A stretch of 47,044 nt of DNA from an uncultured Chlorobiaceae bacterium (GTDB taxonomy: Bacteria > Bacteroidota > Chlorobiia > Chlorobiales > Chlorobiaceae). The stretch lies in NCBI GenBank assembly GCA_903836465.1, contig CAILRB010000008.1, positions 1 through 47,044 on the forward strand, written 5' to 3'. Made by a program: the position numbers and the translations under genes. This document shows positions 1 through 47,044 of this stretch, piece after piece. Each line of letters begins with the position of its first letter. Within the stretch, counting starts at the first letter, position 1. The notes under the pieces were generated by a model that saw only the letters and a program-made list of their open reading frames with translations, had not been told where the DNA came from and did not search any database.

Positions 1-1658
1 ATATCATTCGGCTCATTGAGCAGCTTCAGTGTCTCAATATCGTAGTCGTCAGCATCATCAATAGTGGTAATAAAGATCAGTCCGGCATCGGTGAGAATAC
101 GGGCAAGCTCTCCGATTCTTCTCAACCGCTCCCCTGCGCTATCTGTATTGGAACCAAGATCGGCATCAAGCCCGCGATCAATGTTGGCCACTCCGAGGTA
201 ATAGACGTTCATGCCATTGTGAAAAAGCCCCTGCTCAAGCGCTTTCGCCACCGCCCGTTTACCGGTGCCAGGAACTCCGGTAAAGACGATAAATTTTGCC
301 CGGTGGCAATTTACCTCTGCCCGCTGTTCTGCACGGACAAGACCAGCTTCCCAGTTATGTTCTCGATCCTTGATATGTTTCTGCAAAAGGGTCTCTCCGG
401 AGGAAAGGTTCTCAACCACAACACCACCACCGGCAATTTCATAGTTATCGACTATAACAAACCGCCCCGTGGTTTCACTGGCAGCAGTCGTATCAAAAGC
501 AATCGAACGAGAGGTTTCAAGAATACACTCCCCAACGTCACGACAGTCAATCTGCTGCTTGCATTTACTGGAGGTCAGATCAGAGGCATCGAGCGTATTG
601 CAGATCTCCGCAAGCTTGACCGTTGCACGAGCCGAGCCGAGCTTGAGTTTGTACTCCTTGTTACGAATCATCGGCGCACGGCCAACCCAGAAAATATTCA
701 CCCTGAAACGGCTGCCGACCTCCGGCAGAGGTTCATTGGGCTTTACCATAAGTTCACCGGGGCGCACATAGATCTGTGTCGTAAGGGTAAATCCTGAAGC
801 ATCTCCCGCTGAGGCCTGCTGTTTTTGGGCCGTATTGAACGATTCGACCGACTGGATGGTCGATTGTTTCCCCGAGGGAAGAAAAAGCACCTCATCACCG
901 ACCCGCACCGTTCCGGCAGCAACAGTCCCGACAACAATTCGACGGTCGTCATTGCTGCGGGTAAACTTGTAGATATCCTGAACCGGAAAACGAAAGGGCT
1001 TGTCCTGAAGCTCCTTGTCACTGATGAACTGGTCAAGCTGCTCAAGCACCGTAAATCCCTTGTACCATGGCATCCGTTCAGAAAGAGAGGCAATATTGTC
1101 CCCCTCGCGGGCGCTGACAGGTATAAAGCTGACCGGCGTCACGTTGATCCGGGCAAGAAAGGCGGTGTAGTCGGCCTTCAGCTTTTCAAAAACCTCTTCG
1201 CTGAAGTCCACAAGATCCATTTTGTTGGCCAGCACCGTCACCTGCTTGACACCAAGCATTGCAACCATCTGGCCATGCCGCTTTGAGTTCTCCTTGATAC
1301 CCTCGTCTGCATCAATCACAAGCAGCGCCGAATCTGCCCGAGAGGCGCCGGTAATCATGTTTTTCAGAAACTCGATATGGCCAGGAGCATCAATAATGAT
1401 GTAGTCACGAGCTGCTGTTTTAAAAAAGCAACGGGCCATATCAATGGTGATCCCCTGCGCCTGCTCATCCTTGAGCGCATCAAGCAGAAACGCATATTCA
1501 AAAGGCTTTGAATTCCTTCGGCAGCTCTCTCTTACCGCTTCAAGCTTGCCCTGCGGCAAGGAGCCTGTATCTGCAAGCAGCCTGCCAATCACCGTGCTTT
1601 TCCCATGATCAACATGACCAACTATAACAATATTCATTTGCGCCCGTCCACTACTCAT
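1..1658 (-). CDS. cysN: Sulfate adenylyltransferase large subunit CysN fused to a CysC-like kinase domain (partial, 3' end outside window)
   Basis: GTPase subunit of ATP sulfurylase: with CysD it makes adenosine 5'-phosphosulfate (APS) from sulfate and ATP in the cytoplasm. About 552 codons are visible, open to the window edge. Residues 14-21 read GHVDHGKS (Walker A), 90-94 DAPGH (G3), followed by an NKMD motif, all typical of CysN. From about residue 455 a CysC-like domain follows, but its Walker A (around 461-468) reads GVPGTGKR, with Arg where Ser/Thr is expected, and the usual DGDN-type motif is replaced by GVAN. The kinase half may therefore be inactive; this fits a pathway that reduces APS directly. 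Start at 1658 chosen; an in-frame ATG at 1637 ([12 protein letters not shown]) is equally possible. Last gene of the operon, 51 bp after cysD. Confidence 0.95.
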
Positions 1659-1709
1659 ATCATCCACAAAAAAATGTTAATCCCCCACATCCATTATCAA
1701 CTGACAATT

Positions 1710-2588
1710 CTACATATACCCGTCACGCCGAAGCGTCTCAAGTCCCCCGTCTTCACTGTCCTGTGCGCGCCCTGATCGCTCGGCAATGTCCGAAAACTTG
1801 CCGCTTTTGAGTTCCTCAATTATCTCCGGAACCGTTTGCGCATCCGACGTGACCGGATTAGTACAGGGATAACAGCCAAGGGAACGATAGCGAATACCTT
1901 CGCCCTGATTAAAGTAGAGCGAAACGACTGGAATCTTTTCCCGTTCGATATACTCCCAGATGTTCTGCTCAGTCCAGTCAAGCAGGGGGTGAATGCGCAC
2001 ATGGGTTCCTGGTGCAAAATCGGTCTTGAACTGGTTCCAAAATTCTGGCGGTTGGTCGCCTACATCCCAGACATTGTCTTTGTCGCGAGGTGAAAAATAT
2101 CTCTCTTTTGAACGGCTCCCCTCCTCATCAGCCCGGACACCAACAATAACGCCAGTATAGGGCTCTCTCCCCTCATCAACAACATACTTCCGCTGCTCGT
2201 GATCCATCCTGTACCGAGGCCACTCACCCGAAAGAGTATTTTTCAATGCTTCACTTTTAAGGTATTTGCAGCAGGTAAGGCGGTCGGTCTTACCATCAGG
2301 AAACGTAAGCTTCTCTGCCAACGCTTCAGTATTCTGACCATAGATCATGTTCAGGTTCCACTCAAGGGCAAAGCGGTCGCGATACTCAATCATCTCAGGA
2401 ATCTTGAAGTGGGTATCAATATGGACCAACGGAATGGGGACGTGTCCGAAAAATGCCTTCCGGGCAAGCCAGAGCATCACGGTACTATCCTTGCCGATTG
2501 ACCAGAGCATACAGAGGCTTTTAAATTCACGGTAGGCTTCGCGAAGAATGTAAACGCTCTGTGCCTCAAGTTTGTCAAGATGATCCAT
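1710..2588 (-). CDS. cysD: Sulfate adenylyltransferase small subunit CysD
   Basis: Catalytic subunit of ATP sulfurylase: it activates sulfate to APS using energy from GTP hydrolysis by CysN. It has 292 aa, close to the family's roughly 300. The PP-loop of the ATP-pyrophosphatase fold is SIGKDS at residues 30-35 (SGGKDS is more common). The C-terminal part carries [11 protein letters not shown] and an ending of the ERxGRAxD...RRDGYM type, both characteristic of CysD. It sits between cysH (21 bp upstream) and cysN (51 bp downstream) on the same strand, so co-transcription is very likely. No strong ribosome binding site is visible; the start matches the usual MDHL-type CysD N-terminus. Confidence 0.96.
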
Positions 2589-2609
2589 ACTTGTCTTTTC
2601 GTCAATAAA

Positions 2610-3323
2610 TTACAATGGTTTTCGGTGCAGGCCGCACTCTTTGTGTTCCGGAATTTCCCACCACCAGCGTCCTGCGCGAATATCCTCTCCAGGCTTGATC
2701 GCCCTCGTACAGGGAGCACACCCGATACTGGGGTATCCTTGATCATGAAGGGCATTGACGGGGACATTATGTTTTTGGATATATTCCCAGAGCGTTGTTT
2801 CCGTCACCTCTGCAAGTGGATTGACTTTATAGAGTCCAAACGACTCATCCCACTCCACCGGGGCTATGGCGGTTCTGGTGACTGACTGTTCACGTCGTAA
2901 CCCGCATATCCATCCTTTCAGCGTTGAAAGCTTCTTGGCAAGCGGCTGCACTTTTCGGATTCGGCAGCACTCCCGACGCAGTTCGACACTCTCATAAAAG
3001 AGGTTTGCTCCGTAACGAGTCTGCATGGCTTCAACCTCAACGGTTTCCGGAAAAAGCACCTCAATCGAAATACCATACCGCTTTCGAGTAGCATCAAGGA
3101 TATCGTAGGTCTCTTGCGGGAGCCTTCCGGTATCAAGAGTAAAGAGCGGTATCGGCAACTTCTCCTTTTCAAGTATGTCAGTAATCACCTGATCCTCCGC
3201 GCCAAAACTTGAGGCAAAGGCACAATCGCCTGCATCAAAAAAAGCCGCAGCCCAACACAGAATCTCTTCCGGTGATTTACCGGAGAGATCGTTACTCAAT
3301 TTTCTGACGTCCTCCCTGCTCAT
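2610..3323 (-). CDS. cysH: Assimilatory adenylyl-sulfate (APS) reductase CysH
   Basis: Reduces APS to sulfite with thioredoxin-type electrons. It has 237 aa. The nucleotide-binding P-loop region is ASSFGAEDQ (37-45). Cys119-Cys120 and Cys202-x2-Cys205 form the CC...CxxC signature of the [4Fe-4S] cluster that separates APS reductases from cluster-free PAPS reductases; the catalytic Cys230 lies in KECGLH near the C-terminus, and the WWWE stretch precedes it. Because this enzyme uses APS, no functional APS kinase is required, in line with the degenerate CysC part of the downstream CysN. It lies 48 bp after the sulfite reductase gene and 21 bp before cysD. Confidence 0.95.
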   Translation of the reverse strand: MSREDVRKLSNDLSGKSPEEILCWAAAFFDAGDCAFASSFGAEDQVITDILEKEKLPIPLFTLDTGRLPQETYDILDATRKRYGISIEVLFPETVEVEAMQTRYGANLFYESVELRRECCRIRKVQPLAKKLSTLKGWICGLRREQSVTRTAIAPVEWDESFGLYKVNPLAEVTETTLWEYIQKHNVPVNALHDQGYPSIGCAPCTRAIKPGEDIRAGRWWWEIPEHKECGLHRKPL

Positions 3324-3371
3324 GAACGTTCTGGTCTTGTGTTCAAATAAAATTTTGCCTTTTGAGCAATT

Positions 3372-4262
3372 TCAAGTGGTACCAAGAATTTCAGCCCGAA
3401 CCGTTTCAATCCCGATACGGTCAATCGTATGTCCGAAACGCTCTTTTTTCTTGCCATGTTTCCGGTAACAGGTTAGTGCTTTCTGAATCAGATCGTAGAG
3501 TTCATCCTCACTCTCAACCAGTTTCTTGAGTACGGTAGCGAAACGGGGTATTTTTCCCATCGTGCCGCCAATAAAAAGGGTGTATCCCTGCCTGCCGATA
3601 ACCCAGGCTTCTCCCGGGCAGTGCTGGGTACAAACGCTACAATTGATGCAGCTCTCCTGATCAATAGTGTAACGGTATGCCCTTTTGCCATTACTGCCAC
3701 TCTCCTGGCGCTCGATGGCTTTGGCTGGGCAATGGTTAAGACAGAGCTTACAATCACAACAGGACGCCGACACCCATTCCGGCTCAATGGCGCCCCTGAC
3801 GCCAATATCGTTTTCATTTGCCTTGGTGCAGTTATTGGCGCAACCTGTTACCGCCATCTTGAATTTTCCCGGCGCCTCCAGATTGAAAAACCGTGTATCA
3901 AGCTCGCGTGCAATCTTTTTTGTATCAATGCTTCCAAATTTACAGGTCGCTTCTCCAGGACAGGCAACAATCACCCGGACTCGGGTACCTGATGCTCCCA
4001 TTTCAACTCCTGCAACCTGCAGAACTCGCCGGGCATTTTCGAGATTGTCATGATGAACATTATGGATTTCCATCCCCTGACGCGTAGAAAGATGCACAAC
4101 ACCCCGGCCATACTTTTCAGCAACCAATGCAATACATGCCAGTTGTGTTGCCGTCAAATCACCCGCAACGGCCTTAAGACGAATGAAATAATAGTCGTGC
4201 TGCTTCTGACGTATCATTCCCTCCCTGTTCAAGGGAGCCACAACAAGCGCGGGTTCCACCAT
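3372..4262 (-). CDS. Small siroheme sulfite reductase with a two-cluster ferredoxin domain
   Basis: Probable assimilatory sulfite reductase (sulfite to sulfide), first protein gene of the sulfate assimilation operon. It has 296 aa. The siroheme/[4Fe-4S] binding signature is C101-x5-C107 ... C141-x3-C145 (CPGEATC and CANNC). Between this and the C-terminal half are eight further Cys in ferredoxin spacing (CDCKLCLNHCP near 169-179 and CINCSVCTQHCP at 205-216), so electrons probably come from ferredoxin. The ferredoxin insert resembles AsrC/Fsr-type and low-molecular-weight sulfite reductases rather than the roughly 570-aa CysI. A nitrite substrate cannot be excluded, but the operon argues for sulfite. 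The ATG at 4262 has GGAGAG only 2 nt away; the adjacent GTG at 4259 would have better spacing. Confidence 0.88.
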   Translation of the reverse strand: MVEPALVVAPLNREGMIRQKQHDYYFIRLKAVAGDLTATQLACIALVAEKYGRGVVHLSTRQGMEIHNVHHDNLENARRVLQVAGVEMGASGTRVRVIVACPGEATCKFGSIDTKKIARELDTRFFNLEAPGKFKMAVTGCANNCTKANENDIGVRGAIEPEWVSASCCDCKLCLNHCPAKAIERQESGSNGKRAYRYTIDQESCINCSVCTQHCPGEAWVIGRQGYTLFIGGTMGKIPRFATVLKKLVESEDELYDLIQKALTCYRKHGKKKERFGHTIDRIGIETVRAEILGTT

Positions 4263-4347
4263 GCTCTCCAGTTTTCTTTTAGGTTACAACAGTTAAGGAT
4301 GTTCCAAATCAGCCTGAAACAATCGGCAGGATTCACACCGCAAAAAC

Positions 4348-4363
4348 ATTAACAATCGTTAAT
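4348..4363. promoter_or_regulatory. Perfect 6-bp dyad upstream of the sulfite reductase operon
   Basis: ATTAAC and GTTAAT are perfect inverted arms around a 4-bp spacer (AATC), about 85 bp upstream of the sulfite reductase start. It may be an operator or a small RNA hairpin in the leader. It differs from the ATACC/GGTAT dyad found 40 bp further upstream. Short AT-rich dyads arise by chance, so confidence is low. Confidence 0.3.
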
Positions 4364-4402
4364 AAACACCATCATAAACCACATCTCCAACCTTGTCTCA
4401 AG

Positions 4403-4423
4403 AAATACCGCAAATATGGTATA
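4403..4423. promoter_or_regulatory. Candidate operator (ATACC-N8-GGTAT) of the sulfate assimilation operon
   Basis: Inverted arms ATACC (4405-4409) and GGTAT (4418-4422) flank an 8-bp spacer, about 140 bp upstream of the sulfite reductase start on the minus strand. The same dyad with identical spacing occurs at 6174-6194 upstream of the porin gene; over 21 bp only the two spacer positions 4411-4412 differ. Two near-identical long sites in front of a sulfur operon and a porin suggest one transcription factor for both. The identity of the regulator is unknown. Confidence 0.6.
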
Positions 4424-4439
4424 GAGGAAAGACAAAAAA

Positions 4440-4503
4440 AACATCCGGAAGAGACCGAAAAAAAATGCACCCGACAACACTTTTCTTCACTCTTCCGGAT
4501 GTT
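4440..4503 (-). terminator. 14-bp inverted repeat downstream of tRNA-Cys (possible terminator or processing stem)
   Basis: The arms at 4440-4453 (AACATCCGGAAGAG) and 4490-4503 are perfect reverse complements separated by 36 nt. They lie directly behind the 3' end of the minus-strand tRNA-Cys, and an A-run on the plus strand (4434-4441) gives a U-run after the stem in the minus-strand transcript. This could end tRNA transcription before the sulfite reductase promoter. A third partial copy (AACATCCGGA) sits at 4614-4623 just upstream of the tRNA, so the tRNA is framed by inverted copies. Confidence 0.45.
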
Positions 4504-4533
4504 CGGAGGAACATTATGACTTGATTCAGACCG

Positions 4534-4607
4534 AGGCGATGACAAGATTCGAACTTGTGAAAAAGAGTTTTGCAGACCCTTGGCTTAGACCACTCACCCA
4601 CATCGCC
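4534..4607 (-). tRNA. tRNA-Cys (anticodon GCA)
   Basis: Read on the minus strand, the acceptor arms GGCGATG and CATCGCC pair perfectly. The anticodon loop is CTGCAAA with anticodon GCA, the T-arm is ACAAG-TTCGAAT-CTTGT, and the discriminator base is U73, the known identity base of tRNA-Cys. Length is 74 nt including the discriminator; the 3' CCA is not encoded. It stands immediately upstream of, and on the same strand as, the sulfate assimilation operon that supplies sulfide for cysteine. Confidence 0.93.
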
Positions 4608-4710
4608 AGAAAAAACATCCGGACACTTTTGAATAAGATGCACACACTACACCTACGGAAGTTCCTTCCATAACTTCAACCATAAATGCCCGGATGCCGG
4701 AGAACAACCG

Positions 4711-5862
4711 TTAGAAGGCTATTGTTGCCCAAAGTTCTGAACGCAGGCGACTGGTATTCACATCGGCCGAGCCAACTGAATGATCACTTGTCGTCAAGTA
4801 ACGCACGGTTGGCTGAATGCTTAACTTTCCTGCCGGTATTTTATATTGTGCCCAGATAAAGTTATTGGTGTACTTGTGAGTCGTGCTGGTAGACTTGTCG
4901 GTTGTTTTGTTATAATCATACCATGCCAAAAATGGGCCGTACTCACCTTTGATTCTAAAGAGATAACCTGAATAATCGACATTTGCTCCGGCAGTTGCAT
5001 AGTTTGCACTGCTGGGAGTTGTACCATGGCCACTGGTACGAAATCCACTGAAACCAAGTTTCACATCACCAACAGGCACACTCGCATTTGTACCAAAAGT
5101 AAACGGTCTGATACCCTGATGAAATGGAAGATTTGTCGAGTAGGTGGTCTGAGTAACCGTATCGTGCTGGTTCAGGGCAGTAAGTACCTGTGGTTCAAGT
5201 GTAACGTCTCCGATCTTGGTTTTATAGTTCAAAACGAACACATAACCGTCGTTCAGAAGGCCATCACCTGTTCCGGGTGTATCTTGCTTTGAGAGATTGT
5301 CAAATACTCCAATCACTGCATTCAAGTCACCTGAACCAATTTTAGTCCCGTAATTCACACCAAAAAGCCTGTCATTATTAAATGTTGTTGTCGGTACATC
5401 AAGTGGATTTTTGGGATAGAGGTGAATATCAAAAGCCGGATTATTGGTTGAGTTGAGCGGAAGACGACCCAAAAGGTAATGACTTTCTCCATAATTACGA
5501 CCAAAATAGAGCTGTGAAAAACCGATAGTATATAATTCAGTGTTTCCATAGCCAACAGTTTGCCAACCGCCGCCGCCGCCAATTTTAGCGGTCGACCCAG
5601 CACCGCCACTACCTGAAAAGCCGGGAGCTTCATTGCTGATCAGCGCCCTGAAAAGATAGCCGTCCTCAAAATCACCAGCCACGTTCAGTCGTGCACGGTA
5701 CTGATAATATAAATTGTCCGGTGAGGTGCTTTGATGCTCCGCATCGAAAGCTTCATCTCTCACTCGAACAGAGACGTCGCCACTAAACTTCAGCTCAGCC
5801 GAAGCCGGTGATGCGTATGAAAGTACTGCAAACATAGCAGCAAGCGATAACATCCTTTTCAT
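4711..5862 (-). CDS. Outer membrane porin (putative, Gram-negative beta-barrel)
   Basis: A 383-aa protein with a clear signal peptide (MKRMLSLAAMFAVLSYASPASA, about 22 residues) followed by ELKFSGDVSVRVRDE, a typical first beta-strand. The rest alternates short amphipathic strands with Gly/Asn/Thr-rich loops (several YFGRNYGE- or LFGVNYGTK-like segments) and ends with SELWATIAF, i.e. a terminal Phe as recognised by the BAM machinery. The open frame extends upstream to 6066, but the signal peptide places the start at 5862. The upstream region holds an operator-like dyad shared with the sulfite reductase operon and an attenuator-like leader, so expression may follow sulfur supply. The transported solute cannot be told from sequence; sulfate or organosulfur uptake is a guess from context. 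Confidence 0.85.
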   Translation of the reverse strand: MKRMLSLAAMFAVLSYASPASAELKFSGDVSVRVRDEAFDAEHQSTSPDNLYYQYRARLNVAGDFEDGYLFRALISNEAPGFSGSGGAGSTAKIGGGGGWQTVGYGNTELYTIGFSQLYFGRNYGESHYLLGRLPLNSTNNPAFDIHLYPKNPLDVPTTTFNNDRLFGVNYGTKIGSGDLNAVIGVFDNLSKQDTPGTGDGLLNDGYVFVLNYKTKIGDVTLEPQVLTALNQHDTVTQTTYSTNLPFHQGIRPFTFGTNASVPVGDVKLGFSGFRTSGHGTTPSSANYATAGANVDYSGYLFRIKGEYGPFLAWYDYNKTTDKSTSTTHKYTNNFIWAQYKIPAGKLSIQPTVRYLTTSDHSVGSADVNTSRLRSELWATIAF

Positions 5863-5927
5863 TTCATTTTCCCTTTTATTAGTTGTTATGTTGTGTGTTC
5901 TTGTTGACAAAAAATTCCTGTAAATAG

Positions 5928-5962
5928 AAAAAGCCAGCTTTTTAAAACGAAAAAGCTGGCTT
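5928..5962 (-). terminator. Intrinsic terminator hairpin inside the porin leader
   Basis: On the minus strand a perfect 13-bp stem (AAGCCAGCTTTTT / AAAAAGCTGGCTT; plus-strand arms 5950-5962 and 5931-5943) closes a 6-nt loop (CGTTTT) and is followed by further U residues. It lies 66 bp before the porin start codon. No other minus-strand gene exists upstream for more than 1 kb, so it is best explained as an attenuator of the porin itself. Confidence 0.65.
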
Positions 5963-6023
5963 CGAGAGTATAATCCACCCTGAAAAGCAGGGGCATTATG
6001 TCGATAATCGGCTTTTCCGTTTT
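5931..6023 (-). promoter_or_regulatory. Candidate transcription attenuator / riboswitch-like leader of the porin gene
   Basis: Upstream of the terminator stem, the minus-strand segment AAAACGGAAAAGC (plus 6011-6023) can pair over 13 positions, with one G-U, with GCTTTTTCGTTTT (plus 5944-5956), which is the 5' half plus loop of the terminator. The two pairings exclude each other, as in antiterminator/terminator switches. Between them sits a further hairpin (plus 5970-5999; outer arms ATAAT/ATTAT, inner arms CCCTG/CAGGG). I recognise no known riboswitch class. A protein- or small-molecule-controlled switch is inferred, not shown. Confidence 0.5.
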
Positions 6024-6173
6024 TCAACGTCAATCCAGAGACAACAACCACAATTGTGCCTGCCACTGATAACGCTGTTATATTTCAAAAATTGATAGTT
6101 CATTTGAGTAACGTTTGATTTACAGGTGTCAATAAAGCTCTATATCATCATAAAAAGCAAGCATATACCATAA

Positions 6174-6194
6174 AAATACCGTTAATATGGTATA
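6174..6194. promoter_or_regulatory. Candidate operator (ATACC-N8-GGTAT) upstream of the porin
   Basis: Arms ATACC (6176-6180) and GGTAT (6189-6193) with an 8-bp spacer, about 310 bp upstream of the porin start and 150 bp upstream of the leader switch. It matches the site at 4403-4423 at 19 of 21 positions. A further half-site (ATACC at 6166-6170, ten bases before the first arm) gives a third contact on one side. Confidence 0.6.
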
Positions 6195-6543
6195 AAAGAC
6201 AAGCCAGTGAGCCCGTCCCATTGGTACCAATCTGTTGTAACAATTCGAAATCAAGACGTGCGTGTTGTAGAGACGTCCTCAGTATTTCATGATATATTGT
6301 GACTTCGGATCACGCAGAACATTTATCCACGAACCGTAGGCGGGATTTGGCAACATAAACCATTTTTTGCACCAGTTATTTTTGTTTTCACCGACAAGGC
6401 GATCACGCTCCTGCGAGCAAGGCAAAGGAATGTTTGTTTTTTTCAAGAAATAAGTATGTAAATTGAAAACAAAGAATTCAATCTGCATACTTGCGGGCAA
6501 TGAAATATCTCTTTTATTCCTCCAAATATAACCGTACCCCATT
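6195..6543. other. Intergenic region with no supported gene
   Basis: About 350 bp between the porin control region and the cyclophilin gene. A minus-strand frame at 6279-6644 overlaps the cyclophilin start, has no recognisable domain and no convincing ribosome binding site, so I do not call it. Nothing else stands out. Confidence 0.4.
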
Positions 6544-7107
6544 TTGAAAAAACCATTGAGAATTTTCATCGTCTTTTTAGGGCTTTTGGCCAGTTTACTG
6601 CCCTTGACGGTTTCTGCGGCACCAGCACTCAATCCCGAAAACACTCTTTATCTCGACCTTCCATCAGGACGAGTCGTCATCCAGATGCTTCCAAATATCG
6701 CCCCCCGCCATGTGGCTCGCATCAAAGAGTTGACGCGCAAAGGTTTTTATAACGGCCTCACCTTCCACCGTGTTATACCAGGATTTATGGCACAGACCGG
6801 CGATCCGCTCGGCGACGGTTCCGGCGGTTCCGGTCATGAACTTAACGCAGAATTTTCGCGCGTGCAGCATATCCGGGGTACCGTCTCCATGGCTCGCGCC
6901 ACTGACCCCAACAGTGCCGACAGCCAGTTTTTCATCTGCTTCGCTCCTGCACCATTCCTCGACGGGCAATACACCGTTTGGGGACAAGTCGTTTCCGGAA
7001 TGGAATTTGTTGACAAAATCAAGGCCGGTTCACAGTACAACAATGGCGCTGTTTCCAATCCCACGAGAATAGTGCGGATGAAGGTAGCTGCTGATGTAAA
7101 ACCATGA
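6544..7107 (+). CDS. Secreted cyclophilin-type peptidyl-prolyl cis-trans isomerase
   Basis: A 187-aa protein that catalyses proline cis-trans isomerisation, probably in the periplasm. A signal peptide covers about residues 1-26 (MKKPLRIFIVFLGLLASLLP...SAAPA). The cyclophilin core follows, with FHRVIPGFMAQTGD (Arg of FHRV is the catalytic residue), the GSGGSG loop and SQFFICFAPAPFLDGQYTVWGQV. This is the short bacterial form (about 160-residue core). The start codon is TTG at 6544, chosen because it gives an intact signal peptide; no strong ribosome binding site precedes it. It is probably monocistronic, ending at a hairpin. Confidence 0.92.
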   Translation: MKKPLRIFIVFLGLLASLLPLTVSAAPALNPENTLYLDLPSGRVVIQMLPNIAPRHVARIKELTRKGFYNGLTFHRVIPGFMAQTGDPLGDGSGGSGHELNAEFSRVQHIRGTVSMARATDPNSADSQFFICFAPAPFLDGQYTVWGQVVSGMEFVDKIKAGSQYNNGAVSNPTRIVRMKVAADVKP

Positions 7108-7150
7108 ACGTGAGTGTTCTTAAAAACACAGGAAGAACCATAATAAAGCT

Positions 7151-7170
7151 CCCCGCTGCAAACGGCGGGG
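7151..7170. terminator. GC-rich hairpin between convergent genes
   Basis: CCCCGC (7151-7156) and GCGGGG (7165-7170) form a 6-bp stem with an 8-nt loop, followed by TATTT on the plus strand and by a CTTTATT stretch on the minus strand. It lies between the convergent cyclophilin gene and the small gene at 7207-7455 and could end both transcripts. The T-tracts are weak. Confidence 0.45.
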
Positions 7171-7206
7171 TATTTGGTGCCGTAGCAGTGTGACCTCTGT
7201 CAGATC

Positions 7207-7455
7207 TTATTGTACAGCGATATAATCCTTCTCTTTTGTCGCATCCTCAATGACCGGCAGTCCGAAAAAGAATTCCGTATCACCGATACTTTTCGGCGCA
7301 ACCACTTTATTCTTGAAATCATCCCTTATCCTCATCATCAGTTCAGGATGAACCGTTACAGATGCGGGATTTTTGACAGTACGGAATCCATAAAAAATAG
7401 CTGCCAAAACCTTTTCTCGAAAAAAATCGCCAACCACCTCATACTTCGTATCCAT
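7207..7455 (-). CDS. Small hypothetical protein (82 aa)
   Basis: MDTKYEVVGDFFREKVLAAI and so on; no family recognised. It is soluble, mixed alpha/beta in appearance, with a FFGLPVIED segment near the C-terminus and no signal peptide. The reason to call it real is a good ribosome binding site (CAGGAAAG, 4 nt before the ATG) and its isolated position without a gene in another frame. The FGLPVI word is seen in some phage capsid-like proteins, but this is too short to argue from. Confidence 0.55.
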   Translation of the reverse strand: MDTKYEVVGDFFREKVLAAIFYGFRTVKNPASVTVHPELMMRIRDDFKNKVVAPKSIGDTEFFFGLPVIEDATKEKDYIAVQ

Positions 7456-7646
7456 TTTCTTTCCTGTTTGAGTTTTGCCAATATAGCTGATTCAGGACAA
7501 AAAACGCCTCACTTTGTCAACGGGAACAGTTACCGCCCAATGAGGTCGATCATGCGCAGATCAGAACATTCACATTCCATGTTCGCATGCGTTGAAGATA
7601 GTGATTTCAGAGGCGGAGCCTTTGGATTTCAAGATAATGCGAATGA

Positions 7647-8822
7647 CTATGGGCGATAATTTTTCACCCGCGCACGTAACGTCAACAGACGTGCTCCTGC
7701 CGCATTGAGAGTCTCCGGCTGTTTGGCAAAATGAAAGCGGATCAGGTTGTGGACCGGTTCACGGAAAAAGCTTGATCCCGGTACTGCGGCAACTCCAACC
7801 GTGCGTGCCAGCCATTCACAAAAAGCGACATCATCCGTGACACCGAATTCACCAACATCGACCATCACATAATAGGCTCCCTGTGGGCGCGTATAGGAGA
7901 GCCCTGCCATGTCGAGCCAGCCAAGAAAGATGTCCCGTTTGTCGGTGTAACTAGCCAGGAGCTCCTCATAATAGGAGTCGGGAAATTCAAGTGCTGTCAC
8001 GGCGGCTTCCTGCAGAGGCGCTGCGGCTCCGACGGTCAGGAAGTCATGCACTTTGCGGATTGCATCGATAACGCGAGGTGCTGCCACCACGGTCCCAAGC
8101 CTCCATCCGGTGATTGAATAGGTTTTGGAGAGCGAACTGCACGTGATGGTGCGTTCAAACATATCCGGCAAAGCAGCGATGCTTCGGTGGGTGTGGGGTG
8201 CATAAACAATGTGTTCATAAACCTCATCAGTAATGACAAAGGTATCGAATTCAATGGCAAGGCTTGCGATGATTTCAAGTTCGCCCTGCGAGAAGACTTT
8301 TCCTGTTGGATTACCCGGATTACAGAGAATCAGGGCTTTGGGTCGGTGTAGCTCAAACGTTTTCCGGAGTTCGTCAGGATCAAAGGAAAAATCCGGTGGG
8401 CGCAAGGGAACATAGACAGGAATTGAACCGGTGAGAATGGTGTCGGCGGTATAGTTTTCATAGAACGGCGAAAAGATGACAACCTTGTCTCCCGGGTTGC
8501 AGGCAGTCATCATGGCAGCCATCATCGCTTCGGTACTGCCGCAGGTCACCACCACGTTTGCTTCTGGATCAACGGGAACTCCCATGAATCGTGATTGTTT
8601 GCGGGCAAAAGCCTTACGGAAATTTGCTGCTCCCCAGGTCACTGCATACTGGTGCGGCCCCTGTCGGCCAGAGCGTTCAGCCGCAGCAAGCAGCGCTTCT
8701 GGCGGATCGAAGTCAGGAAACCCCTGTGACAGATTGATTGCGTCACAGTCATTCGCCACGCGGGTCATTCTCCGAATAATTGATTCTGTAAAATGGCTTG
8801 TTCGCCTGCTTGTTTCCGGCAC
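7647..8822 (-). CDS. PLP-dependent class I/II aminotransferase
   Basis: A 391-aa fold-type I aminotransferase of the aspartate aminotransferase superfamily. NPGNPTG (168-174), D199-E-V-Y202 and SSLSKTYSITGWRLG with the Schiff-base Lys233 are the cofactor-binding motifs; a terminal Arg in LIRFHFA binds the substrate carboxylate. The N-terminal NLSQGFPDFDPP and overall pattern resemble kynurenine/methionine aminotransferases and N-succinyldiaminopimelate aminotransferases (DapC/YbdL group), so the substrate is uncertain. It is transcribed alone, divergently from aroK across a 327-bp intergenic region. Confidence 0.93.
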   Translation of the reverse strand: MPETSRRTSHFTESIIRRMTRVANDCDAINLSQGFPDFDPPEALLAAAERSGRQGPHQYAVTWGAANFRKAFARKQSRFMGVPVDPEANVVVTCGSTEAMMAAMMTACNPGDKVVIFSPFYENYTADTILTGSIPVYVPLRPPDFSFDPDELRKTFELHRPKALILCNPGNPTGKVFSQGELEIIASLAIEFDTFVITDEVYEHIVYAPHTHRSIAALPDMFERTITCSSLSKTYSITGWRLGTVVAAPRVIDAIRKVHDFLTVGAAAPLQEAAVTALEFPDSYYEELLASYTDKRDIFLGWLDMAGLSYTRPQGAYYVMVDVGEFGVTDDVAFCEWLARTVGVAAVPGSSFFREPVHNLIRFHFAKQPETLNAAGARLLTLRARVKNYRP

Positions 8823-8983
8823 AAATAAATCCTTGTAGGTTATGTTGTTTCGTCAATCAACTATCCGGCAGCACAGAGCTTTTCTTCTCAGATAAGCAGT
8901 TTAGAGACTGAATAATTAATATAATTTTTGCTCTTTTTACAGATTCTTGTTTTTTTCTCCTGATTTGCTCAATAAAATTCAAC

Positions 8984-9013
8984 TTGTTTCTGTTATTATC
9001 AATACTGTAAAAT
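8984..9013 (+). promoter_or_regulatory. Possible sigma-70-type promoter for aroK-aroB
   Basis: TTGTTT (8984-8989) and TAAAAT (9008-9013) are separated by 18 bp in the AT-rich 327-bp region between the divergent aminotransferase and aroK genes, about 140 bp upstream of aroK. The match is by eye only. Nothing else is seen in 8823-9149. Confidence 0.3.
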
Positions 9014-9149
9014 AGTTATCTATAGTTACAGGAACAGAGCTCTTTAAACAGAGTTTGTCACCTGTCCAGCCTATGGAAAAAGGATATATTGTCAGGGTAA
9101 CAGTGGCACAGAACTGAGACTAAGGAGTAACAAACAGGAACAGGTAACC

Positions 9150-9725
9150 GTGAACAAGCAACATTCGCTGATTTTTTTAACCGGGTTCAGTGGATCTGGC
9201 AAATCAACTATAGGCCCGCTCCTTGCGAATTCGCTTGGCTATGAGTTTGTTGACCTTGATCAGACTATTGAAAAGGATGCCGGGAAAACAATTACCCGGA
9301 TTTTTGCAGAGGATGGAGAAGAGTGCTTCAGAAATCTTGAAGTACAAACCCTTAATGGACTGGTTTCAAAAAACAATCTGGTGATCTCCCTTGGCGGCGG
9401 AGTATTGGAAAATGACCAATCATACGGACTTATCCTGAAATCCGGCACGCTGGTCTATTTGAAATCGCCCATAAAAATCCTAGCCAGAAGACTCTTCAAC
9501 AAGACAGACCGACCGCTGTTAAAGGGTGAAAAGGGACGGAAGCTATCGCATGAGGAAATTGAGGAAAAAATCTCGACCATCCTTGCCAAACGCGAACCCC
9601 GTTATGAAAGCGCTGACATAACTGTTGAAACCGACATTAAGCGCATTGGCTCGACAGTCGAGGAGCTTACCCGCAAAATAGAACGGTATGTGCGCACAGC
9701 ATCAGCCACTACCGAAGATCAATAA
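9150..9725 (+). CDS. aroK: Shikimate kinase
   Basis: Phosphorylates shikimate at the 3-hydroxyl with ATP (fifth step of chorismate synthesis). It has 191 aa. Walker A is GFSGSGKST at residues 12-20; DLDQ (35-38) supplies Mg/shikimate contacts; Arg61 in FRNLE and the GGG loop (82-84) bind shikimate; Arg121 in DRPLL is the lid residue. The start is GTG at 9150, shortly after an AAGGAGTAA element at about -28 and a weaker AGGAACAGG nearer the start. The 16-bp gap to aroB indicates one operon, giving two shikimate pathway steps together. Confidence 0.96.
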   Translation: MNKQHSLIFLTGFSGSGKSTIGPLLANSLGYEFVDLDQTIEKDAGKTITRIFAEDGEECFRNLEVQTLNGLVSKNNLVISLGGGVLENDQSYGLILKSGTLVYLKSPIKILARRLFNKTDRPLLKGEKGRKLSHEEIEEKISTILAKREPRYESADITVETDIKRIGSTVEELTRKIERYVRTASATTEDQ

Positions 9726-9741
9726 TCATTGAAAAATTAAA

Positions 9742-10839
9742 GTGAGCACAATAATTGTGGGAACACCGGTTATTGCCGGACTGGGTGAATTGTTCAAAAC
9801 CCATAGACTTTCAAAAAAAACCGTGGTACTGTTTGATGAACACACCCGCAGACTTTTCGGAGACGAGCTTCTCAGGAAGCTTAATGACGAGGGGTTTCAT
9901 TGGACGGAACTGGTCATCCCGGCCCGGGAAGCGTCGAAAAGCTTCAGCGTCGCTTACCGCCTCTACGGCAAGATGATTGAAGCCGATGTTGACAGGAGCT
10001 GGAACCTGCTTGCGATGGGTGGCGGCGTTGTGGGTGATCTTGGTGGTTTTATCGCGGCCAGCTATTTCCGGGGCATCCCGGTGATTCAGCTTCCTACCAC
10101 ACTTCTTGCCATGACTGACAGCTCCATTGGTGGAAAGGTGGCTATCAACCACCCGCTCGGCAAAAATTTGATCGGCTTTTTTCATTCTCCGGAACTGGTG
10201 CTGATCGATACGTCATACCTTACAACCCTGCCACGGCGGGAGATCTATGCCGGAATGGCGGAGGTCGTCAAGTATGGATTTATTGCCGATGAACCATTCT
10301 TCAGCTTTCTTGACCTCCATTTTGCAGATATTATAGAATTGAAGGAGCCATACATCACCGAAGCCGTTAAAAAAAGCGCTTTTATCAAGGATGAAGTCGT
10401 GAAAAAAGATTTCAGGGAAACCGCCGGGCTTCGGGCAACCCTCAACTTCGGCCACACCTTTGCACATGGACTGGAAAAGCTTGCGGAGTATAGGCATCTG
10501 CGTCACGGTGAGGCGGTGACCATCGGCATGTTCTGCGCCCTCCTTTTGTCGCACAACCTTGGCTACCTCGACCGCGAGTCGCTTGATCGCGGGCTTTCCC
10601 TGCTGCGGAAATTCAGATTTCCCAAAGGATTGCTGAAACGCAGGTTCCTTGATATCGACAGCGGACTGCTCCTTGAAAGCATGTTTTCTGACAAGAAAAA
10701 GCTTGACAAAAAGCTTCGCTTCGTGCTGTTGAAAAAGCTTGGCGAGGCTTTTCTGCTTGAAGAAAACATCGAAGATCGTCACGTCCTGAAAGCCATCAGC
10801 GATGGCCAGGCCCTTTTCAGCTCGAAAAGTTCGCGTTGA
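9742..10839 (+). CDS. aroB: 3-dehydroquinate synthase
   Basis: Converts DAHP to 3-dehydroquinate, the second shikimate pathway step, with NAD and a divalent metal. It has 365 aa. NAD-binding GGGVVGDLGGF (residues about 93-103), TTLLAMTDSSIGGK, and the metal ligands in GMAEVVKYG (Glu), HGEAVTIG (His) and NFGHTFAHGLE (His) are all present. The start is GTG at 9742. The last 23 bp overlap the end of the convergent coaX gene. Confidence 0.96.
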   Translation: MSTIIVGTPVIAGLGELFKTHRLSKKTVVLFDEHTRRLFGDELLRKLNDEGFHWTELVIPAREASKSFSVAYRLYGKMIEADVDRSWNLLAMGGGVVGDLGGFIAASYFRGIPVIQLPTTLLAMTDSSIGGKVAINHPLGKNLIGFFHSPELVLIDTSYLTTLPRREIYAGMAEVVKYGFIADEPFFSFLDLHFADIIELKEPYITEAVKKSAFIKDEVVKKDFRETAGLRATLNFGHTFAHGLEKLAEYRHLRHGEAVTIGMFCALLLSHNLGYLDRESLDRGLSLLRKFRFPKGLLKRRFLDIDSGLLLESMFSDKKKLDKKLRFVLLKKLGEAFLLEENIEDRHVLKAISDGQALFSSKSSR

Positions 10840-11635
10840 GCTCGAACAAAATGCGGCTTCCCTTGACTACAGCCATCTCTTCAACCACCGGAGAGCCGTC
10901 AAGCATACTAATAATAAAAGGCGCACTGCCGCCCGTCGCAATGACCTTGATATCGAGTTCATTGCATTCCTTCTGAAGCCAGGAGGTAATCTTCGTGACG
11001 ACGCCCTCCATGCTGGAGACACAACCGAGAACAATACCGTTATTGATACAGTCAACGGTCGAGTATCCGAGAAGAGTCTCCTGACGATCAAGTGCAACCA
11101 GAGGCAGCCTTGCAGTATGTTCATGCAAGGCCTTCGCCATGAGGTCAAGACCCGGCATAATGAGACCGCCAAGATAGTGGGCTCCGGAATCGAGCACATC
11201 AACCGTAATGGCGGTACCAATATCGAGTGCAATAACCGCCTTTTCCGGATAGAGACTTTGACAGAGCGCACAGAGCGCAAGCCGGTCAGCGCCAAAAGTT
11301 TCGGGTGAATTGTAGTGCAGCATGAAAGGAAGGCGCATTGAAGAGCTGACCGTCATCACCTGACCAGTCAGATGACGATGAAGATAGTCGCTTATACTCT
11401 TCTCAAGCAAAGGGACGACGCTGCATATCACAGCATCACAGAGAACCGGATATTTTATGAGAACCGGGGCCAGCGACCCGAAAAGACCATCATGACCGGA
11501 GAGGCTTAACGAAGGGATTTTCTGAACTTCAAGACACTCGGAACCACTGAACACAACAATTGATGTGGTTGTATTGCCTGTTTCAACGACAAGAAGCAAC
11601 GTGTCGGTAGATGATGGCTCGCCGTAAAAAAGCAT
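10817..11635 (-). CDS. coaX: Type III pantothenate kinase
   Basis: First step of coenzyme A synthesis (pantothenate + ATP to 4'-phosphopantothenate). It has 272 aa with an extension of about 11 residues before the usual N-terminus. The ASKHA-fold motifs are VETGNTTT (17-24), GADR (115-118) and DIGTAITVDVL (138-148), followed by YLGGLIMPG. The first motif is normally D-x-G-N-T; here Glu18 replaces the Asp, a conservative but noticeable change. It overlaps aroB tail-to-tail by 23 bp and lies 23 bp downstream of the membrane protein gene at 11659. Confidence 0.9.
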   Translation of the reverse strand: MLFYGEPSSTDTLLLVVETGNTTTSIVVFSGSECLEVQKIPSLSLSGHDGLFGSLAPVLIKYPVLCDAVICSVVPLLEKSISDYLHRHLTGQVMTVSSSMRLPFMLHYNSPETFGADRLALCALCQSLYPEKAVIALDIGTAITVDVLDSGAHYLGGLIMPGLDLMAKALHEHTARLPLVALDRQETLLGYSTVDCINNGIVLGCVSSMEGVVTKITSWLQKECNELDIKVIATGGSAPFIISMLDGSPVVEEMAVVKGSRILFELNANFSS

Positions 11636-11658
11636 GATTTATCTCTTTGACAAAATAC

Positions 11659-12165
11659 TCAACGAAGCCTGGCTTCGACACTGCTCCTCTTTGAGAGCTC
11701 TTCAAGGAAGCGCTTGTAGCCGGGAAGGCTGGTGGTTACAAAGAGAGAATCCTTTACTGAAGATTTTGCTGTAACAATAAATATTTTTGGGGGAGGGTTA
11801 TAGGTAATGATCTCCTGGTAAATAGCAGTTATATCAGTGAGAACAACTCTTTTTTCATTGCCTTTCCGGTCCATATAGAGCAGATTGTCACCGGAAATTT
11901 TAACGGAGTCACCATCCTGACCATGCTCCCCGGCAAAGCGGGTGTTATAGTACATTGGAGTGCCAAGGGAAACGGTGGTAAACAAGACAATTACACCTGT
12001 TTTCCAAAAGCAGCCAAGATCAACGCCATAACTAAAGTTTCCATACCGAAAGAAAATTGCCCACACCAGGGCGAGAAACAGCATACTCAGAAACCATGTT
12101 ACAAGGTAATAGTAATCAAGCCAAAAGGCCGGATAGGTCATGGTATACTGAAAAACCTCTGGCAT
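11659..12165 (-). CDS. Hypothetical membrane protein with PH-like C-terminal domain
   Basis: A 168-aa protein with two predicted membrane helices near the N-terminus (around YYLVTWFLSMLFLALVWAIF and the WKTGVIVLFTTVSLGTPM stretch). The C-terminal half (SVKISGDNLLYMDRKGNEKRVVLTDITAIYQE...) resembles bacterial PH-like domains, in which strands alternate with an ITAI turn; this is inference. The open frame continues to 12279 through the glnN terminator hairpin, so I place the start at the internal ATG 12165 (an ATG at 12141 is also possible). It is probably co-transcribed with coaX (23-bp gap). Confidence 0.65.
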   Translation of the reverse strand: MPEVFQYTMTYPAFWLDYYYLVTWFLSMLFLALVWAIFFRYGNFSYGVDLGCFWKTGVIVLFTTVSLGTPMYYNTRFAGEHGQDGDSVKISGDNLLYMDRKGNEKRVVLTDITAIYQEIITYNPPPKIFIVTAKSSVKDSLFVTTSLPGYKRFLEELSKRSSVEARLR

Positions 12166-12265
12166 GTCGGTATGGTTTGTTTGCGAAAAATGAGCAAAAT
12201 AACGGGAATCAGGCTTTAAAAATAAGGCATAACTTAACTGTTTGCAATAAAATAATTTCTTCACA

Positions 12266-12293
12266 AAAAAGGCCCGCACGTGCGAGCCTTTTC
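12266..12293. terminator. Terminator of glnN (possibly bidirectional)
   Basis: AAAAGGCcCGCAC / GTGCGaGCCTTTT forms a long stem with one mismatch (lower case) directly behind the glnN stop codon. It is followed by TTTTTTG on the minus strand and by TTTTCTTTTT on the plus strand. Confidence 0.75.
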
Positions 12294-12315
12294 TTTTTGT
12301 AAAACCTGATGAAGG

Positions 12316-14484
12316 TTAGTGCTCAAACAACATTTCTGAGTAGGTAGGAAGCTGCCAGCGACTGCGGTCAACGACCTGTTCGAGGCTGTCGGCAATAACG
12401 CGCACCTCAGTCATCAACGGAAGCAGTTCATTTGCGCAGTAATCGGCCTTGTCGAACTCGGTTGCCAGCGTCTCGATTTTTTCAACAGCTTCATCAAGCT
12501 CGGCTGTCAGGTCGATCAATGTCGAGAAATTCTCAGCGAGCAATTTCAGATTACCAGCCTGGCTCTGGAGCGCCTTGTCAGACAGACCAATAGCATCAGC
12601 AGCAGACAAAAGATTATTGAAAGAGTTGCTGAGATCACCCTGATATTCAGAGACATCAGGAATCACGAACGTCTTCAACATAAGCTGCAGCGTACGAGCT
12701 TCGATATCAATACCCTTGACATAACGCTCGAGACGGATATGCAGACGGGCATCAATCTCCTGAACACTCAGAACACCATATTTGACAAACATATCCTGGA
12801 CATCTTTCTTGAGCAGAACTCTGAGTGCCTGAGGAGTGTTCTTCAGGTTCGGCAGTCCTCTTTCTTTCGCGGCCTGTTGAAGAGCTTCAGCGTAGTTATC
12901 ACCCTGATAACGGATCGGTTTGGTAGCGGTAATCTGCTCACGAAGAGTTTCAAGTATTGCTAAATCCCTCTCTTTTCCTGCATTGATTTTTGCGATGATA
13001 GCATCCGACATCTCGTCAACAGCCTCAGCCATAAGCGTATTCAGCACCATATTCGGCACTGAAGCAGCCTGGGATGAACCAACCGCCCTGAATTCAAACT
13101 TGTTGCCAGTAAAAGCAAATGGTGAGGTACGGTTACGGTCGGTATAGTCCTTGTTGACCACAGGAACCTGTGAGAGACCAAGATTAAGTACCTGTTTTTC
13201 AGTTTTCAGGTCAACCTTGCCGCTTTCAATGGCATCAAGCACCCTTTCAAGCAGCTCGCCAAGAAAGACAGTTACCACGGCAGGTGGAGCCTCGTTGGCA
13301 CCAAGACGGTGGTCGTTACCCATACTTGCTATTGACATTCTGAGTAAATCGGCCCTCTTGTAAACACCTTTGAGGACCGCAACAAGGAAAACAAGGAAGT
13401 GAACATTCTTTTCAGGAGTATCACCTGGATCAAGAAGATTTATACCGGTATTTGTACCTATCGACCAGTTATTGTGCTTGCCTGAACCATTAATTCCGGC
13501 AAAAGGTTTTTCAGCCAGCAACAAGGCAAAATCTTTCTTGTCGGCGATTTTTCTCATGACCTCCATGACCAGAAGGTTATGGTCTACAGCGATATTGGCC
13601 TCTTCAAAAATCGGGGCAATTTCAAACTGGTGAGGAGCAACCTCATTATGACGGGTTTTTGCCGGGATACCAAGCAGGTAAAGTTCATGTTCGACATCCT
13701 GCATGAATTCGAGCACACGGTCAGGAATGGAACCAAAATAGTGGTCTTCAAGCTGCTGACCTTTCGGTGGAAGAGCACCAAGAAGAGTACGGCCGCACAT
13801 CACCAGATCTGGACGTTCGGAATAAAATTTCTTGTCGATAAGGAAATATTCCTGTTCACAACCCGCAAAGGTTTTGACGCGAGAGACACCGGTAACACCC
13901 AGCACTTCCAGCAGTCTCAAGGCAGACTTGCTGACGGCTTCCATAGAGCGCAACAACGGGGTTTTGGCATCAAGTGCCTCGCCATGATAAGAAATGAAAA
14001 CGGTTGGAATACAAAGGGTAAGATCTTTTCCGCCCTTCATGAGAAATGCCGGGCTGGAAGGGTCCCAGGCGGTATAGCCGCGAGCCTCAAAAGTGGTCCG
14101 CATACCCCCGGACGGGAAACTTGAAGCGTCGGGCTCACCCTGAATCAGTTGTTCGCCGGAAAAACGCTCAATCGGAGTACCATCGCGATCAATCGATAAA
14201 AATGCATCGTGCTTTTCAGCAGTGGAACCAGTCATCGGCTGAAACCAGTGCGTGTAATGGGTCGCACCGTTCTCCATGGCCCACTCTTTCATACCATGAG
14301 CGACAACGCCTGCAATTTCAGCGGTTATTTTTTTCCCCGCTTTGATCGTATCCTGCAGTGCACTGAACTCCTCTTTCGGCAGTTTTGCACGCATGGCCTT
14401 ATGATCAAAGGTCATCGAACCAAAATAGGTTGAAACCGGAATTTTACTATCGCTGTTCAAAATATCCTCCTTGTTGATTTGCAT
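12316..14484 (-). CDS. glnN: Glutamine synthetase type III
   Basis: ATP-dependent amination of glutamate to glutamine, the main ammonium assimilation enzyme. It has 722 aa, the size typical of GSIII (GSI and GSII are about 350-470 aa). The N-terminal IPVSTYFGSMTFD and the THYTHWFQPMTG and AEKPFAGINGSGKHNNWS segments are characteristic of this class; the last contains the GxNGSGKH active-site region. A strong AGGAGG lies 8 nt before the ATG. The Lrp/AsnC-type regulator gene ends 43 bp upstream on the same strand, so both probably form one operon, ended by the hairpin at 12266-12293. Confidence 0.97.
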   Translation of the reverse strand: MQINKEDILNSDSKIPVSTYFGSMTFDHKAMRAKLPKEEFSALQDTIKAGKKITAEIAGVVAHGMKEWAMENGATHYTHWFQPMTGSTAEKHDAFLSIDRDGTPIERFSGEQLIQGEPDASSFPSGGMRTTFEARGYTAWDPSSPAFLMKGGKDLTLCIPTVFISYHGEALDAKTPLLRSMEAVSKSALRLLEVLGVTGVSRVKTFAGCEQEYFLIDKKFYSERPDLVMCGRTLLGALPPKGQQLEDHYFGSIPDRVLEFMQDVEHELYLLGIPAKTRHNEVAPHQFEIAPIFEEANIAVDHNLLVMEVMRKIADKKDFALLLAEKPFAGINGSGKHNNWSIGTNTGINLLDPGDTPEKNVHFLVFLVAVLKGVYKRADLLRMSIASMGNDHRLGANEAPPAVVTVFLGELLERVLDAIESGKVDLKTEKQVLNLGLSQVPVVNKDYTDRNRTSPFAFTGNKFEFRAVGSSQAASVPNMVLNTLMAEAVDEMSDAIIAKINAGKERDLAILETLREQITATKPIRYQGDNYAEALQQAAKERGLPNLKNTPQALRVLLKKDVQDMFVKYGVLSVQEIDARLHIRLERYVKGIDIEARTLQLMLKTFVIPDVSEYQGDLSNSFNNLLSAADAIGLSDKALQSQAGNLKLLAENFSTLIDLTAELDEAVEKIETLATEFDKADYCANELLPLMTEVRVIADSLEQVVDRSRWQLPTYSEMLFEH

Positions 14485-14527
14485 GATATGAGCCTCCTGG
14501 CCTATGAAAAAAAATTAATCCTTTTTA

Positions 14528-15052
14528 TTATTTTTTTGATCTCTTCTCATCAAACGTTGTCAGTACTTGACGATCCTGCAGGTTTTTTCTAACAATTTCC
14601 GCACAGATTTTTTTGTTTTTCTTCAATTGGGAAAGAACAAAGCTGGTGTTGGTTCCAAGAACACCCGGCCAACTCTGTATTCTTGAAAGGAACTGTTCGA
14701 GTGATGCGGTGTTGTGGGTCATGACCTTTAAAATATGTGACCCTTCGCCGGTTACTGAAAAGCACTCCATAATCTCTTCCTCTTTCAGAACGTGCTCCAT
14801 AAACGACTTGTAGTGGCGTGATGAATCGATTCTGACCCGAACAAAAGCATGAATATCAAAACCAAGCTGCCGTTCATCAACCTCCATCGTAAAACCTTTG
14901 ATGATTCCGTTTTTCTGCAGCTTGTCGAGCCGCTCGCTGACTGACGGTATTGAAAGGCCTACCACTTCAGCAAGTTCGCTCAATCGAACTCTGCCGTTTT
15001 CACCAAGAGACTCGATAATTTTAAGGTCGATCAGATCAAGATGGCCAGACAT
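14528..15052 (-). CDS. Lrp/AsnC-family transcriptional regulator
   Basis: A 174-aa regulator. The N-terminal winged helix-turn-helix spans about 5-50 (DLIDLKIIESLGENGRVRLS and SIPSVSERLDKLQKNGIIKG), followed by an RAM/ligand domain (DIHAFVRVRID ... MECFSVTGEGSHILKVMTHN). Members sense amino acids and act as octamers or dimers on palindromic sites. It is encoded directly upstream of glnN, so control of glutamine synthetase by an amino acid signal is likely. A perfect 8-bp inverted repeat lies 9-29 bp upstream of its start codon and suggests autoregulation. The tail is Lys-rich and slightly longer than usual (about 150 aa is common). Confidence 0.93.
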   Translation of the reverse strand: MSGHLDLIDLKIIESLGENGRVRLSELAEVVGLSIPSVSERLDKLQKNGIIKGFTMEVDERQLGFDIHAFVRVRIDSSRHYKSFMEHVLKEEEIMECFSVTGEGSHILKVMTHNTASLEQFLSRIQSWPGVLGTNTSFVLSQLKKNKKICAEIVRKNLQDRQVLTTFDEKRSKK

Positions 15053-15060
15053 AACACAAT

Positions 15061-15081
15061 TTTAATTTATTTCAAATTAAA
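15061..15081. promoter_or_regulatory. Candidate autoregulatory operator of the Lrp-type regulator
   Basis: TTTAATTT (15061-15068) and AAATTAAA (15074-15081) are perfect inverted arms around a 5-bp spacer, 21 bp in all, just upstream of the regulator start at 15052. Size and AT-richness fit Lrp-family sites. The rest of the intergenic region to 15433 is AT-rich; apart from a small hairpin near 15361-15386 I see nothing firm in it. Confidence 0.5.
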
Positions 15082-15433
15082 CAGAAATTACAAAATAGTA
15101 AGAAAAAAACAATCATTTTCTTTATGATTCGCAACTTTTTCAGCAAAATCCTTAAATAATTTAGGGAGTAATCCACTTTTCTGTATTACATTATGTTACT
15201 GATTATTCTGAATGCAGTTGCAGATTGTTTTCGTTTGAATGTTATAAGGAAAACAACGATAATGTATGATCTTACAAATAATAAATATTTCAATATCTTG
15301 TGCTCGGATTTGAGTATAGAAGTGGAATCATGCATGCAAACGATCTTTTCTGCACAGCCGCTTTATCTTTAAAAGAAAAGATATAAAGCAATATATATAA
15401 ATAATTTAAGGCGACTGGACTTTTAATAAAATT

Positions 15434-16795
15434 ATGAAAATAGCAATTTTCGGCGCTGGAGTTGCAGGCCTGAGCGCAGCAGTGGAACTTGTCGATCGGG
15501 GACACTCGGTAGAGATCTATGAAAAACGCAAAATACTTGGCGGCAAGGTTTCTGTCTGGAAAGACAGTGATGGCGACTCCATAGAATCAGGGTTGCATAT
15601 CGTGTTCGGAGGCTATGAACAGCTCCAGAACTATATGAAACGGGTCGGTGCAGAAAATAACTATCAATGGAAAGAGCACGCGCTTATCTACGCCGAAGAG
15701 AACGGCAGACAATCTGTTTTCAGAAAAGCCAACCTTCCCAGTCCCTGGGCTGAAGTGGTTGGAGGCATGCGAACCGATTTGCTCACGTTCTGGGACAAAA
15801 TTTCGCTGGTCAAAGGGCTCTATCCTGCCATTACCGGCAATGAGGCCTATTTCCGCAGTCAGGACTCTATGACCTATTCGGAATGGCATCGACGAAAAGG
15901 AGCTTCGGAGCATTCATTGCAGAGGCTGTGGAGGGCCATTGCACTTGCCATGAATTTCATTGAGCCCAACGTCATCAGCGCCCGGCCAATGATCACCATT
16001 TTCAACTATTTCGGCTTAAATTATACAGCAACAAAATTTGCATTTTTCACCAAAAACCCTGGCGATTCGATGATTGAGCCAATGCGGCAGTATATCCAGA
16101 GCAAGGGGGGACGCATTTTTGTTGATGCGAAACTGAATCGGTTTGAGCTGAACAGTGATGACTCCATCAAAGAAGCCGTTCTTAAGGATGGTCATAAAAT
16201 TGAGGCTGATGCCTATATTTCAGCCCTGCCCGTTCACAACATCAAAAAAATTCTGCCCGTTCAGTGGTTGACTCACAAGTATTTCCGAAACCTGCATGAA
16301 TTTGTCGGCAGTCCGGTAGCAAACTGCCAACTCTGGTTTGACCGGAAAATTACCGATACCGACAATCTCATGTTTTCACAAGGCACCATATTTGCTACCT
16401 TTGCCGATGTCTCCATCACCTGTTCGGAGGATTTCCAGAAGGGCATGGGCACTGCAACTGGAGGAAGTGTCATGAGTCTGGTGCTTGCTCCGGCACACCA
16501 GCTTATGGATATGCCCAATGAAATCATAACTGAGCTTATCATCAAAGACCTCCATGATCGTTTTCCGAAATCCCGCGAGGCCAAACTGCTGAAATCAACG
16601 ATTGTCAAAATTCCCCAGTCAGTTTACAAAGCTGTGCCGGATGTCGACAAATGCCGTCCTGACCAGATCAGCCCCATCAAAAACTTTTTTCTCGCTGGAG
16701 ATTATACCGATCAGCACTATCTGGCCTCAATGGAGGGAGCTGCGCTGAGCGGCAAGCTGGTAGCTGAAAAGCTTCTCAGCAGATTCGGAAATTAA
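15434..16795 (+). CDS. crtQ: Carotene desaturase CrtQ (zeta-carotene desaturase, plant/cyanobacterial type)
   Basis: A FAD-dependent desaturase of the CrtP/CrtQ group in carotenoid synthesis (zeta-carotene towards lycopene), needed for chlorosome carotenoids. It has 453 aa. The N-terminal dinucleotide motif GAGVAGLSAAVELVDRG (7-23) and the downstream YEKRKILGGKV are typical, and the C-terminal FFLAGDYTDQHYLASMEGA is the second FAD-contact signature of these desaturases. Assignment to CrtQ rather than CrtP rests on the genomic context (beside the Lrp-glnN operon, as I remember for CrtQ in Chlorobaculum tepidum). It starts an operon: arsS begins 26 bp downstream. Confidence 0.85.
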   Translation: MKIAIFGAGVAGLSAAVELVDRGHSVEIYEKRKILGGKVSVWKDSDGDSIESGLHIVFGGYEQLQNYMKRVGAENNYQWKEHALIYAEENGRQSVFRKANLPSPWAEVVGGMRTDLLTFWDKISLVKGLYPAITGNEAYFRSQDSMTYSEWHRRKGASEHSLQRLWRAIALAMNFIEPNVISARPMITIFNYFGLNYTATKFAFFTKNPGDSMIEPMRQYIQSKGGRIFVDAKLNRFELNSDDSIKEAVLKDGHKIEADAYISALPVHNIKKILPVQWLTHKYFRNLHEFVGSPVANCQLWFDRKITDTDNLMFSQGTIFATFADVSITCSEDFQKGMGTATGGSVMSLVLAPAHQLMDMPNEIITELIIKDLHDRFPKSREAKLLKSTIVKIPQSVYKAVPDVDKCRPDQISPIKNFFLAGDYTDQHYLASMEGAALSGKLVAEKLLSRFGN

Positions 16796-16821
16796 ACGCT
16801 TTCATTCACACTATACCTTTT

Positions 16822-17874
16822 ATGCACAAAAGAGAACCATTGTCTCGGCATGTGATGTTAGCTACCCCGACCGAACAGGTGAAACTGCTTGAAGAAACCG
16901 AATGTGGGATTCTGCCTTTCAGCAGCAAGCTTGACGTATCCGGACACGCACCACTCCGTTCTTCAGGAATCGATATTCTGCAGATCAACATCGGATATAC
17001 CTGTAACCTTCGCTGCCGTCATTGCCACGTCGACGCCGGACCTGAGCGTAGAGAGATGATGACCCGCCAAAACATGGAGTATTGCCTTAATGCACTCGAC
17101 AAAAGCAGTATAAAAACCGTAGATATTACGGGCGGCACCCCGGAAATTAACCCGGAATTTTACTGGTTGATTGAAAACATAAGGTCAAAAGTGCCTGATG
17201 CAGAAATTCTTGTTCGCTCAAACCTTACCCTTCTGGAGGGCAATAACCGATACAGCCATATTCCTGAGTTTCTCAAACAGCATCGGGTAACGATCATTGC
17301 TTCACTTCCCTGCACCACCAGAGAAAAAGTGGACACGATCCGGGGTGAGGGAGTCTTCGACCGCTCCATAAACGCACTGAAGCTGCTGAACAGTATCGGT
17401 TACAGTCAGGGTAAAAATGGCCTTGATCTTAATCTTGTCTATAACCCCGAAGGTCCTTTCTTGCCTGAAGATCAACAGCATCTTGAGCATGAGTTCCGGA
17501 AATTCCTGCTGGACAACTACGGCATTTTCTTCAGCCACCTCTACACGATCACCAATATGCCTATCAACCGTTTTCTCAACAATCTGCTTGAAAACGGCCA
17601 ATTCTGCGAATATATGGCGCTGCTGGAGAAAAATTTCAATTCAGAGGCAGTCCGCAACCTGATGTGCAGAAGCACTGTCTCAGTTGGATGGGATGGTACA
17701 CTCTACGATTGTGATTTCAACCAGATGCTTCATCTGCCTGTAGCAAAAGATGCACCGCAGCATATCAGTGAATTCAATGAAGAGACTCTCAAAAAGCGCC
17801 TTGTTGCTAGTGGTCAGCATTGCTACGGATGTACCGCAGGGGCCGGTTCAAGCTGTCAGGGCTCTCTGGTATGA
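16822..17874 (+). CDS. arsS: Radical SAM protein, ArsS/DUF3641 type
   Basis: A 350-aa radical SAM enzyme. C61-x3-C65-x2-C68 (CNLRCRHC) binds the catalytic [4Fe-4S] cluster; ITGGTPEINPEF is the GGE-like SAM motif. The C-terminal half has the DUF3641 Cys pattern (CRSTVSVGWDGTLYDCDFNQ and GQHCYGCTAGAGSSCQGSL). The family is named for arsenosugar biosynthesis (formation of a 5'-deoxyadenosyl-arsenic bond), but no arsM methyltransferase is seen here, so the true substrate in this organism is open. Its stop codon overlaps the start of the next gene (ATGA). Confidence 0.88.
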   Translation: MHKREPLSRHVMLATPTEQVKLLEETECGILPFSSKLDVSGHAPLRSSGIDILQINIGYTCNLRCRHCHVDAGPERREMMTRQNMEYCLNALDKSSIKTVDITGGTPEINPEFYWLIENIRSKVPDAEILVRSNLTLLEGNNRYSHIPEFLKQHRVTIIASLPCTTREKVDTIRGEGVFDRSINALKLLNSIGYSQGKNGLDLNLVYNPEGPFLPEDQQHLEHEFRKFLLDNYGIFFSHLYTITNMPINRFLNNLLENGQFCEYMALLEKNFNSEAVRNLMCRSTVSVGWDGTLYDCDFNQMLHLPVAKDAPQHISEFNEETLKKRLVASGQHCYGCTAGAGSSCQGSLV

Positions 17875-18482
17875 ACACAAGCGACCGGCAGCTCATCATT
17901 TTAAGCAAAAATCCTGAAGCGGGAATGGTCAAAACCCGCCTGGCGAAGAGCATCGGCGAAGAAAACGCCCTTGAAATCTACGAAATACTTCGCCAGCATA
18001 CCGCCCGGGTTGCAGAGAAGGTCGATGCAAAACGGGTGGTTTTTTTTTCCCGCTTTATCCCCTCTTCCGATCTTTTTTTGAACGATAATTTCAGTGCCAG
18101 ACTACAGGATGGTAATGATCTGGGCGAACGCATGCTGCAGGCCATCAAAAGCGGATTTGAAAGCGGCTTTCACCAGGTTGTGCTCATTGGAACAGACTGT
18201 TACGAGCTGATCCCGGCCATCCTTGACGATGCGTTTTCCCGCCTTGAGAGAGCTGACGCCGTTATCGGACCTGCCAAAGATGGAGGATTTTACCTCATCG
18301 GCATGAAGAGAGTGATCCCTGAACTTTTTGTTGACCGGCAGTGGAGTACCCATGACGTACTTCTGGATACTCTCGCAATACTCAAACAGCTTGACACAAC
18401 GTATGAACTGCTGGTGGAACTGTCGGATATCGACACCTTTGACGACCTGAAAAAAAGCCCTTTATGGACAAGCAAACCATAA
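17871..18482 (+). CDS. TIGR04282-type glycosyltransferase (arsenosugar-associated)
   Basis: A 203-aa member of the family annotated as arsenosugar biosynthesis glycosyltransferase 1, which has a nucleotidyl/glycosyltransferase GT-A-like fold. The N-terminal LIILSKNPEAGMVKTRLAKSIG is the nucleotide-binding signature; GTDCYELIPAILDDAF and VIGPAKDGGFYLIGM follow. Start at 17871 is set by the ATGA overlap with arsS (an open frame extends upstream to 17820). Its end overlaps the next gene by 19 bp, indicating translational coupling. Confidence 0.85.
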   Translation: MNTSDRQLIILSKNPEAGMVKTRLAKSIGEENALEIYEILRQHTARVAEKVDAKRVVFFSRFIPSSDLFLNDNFSARLQDGNDLGERMLQAIKSGFESGFHQVVLIGTDCYELIPAILDDAFSRLERADAVIGPAKDGGFYLIGMKRVIPELFVDRQWSTHDVLLDTLAILKQLDTTYELLVELSDIDTFDDLKKSPLWTSKP

Positions 18483-19156
18483 GCATCATTATTCCAACCT
18501 GTGACGAAGAGAGCGTCATCGCCTGTACGATTCAGAAACTCCTTGCCCTGACGGAGCGCTTAGAGGGAGTGGAAATCATTGTCAGTGACGCAAGTACCGA
18601 CAAGACACCCGATATACTTTCAACCTTTCCGGTAACCCTCTGCAACAGTTCAAAAGGACGTGCCATACAGATGAACAGCGGAGCACGTCATGCCAACGGT
18701 GAGATCCTCTATTTTCTGCACGCCGATACACTTCCGCCGGAAACCTTTATTGACGATATCCGTGGAGCCGTTACCTCAGGCAAAGAGGCTGGTTGCTTCA
18801 GAATGCACTTTGATGATGACCACCCTCTTATGAGCCTGTTCGGATGGTTCACACAGTTTCCCCTTATGATCTGTCGAGGAGGAGACCAGTCACTCTTTAT
18901 CACGAAAGAACTCTTTGCCGTGATTGGAGGATTCGACGAAAACCGCCTCATTATGGAAGATTACGATATTATCTCCCGGATAGAACAGGTCTCACCACTT
19001 CACATTCTCGAAACAGAGGTAACCACGTCAGCCCGCAAGTATCACCGCAACGGCATCATCCCTCTCCAGCTCAGCTTCGGAACCATTCATCTTATGTATG
19101 CACTTGGATTTACGCAAGAATCCATTATCCAGTACTACAGGGAAAATATTGTCTGA
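18464..19156 (+). CDS. TIGR04283-type family 2 glycosyltransferase
   Basis: A 230-aa GT2-fold glycosyltransferase. ISIIIPTCDEESVI (6-19) is the nucleotide-sugar binding start, EIIVSDASTDKTPDI and YFLHADTLPP carry the metal-binding acidic residues, and GGFDENRLIMEDYDI is the acceptor-side ED motif. It is the usual partner of the TIGR04282 protein and of ArsS. It forms the end of the crtQ-arsS-GT-GT operon. Confidence 0.87.
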   Translation: MDKQTISIIIPTCDEESVIACTIQKLLALTERLEGVEIIVSDASTDKTPDILSTFPVTLCNSSKGRAIQMNSGARHANGEILYFLHADTLPPETFIDDIRGAVTSGKEAGCFRMHFDDDHPLMSLFGWFTQFPLMICRGGDQSLFITKELFAVIGGFDENRLIMEDYDIISRIEQVSPLHILETEVTTSARKYHRNGIIPLQLSFGTIHLMYALGFTQESIIQYYRENIV

Positions 19157-19273
19157 GAAAAGAGAAAGAAACACTTCGCCCAAAATAGCATCAAGAGGTG
19201 ACTGGCGTTAGTAAATAAGTTGTTATATTCAAAAAAATATTTTCACTTACTTACCCTTAATCCAACCATAACT

Positions 19274-20065
19274 ATGGCAGCAGAAGAACTCAACAAACCG
19301 GCAGGGGCAGTTGTACCTGTCTCTTCGAACAATACAGATACAGGTGTCGGCAATGGAGACATGGCCCATCTGATCGGGAGCGTGGGCGCCTTGATTGATT
19401 CGACTATTGTGTCGGTTCAGGGAATCATCACCTCCGTAAGTTCCGTTACCGGGCAGCTTATTGATGGCGTTAGCTCTACCATCAATTCAGAGCCTGTACA
19501 AGGAATGATTTCGTCAGTGGGTTCCGCTACCGGGCAACTTATTGAAGGAGTTACCTCTACCATCACCGTCGAATCGGTACAGGGAGTGATCAACTCGGTG
19601 AGTTCCGCTGCCGGTCAACTGATTGACGGGGTTACCTCCACCATCAATTCAGAGCCTGTCAGGGAGATGTTCAACAACGTCACCGCCGTTCCAGGACAAC
19701 TTATTGAGGGAGTCACCTCCACGATTACATCAGGGCAAGTACAGAACTCTTTTCAGGAGCTGGGAAAATTATGGACCGGGCTTCTCGAAAACCTGAACGC
19801 CGCCGGGAGCTCAAACCAGGTTCAGAACCTTTTCAATAATGTCAGCGCCGGGCTTGGACAGCTTATGAACAATTCCTTCATGCCGGGAATGCAGGGAATG
19901 CCTGGAATGTCAGGAAATCGGTCAAAAAAAGATGTTACCGAAATCCTCTTTACACCTACGGCTCCGGTTGAAGTGATCGCTCCAAAAGTGATTCCTGTTG
20001 CTCCAGCCCCAACGAGCGCTCCAAAAGTGATTGTTGTTACTCCTGTTCAAGAGAACAAAAACTGA
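19274..20065 (+). CDS. Hypothetical 27-residue tandem repeat protein
   Basis: A 263-aa protein of unknown function. From residue 48 on it consists of five units of exactly 27 residues (VQGIITSVSSVTGQLIDGVS... pattern, conserved GQLI-GV-STI) plus a partial sixth, then a Met/Gly/Pro-rich linker (MPGMQGMPGMSG), then a Pro/Val/Ala-rich tail (PVEVIAPKVIPVAPAP). The repeats are amphipathic with no charged face, without signal peptide or clear membrane helix. They could bind a lipid surface, e.g. the chlorosome envelope or cytoplasmic membrane; this is only a guess. Start at ATG 19274 preferred; a TTG at 19220 would add 18 residues. Confidence 0.7.
   Translation: MAAEELNKPAGAVVPVSSNNTDTGVGNGDMAHLIGSVGALIDSTIVSVQGIITSVSSVTGQLIDGVSSTINSEPVQGMISSVGSATGQLIEGVTSTITVESVQGVINSVSSAAGQLIDGVTSTINSEPVREMFNNVTAVPGQLIEGVTSTITSGQVQNSFQELGKLWTGLLENLNAAGSSNQVQNLFNNVSAGLGQLMNNSFMPGMQGMPGMSGNRSKKDVTEILFTPTAPVEVIAPKVIPVAPAPTSAPKVIVVTPVQENKN
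19415..19882 (+). repeat. 81-bp tandem repeats inside the repeat protein gene
   Basis: Five in-frame 81-bp units start at 19415, 19496, 19577, 19658 and 19739; a shortened sixth starts at 19820. The first three are the closest to one another, so duplication there may be recent. Confidence 0.8.
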
Positions 20066-20081
20066 AGCACACCTCCCTTTC

Positions 20082-20143
20082 CATCATTCTGAGCGAAGTA
20101 AAAAATCCTGAAAAAAGATCAATGCTTCGCTCACTATGACAAC
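20082..20143. repeat. REP-like imperfect palindrome
   Basis: The left arm (CATTCTGAGCGAAG) and right arm (CTTCGCTCACTATGA) are imperfect inverted copies around an A-rich centre, lying between the repeat protein gene and dut, which are convergent. The words match the ATTCTGAGCGAAG palindromes that I recall as dispersed intergenic repeats in several phyla. It may also act as a terminator. Confidence 0.5.
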
Positions 20144-20168
20144 GCTCACGCTTGTTAAGGCTATTTTC

Positions 20169-20615
20169 CTACCCTTGCCCGATGCCCGTATGGCCAAATC
20201 CCCCTTCGCCTCGAACCGTGGAGGCAAGCTCTGCCACCTCCTCAAAATGCACCTGCTCAACCCGGGCCACCACCATCTGCGCAATGCGGTCGCCGTGTGA
20301 AACAGTAAACGGCTCTTTGCCATAATTGACAAGAATCACCTTGACCTCTCCCCGGTAATCCGCATCAATCGTTGCCGGAGAGTTCGGCAGTGAAATCATT
20401 GAACGCAAGGCAAGCCCGCTCCTTGGACGAAGCTGCGCCTCATAGCCTTCGGGCAGTTCAATGGCAAAACCGGAGGGAATGAGCGCTGTTGAAAACGGTG
20501 CAAGCGTCACCGGCGCTTCGAGGCAGGCAGAAATATCCATACCGGCAGCATGAGCGGTGGCATAAACAGGTAATGCTGCTTGTTTATCAAGACGAACTAT
20601 CTTTACTTTGAGCAT
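20169..20615 (-). CDS. dut: dUTP diphosphatase
   Basis: Hydrolyses dUTP to dUMP and pyrophosphate, keeping uracil out of DNA and feeding dTMP synthesis; acts as a trimer. It has 148 aa with all five motifs in order: [30 protein letters not shown] (catalytic Asp), GDRIAQMVV and the C-terminal Gly-rich [10 protein letters not shown] that closes over the substrate. It is divergent from the bshB1-type gene with a very short shared upstream region. Confidence 0.97.
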
Positions 20616-20683
20616 AGGTCAGAACAGGCTTGTTGATCATTGAACAGGATTTTCTATCGAATCGCAATATACTCAGAGGAAAA

Positions 20684-21418
20684 TTGAAACAATCACCAGA
20701 AACCGTCTATGCCCTTGCCTTCGGCGCCCACCCCGATGACGTTGAACTCTCATGCGGCGCCACGCTGCTGAAAATAATAGGTGAAGGACAAACCGTAGCT
20801 GTCTGCGACCTCACAAGAGGAGAAATGGGGACGCTCGGCACCCCTGAAACAAGAAAAAGAGAAGCTGAAACTGCAGCACAACTGATGGGCTACCAAAGCC
20901 GCACGACCCTCGATCTCGGCGACTCAAAACTTTTTAATACTGAAGAGAACCTTGCCGAAATCATCAAGGTCATCAGGCAATTCAGGCCACACGTTGTCTT
21001 TGCAAACGCCCCCGACGAACGTCACCCCGATCACATCAAAGCTTCAAGGCTGGTGACCGATGCCTGCTACTATGCCGGGTTACAACAACTTGCCACCAGC
21101 ATAAACGGAAATGCCCAGGAGCCCCACCGTCCCAAACATCTCCTCTACTACATCCAGTTCAAACACCTCGAACCCGACATCATCGTCGATATCTCCGAGA
21201 CCTTCGAGGCCTCCAGAAAAGGAGTACTTGCTTTCAGCACCCAGTTTTATAAAAGCGGGATAACCGAAGGCCCAAGAACACTGATTAACCGTCCCGAGTT
21301 TCTCACCGCTCTCGAAGCCCGCGCCCGCTACTTCGGAGAACAGATCGGCGTTCTTTATGGCGAAGGCTTCAAGCTTTCCTCTATTCTTGGAGTCAGGTCT
21401 TTCACCGGGACGTTTTAG
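20684..21418 (+). CDS. bshB1: BshB1-type N-acetylglucosaminyl-malate deacetylase (bacillithiol synthesis)
   Basis: A zinc-dependent LmbE-family deacetylase that removes the acetyl group from GlcNAc-malate in bacillithiol synthesis. Metal-site motifs are AFGAHPDDVELSCGATL and DERHPDH; the LTRGEMGTLGTPETRKREA segment is typical of BshB1. Green sulfur bacteria make N-methyl-bacillithiol, from memory. The frame is open from a TTG at 20630, but the TTG at 20684 is preceded by AGAGGA at the right distance and gives an N-terminus (LKQSPETVYALAFGAHPDD) close to family length (244 aa). Confidence 0.88.
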   Translation: MKQSPETVYALAFGAHPDDVELSCGATLLKIIGEGQTVAVCDLTRGEMGTLGTPETRKREAETAAQLMGYQSRTTLDLGDSKLFNTEENLAEIIKVIRQFRPHVVFANAPDERHPDHIKASRLVTDACYYAGLQQLATSINGNAQEPHRPKHLLYYIQFKHLEPDIIVDISETFEASRKGVLAFSTQFYKSGITEGPRTLINRPEFLTALEARARYFGEQIGVLYGEGFKLSSILGVRSFTGTF

Positions 21419-21462
21419 AAAACGCAGAAAAAGATCGCTGAAGCTTCATAATCCTTTCACCA

Positions 21463-24400
21463 TCACTCGCAGCCGACACAACAGATAAAGGGCACTGCAG
21501 TGAGGGGCGAGGTGCGCAGAATTCTGAAAAGCCCGAGATTTGTGCCCAGAGGATCGGGAGTCTTCTGTGCACTGTTCTCTCCAATTCTATGTATGCCGTG
21601 AGTCATCTCCTGGGCAATGGGGCTGCCAAAAAGAGCAGCAGCTTCATTCAGCAGACTATCCCTCTTCTTCATTGAGTAGTTATTGATATGTTCGTTGATC
21701 TTTGTGATCTGCCCGTAGACTTCCACGCAGAGTATACTTAATGATGAGTCGAGAGGAAGACCGTAGAGTTCGAGCATCGTCACCACATCCTTATTGTAAA
21801 AGCAGCTCCTGGCATAACGAACGCTCTCTTTTTCTCTCATCTGTAATTGGCTTAGCTCAAGCTGAAGTGCTTTGACAAGAGCGGAATTCTTTCTCCTCTT
21901 TGCATTGACGATCTTTCTCCTGAACTCAACGTCAAAGCGATGCGGCGACAACGGGGGCAGCTCGATTTCATCAAGCAAAATGTTACGATAATCGAGACCG
22001 TCTGCCTGTTTTACCTGCGCATAGAGCAGGCACCAGATAGAGGTGCGGGGCGGATCTGAGGTGACGTTTTTACCGTTATAAACGGCTGAGGCGTAGGGCG
22101 CGCTGACACAGATCTTCTTTTCGTCTCTGGTAACCATACACAACATATTAGGAGCAGGATGCTGTAATCCGCTAACCCGTAATTGCCTGCCGAAGCGACC
22201 TTGAGCTGTACTCCAGACTCTGTCGGAATGCCCATAGCGGAATTCGTAGGTGAAGAGTCCGAACAGTTCCTGGCTTTCGGGATGGAGTCCGGGAGGGGTG
22301 GGCAACAGATAAAAGTGCCTCTCCTTGTCGATCGATTTTTCCAGCTTCTGCATGGCGCCAAGCCCGGAATGTTCGTGCCCGGAAGAGGAGGTTACTGTCC
22401 TGACATATTCGGGATCAATTGGCAGAGGTGACTCATCCGGAATGTTCATAAGCTCCGGATTATTATTGCTCAACAACTGATCCGGCGCACAAGCAAGAAC
22501 CCGGCAGAAAATATCGTCATGGTCATCGTCAGGCAGCTTGTCGAATTCCAGCCAGAGGAAACGCTGACGAGGTTCGGTTGCTGAGTAGGGAACATTCCGA
22601 ACGTATGGCGACAAGGCTATGCCAGCTCCGACAAGCCTGGGAACCTGCGTCGGATTAATTGTTGTCGGAAGCAACAGAGGAACAGTTTCAAACTTGCCAT
22701 CGGAGAGCGGTTTGTTGCCGTCTGCATCGGGCCGAAGCTGCGGCTGGAGTGTGTACTGCACTTCCGCCTCATCCGGCAGCGCAGTACCGGCGGGATGCAT
22801 GTCAATGACATCAATGAAAATCACGCGTGTATACTCTCGGTGAACCTTTCCCTCCTTGCCTTGCTGGATTGCCTGGAAAGAAGCAATCCTGCGCATTTCA
22901 AGATCACCGATAGTCTCATAAGTTTTTTTCTCCAGTTTCTCACCATCTCGTCCCCAGCGTCGGCGACGCTGTACGATAACGCTGCTTGTCTCCAGTCCGT
23001 CCCACGTCCAGTCACGCTCTACACGGAGATTGGTGCAGACAAACCAATGTCCTTCAAGTTCTCTCTTGTTGGCGAAGGTGAGGCTGCTATTATCGGGGGC
23101 CATGGTATGACGGGCCATATTGCTGCACCAGAACTGCACACGCTCACCGTTCCTGGCGAGCAGTGTACTCTCCTTGCACTCCAGGTCGAGCTGCCTGGCA
23201 AGCCGCTGCACAATATCCGGCATACCCTCCTTTACCCCCTGCAATGTCTTGAAAACAATGGGATTGAGTTTGACGCTTACCGGATCAGGCTGCAGATAGA
23301 TACCCTGCAGAACCGGTGGATCGACAGTGCAAGAAAAAAGATCAACCTCGTTCCTTGAAGGCATGAAAATCTTCAGAACCGTGGTTTTTCCATAGCGGGA
23401 GTTCAGATCGGGGTTGTCGTTGAGGTTACCCCAGTAAGAGTCATCGCCTTCACACACTGCACGAAGGGTGAGGCGGATGTAACGCGCCGTTGGGAGAATT
23501 ATCTTGCCTGTCGATGCTCCGATAGTGTCGTTATGGAGCTTTGTTGTGAAAGGTTCGGCCTTTTCCGTTAAGTTCAGTTTCTTCTCATCAACATATTTAA
23601 CGGGAATCTCCACGGCATCGTTGAAAGCTTTGGGGAAGGTGCGGTACGTTTTGTAGAGCGTAACGTAGTGCTCCTGTCCATCGTCGCTGGCAAGATTGTC
23701 GAGTTGCAGCGTCTCCACCTCAACCTTGATCTCCACCTTCACAACGTCAGGATCGGCAATACCAAACGCTTCCGATTTGTTCTTGAGAATGATATCCTGC
23801 GAAGCTTTCAGTAACTCCGTGACAGGATCATGATCAGGATCAGTATATTTGCCGGTATAGACCACAGCGGGAAATCCAAGCAAGGGGCGTGCAATCATGA
23901 GCATATCCGATTCAAAATTCACGCTGTCGGTATTGAACCGGACAGCGTCACTGTTGAGGATGCGCAAGGTGTTCGGCGCGACATAACGCTTGAAGGCAAT
24001 GGTTGCAATATGGCTTTGCAGCTTATTGAGCGGATCGGCGCCAGGTTCAGGGCCACCGCTACTAATATCGCTCATGCGCACACGAAAATCGTAGCTGGTG
24101 CCGTACACAAGTTTCGTGACGGTATCGATTGCACGGTAGGTGTCGCTGACCGTCACAGGTTTGTTTATATCCTGCTCGTTGGCGTATAACTGGGCGGCCA
24201 CTTTGTCAGGCAGCACCATTGAGGCGTTGTTCCAGCTTCCAAAATAGATCGGCAGCCAATAATTAGTTCCCCCTGCACTGTCAAGCTTCGTCGGATAGAC
24301 CTGGAAAGGCAACTCTCCCTTGTATGGCCCGAACTTGATATCTTCAAGCGTCATGCTGCCGTTACTTTCAACAGCCGTCAAGCTCTCCCACGAAGCCAGA

Positions 24401-25548
24401 GCGCCGCCTGACGTTTCGTTTATCCTGACGTCGATATGAAATCCGTTAACGCCAAGCGGCGCATCAAGCCGATCGCTTCCAACCGTTGCATCGATGGCGA
24501 GCTGTCGAAGATACCAGATCAGAATCTGCTCATCTTCCCAACCAAGGCGAATGCCCATCTCTTTCTGGGGGTGAAATCCATCCTGCTCCTCCTTCAGCAA
24601 ATTGTGACTCACCGGCTGGTTCGCATGCACGATAGAGGCAAATCCGTCATTGAAACGGGCTGCTTCAATAAACAGCTCGTCATAAATACCTACAGGAAAG
24701 GCTCCTTCATTCATCACCGGAAAGAGCAGTGGAGCAAACAGGGAGCGTGCTTCACTTTTTTTCAGGATCGGAATACGTGCGGCATAACGTGCAATAAAGG
24801 GACCGTTGACATCGGGCAATGAAGCTGTCTGTTCAAGAGCATAGTCCGTATCCTTCTTAATGTCGATATAGAGCCATCCCCCTTTGGCGAAGTCGTCATC
24901 GGCAAGCTGAATCGTGGTTTTGTAAAGCAGGCCACCGTTCTCGGCAAGCAAAGGTTGACGCAGCAAATGCGCATAGACTTTTCCCCAACTCACTTTATTG
25001 TCCAAAACAAACGGGGCTGGAGGCTTCTGCCCGCGAATTGCACAGAGATAGCTGTCGTCAATCACGGCATTCGGCGTTCGCGGTGCGGTAAAGTTGAATG
25101 CTTTCCGGTAGGTCAAAGGCAAATATTTTTTTACTGCAAGAGAAGCCTCCACTGCGGCAGGAGCAATCTGTGCACCGACTTTTCCGGTACTCCTCTCTTC
25201 ATCAATATCGAAATACTTTGACTTGCCGTCAGGGTATTTTGCCTCCTTCAGTGTCTTGTAGAGATTTGATATCTCCATCGGGTATAGCAGTGCTGCCGTA
25301 TCAGCCTCTTTTTCGTCTCCAGGAACTCTCCCTGGAAACTCATCGGGATTGTTCACCACCTTCACAACGAACGAGGGTTTTACATCCGCAAACGCTGTCG
25401 CAGAAAGAGGATTGTACAGTGTCGTGATCTTTTCCAGGGGACTTATATTCCTTGGAATGAACACAATATTGAGCGAAAGCAGGCCTGCGTTATCCACGCC
25501 TTGCGGAAAGGCCATGAGTGTAAAGCGGGTATTTTTATAGGAAGGCAT
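21463..25548 (-). CDS. Giant hypothetical protein, second of a pair (about 1361 aa)
   Basis: No family recognised. There is no signal peptide and no long hydrophobic helix, so it is probably cytoplasmic or exported by a dedicated route. The sequence reads as many beta-rich segments: paired phrases such as TARYIRLTLRAVCEGDD, LTFANKRELEGHWF and RDWTWDGLETSSVIVQRRRRWG in the middle, SGHEHSGLGAMQKLEKSIDK later. Near the C-terminus is a charged, helical stretch (about 1220-1310: RKIVNAKRRKNSALVKALQL...), and the protein ends AVPFICCVGCE. Start at 25548 (MPSYKNTRFTLMAF) is chosen because the upstream frame (to 25698) would overlap the preceding gene. It lies 50 bp behind the other giant gene, so the two are almost certainly co-transcribed. 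Confidence 0.75.
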   Translation of the reverse strand: MPSYKNTRFTLMAFPQGVDNAGLLSLNIVFIPRNISPLEKITTLYNPLSATAFADVKPSFVVKVVNNPDEFPGRVPGDEKEADTAALLYPMEISNLYKTLKEAKYPDGKSKYFDIDEERSTGKVGAQIAPAAVEASLAVKKYLPLTYRKAFNFTAPRTPNAVIDDSYLCAIRGQKPPAPFVLDNKVSWGKVYAHLLRQPLLAENGGLLYKTTIQLADDDFAKGGWLYIDIKKDTDYALEQTASLPDVNGPFIARYAARIPILKKSEARSLFAPLLFPVMNEGAFPVGIYDELFIEAARFNDGFASIVHANQPVSHNLLKEEQDGFHPQKEMGIRLGWEDEQILIWYLRQLAIDATVGSDRLDAPLGVNGFHIDVRINETSGGALASWESLTAVESNGSMTLEDIKFGPYKGELPFQVYPTKLDSAGGTNYWLPIYFGSWNNASMVLPDKVAAQLYANEQDINKPVTVSDTYRAIDTVTKLVYGTSYDFRVRMSDISSGGPEPGADPLNKLQSHIATIAFKRYVAPNTLRILNSDAVRFNTDSVNFESDMLMIARPLLGFPAVVYTGKYTDPDHDPVTELLKASQDIILKNKSEAFGIADPDVVKVEIKVEVETLQLDNLASDDGQEHYVTLYKTYRTFPKAFNDAVEIPVKYVDEKKLNLTEKAEPFTTKLHNDTIGASTGKIILPTARYIRLTLRAVCEGDDSYWGNLNDNPDLNSRYGKTTVLKIFMPSRNEVDLFSCTVDPPVLQGIYLQPDPVSVKLNPIVFKTLQGVKEGMPDIVQRLARQLDLECKESTLLARNGERVQFWCSNMARHTMAPDNSSLTFANKRELEGHWFVCTNLRVERDWTWDGLETSSVIVQRRRRWGRDGEKLEKKTYETIGDLEMRRIASFQAIQQGKEGKVHREYTRVIFIDVIDMHPAGTALPDEAEVQYTLQPQLRPDADGNKPLSDGKFETVPLLLPTTINPTQVPRLVGAGIALSPYVRNVPYSATEPRQRFLWLEFDKLPDDDHDDIFCRVLACAPDQLLSNNNPELMNIPDESPLPIDPEYVRTVTSSSGHEHSGLGAMQKLEKSIDKERHFYLLPTPPGLHPESQELFGLFTYEFRYGHSDRVWSTAQGRFGRQLRVSGLQHPAPNMLCMVTRDEKKICVSAPYASAVYNGKNVTSDPPRTSIWCLLYAQVKQADGLDYRNILLDEIELPPLSPHRFDVEFRRKIVNAKRRKNSALVKALQLELSQLQMREKESVRYARSCFYNKDVVTMLELYGLPLDSSLSILCVEVYGQITKINEHINNYSMKKRDSLLNEAAALFGSPIAQEMTHGIHRIGENSAQKTPDPLGTNLGLFRILRTSPLTAVPFICCVGCE

Positions 25549-25598
25549 AGTATTGAATCCAATGGTTGTGATTAATTCAATGTTGAGACAAAAAACAG

Positions 25599-28500
25599 TT
25601 ACGCAATCTGCCGTGTTTCTTCCCAGCTTTCGCTGAAACTGATGTTGATAACCCAAAAAATACTGATGTCGAGACCAAAGGTCACCTGCGCGATGCAATT
25701 GGTGGGTGCTCCGGCTCCACCTTTATCAATAGTACCTTTTGCTTCAATGGTAATGGTAACGCCGACCAGACCGCCAAGAATTTCCGCATGACCCCTGAAC
25801 AGGATGAAGGCCGATACCGCAACTCTCTGGGTGCTGTCAACGTAGATTTCGACCCCAACCATAAAGAGAATGCTCACATTGCCGATGACAGGAAGTCCAA
25901 CGCCTATCTGAGCACCAAAGCCAAATTTCATGTCGAGCGAGATCACCGGACTGGTGTCGGCGCGTAGCATAAGATCGGCGCTACCAACCGCATAGACGGT
26001 CGCGGCGGCAAGAGAGACACACATGACCTGCAAGCCACCGTGAAACTTGAAGTATGCGCCCGCCGTCGGAAGCAGTTGTTTTGGGTCACTCGTCACCTTC
26101 AGGGCTGCATTGAAAAAGACGCCAAGCCCAAGACTGGCTTCCAGCTTCAAAGGAGTCTGCGGCGCATCATATAAATCGCCAGGCGGAAACTTGATGAGCG
26201 GAATATCTTTTGTGGCCTCAAATTTGTATTCCCAAAGGTTGGCACTGTTGCTCATCGCCACCTTCAGCCCCTTTTTCAGAACCTCAGCGTAGTCACCGGT
26301 AGAAAGTGCGGCGAGAATCTCAAGAATCTGGATCACCGGCTTCAGGTCGTCACTGTATTCGATTTCAGGCGCAGGCAAATCAAGAGCAGAGTCGGAAGCG
26401 CTCTTGCTGCCAAAGTCGGTTTCCGTCCCCTTCTGTGAATTGAAGTTTCCCTTGATGGTAAGCAGCCTTTTCAGCGGTCCGAGATCAACCACCATCGCCA
26501 TACTGTTCATCCTGCCCTTCCAGCTCTTCGACATATCTGCGGCAAAAGAGTCTACATCAAAATCAAACTTGCCGATGTAATCTTTCGGAGGATCTTCGCC
26601 AGCTTTCTTTGTTGCCTTGTATTCAACATAAATCTTCAGACCAGTCACATCCACCAGCGGATATTCAAAGTTCGGCAAGTCAAACTTGAAGGCTTCATTG
26701 ATGAGATCGTCGGCTTTATTTTTGATGAGCTTGTAACCTTGGTCGAGCAGTTTGCCACCCTCTTCCTTCACATTCAGCTCCATTATTTCCCAGACCTGCT
26801 TGCCGACATCTGTTACGCCGGGCAACTTGCTGAAGGCCTCAAGCGGATTGCCGTTGCGGTTGTCGATGCCTTTGAGAAGCTGCATTGCAGTCCCGAAAGT
26901 ACTTTCGGCGTCGCTGATATTGGGAAAAATCCCTTTGCTGTTCATGAGACGGTAGGCATCCGCCAGCAACGGCGGAGTTTTGCTCAACAGGGAGTCTACA
27001 CCCTTTTTAAATGACGGAGTAAGGAAGAGAACTTTCTGTGTGTTCATATTCTGCAGAAAGCCGAAATTGATGGTGGAGGCATCAGGAGTCCGGAGAATAT
27101 CTCCCGGATAGGCAATACGAAGCAGCTCCTTGGCTGCCGCAACCGGATCGACCACAGTATCCTTGTTCCATTCGCCAATACGGATGAGGGGAACGCTCAA
27201 CTGTTCTGCAAGGGGGGTAACCTCTCCGGATCCCCTTTCATGCTGCACCATAGTCCAGCTCCCATCCTTCGGCAGCACCACAGAACCTCTTGCTGCACAG
27301 ACAAAAATCGCCTTATTCGAAGCATCCACTGCGTTGTTCACGTCGAAACGGTTCAACCTCATATACTGCTTCGTCCCGGCAACTTTAATGGTGCAGTTGA
27401 TTTCCGCACCGATGGAGTTATTTTCCGACTGGAGCAGTTTGACGAAATCCTCTTCCTTTATCGGCTTCCCTTGAGGCCCGATCTGCACATAGCCGACGAC
27501 ACCCCTGCTTGCGACACGGTTTAAGGTACCACCCTCAACAACCTCCTCCAGTTCCACATCCGCATCAAATGTTACTGCGAGCAGTTCGCAAGTGCTATTT
27601 ATAAACTCTTTCGGCTTCTCCTGGATGTTCCTGACATTGAGAATGCCGTGAATCATGCCGGGATGAAAAGTGAAGGGATTGTCAATTTCGTCAAAATGAT
27701 CAAAAATATCGGCTTCGGTCAATACGGGGGTATCGTCCGCCTTTTTCGCAACCTTATAACTGAAATCAAACTTCCCGTCGCTTTCGGCTTTCCACCCACT
27801 GTCGATACGGCAGACATAGCCGTTGGCAAGGCGGAACAGCGTAATGGTACGAACAACTTTTACACCCCACGGGTAGACCATGCTTTTGACCTGAACCACT
27901 TCGTGGGAAGTCCTTCCGGTCACGACATTAAAGAGCGCCTGGCTGGTCTGGGCAAAAGCGGCGTCTTTGTTATGCCAGTCGCTGAACATACTGGCGCCGT
28001 AGCCGCTAAGGCCAGCTTTCGTAAGGGGTGAACCCGGCCTGCAGGGAAGACCCCAGGTGTTACTGAAAAATTCAGAATTGAATATCCGGGTCGGCGAATG
28101 CGCCAGTGTGCTTGCATTGGTCGGCGAACCGTCAGGATTATTGATATTGAAAAACTGAAAGGTGAATCCTTCGAACATGTCATCTTCACCCGGCAGCGAT
28201 GAAGATCCCGCCGTCAACTCCAGTTGAATGCCGCCGTTCACATAATTATTGAAAGCTGGCCGGATGTTTTCGAGCCCTGGTGTTCGTGATTGCCCTGATT
28301 TGTTATTCAAAATGGCTGCGGTAACCATCCCGAACGGCAGATTGAAGATTGCATACGTCCTGCCATCTTTTTTATTGCGGTAGGTTTCCACAAGATATTT
28401 GGAAAGCGGAATAGGTGAGAGTGTCACGGATTCCGAACTGAGGTTGCCGATACGTGTCGGAAAACCATCGTTCTGATAATAGTTGAAACCTGCTGGGGGG

Positions 28501-30869
28501 TCATAAGGAACTCCGACAGGGGCACCCGGCTTGATTTTGGGAGGAGTAAGGTTGAAGACCGGTTCCCAAGCAATCTGCGGCACCGTGAATGCGTGAGCAA
28601 AAACACCTTTTGTAGTGACGTCAAGTCCCCGCATCTGTATCGGGAAAACTGAAGCATTGGCCTCATCATGAATGTTGATGTCGAATTGCCGACCGAGGTT
28701 ATTCTGGAAGGTAAAAGCCACACCCATCTGATTGGCTTTACTGCTGACATCAACCAGAGCAAAATCATCCTTAATGACACTGAACCTGCCAAGAGCCTGT
28801 GACTGAAGCGAAATGTTTTCCTGTATTGCACGTCTTGTCGGTGTCTCAAGAGACTGCTGAGAGTGTGTTTGCGCATAAACATTCTGGAATGGACTCTCCA
28901 TTGCCACCTGTGTAAAATCGGTCAGCGGATCAATATTCTCTGCGTTGGTTTTGCTTGTAATTTTCTCAACAGGAAACGGCGCCTGCAATGGCGCAAAATG
29001 GAAAGAGACTCCGACACGGTCATTCGTGTTGGTCATTTTTTCCCATTGCACCAGACCGATCAACCATAACCAGACAATGCTCTCTTTTTTCCCTGACGAC
29101 ACAACAGCAACAGTAGTCTGGGTGCCCATCTCAAACTGTCTTCTTAACACGCCAAGGTTGGCTGCATAAGGATCGGGCAAGGTCGGCAGGTAAGAGAACA
29201 TGCCGAAGCCGAGGTAGAGCTTCCCTTTTGTGACAGAGGTAAAATCTTCCGAACACTCTCCAAAAAGCACAACGCTGTTGGGGGGCGTAACGGTAAACAA
29301 TGCATTGTGCATCGCCAGTGCGTAAGGCTTTACACCGGGTATTTTGTCTGGTTTCGAATTATCTGACAAAACATTGTTATCGATGATCGCTATTTGCCGT
29401 TTGGTTTTCCCGGCGCTGAGAACATAACCACTGTTTTTAGTTTTCACGGTAACAGCAACTCCGTCAACCTTCACCGGGCGATCAACAAGCATCTCGCAAT
29501 TTGTTGTACCTGCGACCATTTCGTCACCGGCGGCAACCGAATTGAAGAGGAAGAGTGCATCCTTCTGCATACGCCACTCCATTGTGGTGCCGAAGCAGTT
29601 CACCTCATCCTGCCAAAGCGCGAAAGTCTGGAGGGATCCCCCCCCGTCACTCTTCAATTCCGTCAGGCCGATTCGCCCCGGTTCACCGATGATAAAGGGA
29701 CTTGGGAGGGAAATGTGTTTATTCTTGAGATTGATCATTGCAGCATCAAGCCCTGGGCCGCAACCAATAATGAGGGCACCGTTACCGTCCGCTTCCGGTG
29801 GATTTGCAAAGTCAATTTTGGCTGCAGGAATGCTCCACCAACTCTTTTGAATGGAAGCCTCGCCTTGAAACGTACACAATAATGAGTCACACGTTCCGAT
29901 CTTGAAGAGAGGATTATCGCACTCCACAGGAATGAAGAGCCTGCTGAAAAACGGAAGAAAAAGAGTGTTCTGATCGCCGTTATAGTTGAATGCGGCTTTA
30001 TGGCCATAAACAAACCATGAGGATGACTGAACCGCAAGGATCTGCTTCGTGATCCCTTTGAAGCTGAATTGAAAGCTTTCAGGAAGCTTGAACTCCGTCT
30101 GGCGGGCGTCAACTCCGTAAGGACTTGTCGGGTCGATTGCAAAACTCGTGTTCTGTTCAAGCTGCAACTCGACATGAACCGTTGTCAGAGCGCTCACCGT
30201 CAATTGACCATTGAGAATCTCCGGGTCGTTATCCAGCGTGAGTGTTCCTCCCTTTACCCGAAGACCGCAGAAATATGCCGCGTCTGCGGCAGAATCGAAG
30301 ACTCTGGCATTGATCCATACGGAATCAGGAACGATGACATACTTTCTCGCAAGTTCGACAGGCAGCGTGTTGGCAAGAACAAAGAGGGGTTCAACAAAAC
30401 TTGCCTTGAACAACATTGCTGGTTCTACCCAACCATTGATATAAAGAGGAATAAGCTTCTCGGTACGTACTACATCAAAATAGAGATTTTGTCCGCTACT
30501 GTCTATGAAAGGGCCCGACGTCGTTACCCTTACACCTGCTGCGGCTGCCGGAGTACTTCCCTGCACCTGGGTAGTGCGGACAGGAAGCGTGCGCACAAAT
30601 ACCTGCTGGTTGCGGGGTACCTGTGATTTGATGCGCGCAACAATCTTGTCAATCTTGTCGATCCGTTTTTTATCAACGTTGGTCGAAGCGAACAAATCGC
30701 TCCGCTCAAAAATAAAATCCTGATTGCGAATGGTTTCCGGATTCTGTTGAAACAGAGCAGAGGCAAGTGTTTCCTGAAGCTGTTCAAGAGATCTTTCTTC
30801 CTGAGTATTGTTTGTCTGAATTTGCCCGGTCAAAGAGGCAAGCAGCGTGGAAAGAATTTTTTCAGGCAT
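25599..30869 (-). CDS. Giant hypothetical protein, first of a pair (about 1756 aa)
   Basis: No family recognised. A Gln/Glu-rich helical N-terminus (EERSLEQLQETLASALFQQ) is followed by about 1200 residues of beta-rich sequence with several FxFxx... and PGLDAAMINL-like segments, a helical part (about 1280-1400: PSFKKGVDSLLSKTPPLLAD...), and a Gly-rich C-terminal region (about 1560-1756) of alternating hydrophobic strands (e.g. FGFGAQIGVGLPVIGNVSIL, AEILGGLVGVTITIEAKGT), ending in SESWEETRQIA. The last part looks like a beta-sheet platform or barrel, but there is no signal peptide. The start at 30869 (MPEKILSTLL) is preferred; an in-frame ATG at 30917 would add 16 residues. First gene of a two-gene operon. 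Confidence 0.75.
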   Translation of the reverse strand: MPEKILSTLLASLTGQIQTNNTQEERSLEQLQETLASALFQQNPETIRNQDFIFERSDLFASTNVDKKRIDKIDKIVARIKSQVPRNQQVFVRTLPVRTTQVQGSTPAAAAGVRVTTSGPFIDSSGQNLYFDVVRTEKLIPLYINGWVEPAMLFKASFVEPLFVLANTLPVELARKYVIVPDSVWINARVFDSAADAAYFCGLRVKGGTLTLDNDPEILNGQLTVSALTTVHVELQLEQNTSFAIDPTSPYGVDARQTEFKLPESFQFSFKGITKQILAVQSSSWFVYGHKAAFNYNGDQNTLFLPFFSRLFIPVECDNPLFKIGTCDSLLCTFQGEASIQKSWWSIPAAKIDFANPPEADGNGALIIGCGPGLDAAMINLKNKHISLPSPFIIGEPGRIGLTELKSDGGGSLQTFALWQDEVNCFGTTMEWRMQKDALFLFNSVAAGDEMVAGTTNCEMLVDRPVKVDGVAVTVKTKNSGYVLSAGKTKRQIAIIDNNVLSDNSKPDKIPGVKPYALAMHNALFTVTPPNSVVLFGECSEDFTSVTKGKLYLGFGMFSYLPTLPDPYAANLGVLRRQFEMGTQTTVAVVSSGKKESIVWLWLIGLVQWEKMTNTNDRVGVSFHFAPLQAPFPVEKITSKTNAENIDPLTDFTQVAMESPFQNVYAQTHSQQSLETPTRRAIQENISLQSQALGRFSVIKDDFALVDVSSKANQMGVAFTFQNNLGRQFDINIHDEANASVFPIQMRGLDVTTKGVFAHAFTVPQIAWEPVFNLTPPKIKPGAPVGVPYDPPAGFNYYQNDGFPTRIGNLSSESVTLSPIPLSKYLVETYRNKKDGRTYAIFNLPFGMVTAAILNNKSGQSRTPGLENIRPAFNNYVNGGIQLELTAGSSSLPGEDDMFEGFTFQFFNINNPDGSPTNASTLAHSPTRIFNSEFFSNTWGLPCRPGSPLTKAGLSGYGASMFSDWHNKDAAFAQTSQALFNVVTGRTSHEVVQVKSMVYPWGVKVVRTITLFRLANGYVCRIDSGWKAESDGKFDFSYKVAKKADDTPVLTEADIFDHFDEIDNPFTFHPGMIHGILNVRNIQEKPKEFINSTCELLAVTFDADVELEEVVEGGTLNRVASRGVVGYVQIGPQGKPIKEEDFVKLLQSENNSIGAEINCTIKVAGTKQYMRLNRFDVNNAVDASNKAIFVCAARGSVVLPKDGSWTMVQHERGSGEVTPLAEQLSVPLIRIGEWNKDTVVDPVAAAKELLRIAYPGDILRTPDASTINFGFLQNMNTQKVLFLTPSFKKGVDSLLSKTPPLLADAYRLMNSKGIFPNISDAESTFGTAMQLLKGIDNRNGNPLEAFSKLPGVTDVGKQVWEIMELNVKEEGGKLLDQGYKLIKNKADDLINEAFKFDLPNFEYPLVDVTGLKIYVEYKATKKAGEDPPKDYIGKFDFDVDSFAADMSKSWKGRMNSMAMVVDLGPLKRLLTIKGNFNSQKGTETDFGSKSASDSALDLPAPEIEYSDDLKPVIQILEILAALSTGDYAEVLKKGLKVAMSNSANLWEYKFEATKDIPLIKFPPGDLYDAPQTPLKLEASLGLGVFFNAALKVTSDPKQLLPTAGAYFKFHGGLQVMCVSLAAATVYAVGSADLMLRADTSPVISLDMKFGFGAQIGVGLPVIGNVSILFMVGVEIYVDSTQRVAVSAFILFRGHAEILGGLVGVTITIEAKGTIDKGGAGAPTNCIAQVTFGLDISIFWVINISFSESWEETRQIA

Positions 30870-31095
30870 GATGGTTGGGCTTTCATTTTCTTGACAATAG
30901 AGAGAAGGGTCATGCAACTCAACGTCGCCCGTGCTGTCAAACCTATTTTCGACAGGTCTTATTCAGTGCGGATGGCGGTCTTGAAAAGCCTGAGAGCAAC
31001 AGAGAACTGCTCTTTGGTAAAGGTGATCTTTAAGAAATGAAGATATATATGTTTGCTATATTTTACATAAAAATCCTGAACTATCTTTTTTTTAT

Positions 31096-32889
31096 TCAGT
31101 CAATCTCTTCCTTCGCAACTCTCAACCTCACACTGAAGACTGAACCGTGGTTAACTCGCGATCGAACTTCAACATCACCTTTATGGGCGAGAACGATATG
31201 CTTCACAATTGACAGCCCGAGACCTGTGCCTCCAAGCTGGCGGGAACGCCCCTTGTCAACCCGGTAAAAGCGCTCAAAGATACGCTCAAGATCGGGTTTT
31301 GATATGCCGATTCCGTTATCTTCGACCTCCAGTCGAACATCATCATCAACCCTGAAGGCTGAAATCCTTATCCTTCCATTGCTGTCATCAACATATTTGA
31401 TGGCGTTGTCGAGAAGGTTGCGGATAACAATATCAAGATACCGGGCATCAGCATACACTGGTGGAAGTTCTTTGGAAATATTGATATCAAGCCTGATCCG
31501 TTTTTTATCCAGTGACGGTTTCAGAAAGTCAACCGATTTTTGCACCACTTCATTAATATCGACTCCTGTAAATTGATACTCGATGTAGCCCGACTCAATT
31601 TTGGAGAGATCAAGCACGTCGTTGACCAGAGCCGTGAGCTGTTGACTTGCCTGCAGGATGATGTTCAGAAAGGGTGTCGCATGTTTTGGATCATCTATCG
31701 CCCCTTCGAGCAGGGTTTCAGTATAACCGGTGATAACGGTAAGTGGCGTGCGCAGTTCGTGTGACACACTGGAAACAAAATCACGCCGTATTTTTTCAAG
31801 GTTGCGAATCGTTGTGATGTCATTCAACACAACCACTGTTCCTTCAAACCGGTTTTCCTTGATGAGGGGCATGGAGCTAATCTGCATAATCCGTAACCCT
31901 TTAGAGGTCATAAGCGACATCTCCTCCTTGCGTAACGCTATTTGTGTGCTGTGAACTCTGGCAAACAGCTCCTGAAGCTTGCTGTCAGAAAGATGCCTGA
32001 CCGAGCGTAACTTGAACATTGCTCCGTCAATGTGCAACATTGTTGAAGCTGCAGGGTTAACAAGAATAATATCACCGGATACATCGGTGACAATAATTGC
32101 TTCACGAATGCCCGAAAAAACAGCCAGATACCACTCCTCACTGCGACGCATTGTTGTTATCTTGTCCGTCATCACCGTAAATGCCTGTGCCAGCAGACCG
32201 AATTCATCACGTCGCTGAGAGTGGATAACGCCGGAAAAGTCTCCTTTAATCCTTTTTTTAGCCATGTTAGCAAGCACGCGCAGTTGTCGGGTAAACAAAA
32301 AAGCTGTCAGAACACCAGCGGCAAGAGAAAAAAAGAGTATGAATAAAAGCTGCCCAATAACCTTGTTGCGAAACTCAAGTTCATAAATTTCGATGTCGTA
32401 GAGCGGTTTGCAGAATCGAAGAATGGCCCACGGTTTTGGCAACCCGACAGGTACCGCCATATAGAGCATGTACTCTTTTACCGACTGGCTGAATCGAGTA
32501 TTTTCACCGTAACCACTTTCAAGAGCGGCCTTAACCTCTGGTCGGCCACGGTGGTTTTCAAAGGTGATGAGCTTCTCCTGCGAGATGGAGGTATCACCAA
32601 GAACCCTTCCATCAAGATCAATCAGGGTAACTCTGACGTCAAGTGCGCGCCCCACCTGTGCCATCCATACACGAAGTTTTTCACTTGATTGCCAATCTTG
32701 TGGCTTCTGCTCCAGGAACTGTTTGTTGAGCAGAAGGTCCCGCTGCAACTCATGTCTGGTTTCTGAAGTCAGTATCTCCGTCAACCGATGGCCAACGAAA
32801 AGATAGCTCATGACTACCGCAAAAAAAATAATCCCGCCAAGAGCCAGACCAATCCGGAAATGCAGCTTAACGTGCATGGGCTTCATCAT
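31096..32889 (-). CDS. phoR: Sensor histidine kinase PhoR (phosphate regulon)
   Basis: Membrane-bound partner of PhoB. It has about 597 aa from the ATG at 32889 (an open frame runs to 32952). A first membrane helix (IGLALGGIIFFAVVMSYLFV) is followed by a periplasmic domain of about 150 residues, a second helix (LLFILFFSLAAGVLTAFLF), a HAMP linker, a PAS domain (YLAVFSGIREAIIVTDVSGDIILVNPAA), the HisKA box FVSSVSHELRTPL with the phospho-accepting His, and the HATPase with N, G1 (DNGIGIS) and G2 (GGTGLGLSIV) boxes. Its start overlaps the end of phoB by 23 bp, so translation is coupled. The PAS and periplasmic domains fit PhoR of the long type. Confidence 0.88.
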   Translation of the reverse strand: MMKPMHVKLHFRIGLALGGIIFFAVVMSYLFVGHRLTEILTSETRHELQRDLLLNKQFLEQKPQDWQSSEKLRVWMAQVGRALDVRVTLIDLDGRVLGDTSISQEKLITFENHRGRPEVKAALESGYGENTRFSQSVKEYMLYMAVPVGLPKPWAILRFCKPLYDIEIYELEFRNKVIGQLLFILFFSLAAGVLTAFLFTRQLRVLANMAKKRIKGDFSGVIHSQRRDEFGLLAQAFTVMTDKITTMRRSEEWYLAVFSGIREAIIVTDVSGDIILVNPAASTMLHIDGAMFKLRSVRHLSDSKLQELFARVHSTQIALRKEEMSLMTSKGLRIMQISSMPLIKENRFEGTVVVLNDITTIRNLEKIRRDFVSSVSHELRTPLTVITGYTETLLEGAIDDPKHATPFLNIILQASQQLTALVNDVLDLSKIESGYIEYQFTGVDINEVVQKSVDFLKPSLDKKRIRLDINISKELPPVYADARYLDIVIRNLLDNAIKYVDDSNGRIRISAFRVDDDVRLEVEDNGIGISKPDLERIFERFYRVDKGRSRQLGGTGLGLSIVKHIVLAHKGDVEVRSRVNHGSVFSVRLRVAKEEID

Positions 32890-33577
32890 TATTCTCCACA
32901 AGCTTGTAACCAAGCCCCCGTAGTGTTTTGATGATACTTCCACTCTCCCCAAGCTTTTCGCGTATCCTTGTAATGTGCGTGTCGATAGTTCTTGTGCTGA
33001 TATTCTTGTCTATATCCCAGACATCGCTGAGCAACGTCTCCCGTGACTGGGCCTCTCCCTTTCTTTTGAGGAGTGCGACAAGCAGTTTGAACTCCATAAG
33101 GGTCAGCACAAGTTCTTTGCCATCAAGCGTAACAATATGACGAGTAAGATCTACTTCAAGACCTCCAGTCTTGAGTACCTCCTGCATTTTGCCCCCCTGA
33201 CGGCGCTCCCGCTTGAGGATTGCGCGTACCCGGAGGTTCAGCTCACGAGGACTGAACGGTTTGATAACATAGTCATCAATGCCGAGTTCAAAACCAAGAA
33301 TTCTGTCTATCTCTTCCCCTTTGGCCGTCACCATAATAATGGGAATATCCTTATAGAGTTGATGCTGCCTGATTTTTCGGCACAGCTCGAACCCGTCCAT
33401 TCCCGGAAGCATGATATCAAGAAGCACAAGGTCAAAACTTTTTCGTGAAAGTTCTACAAGAGCATCTTCAGCGCTGCCCGAAAGATGACATTTATAACCT
33501 GCCCGATTAAGATTATACTCCAGCAGGTTCGCAAGGTCCTGGTCATCCTCGACGACGAGCAGCATTGGATCCGACAT
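32867..33577 (-). CDS. phoB: Response regulator PhoB (phosphate regulon)
   Basis: An OmpR/PhoB-class regulator of 236 aa. Receiver domain: acidic pair VVEDDQD (8-14), phospho-acceptor Asp54 in LVLLDIMLPGMDG, TAKG switch Thr and the Lys of YVIKPFSPREL. The winged-helix DNA-binding domain follows (LTLMEFKLLVALLKRKGEAQSRETLL; ISTRTIDTHITRIREKLGESG). It is the first gene of phoB-phoR. A row of TTAACA-like hexamers lies about 130-165 bp upstream and may be its own binding site. Confidence 0.9.
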   Translation of the reverse strand: MSDPMLLVVEDDQDLANLLEYNLNRAGYKCHLSGSAEDALVELSRKSFDLVLLDIMLPGMDGFELCRKIRQHQLYKDIPIIMVTAKGEEIDRILGFELGIDDYVIKPFSPRELNLRVRAILKRERRQGGKMQEVLKTGGLEVDLTRHIVTLDGKELVLTLMEFKLLVALLKRKGEAQSRETLLSDVWDIDKNISTRTIDTHITRIREKLGESGSIIKTLRGLGYKLVENNDEAHAR

Positions 33578-33703
33578 AACACTTACATATAAAAGGTGAG
33601 CTTTGACTTTATTATTTTCTCTTTTTCAATGTACACTAAAATTGTAAACGTTTTTGTAACCAGCTCTCTTTGGCTCTCAGCCAACCCTGCTTTTTTCTGA
33701 TTA

Positions 33704-33743
33704 TTAACATACCCTTAACAATCCCTCAACACTTTATCACATA
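33704..33743 (+). promoter_or_regulatory. Candidate Pho box: four TTAACA-like hexamers at 11-bp steps
   Basis: TTAACA (33704), TTAACA (33715), TCAACA (33726) and TCACAT (33737) occur on the plus strand, each start exactly 11 bp after the last, with CC-ended 5-bp spacers between the first three. PhoB/PhoP-type regulators bind direct repeats at one helical turn; the Bacillus PhoP box is of the TTAACA-N5 form. The site lies between divergent phoB (start 33577) and the gene at 33822. Confidence 0.6.
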
Positions 33744-33821
33744 TCTTGTCAGGTTGACAAAGCACGGTGTAACCCCTGCCTGCATCTATAATTCCAGAGA
33801 TTCACTCTTGAGATATGCATC

Positions 33822-34547
33822 ATGTTTGAACATTACTTTTCCTTTCAGGAATTTCTTAAAATAGTGCCGGGCCTTCTCATTTTCCCCATTTCTTTATATC
33901 TCGGCTTACAGAAAATCGGAACAAGAGTAAATGCAGGAATTTCATTTGGCAACAATCCAATTTCACCATTATGCATTAGGTATGTCGATCTCAGAAACAT
34001 GAAAGATCGCACCATTGTTATCTATTCAATATTTGTTTCCATAAATAATGATGAGTATTTATTAGAATTAAAAAAGTGTAACCCCCCATTAATTCTAAAA
34101 GGATATCAATCAACTATTGTTGAAATACCTCCATATTCTTTTTTGCTTCTGGATGGCAAAAAGTTTGAGCTTGACAAATCAATGACAGAAAAATCAACAA
34201 TATATCTTGAATTAGCACATAGCACTGTAAAATGCAATACGTTAAATTATCAGAAACCTATCAGTAAAAAACTGAGCAAGTATCGTATATTGGAGAATAT
34301 TACAAACAATTTTAATGGTATTATATACGATGAAAATGCCGTATATGCCATAACTTATTCCTCATGCTCTCGTGTAAAAACGGCAATAGTGAATCAATCG
34401 GGAATATTTCACGGGGAGTGGGAATTTGATACACTTCAACTCCCCATGAAATCAATGAGCACTAAAGAAGCCGTAGAAGCTGAGCTGAAGGCGATGGGGT
34501 TTGGAGATCACGTTGACTGGTTTAAAGTCTATTTTCTGAGTCGGTAA
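33822..34547 (+). CDS. Hypothetical AT-rich protein with one N-terminal membrane helix
   Basis: A 241-aa protein of unknown function. Residues about 12-30 (FLKIVPGLLIFPISLYLGL) form one membrane helix with the rest apparently beta-rich and soluble (VIYSIFVSINNDEYLLELKK; PPYSFLLLDGKKFEL). The gene is visibly more AT-rich than phoB and phoU around it and lacks a clear family, which suggests horizontal acquisition. It lies about 80 bp downstream of the candidate Pho box and in the same orientation as the AcpA-type gene behind it (91 bp gap), so control by PhoB is possible. Confidence 0.6.
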   Translation: MFEHYFSFQEFLKIVPGLLIFPISLYLGLQKIGTRVNAGISFGNNPISPLCIRYVDLRNMKDRTIVIYSIFVSINNDEYLLELKKCNPPLILKGYQSTIVEIPPYSFLLLDGKKFELDKSMTEKSTIYLELAHSTVKCNTLNYQKPISKKLSKYRILENITNNFNGIIYDENAVYAITYSSCSRVKTAIVNQSGIFHGEWEFDTLQLPMKSMSTKEAVEAELKAMGFGDHVDWFKVYFLSR

Positions 34548-34644
34548 TTTGTAAAAATTAACCGTATTGAAATGCAAGATTCTTGCGAAATTATTGCCGC
34601 TGTTCAGGAAACATTCATTTTTTTCTAACTAATAAAAAGTGAGT

Positions 34645-36177
34645 ATGACTAAAAAAGCTGCCCGAATAATATGGGAATTGCCTGTAATGATTGCTATTAC
34701 ATTTCTTTCATTATGGAATGATTCCCTTTACGCTCAAAAAAAAGGAGATGCTTCTCTTCGGAAAATTGAAACAATAGTGGTGATTTATGCTGAAAACAGA
34801 AGTTTTGATAATTTGTATGGAATGTTTCCGGGCGCCAATGGCATTTTTAAAGACGTGAAGGGGAATTTTACTAATTTTAATGATTTCAAGCAAGTAGACA
34901 GAGATGGTGTTACTCCTCTTGCCAATCTTCCGTCAGTATGGAACTCGTCGCCCCCCACAGGCGATAATAACGAGAGCGTTGTCAACAAATTGCCTAATAC
35001 ACCTTTTCGTATTGATAAACCATCTGTCGCTTTCCCTGGAGGCTTGATGCCTGACAAAGCTACACCTGATTTAACACATCGGTTTTACAACAATCAGATG
35101 CAGATTAATGGTGGCAAAAACAACATGTTTGCGGCATGGTCTGATGCTGGCGGTTTAACAATGGGTTATTACGACGGCTCTGTCATGCGACTCTGGAAAT
35201 TAGCTAAACAATATACCCTTGCTGATAATTTTTTTATGGGTGCTTTTGGTGGATCATTTCTGAACCATTTCTGGCTGGTTTCCGCATCTACTCCCACGTA
35301 CCCTGATGCCCCTGCCATTCTCAAGAGTAGTGTCGAGACAAGTGGTGTAAAGCTCACTCTTGCAGAGAACTCCCCTGTCAGCGCCATGAGCGGTAAAGCA
35401 GTTTATGTTGCAGACCAGTCGGTGACCCCTGATGGTTATGCGGTTAATACGCTACAGCCTGCTTATCAACCGAGTGGAATTCCTCCCGCTGCTGGAGGAA
35501 ACAGTCAACTTGCTGACCCGACAAAAAATCCTCTTCCTCCTCAAGATTTCAAAACTATCGGCGATCTCTTAAGTGCAAAGGGAGTAAGCTGGATATGGTA
35601 TGCCGGAGGATGGAATGATGCCTTGAAAAATCGCGGTATTATAAATAACAATAAAAGCTCAAATTTTCAGACCCACCACCAACCGTTCAATTACTTTAAA
35701 CGATTTGATCCAACAACTGCTGCTGGCTCAGAGGAACGAAAACAGCATCTGAAAGATTATTCGGATTTGCAAAAAGATATGGTGGCAGGAACATTACCCT
35801 CAGTTGTCTTTTACAAACCACAAGGTAATCTAAACCAACATCCGGGATATGCCGATGTGATGTCTGGAGATACCCATATTGCAAAAGTTGTCCATGAGTT
35901 ACAGAAAAGTCCTCAATGGAAAAAGATGGCAATTATTATAACCTATGATGAAAATGGCGGGTTCTGGGATCATGTGGCTCCGCCAAAAGGTGATCGCTGG
36001 GGACCTGGCATACGTATTCCGGCCATTATCATATCACCCTGGGCCAAAACTCATTTTGTCGATCACACGTATTACGACACAACTTCTATCCTTAAATTTA
36101 TAACAAAGCAGTTTGAGCTTGAGCCGTTACCCGGCATTCGGCCACAGGCAGGAGATTTGACCAACGCTTTTCACTAA
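34645..36177 (+). CDS. Secreted AcpA/phospholipase C-type phosphoesterase
   Basis: A 510-aa exported hydrolase of the alkaline-phosphatase superfamily phosphoesterase family (acid phosphatase AcpA / phospholipase C group). A signal peptide ends near SLWNDSLYA-Q. The catalytic start IVVIYAENRSFDNLYGMFPG contains the metal-binding Glu-Asn and nucleophile region; DLTHRFYNNQ, ADNFFMGAFGGSFLNHFWL and the C-terminal ITYDENGGFWDHVAPPKGD carry the other metal ligands. Probably releases phosphate from esters outside the cytoplasmic membrane. Start at ATG 34645, behind AAGTGAG; a GTG at 34639 is also in frame. It sits inside the phosphate gene block, which fits its role. Confidence 0.88.
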   Translation: MTKKAARIIWELPVMIAITFLSLWNDSLYAQKKGDASLRKIETIVVIYAENRSFDNLYGMFPGANGIFKDVKGNFTNFNDFKQVDRDGVTPLANLPSVWNSSPPTGDNNESVVNKLPNTPFRIDKPSVAFPGGLMPDKATPDLTHRFYNNQMQINGGKNNMFAAWSDAGGLTMGYYDGSVMRLWKLAKQYTLADNFFMGAFGGSFLNHFWLVSASTPTYPDAPAILKSSVETSGVKLTLAENSPVSAMSGKAVYVADQSVTPDGYAVNTLQPAYQPSGIPPAAGGNSQLADPTKNPLPPQDFKTIGDLLSAKGVSWIWYAGGWNDALKNRGIINNNKSSNFQTHHQPFNYFKRFDPTTAAGSEERKQHLKDYSDLQKDMVAGTLPSVVFYKPQGNLNQHPGYADVMSGDTHIAKVVHELQKSPQWKKMAIIITYDENGGFWDHVAPPKGDRWGPGIRIPAIIISPWAKTHFVDHTYYDTTSILKFITKQFELEPLPGIRPQAGDLTNAFH

Positions 36178-36186
36178 TTGCTCTTT

Positions 36187-36217
36187 GCAGGCAACAACCC
36201 TGAACGTTGTTGCCTGC
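36187..36217 (+). terminator. Strong hairpin after the phosphoesterase gene
   Basis: GCAGGCAACAAC (36187-36198) and its exact complement (36206-36217) form a 12-bp stem with a 7-nt loop, 10 bp after the stop codon and between convergent genes. The T-tract is weak (TTC), so termination may be bidirectional or partly Rho-aided. Confidence 0.6.
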
Positions 36218-36233
36218 TTCATGTTGTGAGGCG

Positions 36234-37298
36234 TCAGGAGATGCAGTTCCCTTTCACATTGTAAGCCGTCCGAACTTGTTGATCATCAAAAAGCTGTGCA
36301 TTTTTCCCGCAAATAAAATCACCGCCAACTTTTTTCAGAGTACCATCGAGCACTGACAATTGGTTTCCTGAACAATTGAAATTTCCTTTCACCCTTTTAG
36401 GTGCACCCTCAAGTGAAATCAACTGGTTGCATGAGCAATCAAAACTCCCCTTGACTTTTTCAGGTGCCCACTTGAGGGACGTCAGTTGATTTCTGAAACA
36501 GAGAAACGTACCAACTTCTTCTGGAGCACCTTTGAGTGATGTCAACTGATTCACAGAACAATTAAAAATACCATCAACCTTTTTGGTGGCCCCCTTGAGA
36601 GAGGTCAGTTGATTCTTTGAACAATCGAAGTTACCGGAAACTACTCTCACTCCACCTTTAAGGGAAGTTAACTGGTTGCCTGCGCAAGAGAAATCCCCCA
36701 TAATACAATCGGGACTGCCAGCCAGGGTGGTCAAATGATTGTTTGAACACTCAAAATCACCCTGAATTTTTTTTGGAGCGCCGTTGAGTGTGACAAGCTG
36801 GTTATATGAACAATCAAAATCACCACCAACAAGATGAGGGGCTCCTTCAAGAGTGGTCAGCTTATTTCTGGAGCAATCGAAATCCCCCTCAACGACCTCC
36901 GGGCAGCCTTCAAGAATGCACGCCACAGTTGAGTCATCATGCTCGCCTTTCAGCGATGTCAACTGGTTGACAGCACAAGAAAAGTCTCCCATAACAAACA
37001 GCGGACTGCCATCAAGAGATCTCAATCGATTATTTGAACAGTCAAAATTCCCATAAACTTCCTCCGGGGCAGCTTCGAGAGAGGTCAACAGGTTTCCTGA
37101 GCAATTAAAACTTCCCTTAACCTTTTTAGGAGCGCCCTCAAGTGTTGTCAGTTGGTTCCCTGAACAATTAAAATTCCTGACTTTTTCAGGGCAGCCGAAG
37201 AGTGACGTTAAACCCTTGTTTGAACAATCGATATCCTCTTTTCCAGTACAACTACCCATCACATCCTGAAATGTTACCTGCGTCGTGTTTTTCTCCAT
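36234..37298 (-). CDS. Cysteine-containing leucine-rich-like tandem repeat protein
   Basis: A 354-aa protein, almost entirely made of about 15 repeats of about 21 residues with the pattern F-x-C-S-x-N-x-L-T-S-L-x-G-A-P-x-x-V-x-G. The N-x-L spacing is like an LRR and should form a solenoid with an inward Cys ladder. Repeat 5 (around residues 115-145) has a 13-residue insertion (GEHDDSTVACILE), the only break in register. There is no signal peptide. A perfect AGGAGGTG ribosome binding site precedes the ATG. Function unknown; such repeats usually bind proteins. It lies convergent to the phosphoesterase gene. Confidence 0.75.
   Translation of the reverse strand: MEKNTTQVTFQDVMGSCTGKEDIDCSNKGLTSLFGCPEKVRNFNCSGNQLTTLEGAPKKVKGSFNCSGNLLTSLEAAPEEVYGNFDCSNNRLRSLDGSPLFVMGDFSCAVNQLTSLKGEHDDSTVACILEGCPEVVEGDFDCSRNKLTTLEGAPHLVGGDFDCSYNQLVTLNGAPKKIQGDFECSNNHLTTLAGSPDCIMGDFSCAGNQLTSLKGGVRVVSGNFDCSKNQLTSLKGATKKVDGIFNCSVNQLTSLKGAPEEVGTFLCFRNQLTSLKWAPEKVKGSFDCSCNQLISLEGAPKRVKGNFNCSGNQLSVLDGTLKKVGGDFICGKNAQLFDDQQVRTAYNVKGNCIS
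36309..37232 (-). repeat. About 63-bp tandem repeats of the LRR-like protein gene
   Basis: Fifteen or so in-frame units of 63 bp (one of 60, one of 102) with conserved Cys-Ser-x-Asn and Leu-Thr-Ser-Leu codons. Units are diverged at third positions, so the array is not recent. Confidence 0.8.
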
Positions 37299-37765
37299 TA
37301 TGATGCACCTCCTGGTAAATATTAGTCATCCTGATATTTGTTACTCTGATTCAAACCACAGTGATTTTTTCCTGATTTTCCCGCAGACCATTTTCCGGAG
37401 TTTTGGTGTAAAAAACATTTTTGATGGAACAAATGGTACTGGTTGTATCTCTAATTTATAATGTTTTTGAAGATAGGGTTTTCAGAAAAATAAAGAGACA
37501 ACCAATAATGATGAATTGTTACGAACAGGTTAAATCTTTAGGAAGCAATTGAGAAAAATTAATACTGAGCCCTTTAGTCTTAACCTGTAAATGTTTCAGA
37601 GTTGTAACAGAAGCTTCATTGCTTGTTACGCTTGAAGCTTATAGATTAGGAACATTTAATTTTCGTCATTAAGACATTGTTTAATCATCACTCTGGATGA
37701 TTCAGAACAGATAACAAAAATTTCAGCTCTTCTGAAGATTCAGTTCACGAAACTTTTTTCTCTTT
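37299..37765 (+). promoter_or_regulatory. Intergenic region upstream of phoU with two inverted repeats
   Basis: 467 bp without a gene. ACAGGTTAA (37525-37533) is exactly inverted at 37580-37588. AAGCTTCA (37611-37618) and TGAAGCTT (37633-37640) form a possible 8-bp hairpin with a 14-nt loop, flanked by two TTGTTACG words (37517, 37623). It should hold the promoters of phoU-ppk and of the divergent repeat protein gene, but I see no convincing -35/-10 pair or Pho box. Confidence 0.35.
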
Positions 37766-38443
37766 ATGTCAGAACGCCCGACTCATTTACTTATAAAAGA
37801 ACTCTCCTTGATTCTTGCTCAACTCTCCGGGAAAGTAGTGGGCAATTTTCTTGATGCCCTTCATGCCGTTAAACATCATGATGATCAGGGCGCACGCCAT
37901 ATTAGAATTGTGGAAAATGAAATTGACGTTGCTGAGGTTAACCTTGAGGAACGCTGTCTGGCTTTTCTCGCCTTGCAGCAACCGGTTGCAAAGGATCTGC
38001 GTGCCATTGTCAGCATTATAAAGATAAATGATGAACTGAAGCATATCGGGGATCTGGCTATTCATATTATTGACCGTATACCGGAAATCAGTCCTGAAAT
38101 GCTCGAATCGTTTGAATTCGAAAACATTTGCATGCACGCAGGCGAAATGGTCAAGAAGTCGATTGAAGCATTTATCTCTAAAGACAGCATTCTTGCCAGA
38201 CTTGTCAGTGCCATGGATGAAGATATTGATTCCATACATCGAAAAGTTTTCAAAAGGGTTACCTCACTCATGAAAAAACCGGATTCGGATGTTGACCAGC
38301 TCATCGCCGCCTTAAGCATTTCAAGATATATCGAACGGATGGCTGATCATGCAACCCGAATAGCCAATGAAGTTGTCTTTCTGGTAACGGGAGAGATGGT
38401 GCGGCACACAGAATGGTCTTATGATCAATTGATAACCTCCTGA
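37766..38443 (+). CDS. phoU: Phosphate-signalling regulator PhoU
   Basis: Links phosphate transport to PhoR and keeps the regulon off when phosphate is plentiful. It has 225 aa and is all-helical with two PhoU repeats; [39 protein letters not shown] is the first metal-binding E/D-x-x-x-D region, and [26 protein letters not shown] the second. No pst genes are in the window. It is 8 bp upstream of ppk1, so co-transcribed; this pairs phosphate sensing with phosphate storage. Confidence 0.94.
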
Positions 38444-38451
38444 ATAAATAT

Positions 38452-40632
38452 ATGTTAAGCCAACCACAGGAATTAACGGAGCAGTTGCTTTATTTGCATC
38501 CCACAGAAGAACAGGAAACAGAAAAAATTGACGGCAATAGAGTGGGTCTTCCAAATTTTCTCAATACCTCCCTTTATGTCAACAGGGAGCTGAGCTGGCT
38601 CTATTTTAATCAGCGGGTACTTGAAGAAGCACGTAATCCTCATGCGCACCCACTTCTTGAGCGGGTAAAATTCATTTCTATTTTCAGCTCAAATCTTGAT
38701 GAATATTTTATGATCCGTGTTGCCGGTATTGAAGATCAATATGAGGCCGGCTTTCAGGATCGAACAATCGATGGCTATACGCCTTCTGAGCAGCTTGAAA
38801 AGATTCGCGAGATGGTAGAGCAACAGCTCAACGAAAGAAATGAATGCTTTTATAACGATCTGATGCCAGCGCTCCAACGAGAGGGTATAGAGTTTCTTAA
38901 AGTTTCTGAATTATCCGCCACACAGCAGCACGCTTTGAGTCACTATTTTCGAAAGGAGATCTATCCTGTACTTACCCCGCTCGCTTTCGATACAGGCCAC
39001 CCCTTTCCATTCATGACAAATTTTTCACTGAATCTTGCCGTCGAACTGGAAGACGATGAAAGCAAAGGGTTAAAGTTTGCCCGCGTAAAGGTTCCAGACA
39101 TCCTTCCGCGACTTCTTCAGCTTAACAATATCAAGGGTTTTTATGATGAAAACGAAATTATAAGGTTTATCTGGATTGAAGATCTGATTGAATGCAATCT
39201 GGCCCACCTGTTTCCGAAAATGAGGATCATACAATCGCATTTTTTCAGATTGATTCGTGATGCTGATATTGAAATCGAGGAAGATGAAGCTGGCGATCTG
39301 TTGAAAACTATCGAGCAAGGAATTCGGTCACGTCGTTACGGAAAAGTGGTCCGACTTGACATCACACCAGAAATGCCGCCTTCGATGAGAAATCTGCTCA
39401 TGAAAAATCTCAATGTCGCCCCGCGAAATGTGTATGATATAGATAGAACGCTCGGATTTAACTGCCTGATCGATCTCTTGAAGATAGAGCGACCGGACTT
39501 GAAAGATGAGCCTTTTGTGCCCGGTAACCCGATTGAGGATGAGTTCGGAACGGATATTTTTAGTGCAATAAGAGCAAAAGACAGGCTGCTTTACCATCCT
39601 TTCGAGTCGTTTCAGCCTGTTGTTGATTTAATCAACAATGCTGCGCTTGATCCTGCAGTACTTTCAATAAAGCAGACGCTGTACAGGGTAGGAAGCAATT
39701 CGCCAATTGTCAAGGCTTTGATGAAGGCTGCCGAAGCAGGGAAACAGGTTGCTGTCCTTGTGGAACTCAAAGCAAGATTTGATGAAGGTAATAACATTAT
39801 CTGGGCACGGGCGCTTGAAAATGTCGGCGCTCATGTCGCTTATGGTCTGCCGGGACTGAAAACCCACGCAAAGCTTACCCTGATTGTGCGACGTGAACAA
39901 CAAAAACTGAAACGATATCTCCATCTTGGAACAGGCAACTACAACCCCTCAACAGGAAAGCTCTACACTGATTACAGCCTTTTCACAACCAACGAACAGT
40001 TAGCCAATGATGTAGCAGAACTCTTCAACGCTTTGACCGGGTATTCAAAACATACCACCTACAGAAAACTGCTTGTCTCGCCAATCAACACCCGAAAAAG
40101 AATTATTGAGATGATTGAGCGGGAGATTGAATGGAACCGGAAAGATCAGTGCGGAAGAATAATCATGAAAATGAACTCCCTGGTTGACGCAAAAACCATT
40201 CGTGCACTCTACAAAGCCTCCTGTGAAGGGGTGAAAATCGACCTTATTGTTCGTGGAATCTGCTGTCTGAAACCAGGTATTCCCGGAGTCAGTGAACATA
40301 TTCGGGTCATCAGCATTATCGGACGTTTTCTTGAGCACAGCAGGGCATACTACTTTCATAATGGAGGAAAGGAAGAGCTTTATCTTGGAAGCGCTGATAT
40401 GATGCCAAGAAACCTTGACGATCGAGTTGAGGCAATTTTTCCTGTGTTTGATAAAGCTCTTGTGAATATCGTTACCTCGGATTTTGAGTTGATCCTTAGT
40501 GATAATGTCAAGGCATGGCAGATGAATGCCGACGGCAAATACTCATTGATTGACAACGACGCCCCCAAAGTAAACAGTCAGGCTCTTTTGCTCTACAGAG
40601 CTGCTGTAAAAAAAACTCATGCGTGTAAATAA
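38452..40632 (+). CDS. ppk1: Polyphosphate kinase 1
   Basis: Makes polyphosphate from ATP reversibly. It has 726 aa, normal for Ppk1. N-terminal [19 protein letters not shown] and [19 protein letters not shown] are the family's first motifs; the two phospholipase-D-like catalytic halves show [19 protein letters not shown] (autophosphorylated His) and [22 protein letters not shown], then [19 protein letters not shown]. It carries an N-terminal extension of about 40 residues before NRELSW. The gene starts 8 bp after phoU and its end overlaps the metallophosphoesterase gene by 14 bp. Confidence 0.97.
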
Positions 40633-41758
40633 AACAGAAATGCTTGAATTCTCAAACAGTGCACTCTGTTTTGGAAATAACCTGATGTGGCTGCATAAAC
40701 GAAAGCATCCTCATCTAAAACGACTCCTTGATACAGCAAAGTCGGTACATCTCGATCGATCGTCAAAGATTGTTATCCTCAGCGATCTGCACATGGGAAA
40801 TGGCGGACGACTTGATGAGTTTCGGAAAAATGCCGAACTGGTTAAAAGCATACTCGAACGCTATTATCGGCCGAAAAAATACAGCCTTGTTCTCAATGGA
40901 GATATTGAAGAGCTGTTGAAGTTCCCGCTTGCCAGTATTGAAGCTGAGTGGAGAGATTTTTACGACCTGTTTCAAACATTTGAACAAAACGGCTTTTTCT
41001 GGAAAACCTGGGGCAACCATGATGCTGCATTGCTTGAGGAAAAAGGGTACCGGTTTGCGTCATCACTGGTCGAATCTCTGAAATTTCATTATCGCGATAA
41101 AACTCTCCTGCTTTTTCACGGTCATCAAGCTTCAGTCTTTATGTGGGAGACGTTTCCTTTTGTCAGTCGTGCAGCAATCTTTTTTCTCCGCTACATTGCC
41201 AAGCCTGCTGGTATAAAAAACTTTTCTGTCGCCTACAACAGCCGTCGAAGGTTCGCTGTCGAAAAATCAATTTATGAGTTTTCCAACCGGGAAAAAATTG
41301 TTTCCATCATAGGACATACCCATCGTCCATTGTTTGAATCTCTTTCCAAAGTAGATTATCTGAACTACAAGATTGAAGAACTCTGCAGGATTTACCCATC
41401 CGCTGAGGGCGAAAAACGTACGGCAATTGAAAAGAAGATGGAGTCGTTGAAAATCGAACTTGAAGATTGTTCGCGGCAAGGGAAAAAAATCGGTCTCAGA
41501 AGTGGCATTTACCACAATCTTACCATACCAAGTCTCTTCAACTCAGGATGCACAATTGGAAAACGTGGCATCACGGCTCTCGAAATTGAGGGAAGCACCA
41601 TAAGACTTGTCTGCTGGTATAACGGCAAACAGAGTTCAACATTTTCCAGTGATCGTGGCAATCACCCGACGAAACTTGGTTCGACAGGCTATTCCAGGAT
41701 TATTCTGAATGAGGATTCTCTTGATTATGTGTTTTCCCGCCTTCATCTTCTTGCCTGA
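40619..41758 (+). CDS. Calcineurin-like metallophosphoesterase
   Basis: A 379-aa cytoplasmic phosphoesterase with all metal-site motifs: ILSDLHMG (around 55-62), LNGDIEE, WGNHDA, LFHGHQ and IIGHTHRP. The roughly 90-residue insert between GNHD and the GHTH box contains hydrophobic patches ([14 protein letters not shown]), which may touch the membrane. It overlaps ppk1 by 14 bp, so it is translationally coupled to polyphosphate synthesis; it may hydrolyse polyphosphate or a phosphorylated metabolite, but the substrate is not known. Last gene of the phoU-ppk1 operon. Confidence 0.88.
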
Positions 41759-41786
41759 AGCCGAGACTCTTCATTTTATGATACAG

Positions 41787-42401
41787 TCAAATCTGATGTT
41801 CGGCTGGGCCCACTGTACCACTGGAGAGTGAGTCCGATGGCTTTTGAAATTGTACCGGAGCTTCAGCAATTTTCATAAACAGTTTTATCTGTGACAAATG
41901 TGGAGGCCAGTTCACCAATAAGGTAGCAAGCGCCTCCCACACCGAGACCCAGGCTACAATCGTAAGCCCTTCGGCAAGTACCCTGTTAAGAAAGGATGTG
42001 GCATTTTCAAAAGCAAACAGATTATTAACCCAGAGAGAGAGTCCGAGAAGAACAATGCCGAAAATGAGAATAATTACTGATGTTTTCAGCATTTTTTTCA
42101 TCGCAGCAAACTCAAGCTCTCGCAGATACATGAAATATTTGTGGACACTGGTACGAACCCGAAGCATAAACTCTTCCGATGGAAAACACTCGAACATAAA
42201 CCTGATAACAAAGTCCGCACGACCTATTTCAGTCACACACTCTGTAAGATAATAGACCAGATCTTCATCAAGATCCTTTTTATGATATGGTGCTGTCTTG
42301 TCGAAGTTCTCATACAGATCCTCAACACGCTGTGCAGCGACATCAATAATAACGCTACCGGAAACCGTATGTTCGTACCGGTCAAGTATTCTTTTTTTCA
42401 C
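41787..42401 (-). CDS. Hypothetical two-helix membrane protein
   Basis: A 204-aa protein. Residues about 1-100 are polar and helical (DEDLVYYLTECVTEIGRADFVIRFMFEC), followed by two membrane helices (LKTSVIILIFGIVLLGLSLWV and FLNRVLAEGLTIVAWVSVWEALATLLV) and a polar tail of about 40 residues (PPHLSQIKLFMKIAEAPVQF). No family is recognised. Converges with the metallophosphoesterase gene (28-bp gap). It starts at the ATG at 42401. Confidence 0.7.
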   Translation of the reverse strand: MKKRILDRYEHTVSGSVIIDVAAQRVEDLYENFDKTAPYHKKDLDEDLVYYLTECVTEIGRADFVIRFMFECFPSEEFMLRVRTSVHKYFMYLRELEFAAMKKMLKTSVIILIFGIVLLGLSLWVNNLFAFENATSFLNRVLAEGLTIVAWVSVWEALATLLVNWPPHLSQIKLFMKIAEAPVQFQKPSDSLSSGTVGPAEHQI

Positions 42402-42749
42402 AAGTACCTACCTGCTTTGCTTAAGATTTCTTTGCAACGTTTAGCATACAAAAAATATCAGGTTTAGCGTTGTTGCAATTGAATAATAAGTTGTATAAAA
42501 GCCTTCTGCAAGCCTTACAATTGATGATTTCACAGAATTGTTGCATGATCGTAACATTTCCCCAACACTATCTTCTTTTCTTACTCTTGAAAAGATTCAT
42601 GATTCCTGATAAACATCATCACACAGTCACGATGAAGAATCTGAATCGGGTATAGTTTTGTTTCAAGCTACAGTCCTGTTCCCTTGTAAGAAAACTATCC
42701 TCAACGTTTTCTGGTCAAAGAAGGAAGCTCTATGCAGCATCATAACTAA
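42402..42749. other. Intergenic region, no feature supported
   Basis: About 350 bp between divergent genes. AT-rich, with several short open frames that have no ribosome binding site or recognisable domain. It must hold the promoters of the flanking genes, but I cannot place them. Confidence 0.4.
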
Positions 42750-43022
42750 ATGGAAAACTTCATGTTGCGACTTGATGAATTAAAAAAGGAAATAAACGCA
42801 GAGTTTTATTTGCATGATGAACTAATCAATCATGACATCAAAAAAGTTGATGCTCTGGCAGATATGATTATAAAACCTTCCAGAAAAAAAGACTTGCTGA
42901 AACTTCTTCACTTGCTGGAAAAATCAGGGAATCCCCATATTGTCATTAATTCAAAAGGAAGGGTAATCTTCCCTGACAAACGGTTTCATGGAACTATTGT
43001 TGTTACCGACCTGAAGCTATAA
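42750..43022 (+). CDS. Small hypothetical protein (90 aa)
   Basis: Mostly helical N-terminal two-thirds (LDELKKEINAEFYLHDELIN; RKKDLLKLLHLLEKSG), then a short beta part (PHIVINSKGRVIFPDKRFHGTIVVTDLKL). No family recognised. The ATG at 42762 (MLRLDELKK) is preceded by GGAAAA and may be the true start, making it 86 aa. Lys-rich and AT-rich, and isolated between two long non-coding stretches. Confidence 0.5.
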   Translation: MENFMLRLDELKKEINAEFYLHDELINHDIKKVDALADMIIKPSRKKDLLKLLHLLEKSGNPHIVINSKGRVIFPDKRFHGTIVVTDLKL

Positions 43023-43471
43023 AGTCAAATCCCTTTCATCAGTTATAGTCATATCTGATGTGTAGTTTTGGCTACTCCACCCCCTCAAAGCGATTCCGGT
43101 GAACGACGATCATTGTACCGGATCTTGGGCAAAAACCCTCTTAATAAATGATAGCCGTTGGAGGTATCGTGGAGATATCCACTTGTCAGTGAAGTTTCCA
43201 TACTCTCAACAAAAACGTTACAAAGTCTTAATAATTATTTTCTTGAGGAGTGATATTATTGCTTGTCTGAAATTATATCTGTACATCCAATCAAGCTTAC
43301 AGGGAATATCGTAGTGGCAATAAAACTTTTTGATGGAGCTGAAAAGATCTAAACAGCGTTACATGATTACAATGATACGGTAACAATTGCCAGCCTTTCT
43401 AAGTATAAAAAATGTATTTATTTCTAAATAAATACTCTTATTTCTTTTCATAATATCAACAGGAGTGGAAA
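43023..43471. other. Intergenic region upstream of the giant phosphoesterase gene
   Basis: About 450 bp with no supported gene. AT-rich towards the right end, with the ribosome binding site AGGAG of the next gene at 43461-43465. I looked for TTAACA-type repeats as between phoB and 33822 and saw none at regular spacing. Confidence 0.4.
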
Positions 43472-46400
43472 ATGGCCTTAAATGTTTTTAATGAAGAGAA
43501 TTACTTAACGGATCTCCTTGCAGTTCTTCAATCCTCCACACTCTCTAAAACCGTTATTTCGGTTATATCGGACCCTCATTATTACGCGCCATCTCTTGGC
43601 ACAGAAGGAGCCACCTTTGAAGCATACCTTGCCGGCGACCGCAAAATGATTCCGGAAAGCGATGCTATCCTCCAATCCGCGATAGACATTGTTAAAGCTG
43701 AAAAACCGAATATCCTGCTTATCTCTGGCGACCTTACCAAGGACGGCGAAAAGGTAAGCCATGAGGCCTTTGCTGGATACCTTGCTGAGCTCGAAAGCAC
43801 AGGTGTGCAGGTTTATGTGATTCCCGGCAACCACGACATCAACAACCCTGATGCCATGAGCTATGACGGCGCCACTGCTACACCGGTAGAATCGGTCAGT
43901 GCTGAAGACTTTCAGCATATCTATGCGGATTTCGGATATGGCGAAGCCATCTACAAGGACCCGAGTTCACTGAGTTATGTTGCGGAGGCGTCGGACAATC
44001 TCTGGATCCTCGGTATCGACAGTTGTAAGTACGCTCAGAACGGAACCTACCCTGAAACCTCCGGCAGTCTGAACGCTGCAACAAAGCAATGGGCTCTCGA
44101 CATCCTTGCGGAAGCCAAAATCAAGGGTATTACGGTCATCGGCATGATGCATCATAACCTGTCTGAACACTTCACGCTACAAGCCGACTTGTTTCCGGAT
44201 TATGTGATAGCAGATGATACTACCGACGGCACATCCCTTGCTCAGGAGTTGGCTGATGCAGGTTTAAGCATGATGTTTACCGGTCACTTCCATGCCAATG
44301 ATGTCAATCGGGATGCCGCAAGCGGGCTTTATGAAATTGAAACCGGTTCACTGGTCACCTGGCCCAGCCCGGTCCGCACCGTCACCATCAACAACGACCA
44401 CACCGTCGACATCACGACGACCTCCGTTACAGAGATCGATTATGATCTTGGTGTTGCGACATCGTTTCAAGCCTATGCCACCGATTATCTCATGAGCGGC
44501 CTTAACCAGCTTGCTGTTGCATACCTAATGGGAACTTTCCATATCTCCCAGGATGCCGCAAACTACGTTGCGCCGCTCTTTTCTGCAGCCATGGCAGCGC
44601 ACTATAAAGGTGATGAAACCATGGATCAGACAACGCTTCTGACGATTCAGGCGATGGCGACATCAAGCAATCAGATGCAGAATATGCTTGCTGGCGCACT
44701 GCAGTCCCTCTGGACGGACGGTTTGCCTGCTGACAATAACGTACAGATTTCTCTTCCTGATTTCTGGGACGGCGTTACGACAGCCAGCCTGAAAGAAATT
44801 CTTGCTGACGATTACAACCTTACCCCTCAACAGCATTACGAACTCTACGGACCAAATGCTCCGCTGGTCAATGCCAGTATCGACGGACTCGGTAATGTCG
44901 TCACACTGTATTTTGAAAAAGCTCTTGATACAGAACATGTTCCTTCCGTCAGCCAGTTTGTTGTTGGTAACGGCGAAACCATTGCGACGATCAGCAGCCT
45001 TCAGGTAGTCAACAACGAGGTCATACTGACGTTGAACGCACCGCTCGACCTGTCGAAGGCTGTGAAGGTCTCCTATAACGATTTGTCCGCCGCCAACGAT
45101 ATGGCCACACTGCAGACCATCGATGGCCATGATGCGCTCTCATTCCAGGAAGTTGCGATCACCAACGCGCTTTCCCTTACTGGCAACAAAAGTGAATCCT
45201 TCGCTTTTGCCTCTTCAATCTCTCTTGCGGGAGCTGAAATATCGGCATTTGATGCTGCGAGCGGGAGACTTTTTGTCACTTCATTTACCGGTTTGCAGGT
45301 TGTCAGCGTGGATGCCGCTCTTCATATGACACTCCTTGCGACTATTCCACTTGGAAGCAATGATCTGAACAGCGTTGCGGTTAAAAACGGCCTAGTTTCA
45401 GTTGCTGTGGCCGCCGCAGACAAGACCCTGCCAGGAACGGTCTATTTCCTCGATGCCAACGGGACGATAGGTGATGCATCGATGATTATTGGTAGCATCA
45501 CCGTAGGGGCAAACCCCGACATGCTAACCTTCAGCGCCGACGGAAAGACCGTTCTGGTCGCTAACGAAGGTGAAATGGCCAGCATGACCAGTAATCCCGA
45601 AGGCTCGGTCAGCATTATCGACCTCAGTAATGGTGTCGCTGCCGCAACGGTCAAGACGGCCTCATTTACAGCGTTCAACGATAAATTTGCAGAATTGCGG
45701 GCAGAAGGTGTTCGCCTGTTCGATGGAATTACTGTTGCCAATGACCTCGAACCAGAATACATCAGTATCTCACCTGATGGCAAAACCGCCTTTGTGACTC
45801 TGCAAGAGAACAATGCAATTGGTATTCTCGATATAGCCACAGGAACATTTACCGATATTGTGCCTCTGGGGTTCAAAAGCTGGCTTGGCCTGCCGTTGGA
45901 CGGCAGCGACAAGGGCACCTACACACCACTGACTAACTTGCCTGTATTTGGTCAGTACATGCCTGATGGAATAGGTTCGTTTACAGGCTCTGACGGCAAA
46001 GCCTACTACATTATTGCCAACGAAGGAGACGATCGTAATGACTTCATGTCACCTGATGCCGTAAAACTTAAAGATATAGCCAGTTACGTCGATCCTGTCA
46101 GCGGACATAACTTTTCGTTGGACCCTGGGTTGATCGCAAAATATGGCAATCTGCTGAGCACCTCGGCAATAGGCAACTTGAGAATCTCTCTTGCACCCGG
46201 CAACAACGGTGACATTAATGGCGACGGAGTTATCGAACAAATTCAGGCATACGGAGCACGATCCTTCAGCATTCTTAATGCCGATGGTACCATCGTTTTC
46301 GACAGTGGGTCGCAGATTGAGCAGTTTGCAGCCTCGACAGGCTCTTTCAATTCGGCTGATCCTGCGACCTCCGGTATTTTTGTTGACACCCGTTCCGACA

Positions 46401-47044
46401 ATAAAGGCCCCGAGCCTGAAGGCATTGCAATCGGGCAGATCGGGGGAAAAACTCTTGCATTCGTCGGCCTGGAGCGTGCGGGAGGCGCAATCATGGTCTA
46501 TGACGTAACTGATCCCCTGCATGTCAGTTTTGTTCAATCCCTCCACAATCCTGATGATTCCAAAGCTCTCAGCGGTGATGGAGCTGAATCCGGCGCTGGC
46601 CCCGAAGGGATTACCTTTGTGTCCAGTGATGCCAGCCCAAGTGGGCAGAATTTGCTTTTTGTCTCTAACGAGTATGCAAAAACGGTCAGCATGTTCACGA
46701 TAACAAATCTGAACGATGCTCCGACGGTAGTCAGCACGATAGCTGATGTATCGACATCTGAAGATGCACTGTTCAGCCTTATGGTGCCCGTTGGAACATT
46801 CAATGATGTTGATGCCGGCGACAGCCTGACCTACAGTGCAACACTGGCAGATGGCACTCAACTGCCCGCATGGCTGAAATTCGATGGTGAACTTCAGGGC
46901 ACACTGAAATACTCCACAACTGCTACAGATACCTACTTTTCCCAATCAGGCAAGTGGCCTGCAACAGATTCTGCGTCGGCCATTACGGCTATGGTCACCG
47001 GAGGAAAAACGGATGCTGGTAACATAGCATGGCAAAGCGGTGAC
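43472..47044 (+). CDS. Giant extracellular-type protein: metallophosphoesterase + choice-of-anchor-I-like + cadherin-like domain (partial)
   Basis: At least 1191 codons, open to the right edge. Residues about 25-300 are a calcineurin-like phosphoesterase: ISDPHYY, SGDLTKDG, IPGNHDIN, GMMHHN and FTGHFHAN. A middle part of unknown type follows. Residues about 590-1075 match the choice-of-anchor-I pattern (beta-propeller-like phrases NPDMLTFSADGKTVLVANEG, LEPEYISISPDGKTAFVTLQ and GKAYYIIANEGDDRND, with an EF-hand-like DINGDGVIE). From about 1080 on, NDAPTVVSTIADVSTSEDALFS begins a cadherin-like/dystroglycan-type domain. There is no N-terminal signal peptide, so type I secretion through a C-terminal signal (outside the window) is likely. 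Good ribosome binding site (AGGAG, 6-nt gap). Possibly a surface phosphatase or adhesin. Confidence 0.85.
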   Translation, partial: MALNVFNEENYLTDLLAVLQSSTLSKTVISVISDPHYYAPSLGTEGATFEAYLAGDRKMIPESDAILQSAIDIVKAEKPNILLISGDLTKDGEKVSHEAFAGYLAELESTGVQVYVIPGNHDINNPDAMSYDGATATPVESVSAEDFQHIYADFGYGEAIYKDPSSLSYVAEASDNLWILGIDSCKYAQNGTYPETSGSLNAATKQWALDILAEAKIKGITVIGMMHHNLSEHFTLQADLFPDYVIADDTTDGTSLAQELADAGLSMMFTGHFHANDVNRDAASGLYEIETGSLVTWPSPVRTVTINNDHTVDITTTSVTEIDYDLGVATSFQAYATDYLMSGLNQLAVAYLMGTFHISQDAANYVAPLFSAAMAAHYKGDETMDQTTLLTIQAMATSSNQMQNMLAGALQSLWTDGLPADNNVQISLPDFWDGVTTASLKEILADDYNLTPQQHYELYGPNAPLVNASIDGLGNVVTLYFEKALDTEHVPSVSQFVVGNGETIATISSLQVVNNEVILTLNAPLDLSKAVKVSYNDLSAANDMATLQTIDGHDALSFQEVAITNALSLTGNKSESFAFASSISLAGAEISAFDAASGRLFVTSFTGLQVVSVDAALHMTLLATIPLGSNDLNSVAVKNGLVSVAVAAADKTLPGTVYFLDANGTIGDASMIIGSITVGANPDMLTFSADGKTVLVANEGEMASMTSNPEGSVSIIDLSNGVAAATVKTASFTAFNDKFAELRAEGVRLFDGITVANDLEPEYISISPDGKTAFVTLQENNAIGILDIATGTFTDIVPLGFKSWLGLPLDGSDKGTYTPLTNLPVFGQYMPDGIGSFTGSDGKAYYIIANEGDDRNDFMSPDAVKLKDIASYVDPVSGHNFSLDPGLIAKYGNLLSTSAIGNLRISLAPGNNGDINGDGVIEQIQAYGARSFSILNADGTIVFDSGSQIEQFAASTGSFNSADPATSGIFVDTRSDNKGPEPEGIAIGQIGGKTLAFVGLERAGGAIMVYDVTDPLHVSFVQSLHNPDDSKALSGDGAESGAGPEGITFVSSDASPSGQNLLFVSNEYAKTVSMFTITNLNDAPTVVSTIADVSTSEDALFSLMVPVGTFNDVDAGDSLTYSATLADGTQLPAWLKFDGELQGTLKYSTTATDTYFSQSGKWPATDSASAITAMVTGGKTDAGNIAWQSGD

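Follow-up and report, generated by a model that had tools for sequence, protein, structure and literature searches.

Among the closest described systems are the CysB and CymR cysteine regulons, which, like the system described here, place sulfate uptake, sulfate reduction and cysK under coordinate control. CysB is a LysR protein and CymR an Rrf2 protein, each acting at other sites, whereas the Chlorobium candidate is a NarL-type response regulator. Polycysteine leader ORFs form a second point of comparison, and were reportedly recognised as cysteine-responsive attenuators by Canestrari in 2020. In the cys and cbs operons of mycobacteria and other Actinobacteria, as in Chlorobium, a short ORF with Cys codons precedes sulfur or cysteine genes (PMC1262725). 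There, however, no conserved terminator was found and Rho has been proposed to act, whereas the Chlorobium leaders have an intrinsic terminator and, before the porin, a covarying predicted antiterminator, stand before a porin and a sulfate transporter, and belong to another phylum. A leader ORF with tandem Cys codons and an intrinsic terminator is also found in uORFC-8-2, upstream of cysS in Rhodobacterales, but this element controls a cysteinyl-tRNA synthetase in alphaproteobacteria and has no tie to a sulfur-gene operator (PMC8632094). Ribosome-mediated amino-acid attenuation in general was assigned, in a survey of 2010, to Proteobacteria, Actinobacteria and Firmicutes (PMC2965389).

On the side of the operator, the closest known sites are those of Escherichia coli NarL, which consist of inverted heptamers two bases apart, as in the engineered site TACCCCTAAAGGGGTA (PMC4549865). 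NarL and NarP are response regulators with a GerE/LuxR helix-turn-helix (HTH), like the Chlorobium candidate, and TACCCCTAAAGGGGTA also reads TACC-N8-GGTA (PMC4549865). They differ in that the Chlorobium targets serve the assimilation of sulfur and the synthesis of cysteine, the regulator gene has no kinase beside it, and the middle bases are not the same (ATA..TAT). NarL-type regulators and classical attenuation are already known; the pathway, the phylum and the combination would be new. In the open-licence literature we found no description of a regulator of sulfate assimilation in Chlorobi, of polycysteine leaders in Chlorobi, or of an earlier two-tier system of this kind, which is weak evidence of absence. 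We consider it likely, from comparison of sequences, that Chlorobiaceae have a sulfur-starvation regulon, in which activation by a NarL-type protein would be combined with attenuation sensing cysteine tRNA at the porin and the sulfate transporter.

A dyad upstream of sulfur genes and a porin gene

The window is the whole stretch of DNA that was analysed, 47,044 nucleotides of a contig from an uncultured Chlorobiaceae bacterium, and the features of the locus are collected in Table 1. A previous sequence-only reading had pointed to two sites in it that agree at 19 of 21 positions, and direct comparison bears this out: site 1 (4403-4423) is AAATACCGCAAATATGGTATA and site 2 (6174-6194) is AAATACCGTTAATATGGTATA. 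The inverted arms ATACC and GGTAT are present 8 bp apart at both sites, as had been described, but the spacer, which had been called identical, is so only in length, since two bases differ (GCAAATAT vs GTTAATAT). Both sites are intergenic. Each lies upstream of a minus-strand unit, in line with that reading, and a search of the whole window with ATACCNNNNATATGGTAT returned these two as the sole matches with 0 mismatches.

Table 1. Coordinates of the dyads, leader elements and genes of the locus in the window
Feature	Position	Strand	Description
Dyad 1	4405..4422	-	ATACCATATTTGCGGTAT on gene strand; 7-2-7 core TACC-N8-GGTA; 142 bp upstream of sir
Dyad 2	6176..6193	-	ATACCATATTAACGGTAT on gene strand; 313 bp upstream of porin
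Third half-site TATGGTA	6166..6172	-	Direct repeat, one helical turn after dyad 2
Putative porin promoter	6131..6160	-	-35-like TTGCTT 6155-6160, -10-like TTTATT 6131-6136, spacing 18 bp; predicted
Leader-peptide ORF	5996..6103	-	35 codons, MNYQFLKYNSVISGRHNCGCCLWIDVEKRKSRLST; between dyad 2 and porin
Control codons TGT-GGT-TGT-TGT	6041..6052	-	Cys-Gly-Cys-Cys
Segment 2, AAAAACGGAAAAGCC	6010..6024	-	Predicted antiterminator partner of terminator 5' arm; own pairing -15.0 kcal/mol
Intrinsic terminator of leader	5930..5963	-	14-bp stem, then U-rich tract; fold z -5.5
Sulfur-regulon porin	4711..5862	-	383 aa; beta-barrel porin fold
tRNA-Cys(GCA)	4533..4607	-	Between porin and sir; only match to its sequence in the assembly
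Strong terminator hairpin after tRNA-Cys	4439..4502	-	z -7.0; separates tRNA-Cys from dyad 1
Putative sir operon promoter	4361..4390	-	TTGGAG 4385-4390, TTTATT 4361-4366, spacing 18 bp; predicted from conserved spacing
sir, sulfite-reductase-type hemoprotein	3372..4262	-	NIR_SIR and 4Fe-4S; Pfam domains from relatives L032, L043, L055
cysH, APS/PAPS reductase	2610..3323	-	
cysD, sulfate adenylyltransferase small subunit	1710..2588	-	
cysN(C), GTPase subunit	1..1636	-	Contig end cuts gene; identity from EF-Tu-like GTPase start and gene order

The AlphaFold model of the porin is of low confidence (pLDDT 58.6) and forms a barrel with clear matches to general and anion-selective porins. The porin has a paralogue, and porin relatives are present in all 86 genomes of the family, the dyad-linked copy occurring together with the regulator described below. 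A tRNA-Cys gene follows the dyad-linked porin in several relatives too; in the window, a terminator-like hairpin (~4613-4697) separates the two.

When all 107 contigs of the assembly (2.77 Mb) are searched, ATACCGNNAATATGGTAT has three exact matches and one match with 1 mismatch. The third exact match lies upstream of a sulfate-binding-protein gene heading sbp-cysT-cysW-cysA, so that all three exact dyads of the genome precede units of sulfur uptake or assimilation (sir-cysH-cysD-cysNC, the porin and sbp-cysTWA). The 1-mismatch match and its counterparts in relatives were set aside, as they are conserved coding sequence inside a kinase-like ORF. Across 65 Chlorobium genomes, 331 dyads were counted at ≤1 mismatch, against 41 for a reversed-pattern control, and the genes that recur downstream are sir, sbp, cysK and one of the porin paralogues. 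The distances to these genes, taken from 135 fetched sites, are steady: ~95-190 bp for sir, 297-320 for the porin, ~270-290 for sbp and mostly 85-105 for cysK, shorter apparent distances being artefacts of the ORF start or second paralogues. In the 98 core sites neither TACC nor GGTA varies, save for a few porin sites with TCCC (second base), and the consensus is ATACCATATTTAYGGTAT, although collecting the site sets at ≤2 mismatches favours a sharp consensus. In porin and sbp promoters it is followed by the third half-site TATGGTA.

These results bear on one alternative, in which the dyads would be copies of a dispersed repeat, or alike by chance, and of no regulatory meaning. Some matches do fall inside ORFs, as in the kinase gene, but the excess over the control, the recurrent targets, the nearly invariant half-sites and the fixed distances already contradict this explanation, which we regard as having practically no chance of being correct. 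The match had been thought to exceed chance, and to join sulfur assimilation with the porin through a shared site, and the genus comparison supports both views: rather than being scattered at random, lying inside genes or being lost in relatives, the sites are intergenic and kept at steady distances in many of them. The dyad and its targets are shown at the level of comparative sequence analysis.

In genomes rich in sites, the dyad also stands before genes of NMT1/SsuA-like binding proteins (sulfonate uptake), alkylsulfatase-like proteins and OsmC, as well as before a second cysK, radical-SAM proteins and a further porin family. The radical-SAM proteins behind the dyad are of the uncharacterised variant type NF045502, and recur in L101:623-1870, L110, L127, L131 and L169. 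Two further placements were observed: a near-consensus dyad, ATACCGCATTTATGGTAT, at ~105-118 bp from the RNase HII gene that follows it (L115, L149, L164), with no apparent link to sulfur, and a dyad between divergent genes of Nramp-type and MFS-type transporters (L093, L100, L133, L150), with no obvious sulfur role.

A candidate NarL-type regulator beside cysK

Directly before the cysK dyad lies the gene of a 217-aa protein, in which a domain search finds a GerE HTH and a receiver. In most genomes its stop codon is 2-4 bp from the dyad, and the gene order is metY-REG-[dyad]-cysK-cysE (REG being the regulator), with further sulfur genes beyond. The C-terminal GerE HTH (PF00196) scores above its cut-off, at 55.6 bits, and the receiver, whose Response_reg score is just under the cut-off (27.6 vs 30.2 bits), has the phospho-acceptor Asp and the Lys. 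D14, D58 and K108 are found in all 59 regulator sequences (59/59), position 15, usually acidic, is mostly Thr, and among the 59 the recognition-helix region, SFHTVMTHRKNIFRKL, hardly varies. The protein matches response regulators of solved structure over nearly its full length, and by the NCBIfam equivalog cut-offs it is an ortholog of neither NarL (51 of 250 bits) nor NarP (65 of 343). No kinase gene was found adjacent to it.

The regulator is present in 50 of the 65 genomes, a 51st match being a weak fragment. Among genomes at least 90% complete, those with the regulator have a mean of 6.6 sites (n=39) and those without it 0.7 (n=10; Mann-Whitney p 8e-6). It is also associated with the presence of sir (Fisher, p 1e-5) and of sbp (p 4e-7), p-values that overstate the evidence because related genomes are treated as independent. 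Only two genomes, both 80-85% complete, have sir or sbp without the regulator; among the 50 genomes with the regulator, some contain only one site and 11 are without sir. Many members of the sister genus share this arrangement of regulator, TACC-N8-GGTA and cysK. The association of regulator and sites is, like the dyad itself, a comparative result.

TACC-N8-GGTA fits the 7-2-7 inverted-heptamer geometry of NarL sites, and binding is predicted on this basis. The dyad is probably an operator bound by this orphan response regulator of the NarL/FixJ type encoded upstream of cysK, an assignment that we infer from the adjacency of the gene, its co-occurrence with the number of sites, the NarL-like half-sites and spacing, and the universal presence of Rrf2 genes; another NarL-type protein could also be the binder. 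The Rrf2 family enters here since the sequence-only reading had likened ATACC-type dyads to IscR- and CymR-like sites, and a repressor of this family, released under sulfur limitation, would be an alternative binder of the dyad. CymR and IscR do control cysteine or Fe-S genes elsewhere, and this genome has two Rrf2 genes. Such genes are found, however, in 65/65 genomes, irrespective of the dyad, whose sites occur mainly where the NarL-type gene is; no Rrf2 gene was seen beside the targets examined, and the 16-bp palindrome TACC-N8-GGTA matches the 7-2-7 sites of NarL. We therefore abandon the Rrf2 attribution as very unlikely, in favour of the NarL-type protein whose gene, beside the cysK dyad, tracks the number of sites.

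The direction of control is suggested by the position of the sites. In most sbp and sir sites, TTGG-type and TTTATT elements are found downstream of the dyad, 17-18 bp apart, their offsets being fixed in 28/31 sbp and 12/18 sir sites and less constant in porin sites. A NarL-type protein bound to the dyad might instead repress when sulfide or cysteine is plentiful, and proteins of this family can act as repressors, for example at E. coli frdA (PMC4549865). The dyad and the third half-site are, however, upstream of the -35-like element and not over the -10 or the start, which is the usual place of an activator, and repression seems unlikely to us. Activation is most likely, judging from dyads that directly precede -35/-10-like elements and are in many cases accompanied by a third half-site.

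Cysteine-rich leader peptides and their terminators

Between site 2 and the porin there is a putative attenuator layer, which was absent from the sequence-only reading. Polycysteine peptides are encoded in 47 of 50 dyad-linked porin and sbp leaders, whereas 3.7% of first-order Markov sequences and 6.9% of random windows qualify in the controls. Among porins alone, qualifying leaders are found in 18/20 with the dyad vs 1/18 without it. The leader peptides of the porin and sulfate-transporter transcripts are 29-36 codons long; in relatives, peptides encoded at an unchanged distance from the dyad have runs of as many as five cysteines, and the sbp leaders also encode Cys-rich peptides, with other sequences. 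Before sir and cysK, leader peptides are absent as a class (1/20 and 0/39). No known riboswitch or RNA family was detected in the leader, only tRNA reaching Rfam gathering scores.

Nearly all leaders have an intrinsic terminator (-8 to -23 kcal/mol), located some 20-35 nt beyond the stop codon of the leader ORF. In almost all porin leaders the Cys run ends 45 nt ahead of the stop, and in most of them the terminator begins ~25-35 nt past it. A segment that lies ~14-20 nt beyond the Cys codons, immediately past the position of a stalled ribosome, pairs with the 5' arm of the terminator. The partners in this pairing of segments 2 and 3 vary by lineage, AAAAACGGAAAAGCC with AGCTTTTTCGTTTT in one case and TATACTGAATACCG with CCGGTTTTCAGTATC in another. 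Shuffles of single leaders gave weak results for the antiterminator individually, a third of the porin leaders falling below 0.05, and we therefore used a cross-pairing test. The porin leaders pair at -14.2 kcal/mol with their own partner vs -11.0 kcal/mol when cross-paired, a difference reached in 0 of 20,000 permutations (p<5e-5). The same test gave p 0.51 for the sbp leaders with the window used, because their terminator arm hardly varies. In the porin leaders, the predicted antiterminator, which would form in mutual exclusion with the terminator, is thus kept by compensatory change while the peptide varies.

These features can be weighed against the proposal that the Cys-rich ORFs have a role other than attenuation, either through the peptide itself, which might for example bind metals or thiols, or through control of translation or of Rho-dependent termination. 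Mycobacterial Cys-rich leader peptides without clear terminators would be a precedent (PMC1262725), but here an intrinsic terminator follows almost every leader ORF at a near-constant distance and the porin 2:3 pairing survives by compensatory changes as the peptide varies, so that this proposal appears improbable. Attenuation is the reading we retain, with the leader peptides, the terminators and the covariation of the porin antiterminator as its comparative support.

Leaders of dyad-linked NMT1/SsuA-like binding proteins (L104, L106:8689) also appear to encode Cys-rich peptides, and attenuation may therefore extend to sulfonate uptake. In the sister genus (L209), a Cys-rich leader ORF, MNRPLYYSNPLSLICSCCCKESRPCIDISGLST, is present even before a porin whose dyad is degenerate.

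A proposed two-tier control of sulfur assimilation

We propose a mechanism in which regulator binding, its signal and attenuation in vivo are deduced from the comparisons above. When sulfur is short, the NarL-type protein would activate sir-cysHDNC, sbp-cysTWA, cysK(E) and the dedicated porin. If charged tRNA-Cys were also scarce, the ribosome would stall on the Cys codons of the leader and, in the porin leaders, segment 2 would pair with the 5' arm of the terminator, allowing transcription to continue. With cysteine plentiful, the ribosome would reach the leader stop, the terminator would form and the uptake genes would be shut off. The uptake genes would therefore be released, beyond the first layer, only if cysteinyl-tRNA is short as well, whereas sir and cysK are proposed to answer to the first layer alone, because they have no leader peptide. 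On balance, we favour the view that this is an undescribed two-tier system, composed of a NarL-type orphan linked to cysK-cysE and of polycysteine attenuation, which would act on the porin and the sulfate transporter and perhaps also on sulfonate uptake; what is apparently the single tRNA-Cys gene lies in the same locus.

Green sulfur bacteria normally live on sulfide. Assimilatory sulfate reduction has, nevertheless, been shown by isotope uptake in iron-oxidising (photoferrotrophic) Chlorobi from sulfur-poor lakes (PMC5498476). The present analysis gives the switch to sulfate assimilation a candidate regulator, a site, target genes and a putative second sensor at the level of RNA. If true, it would widen the known range of ribosome-mediated amino-acid attenuation by a phylum in which we have found no report of it so far, and would mark one of the two porin paralogues as a sulfur-starvation porin.
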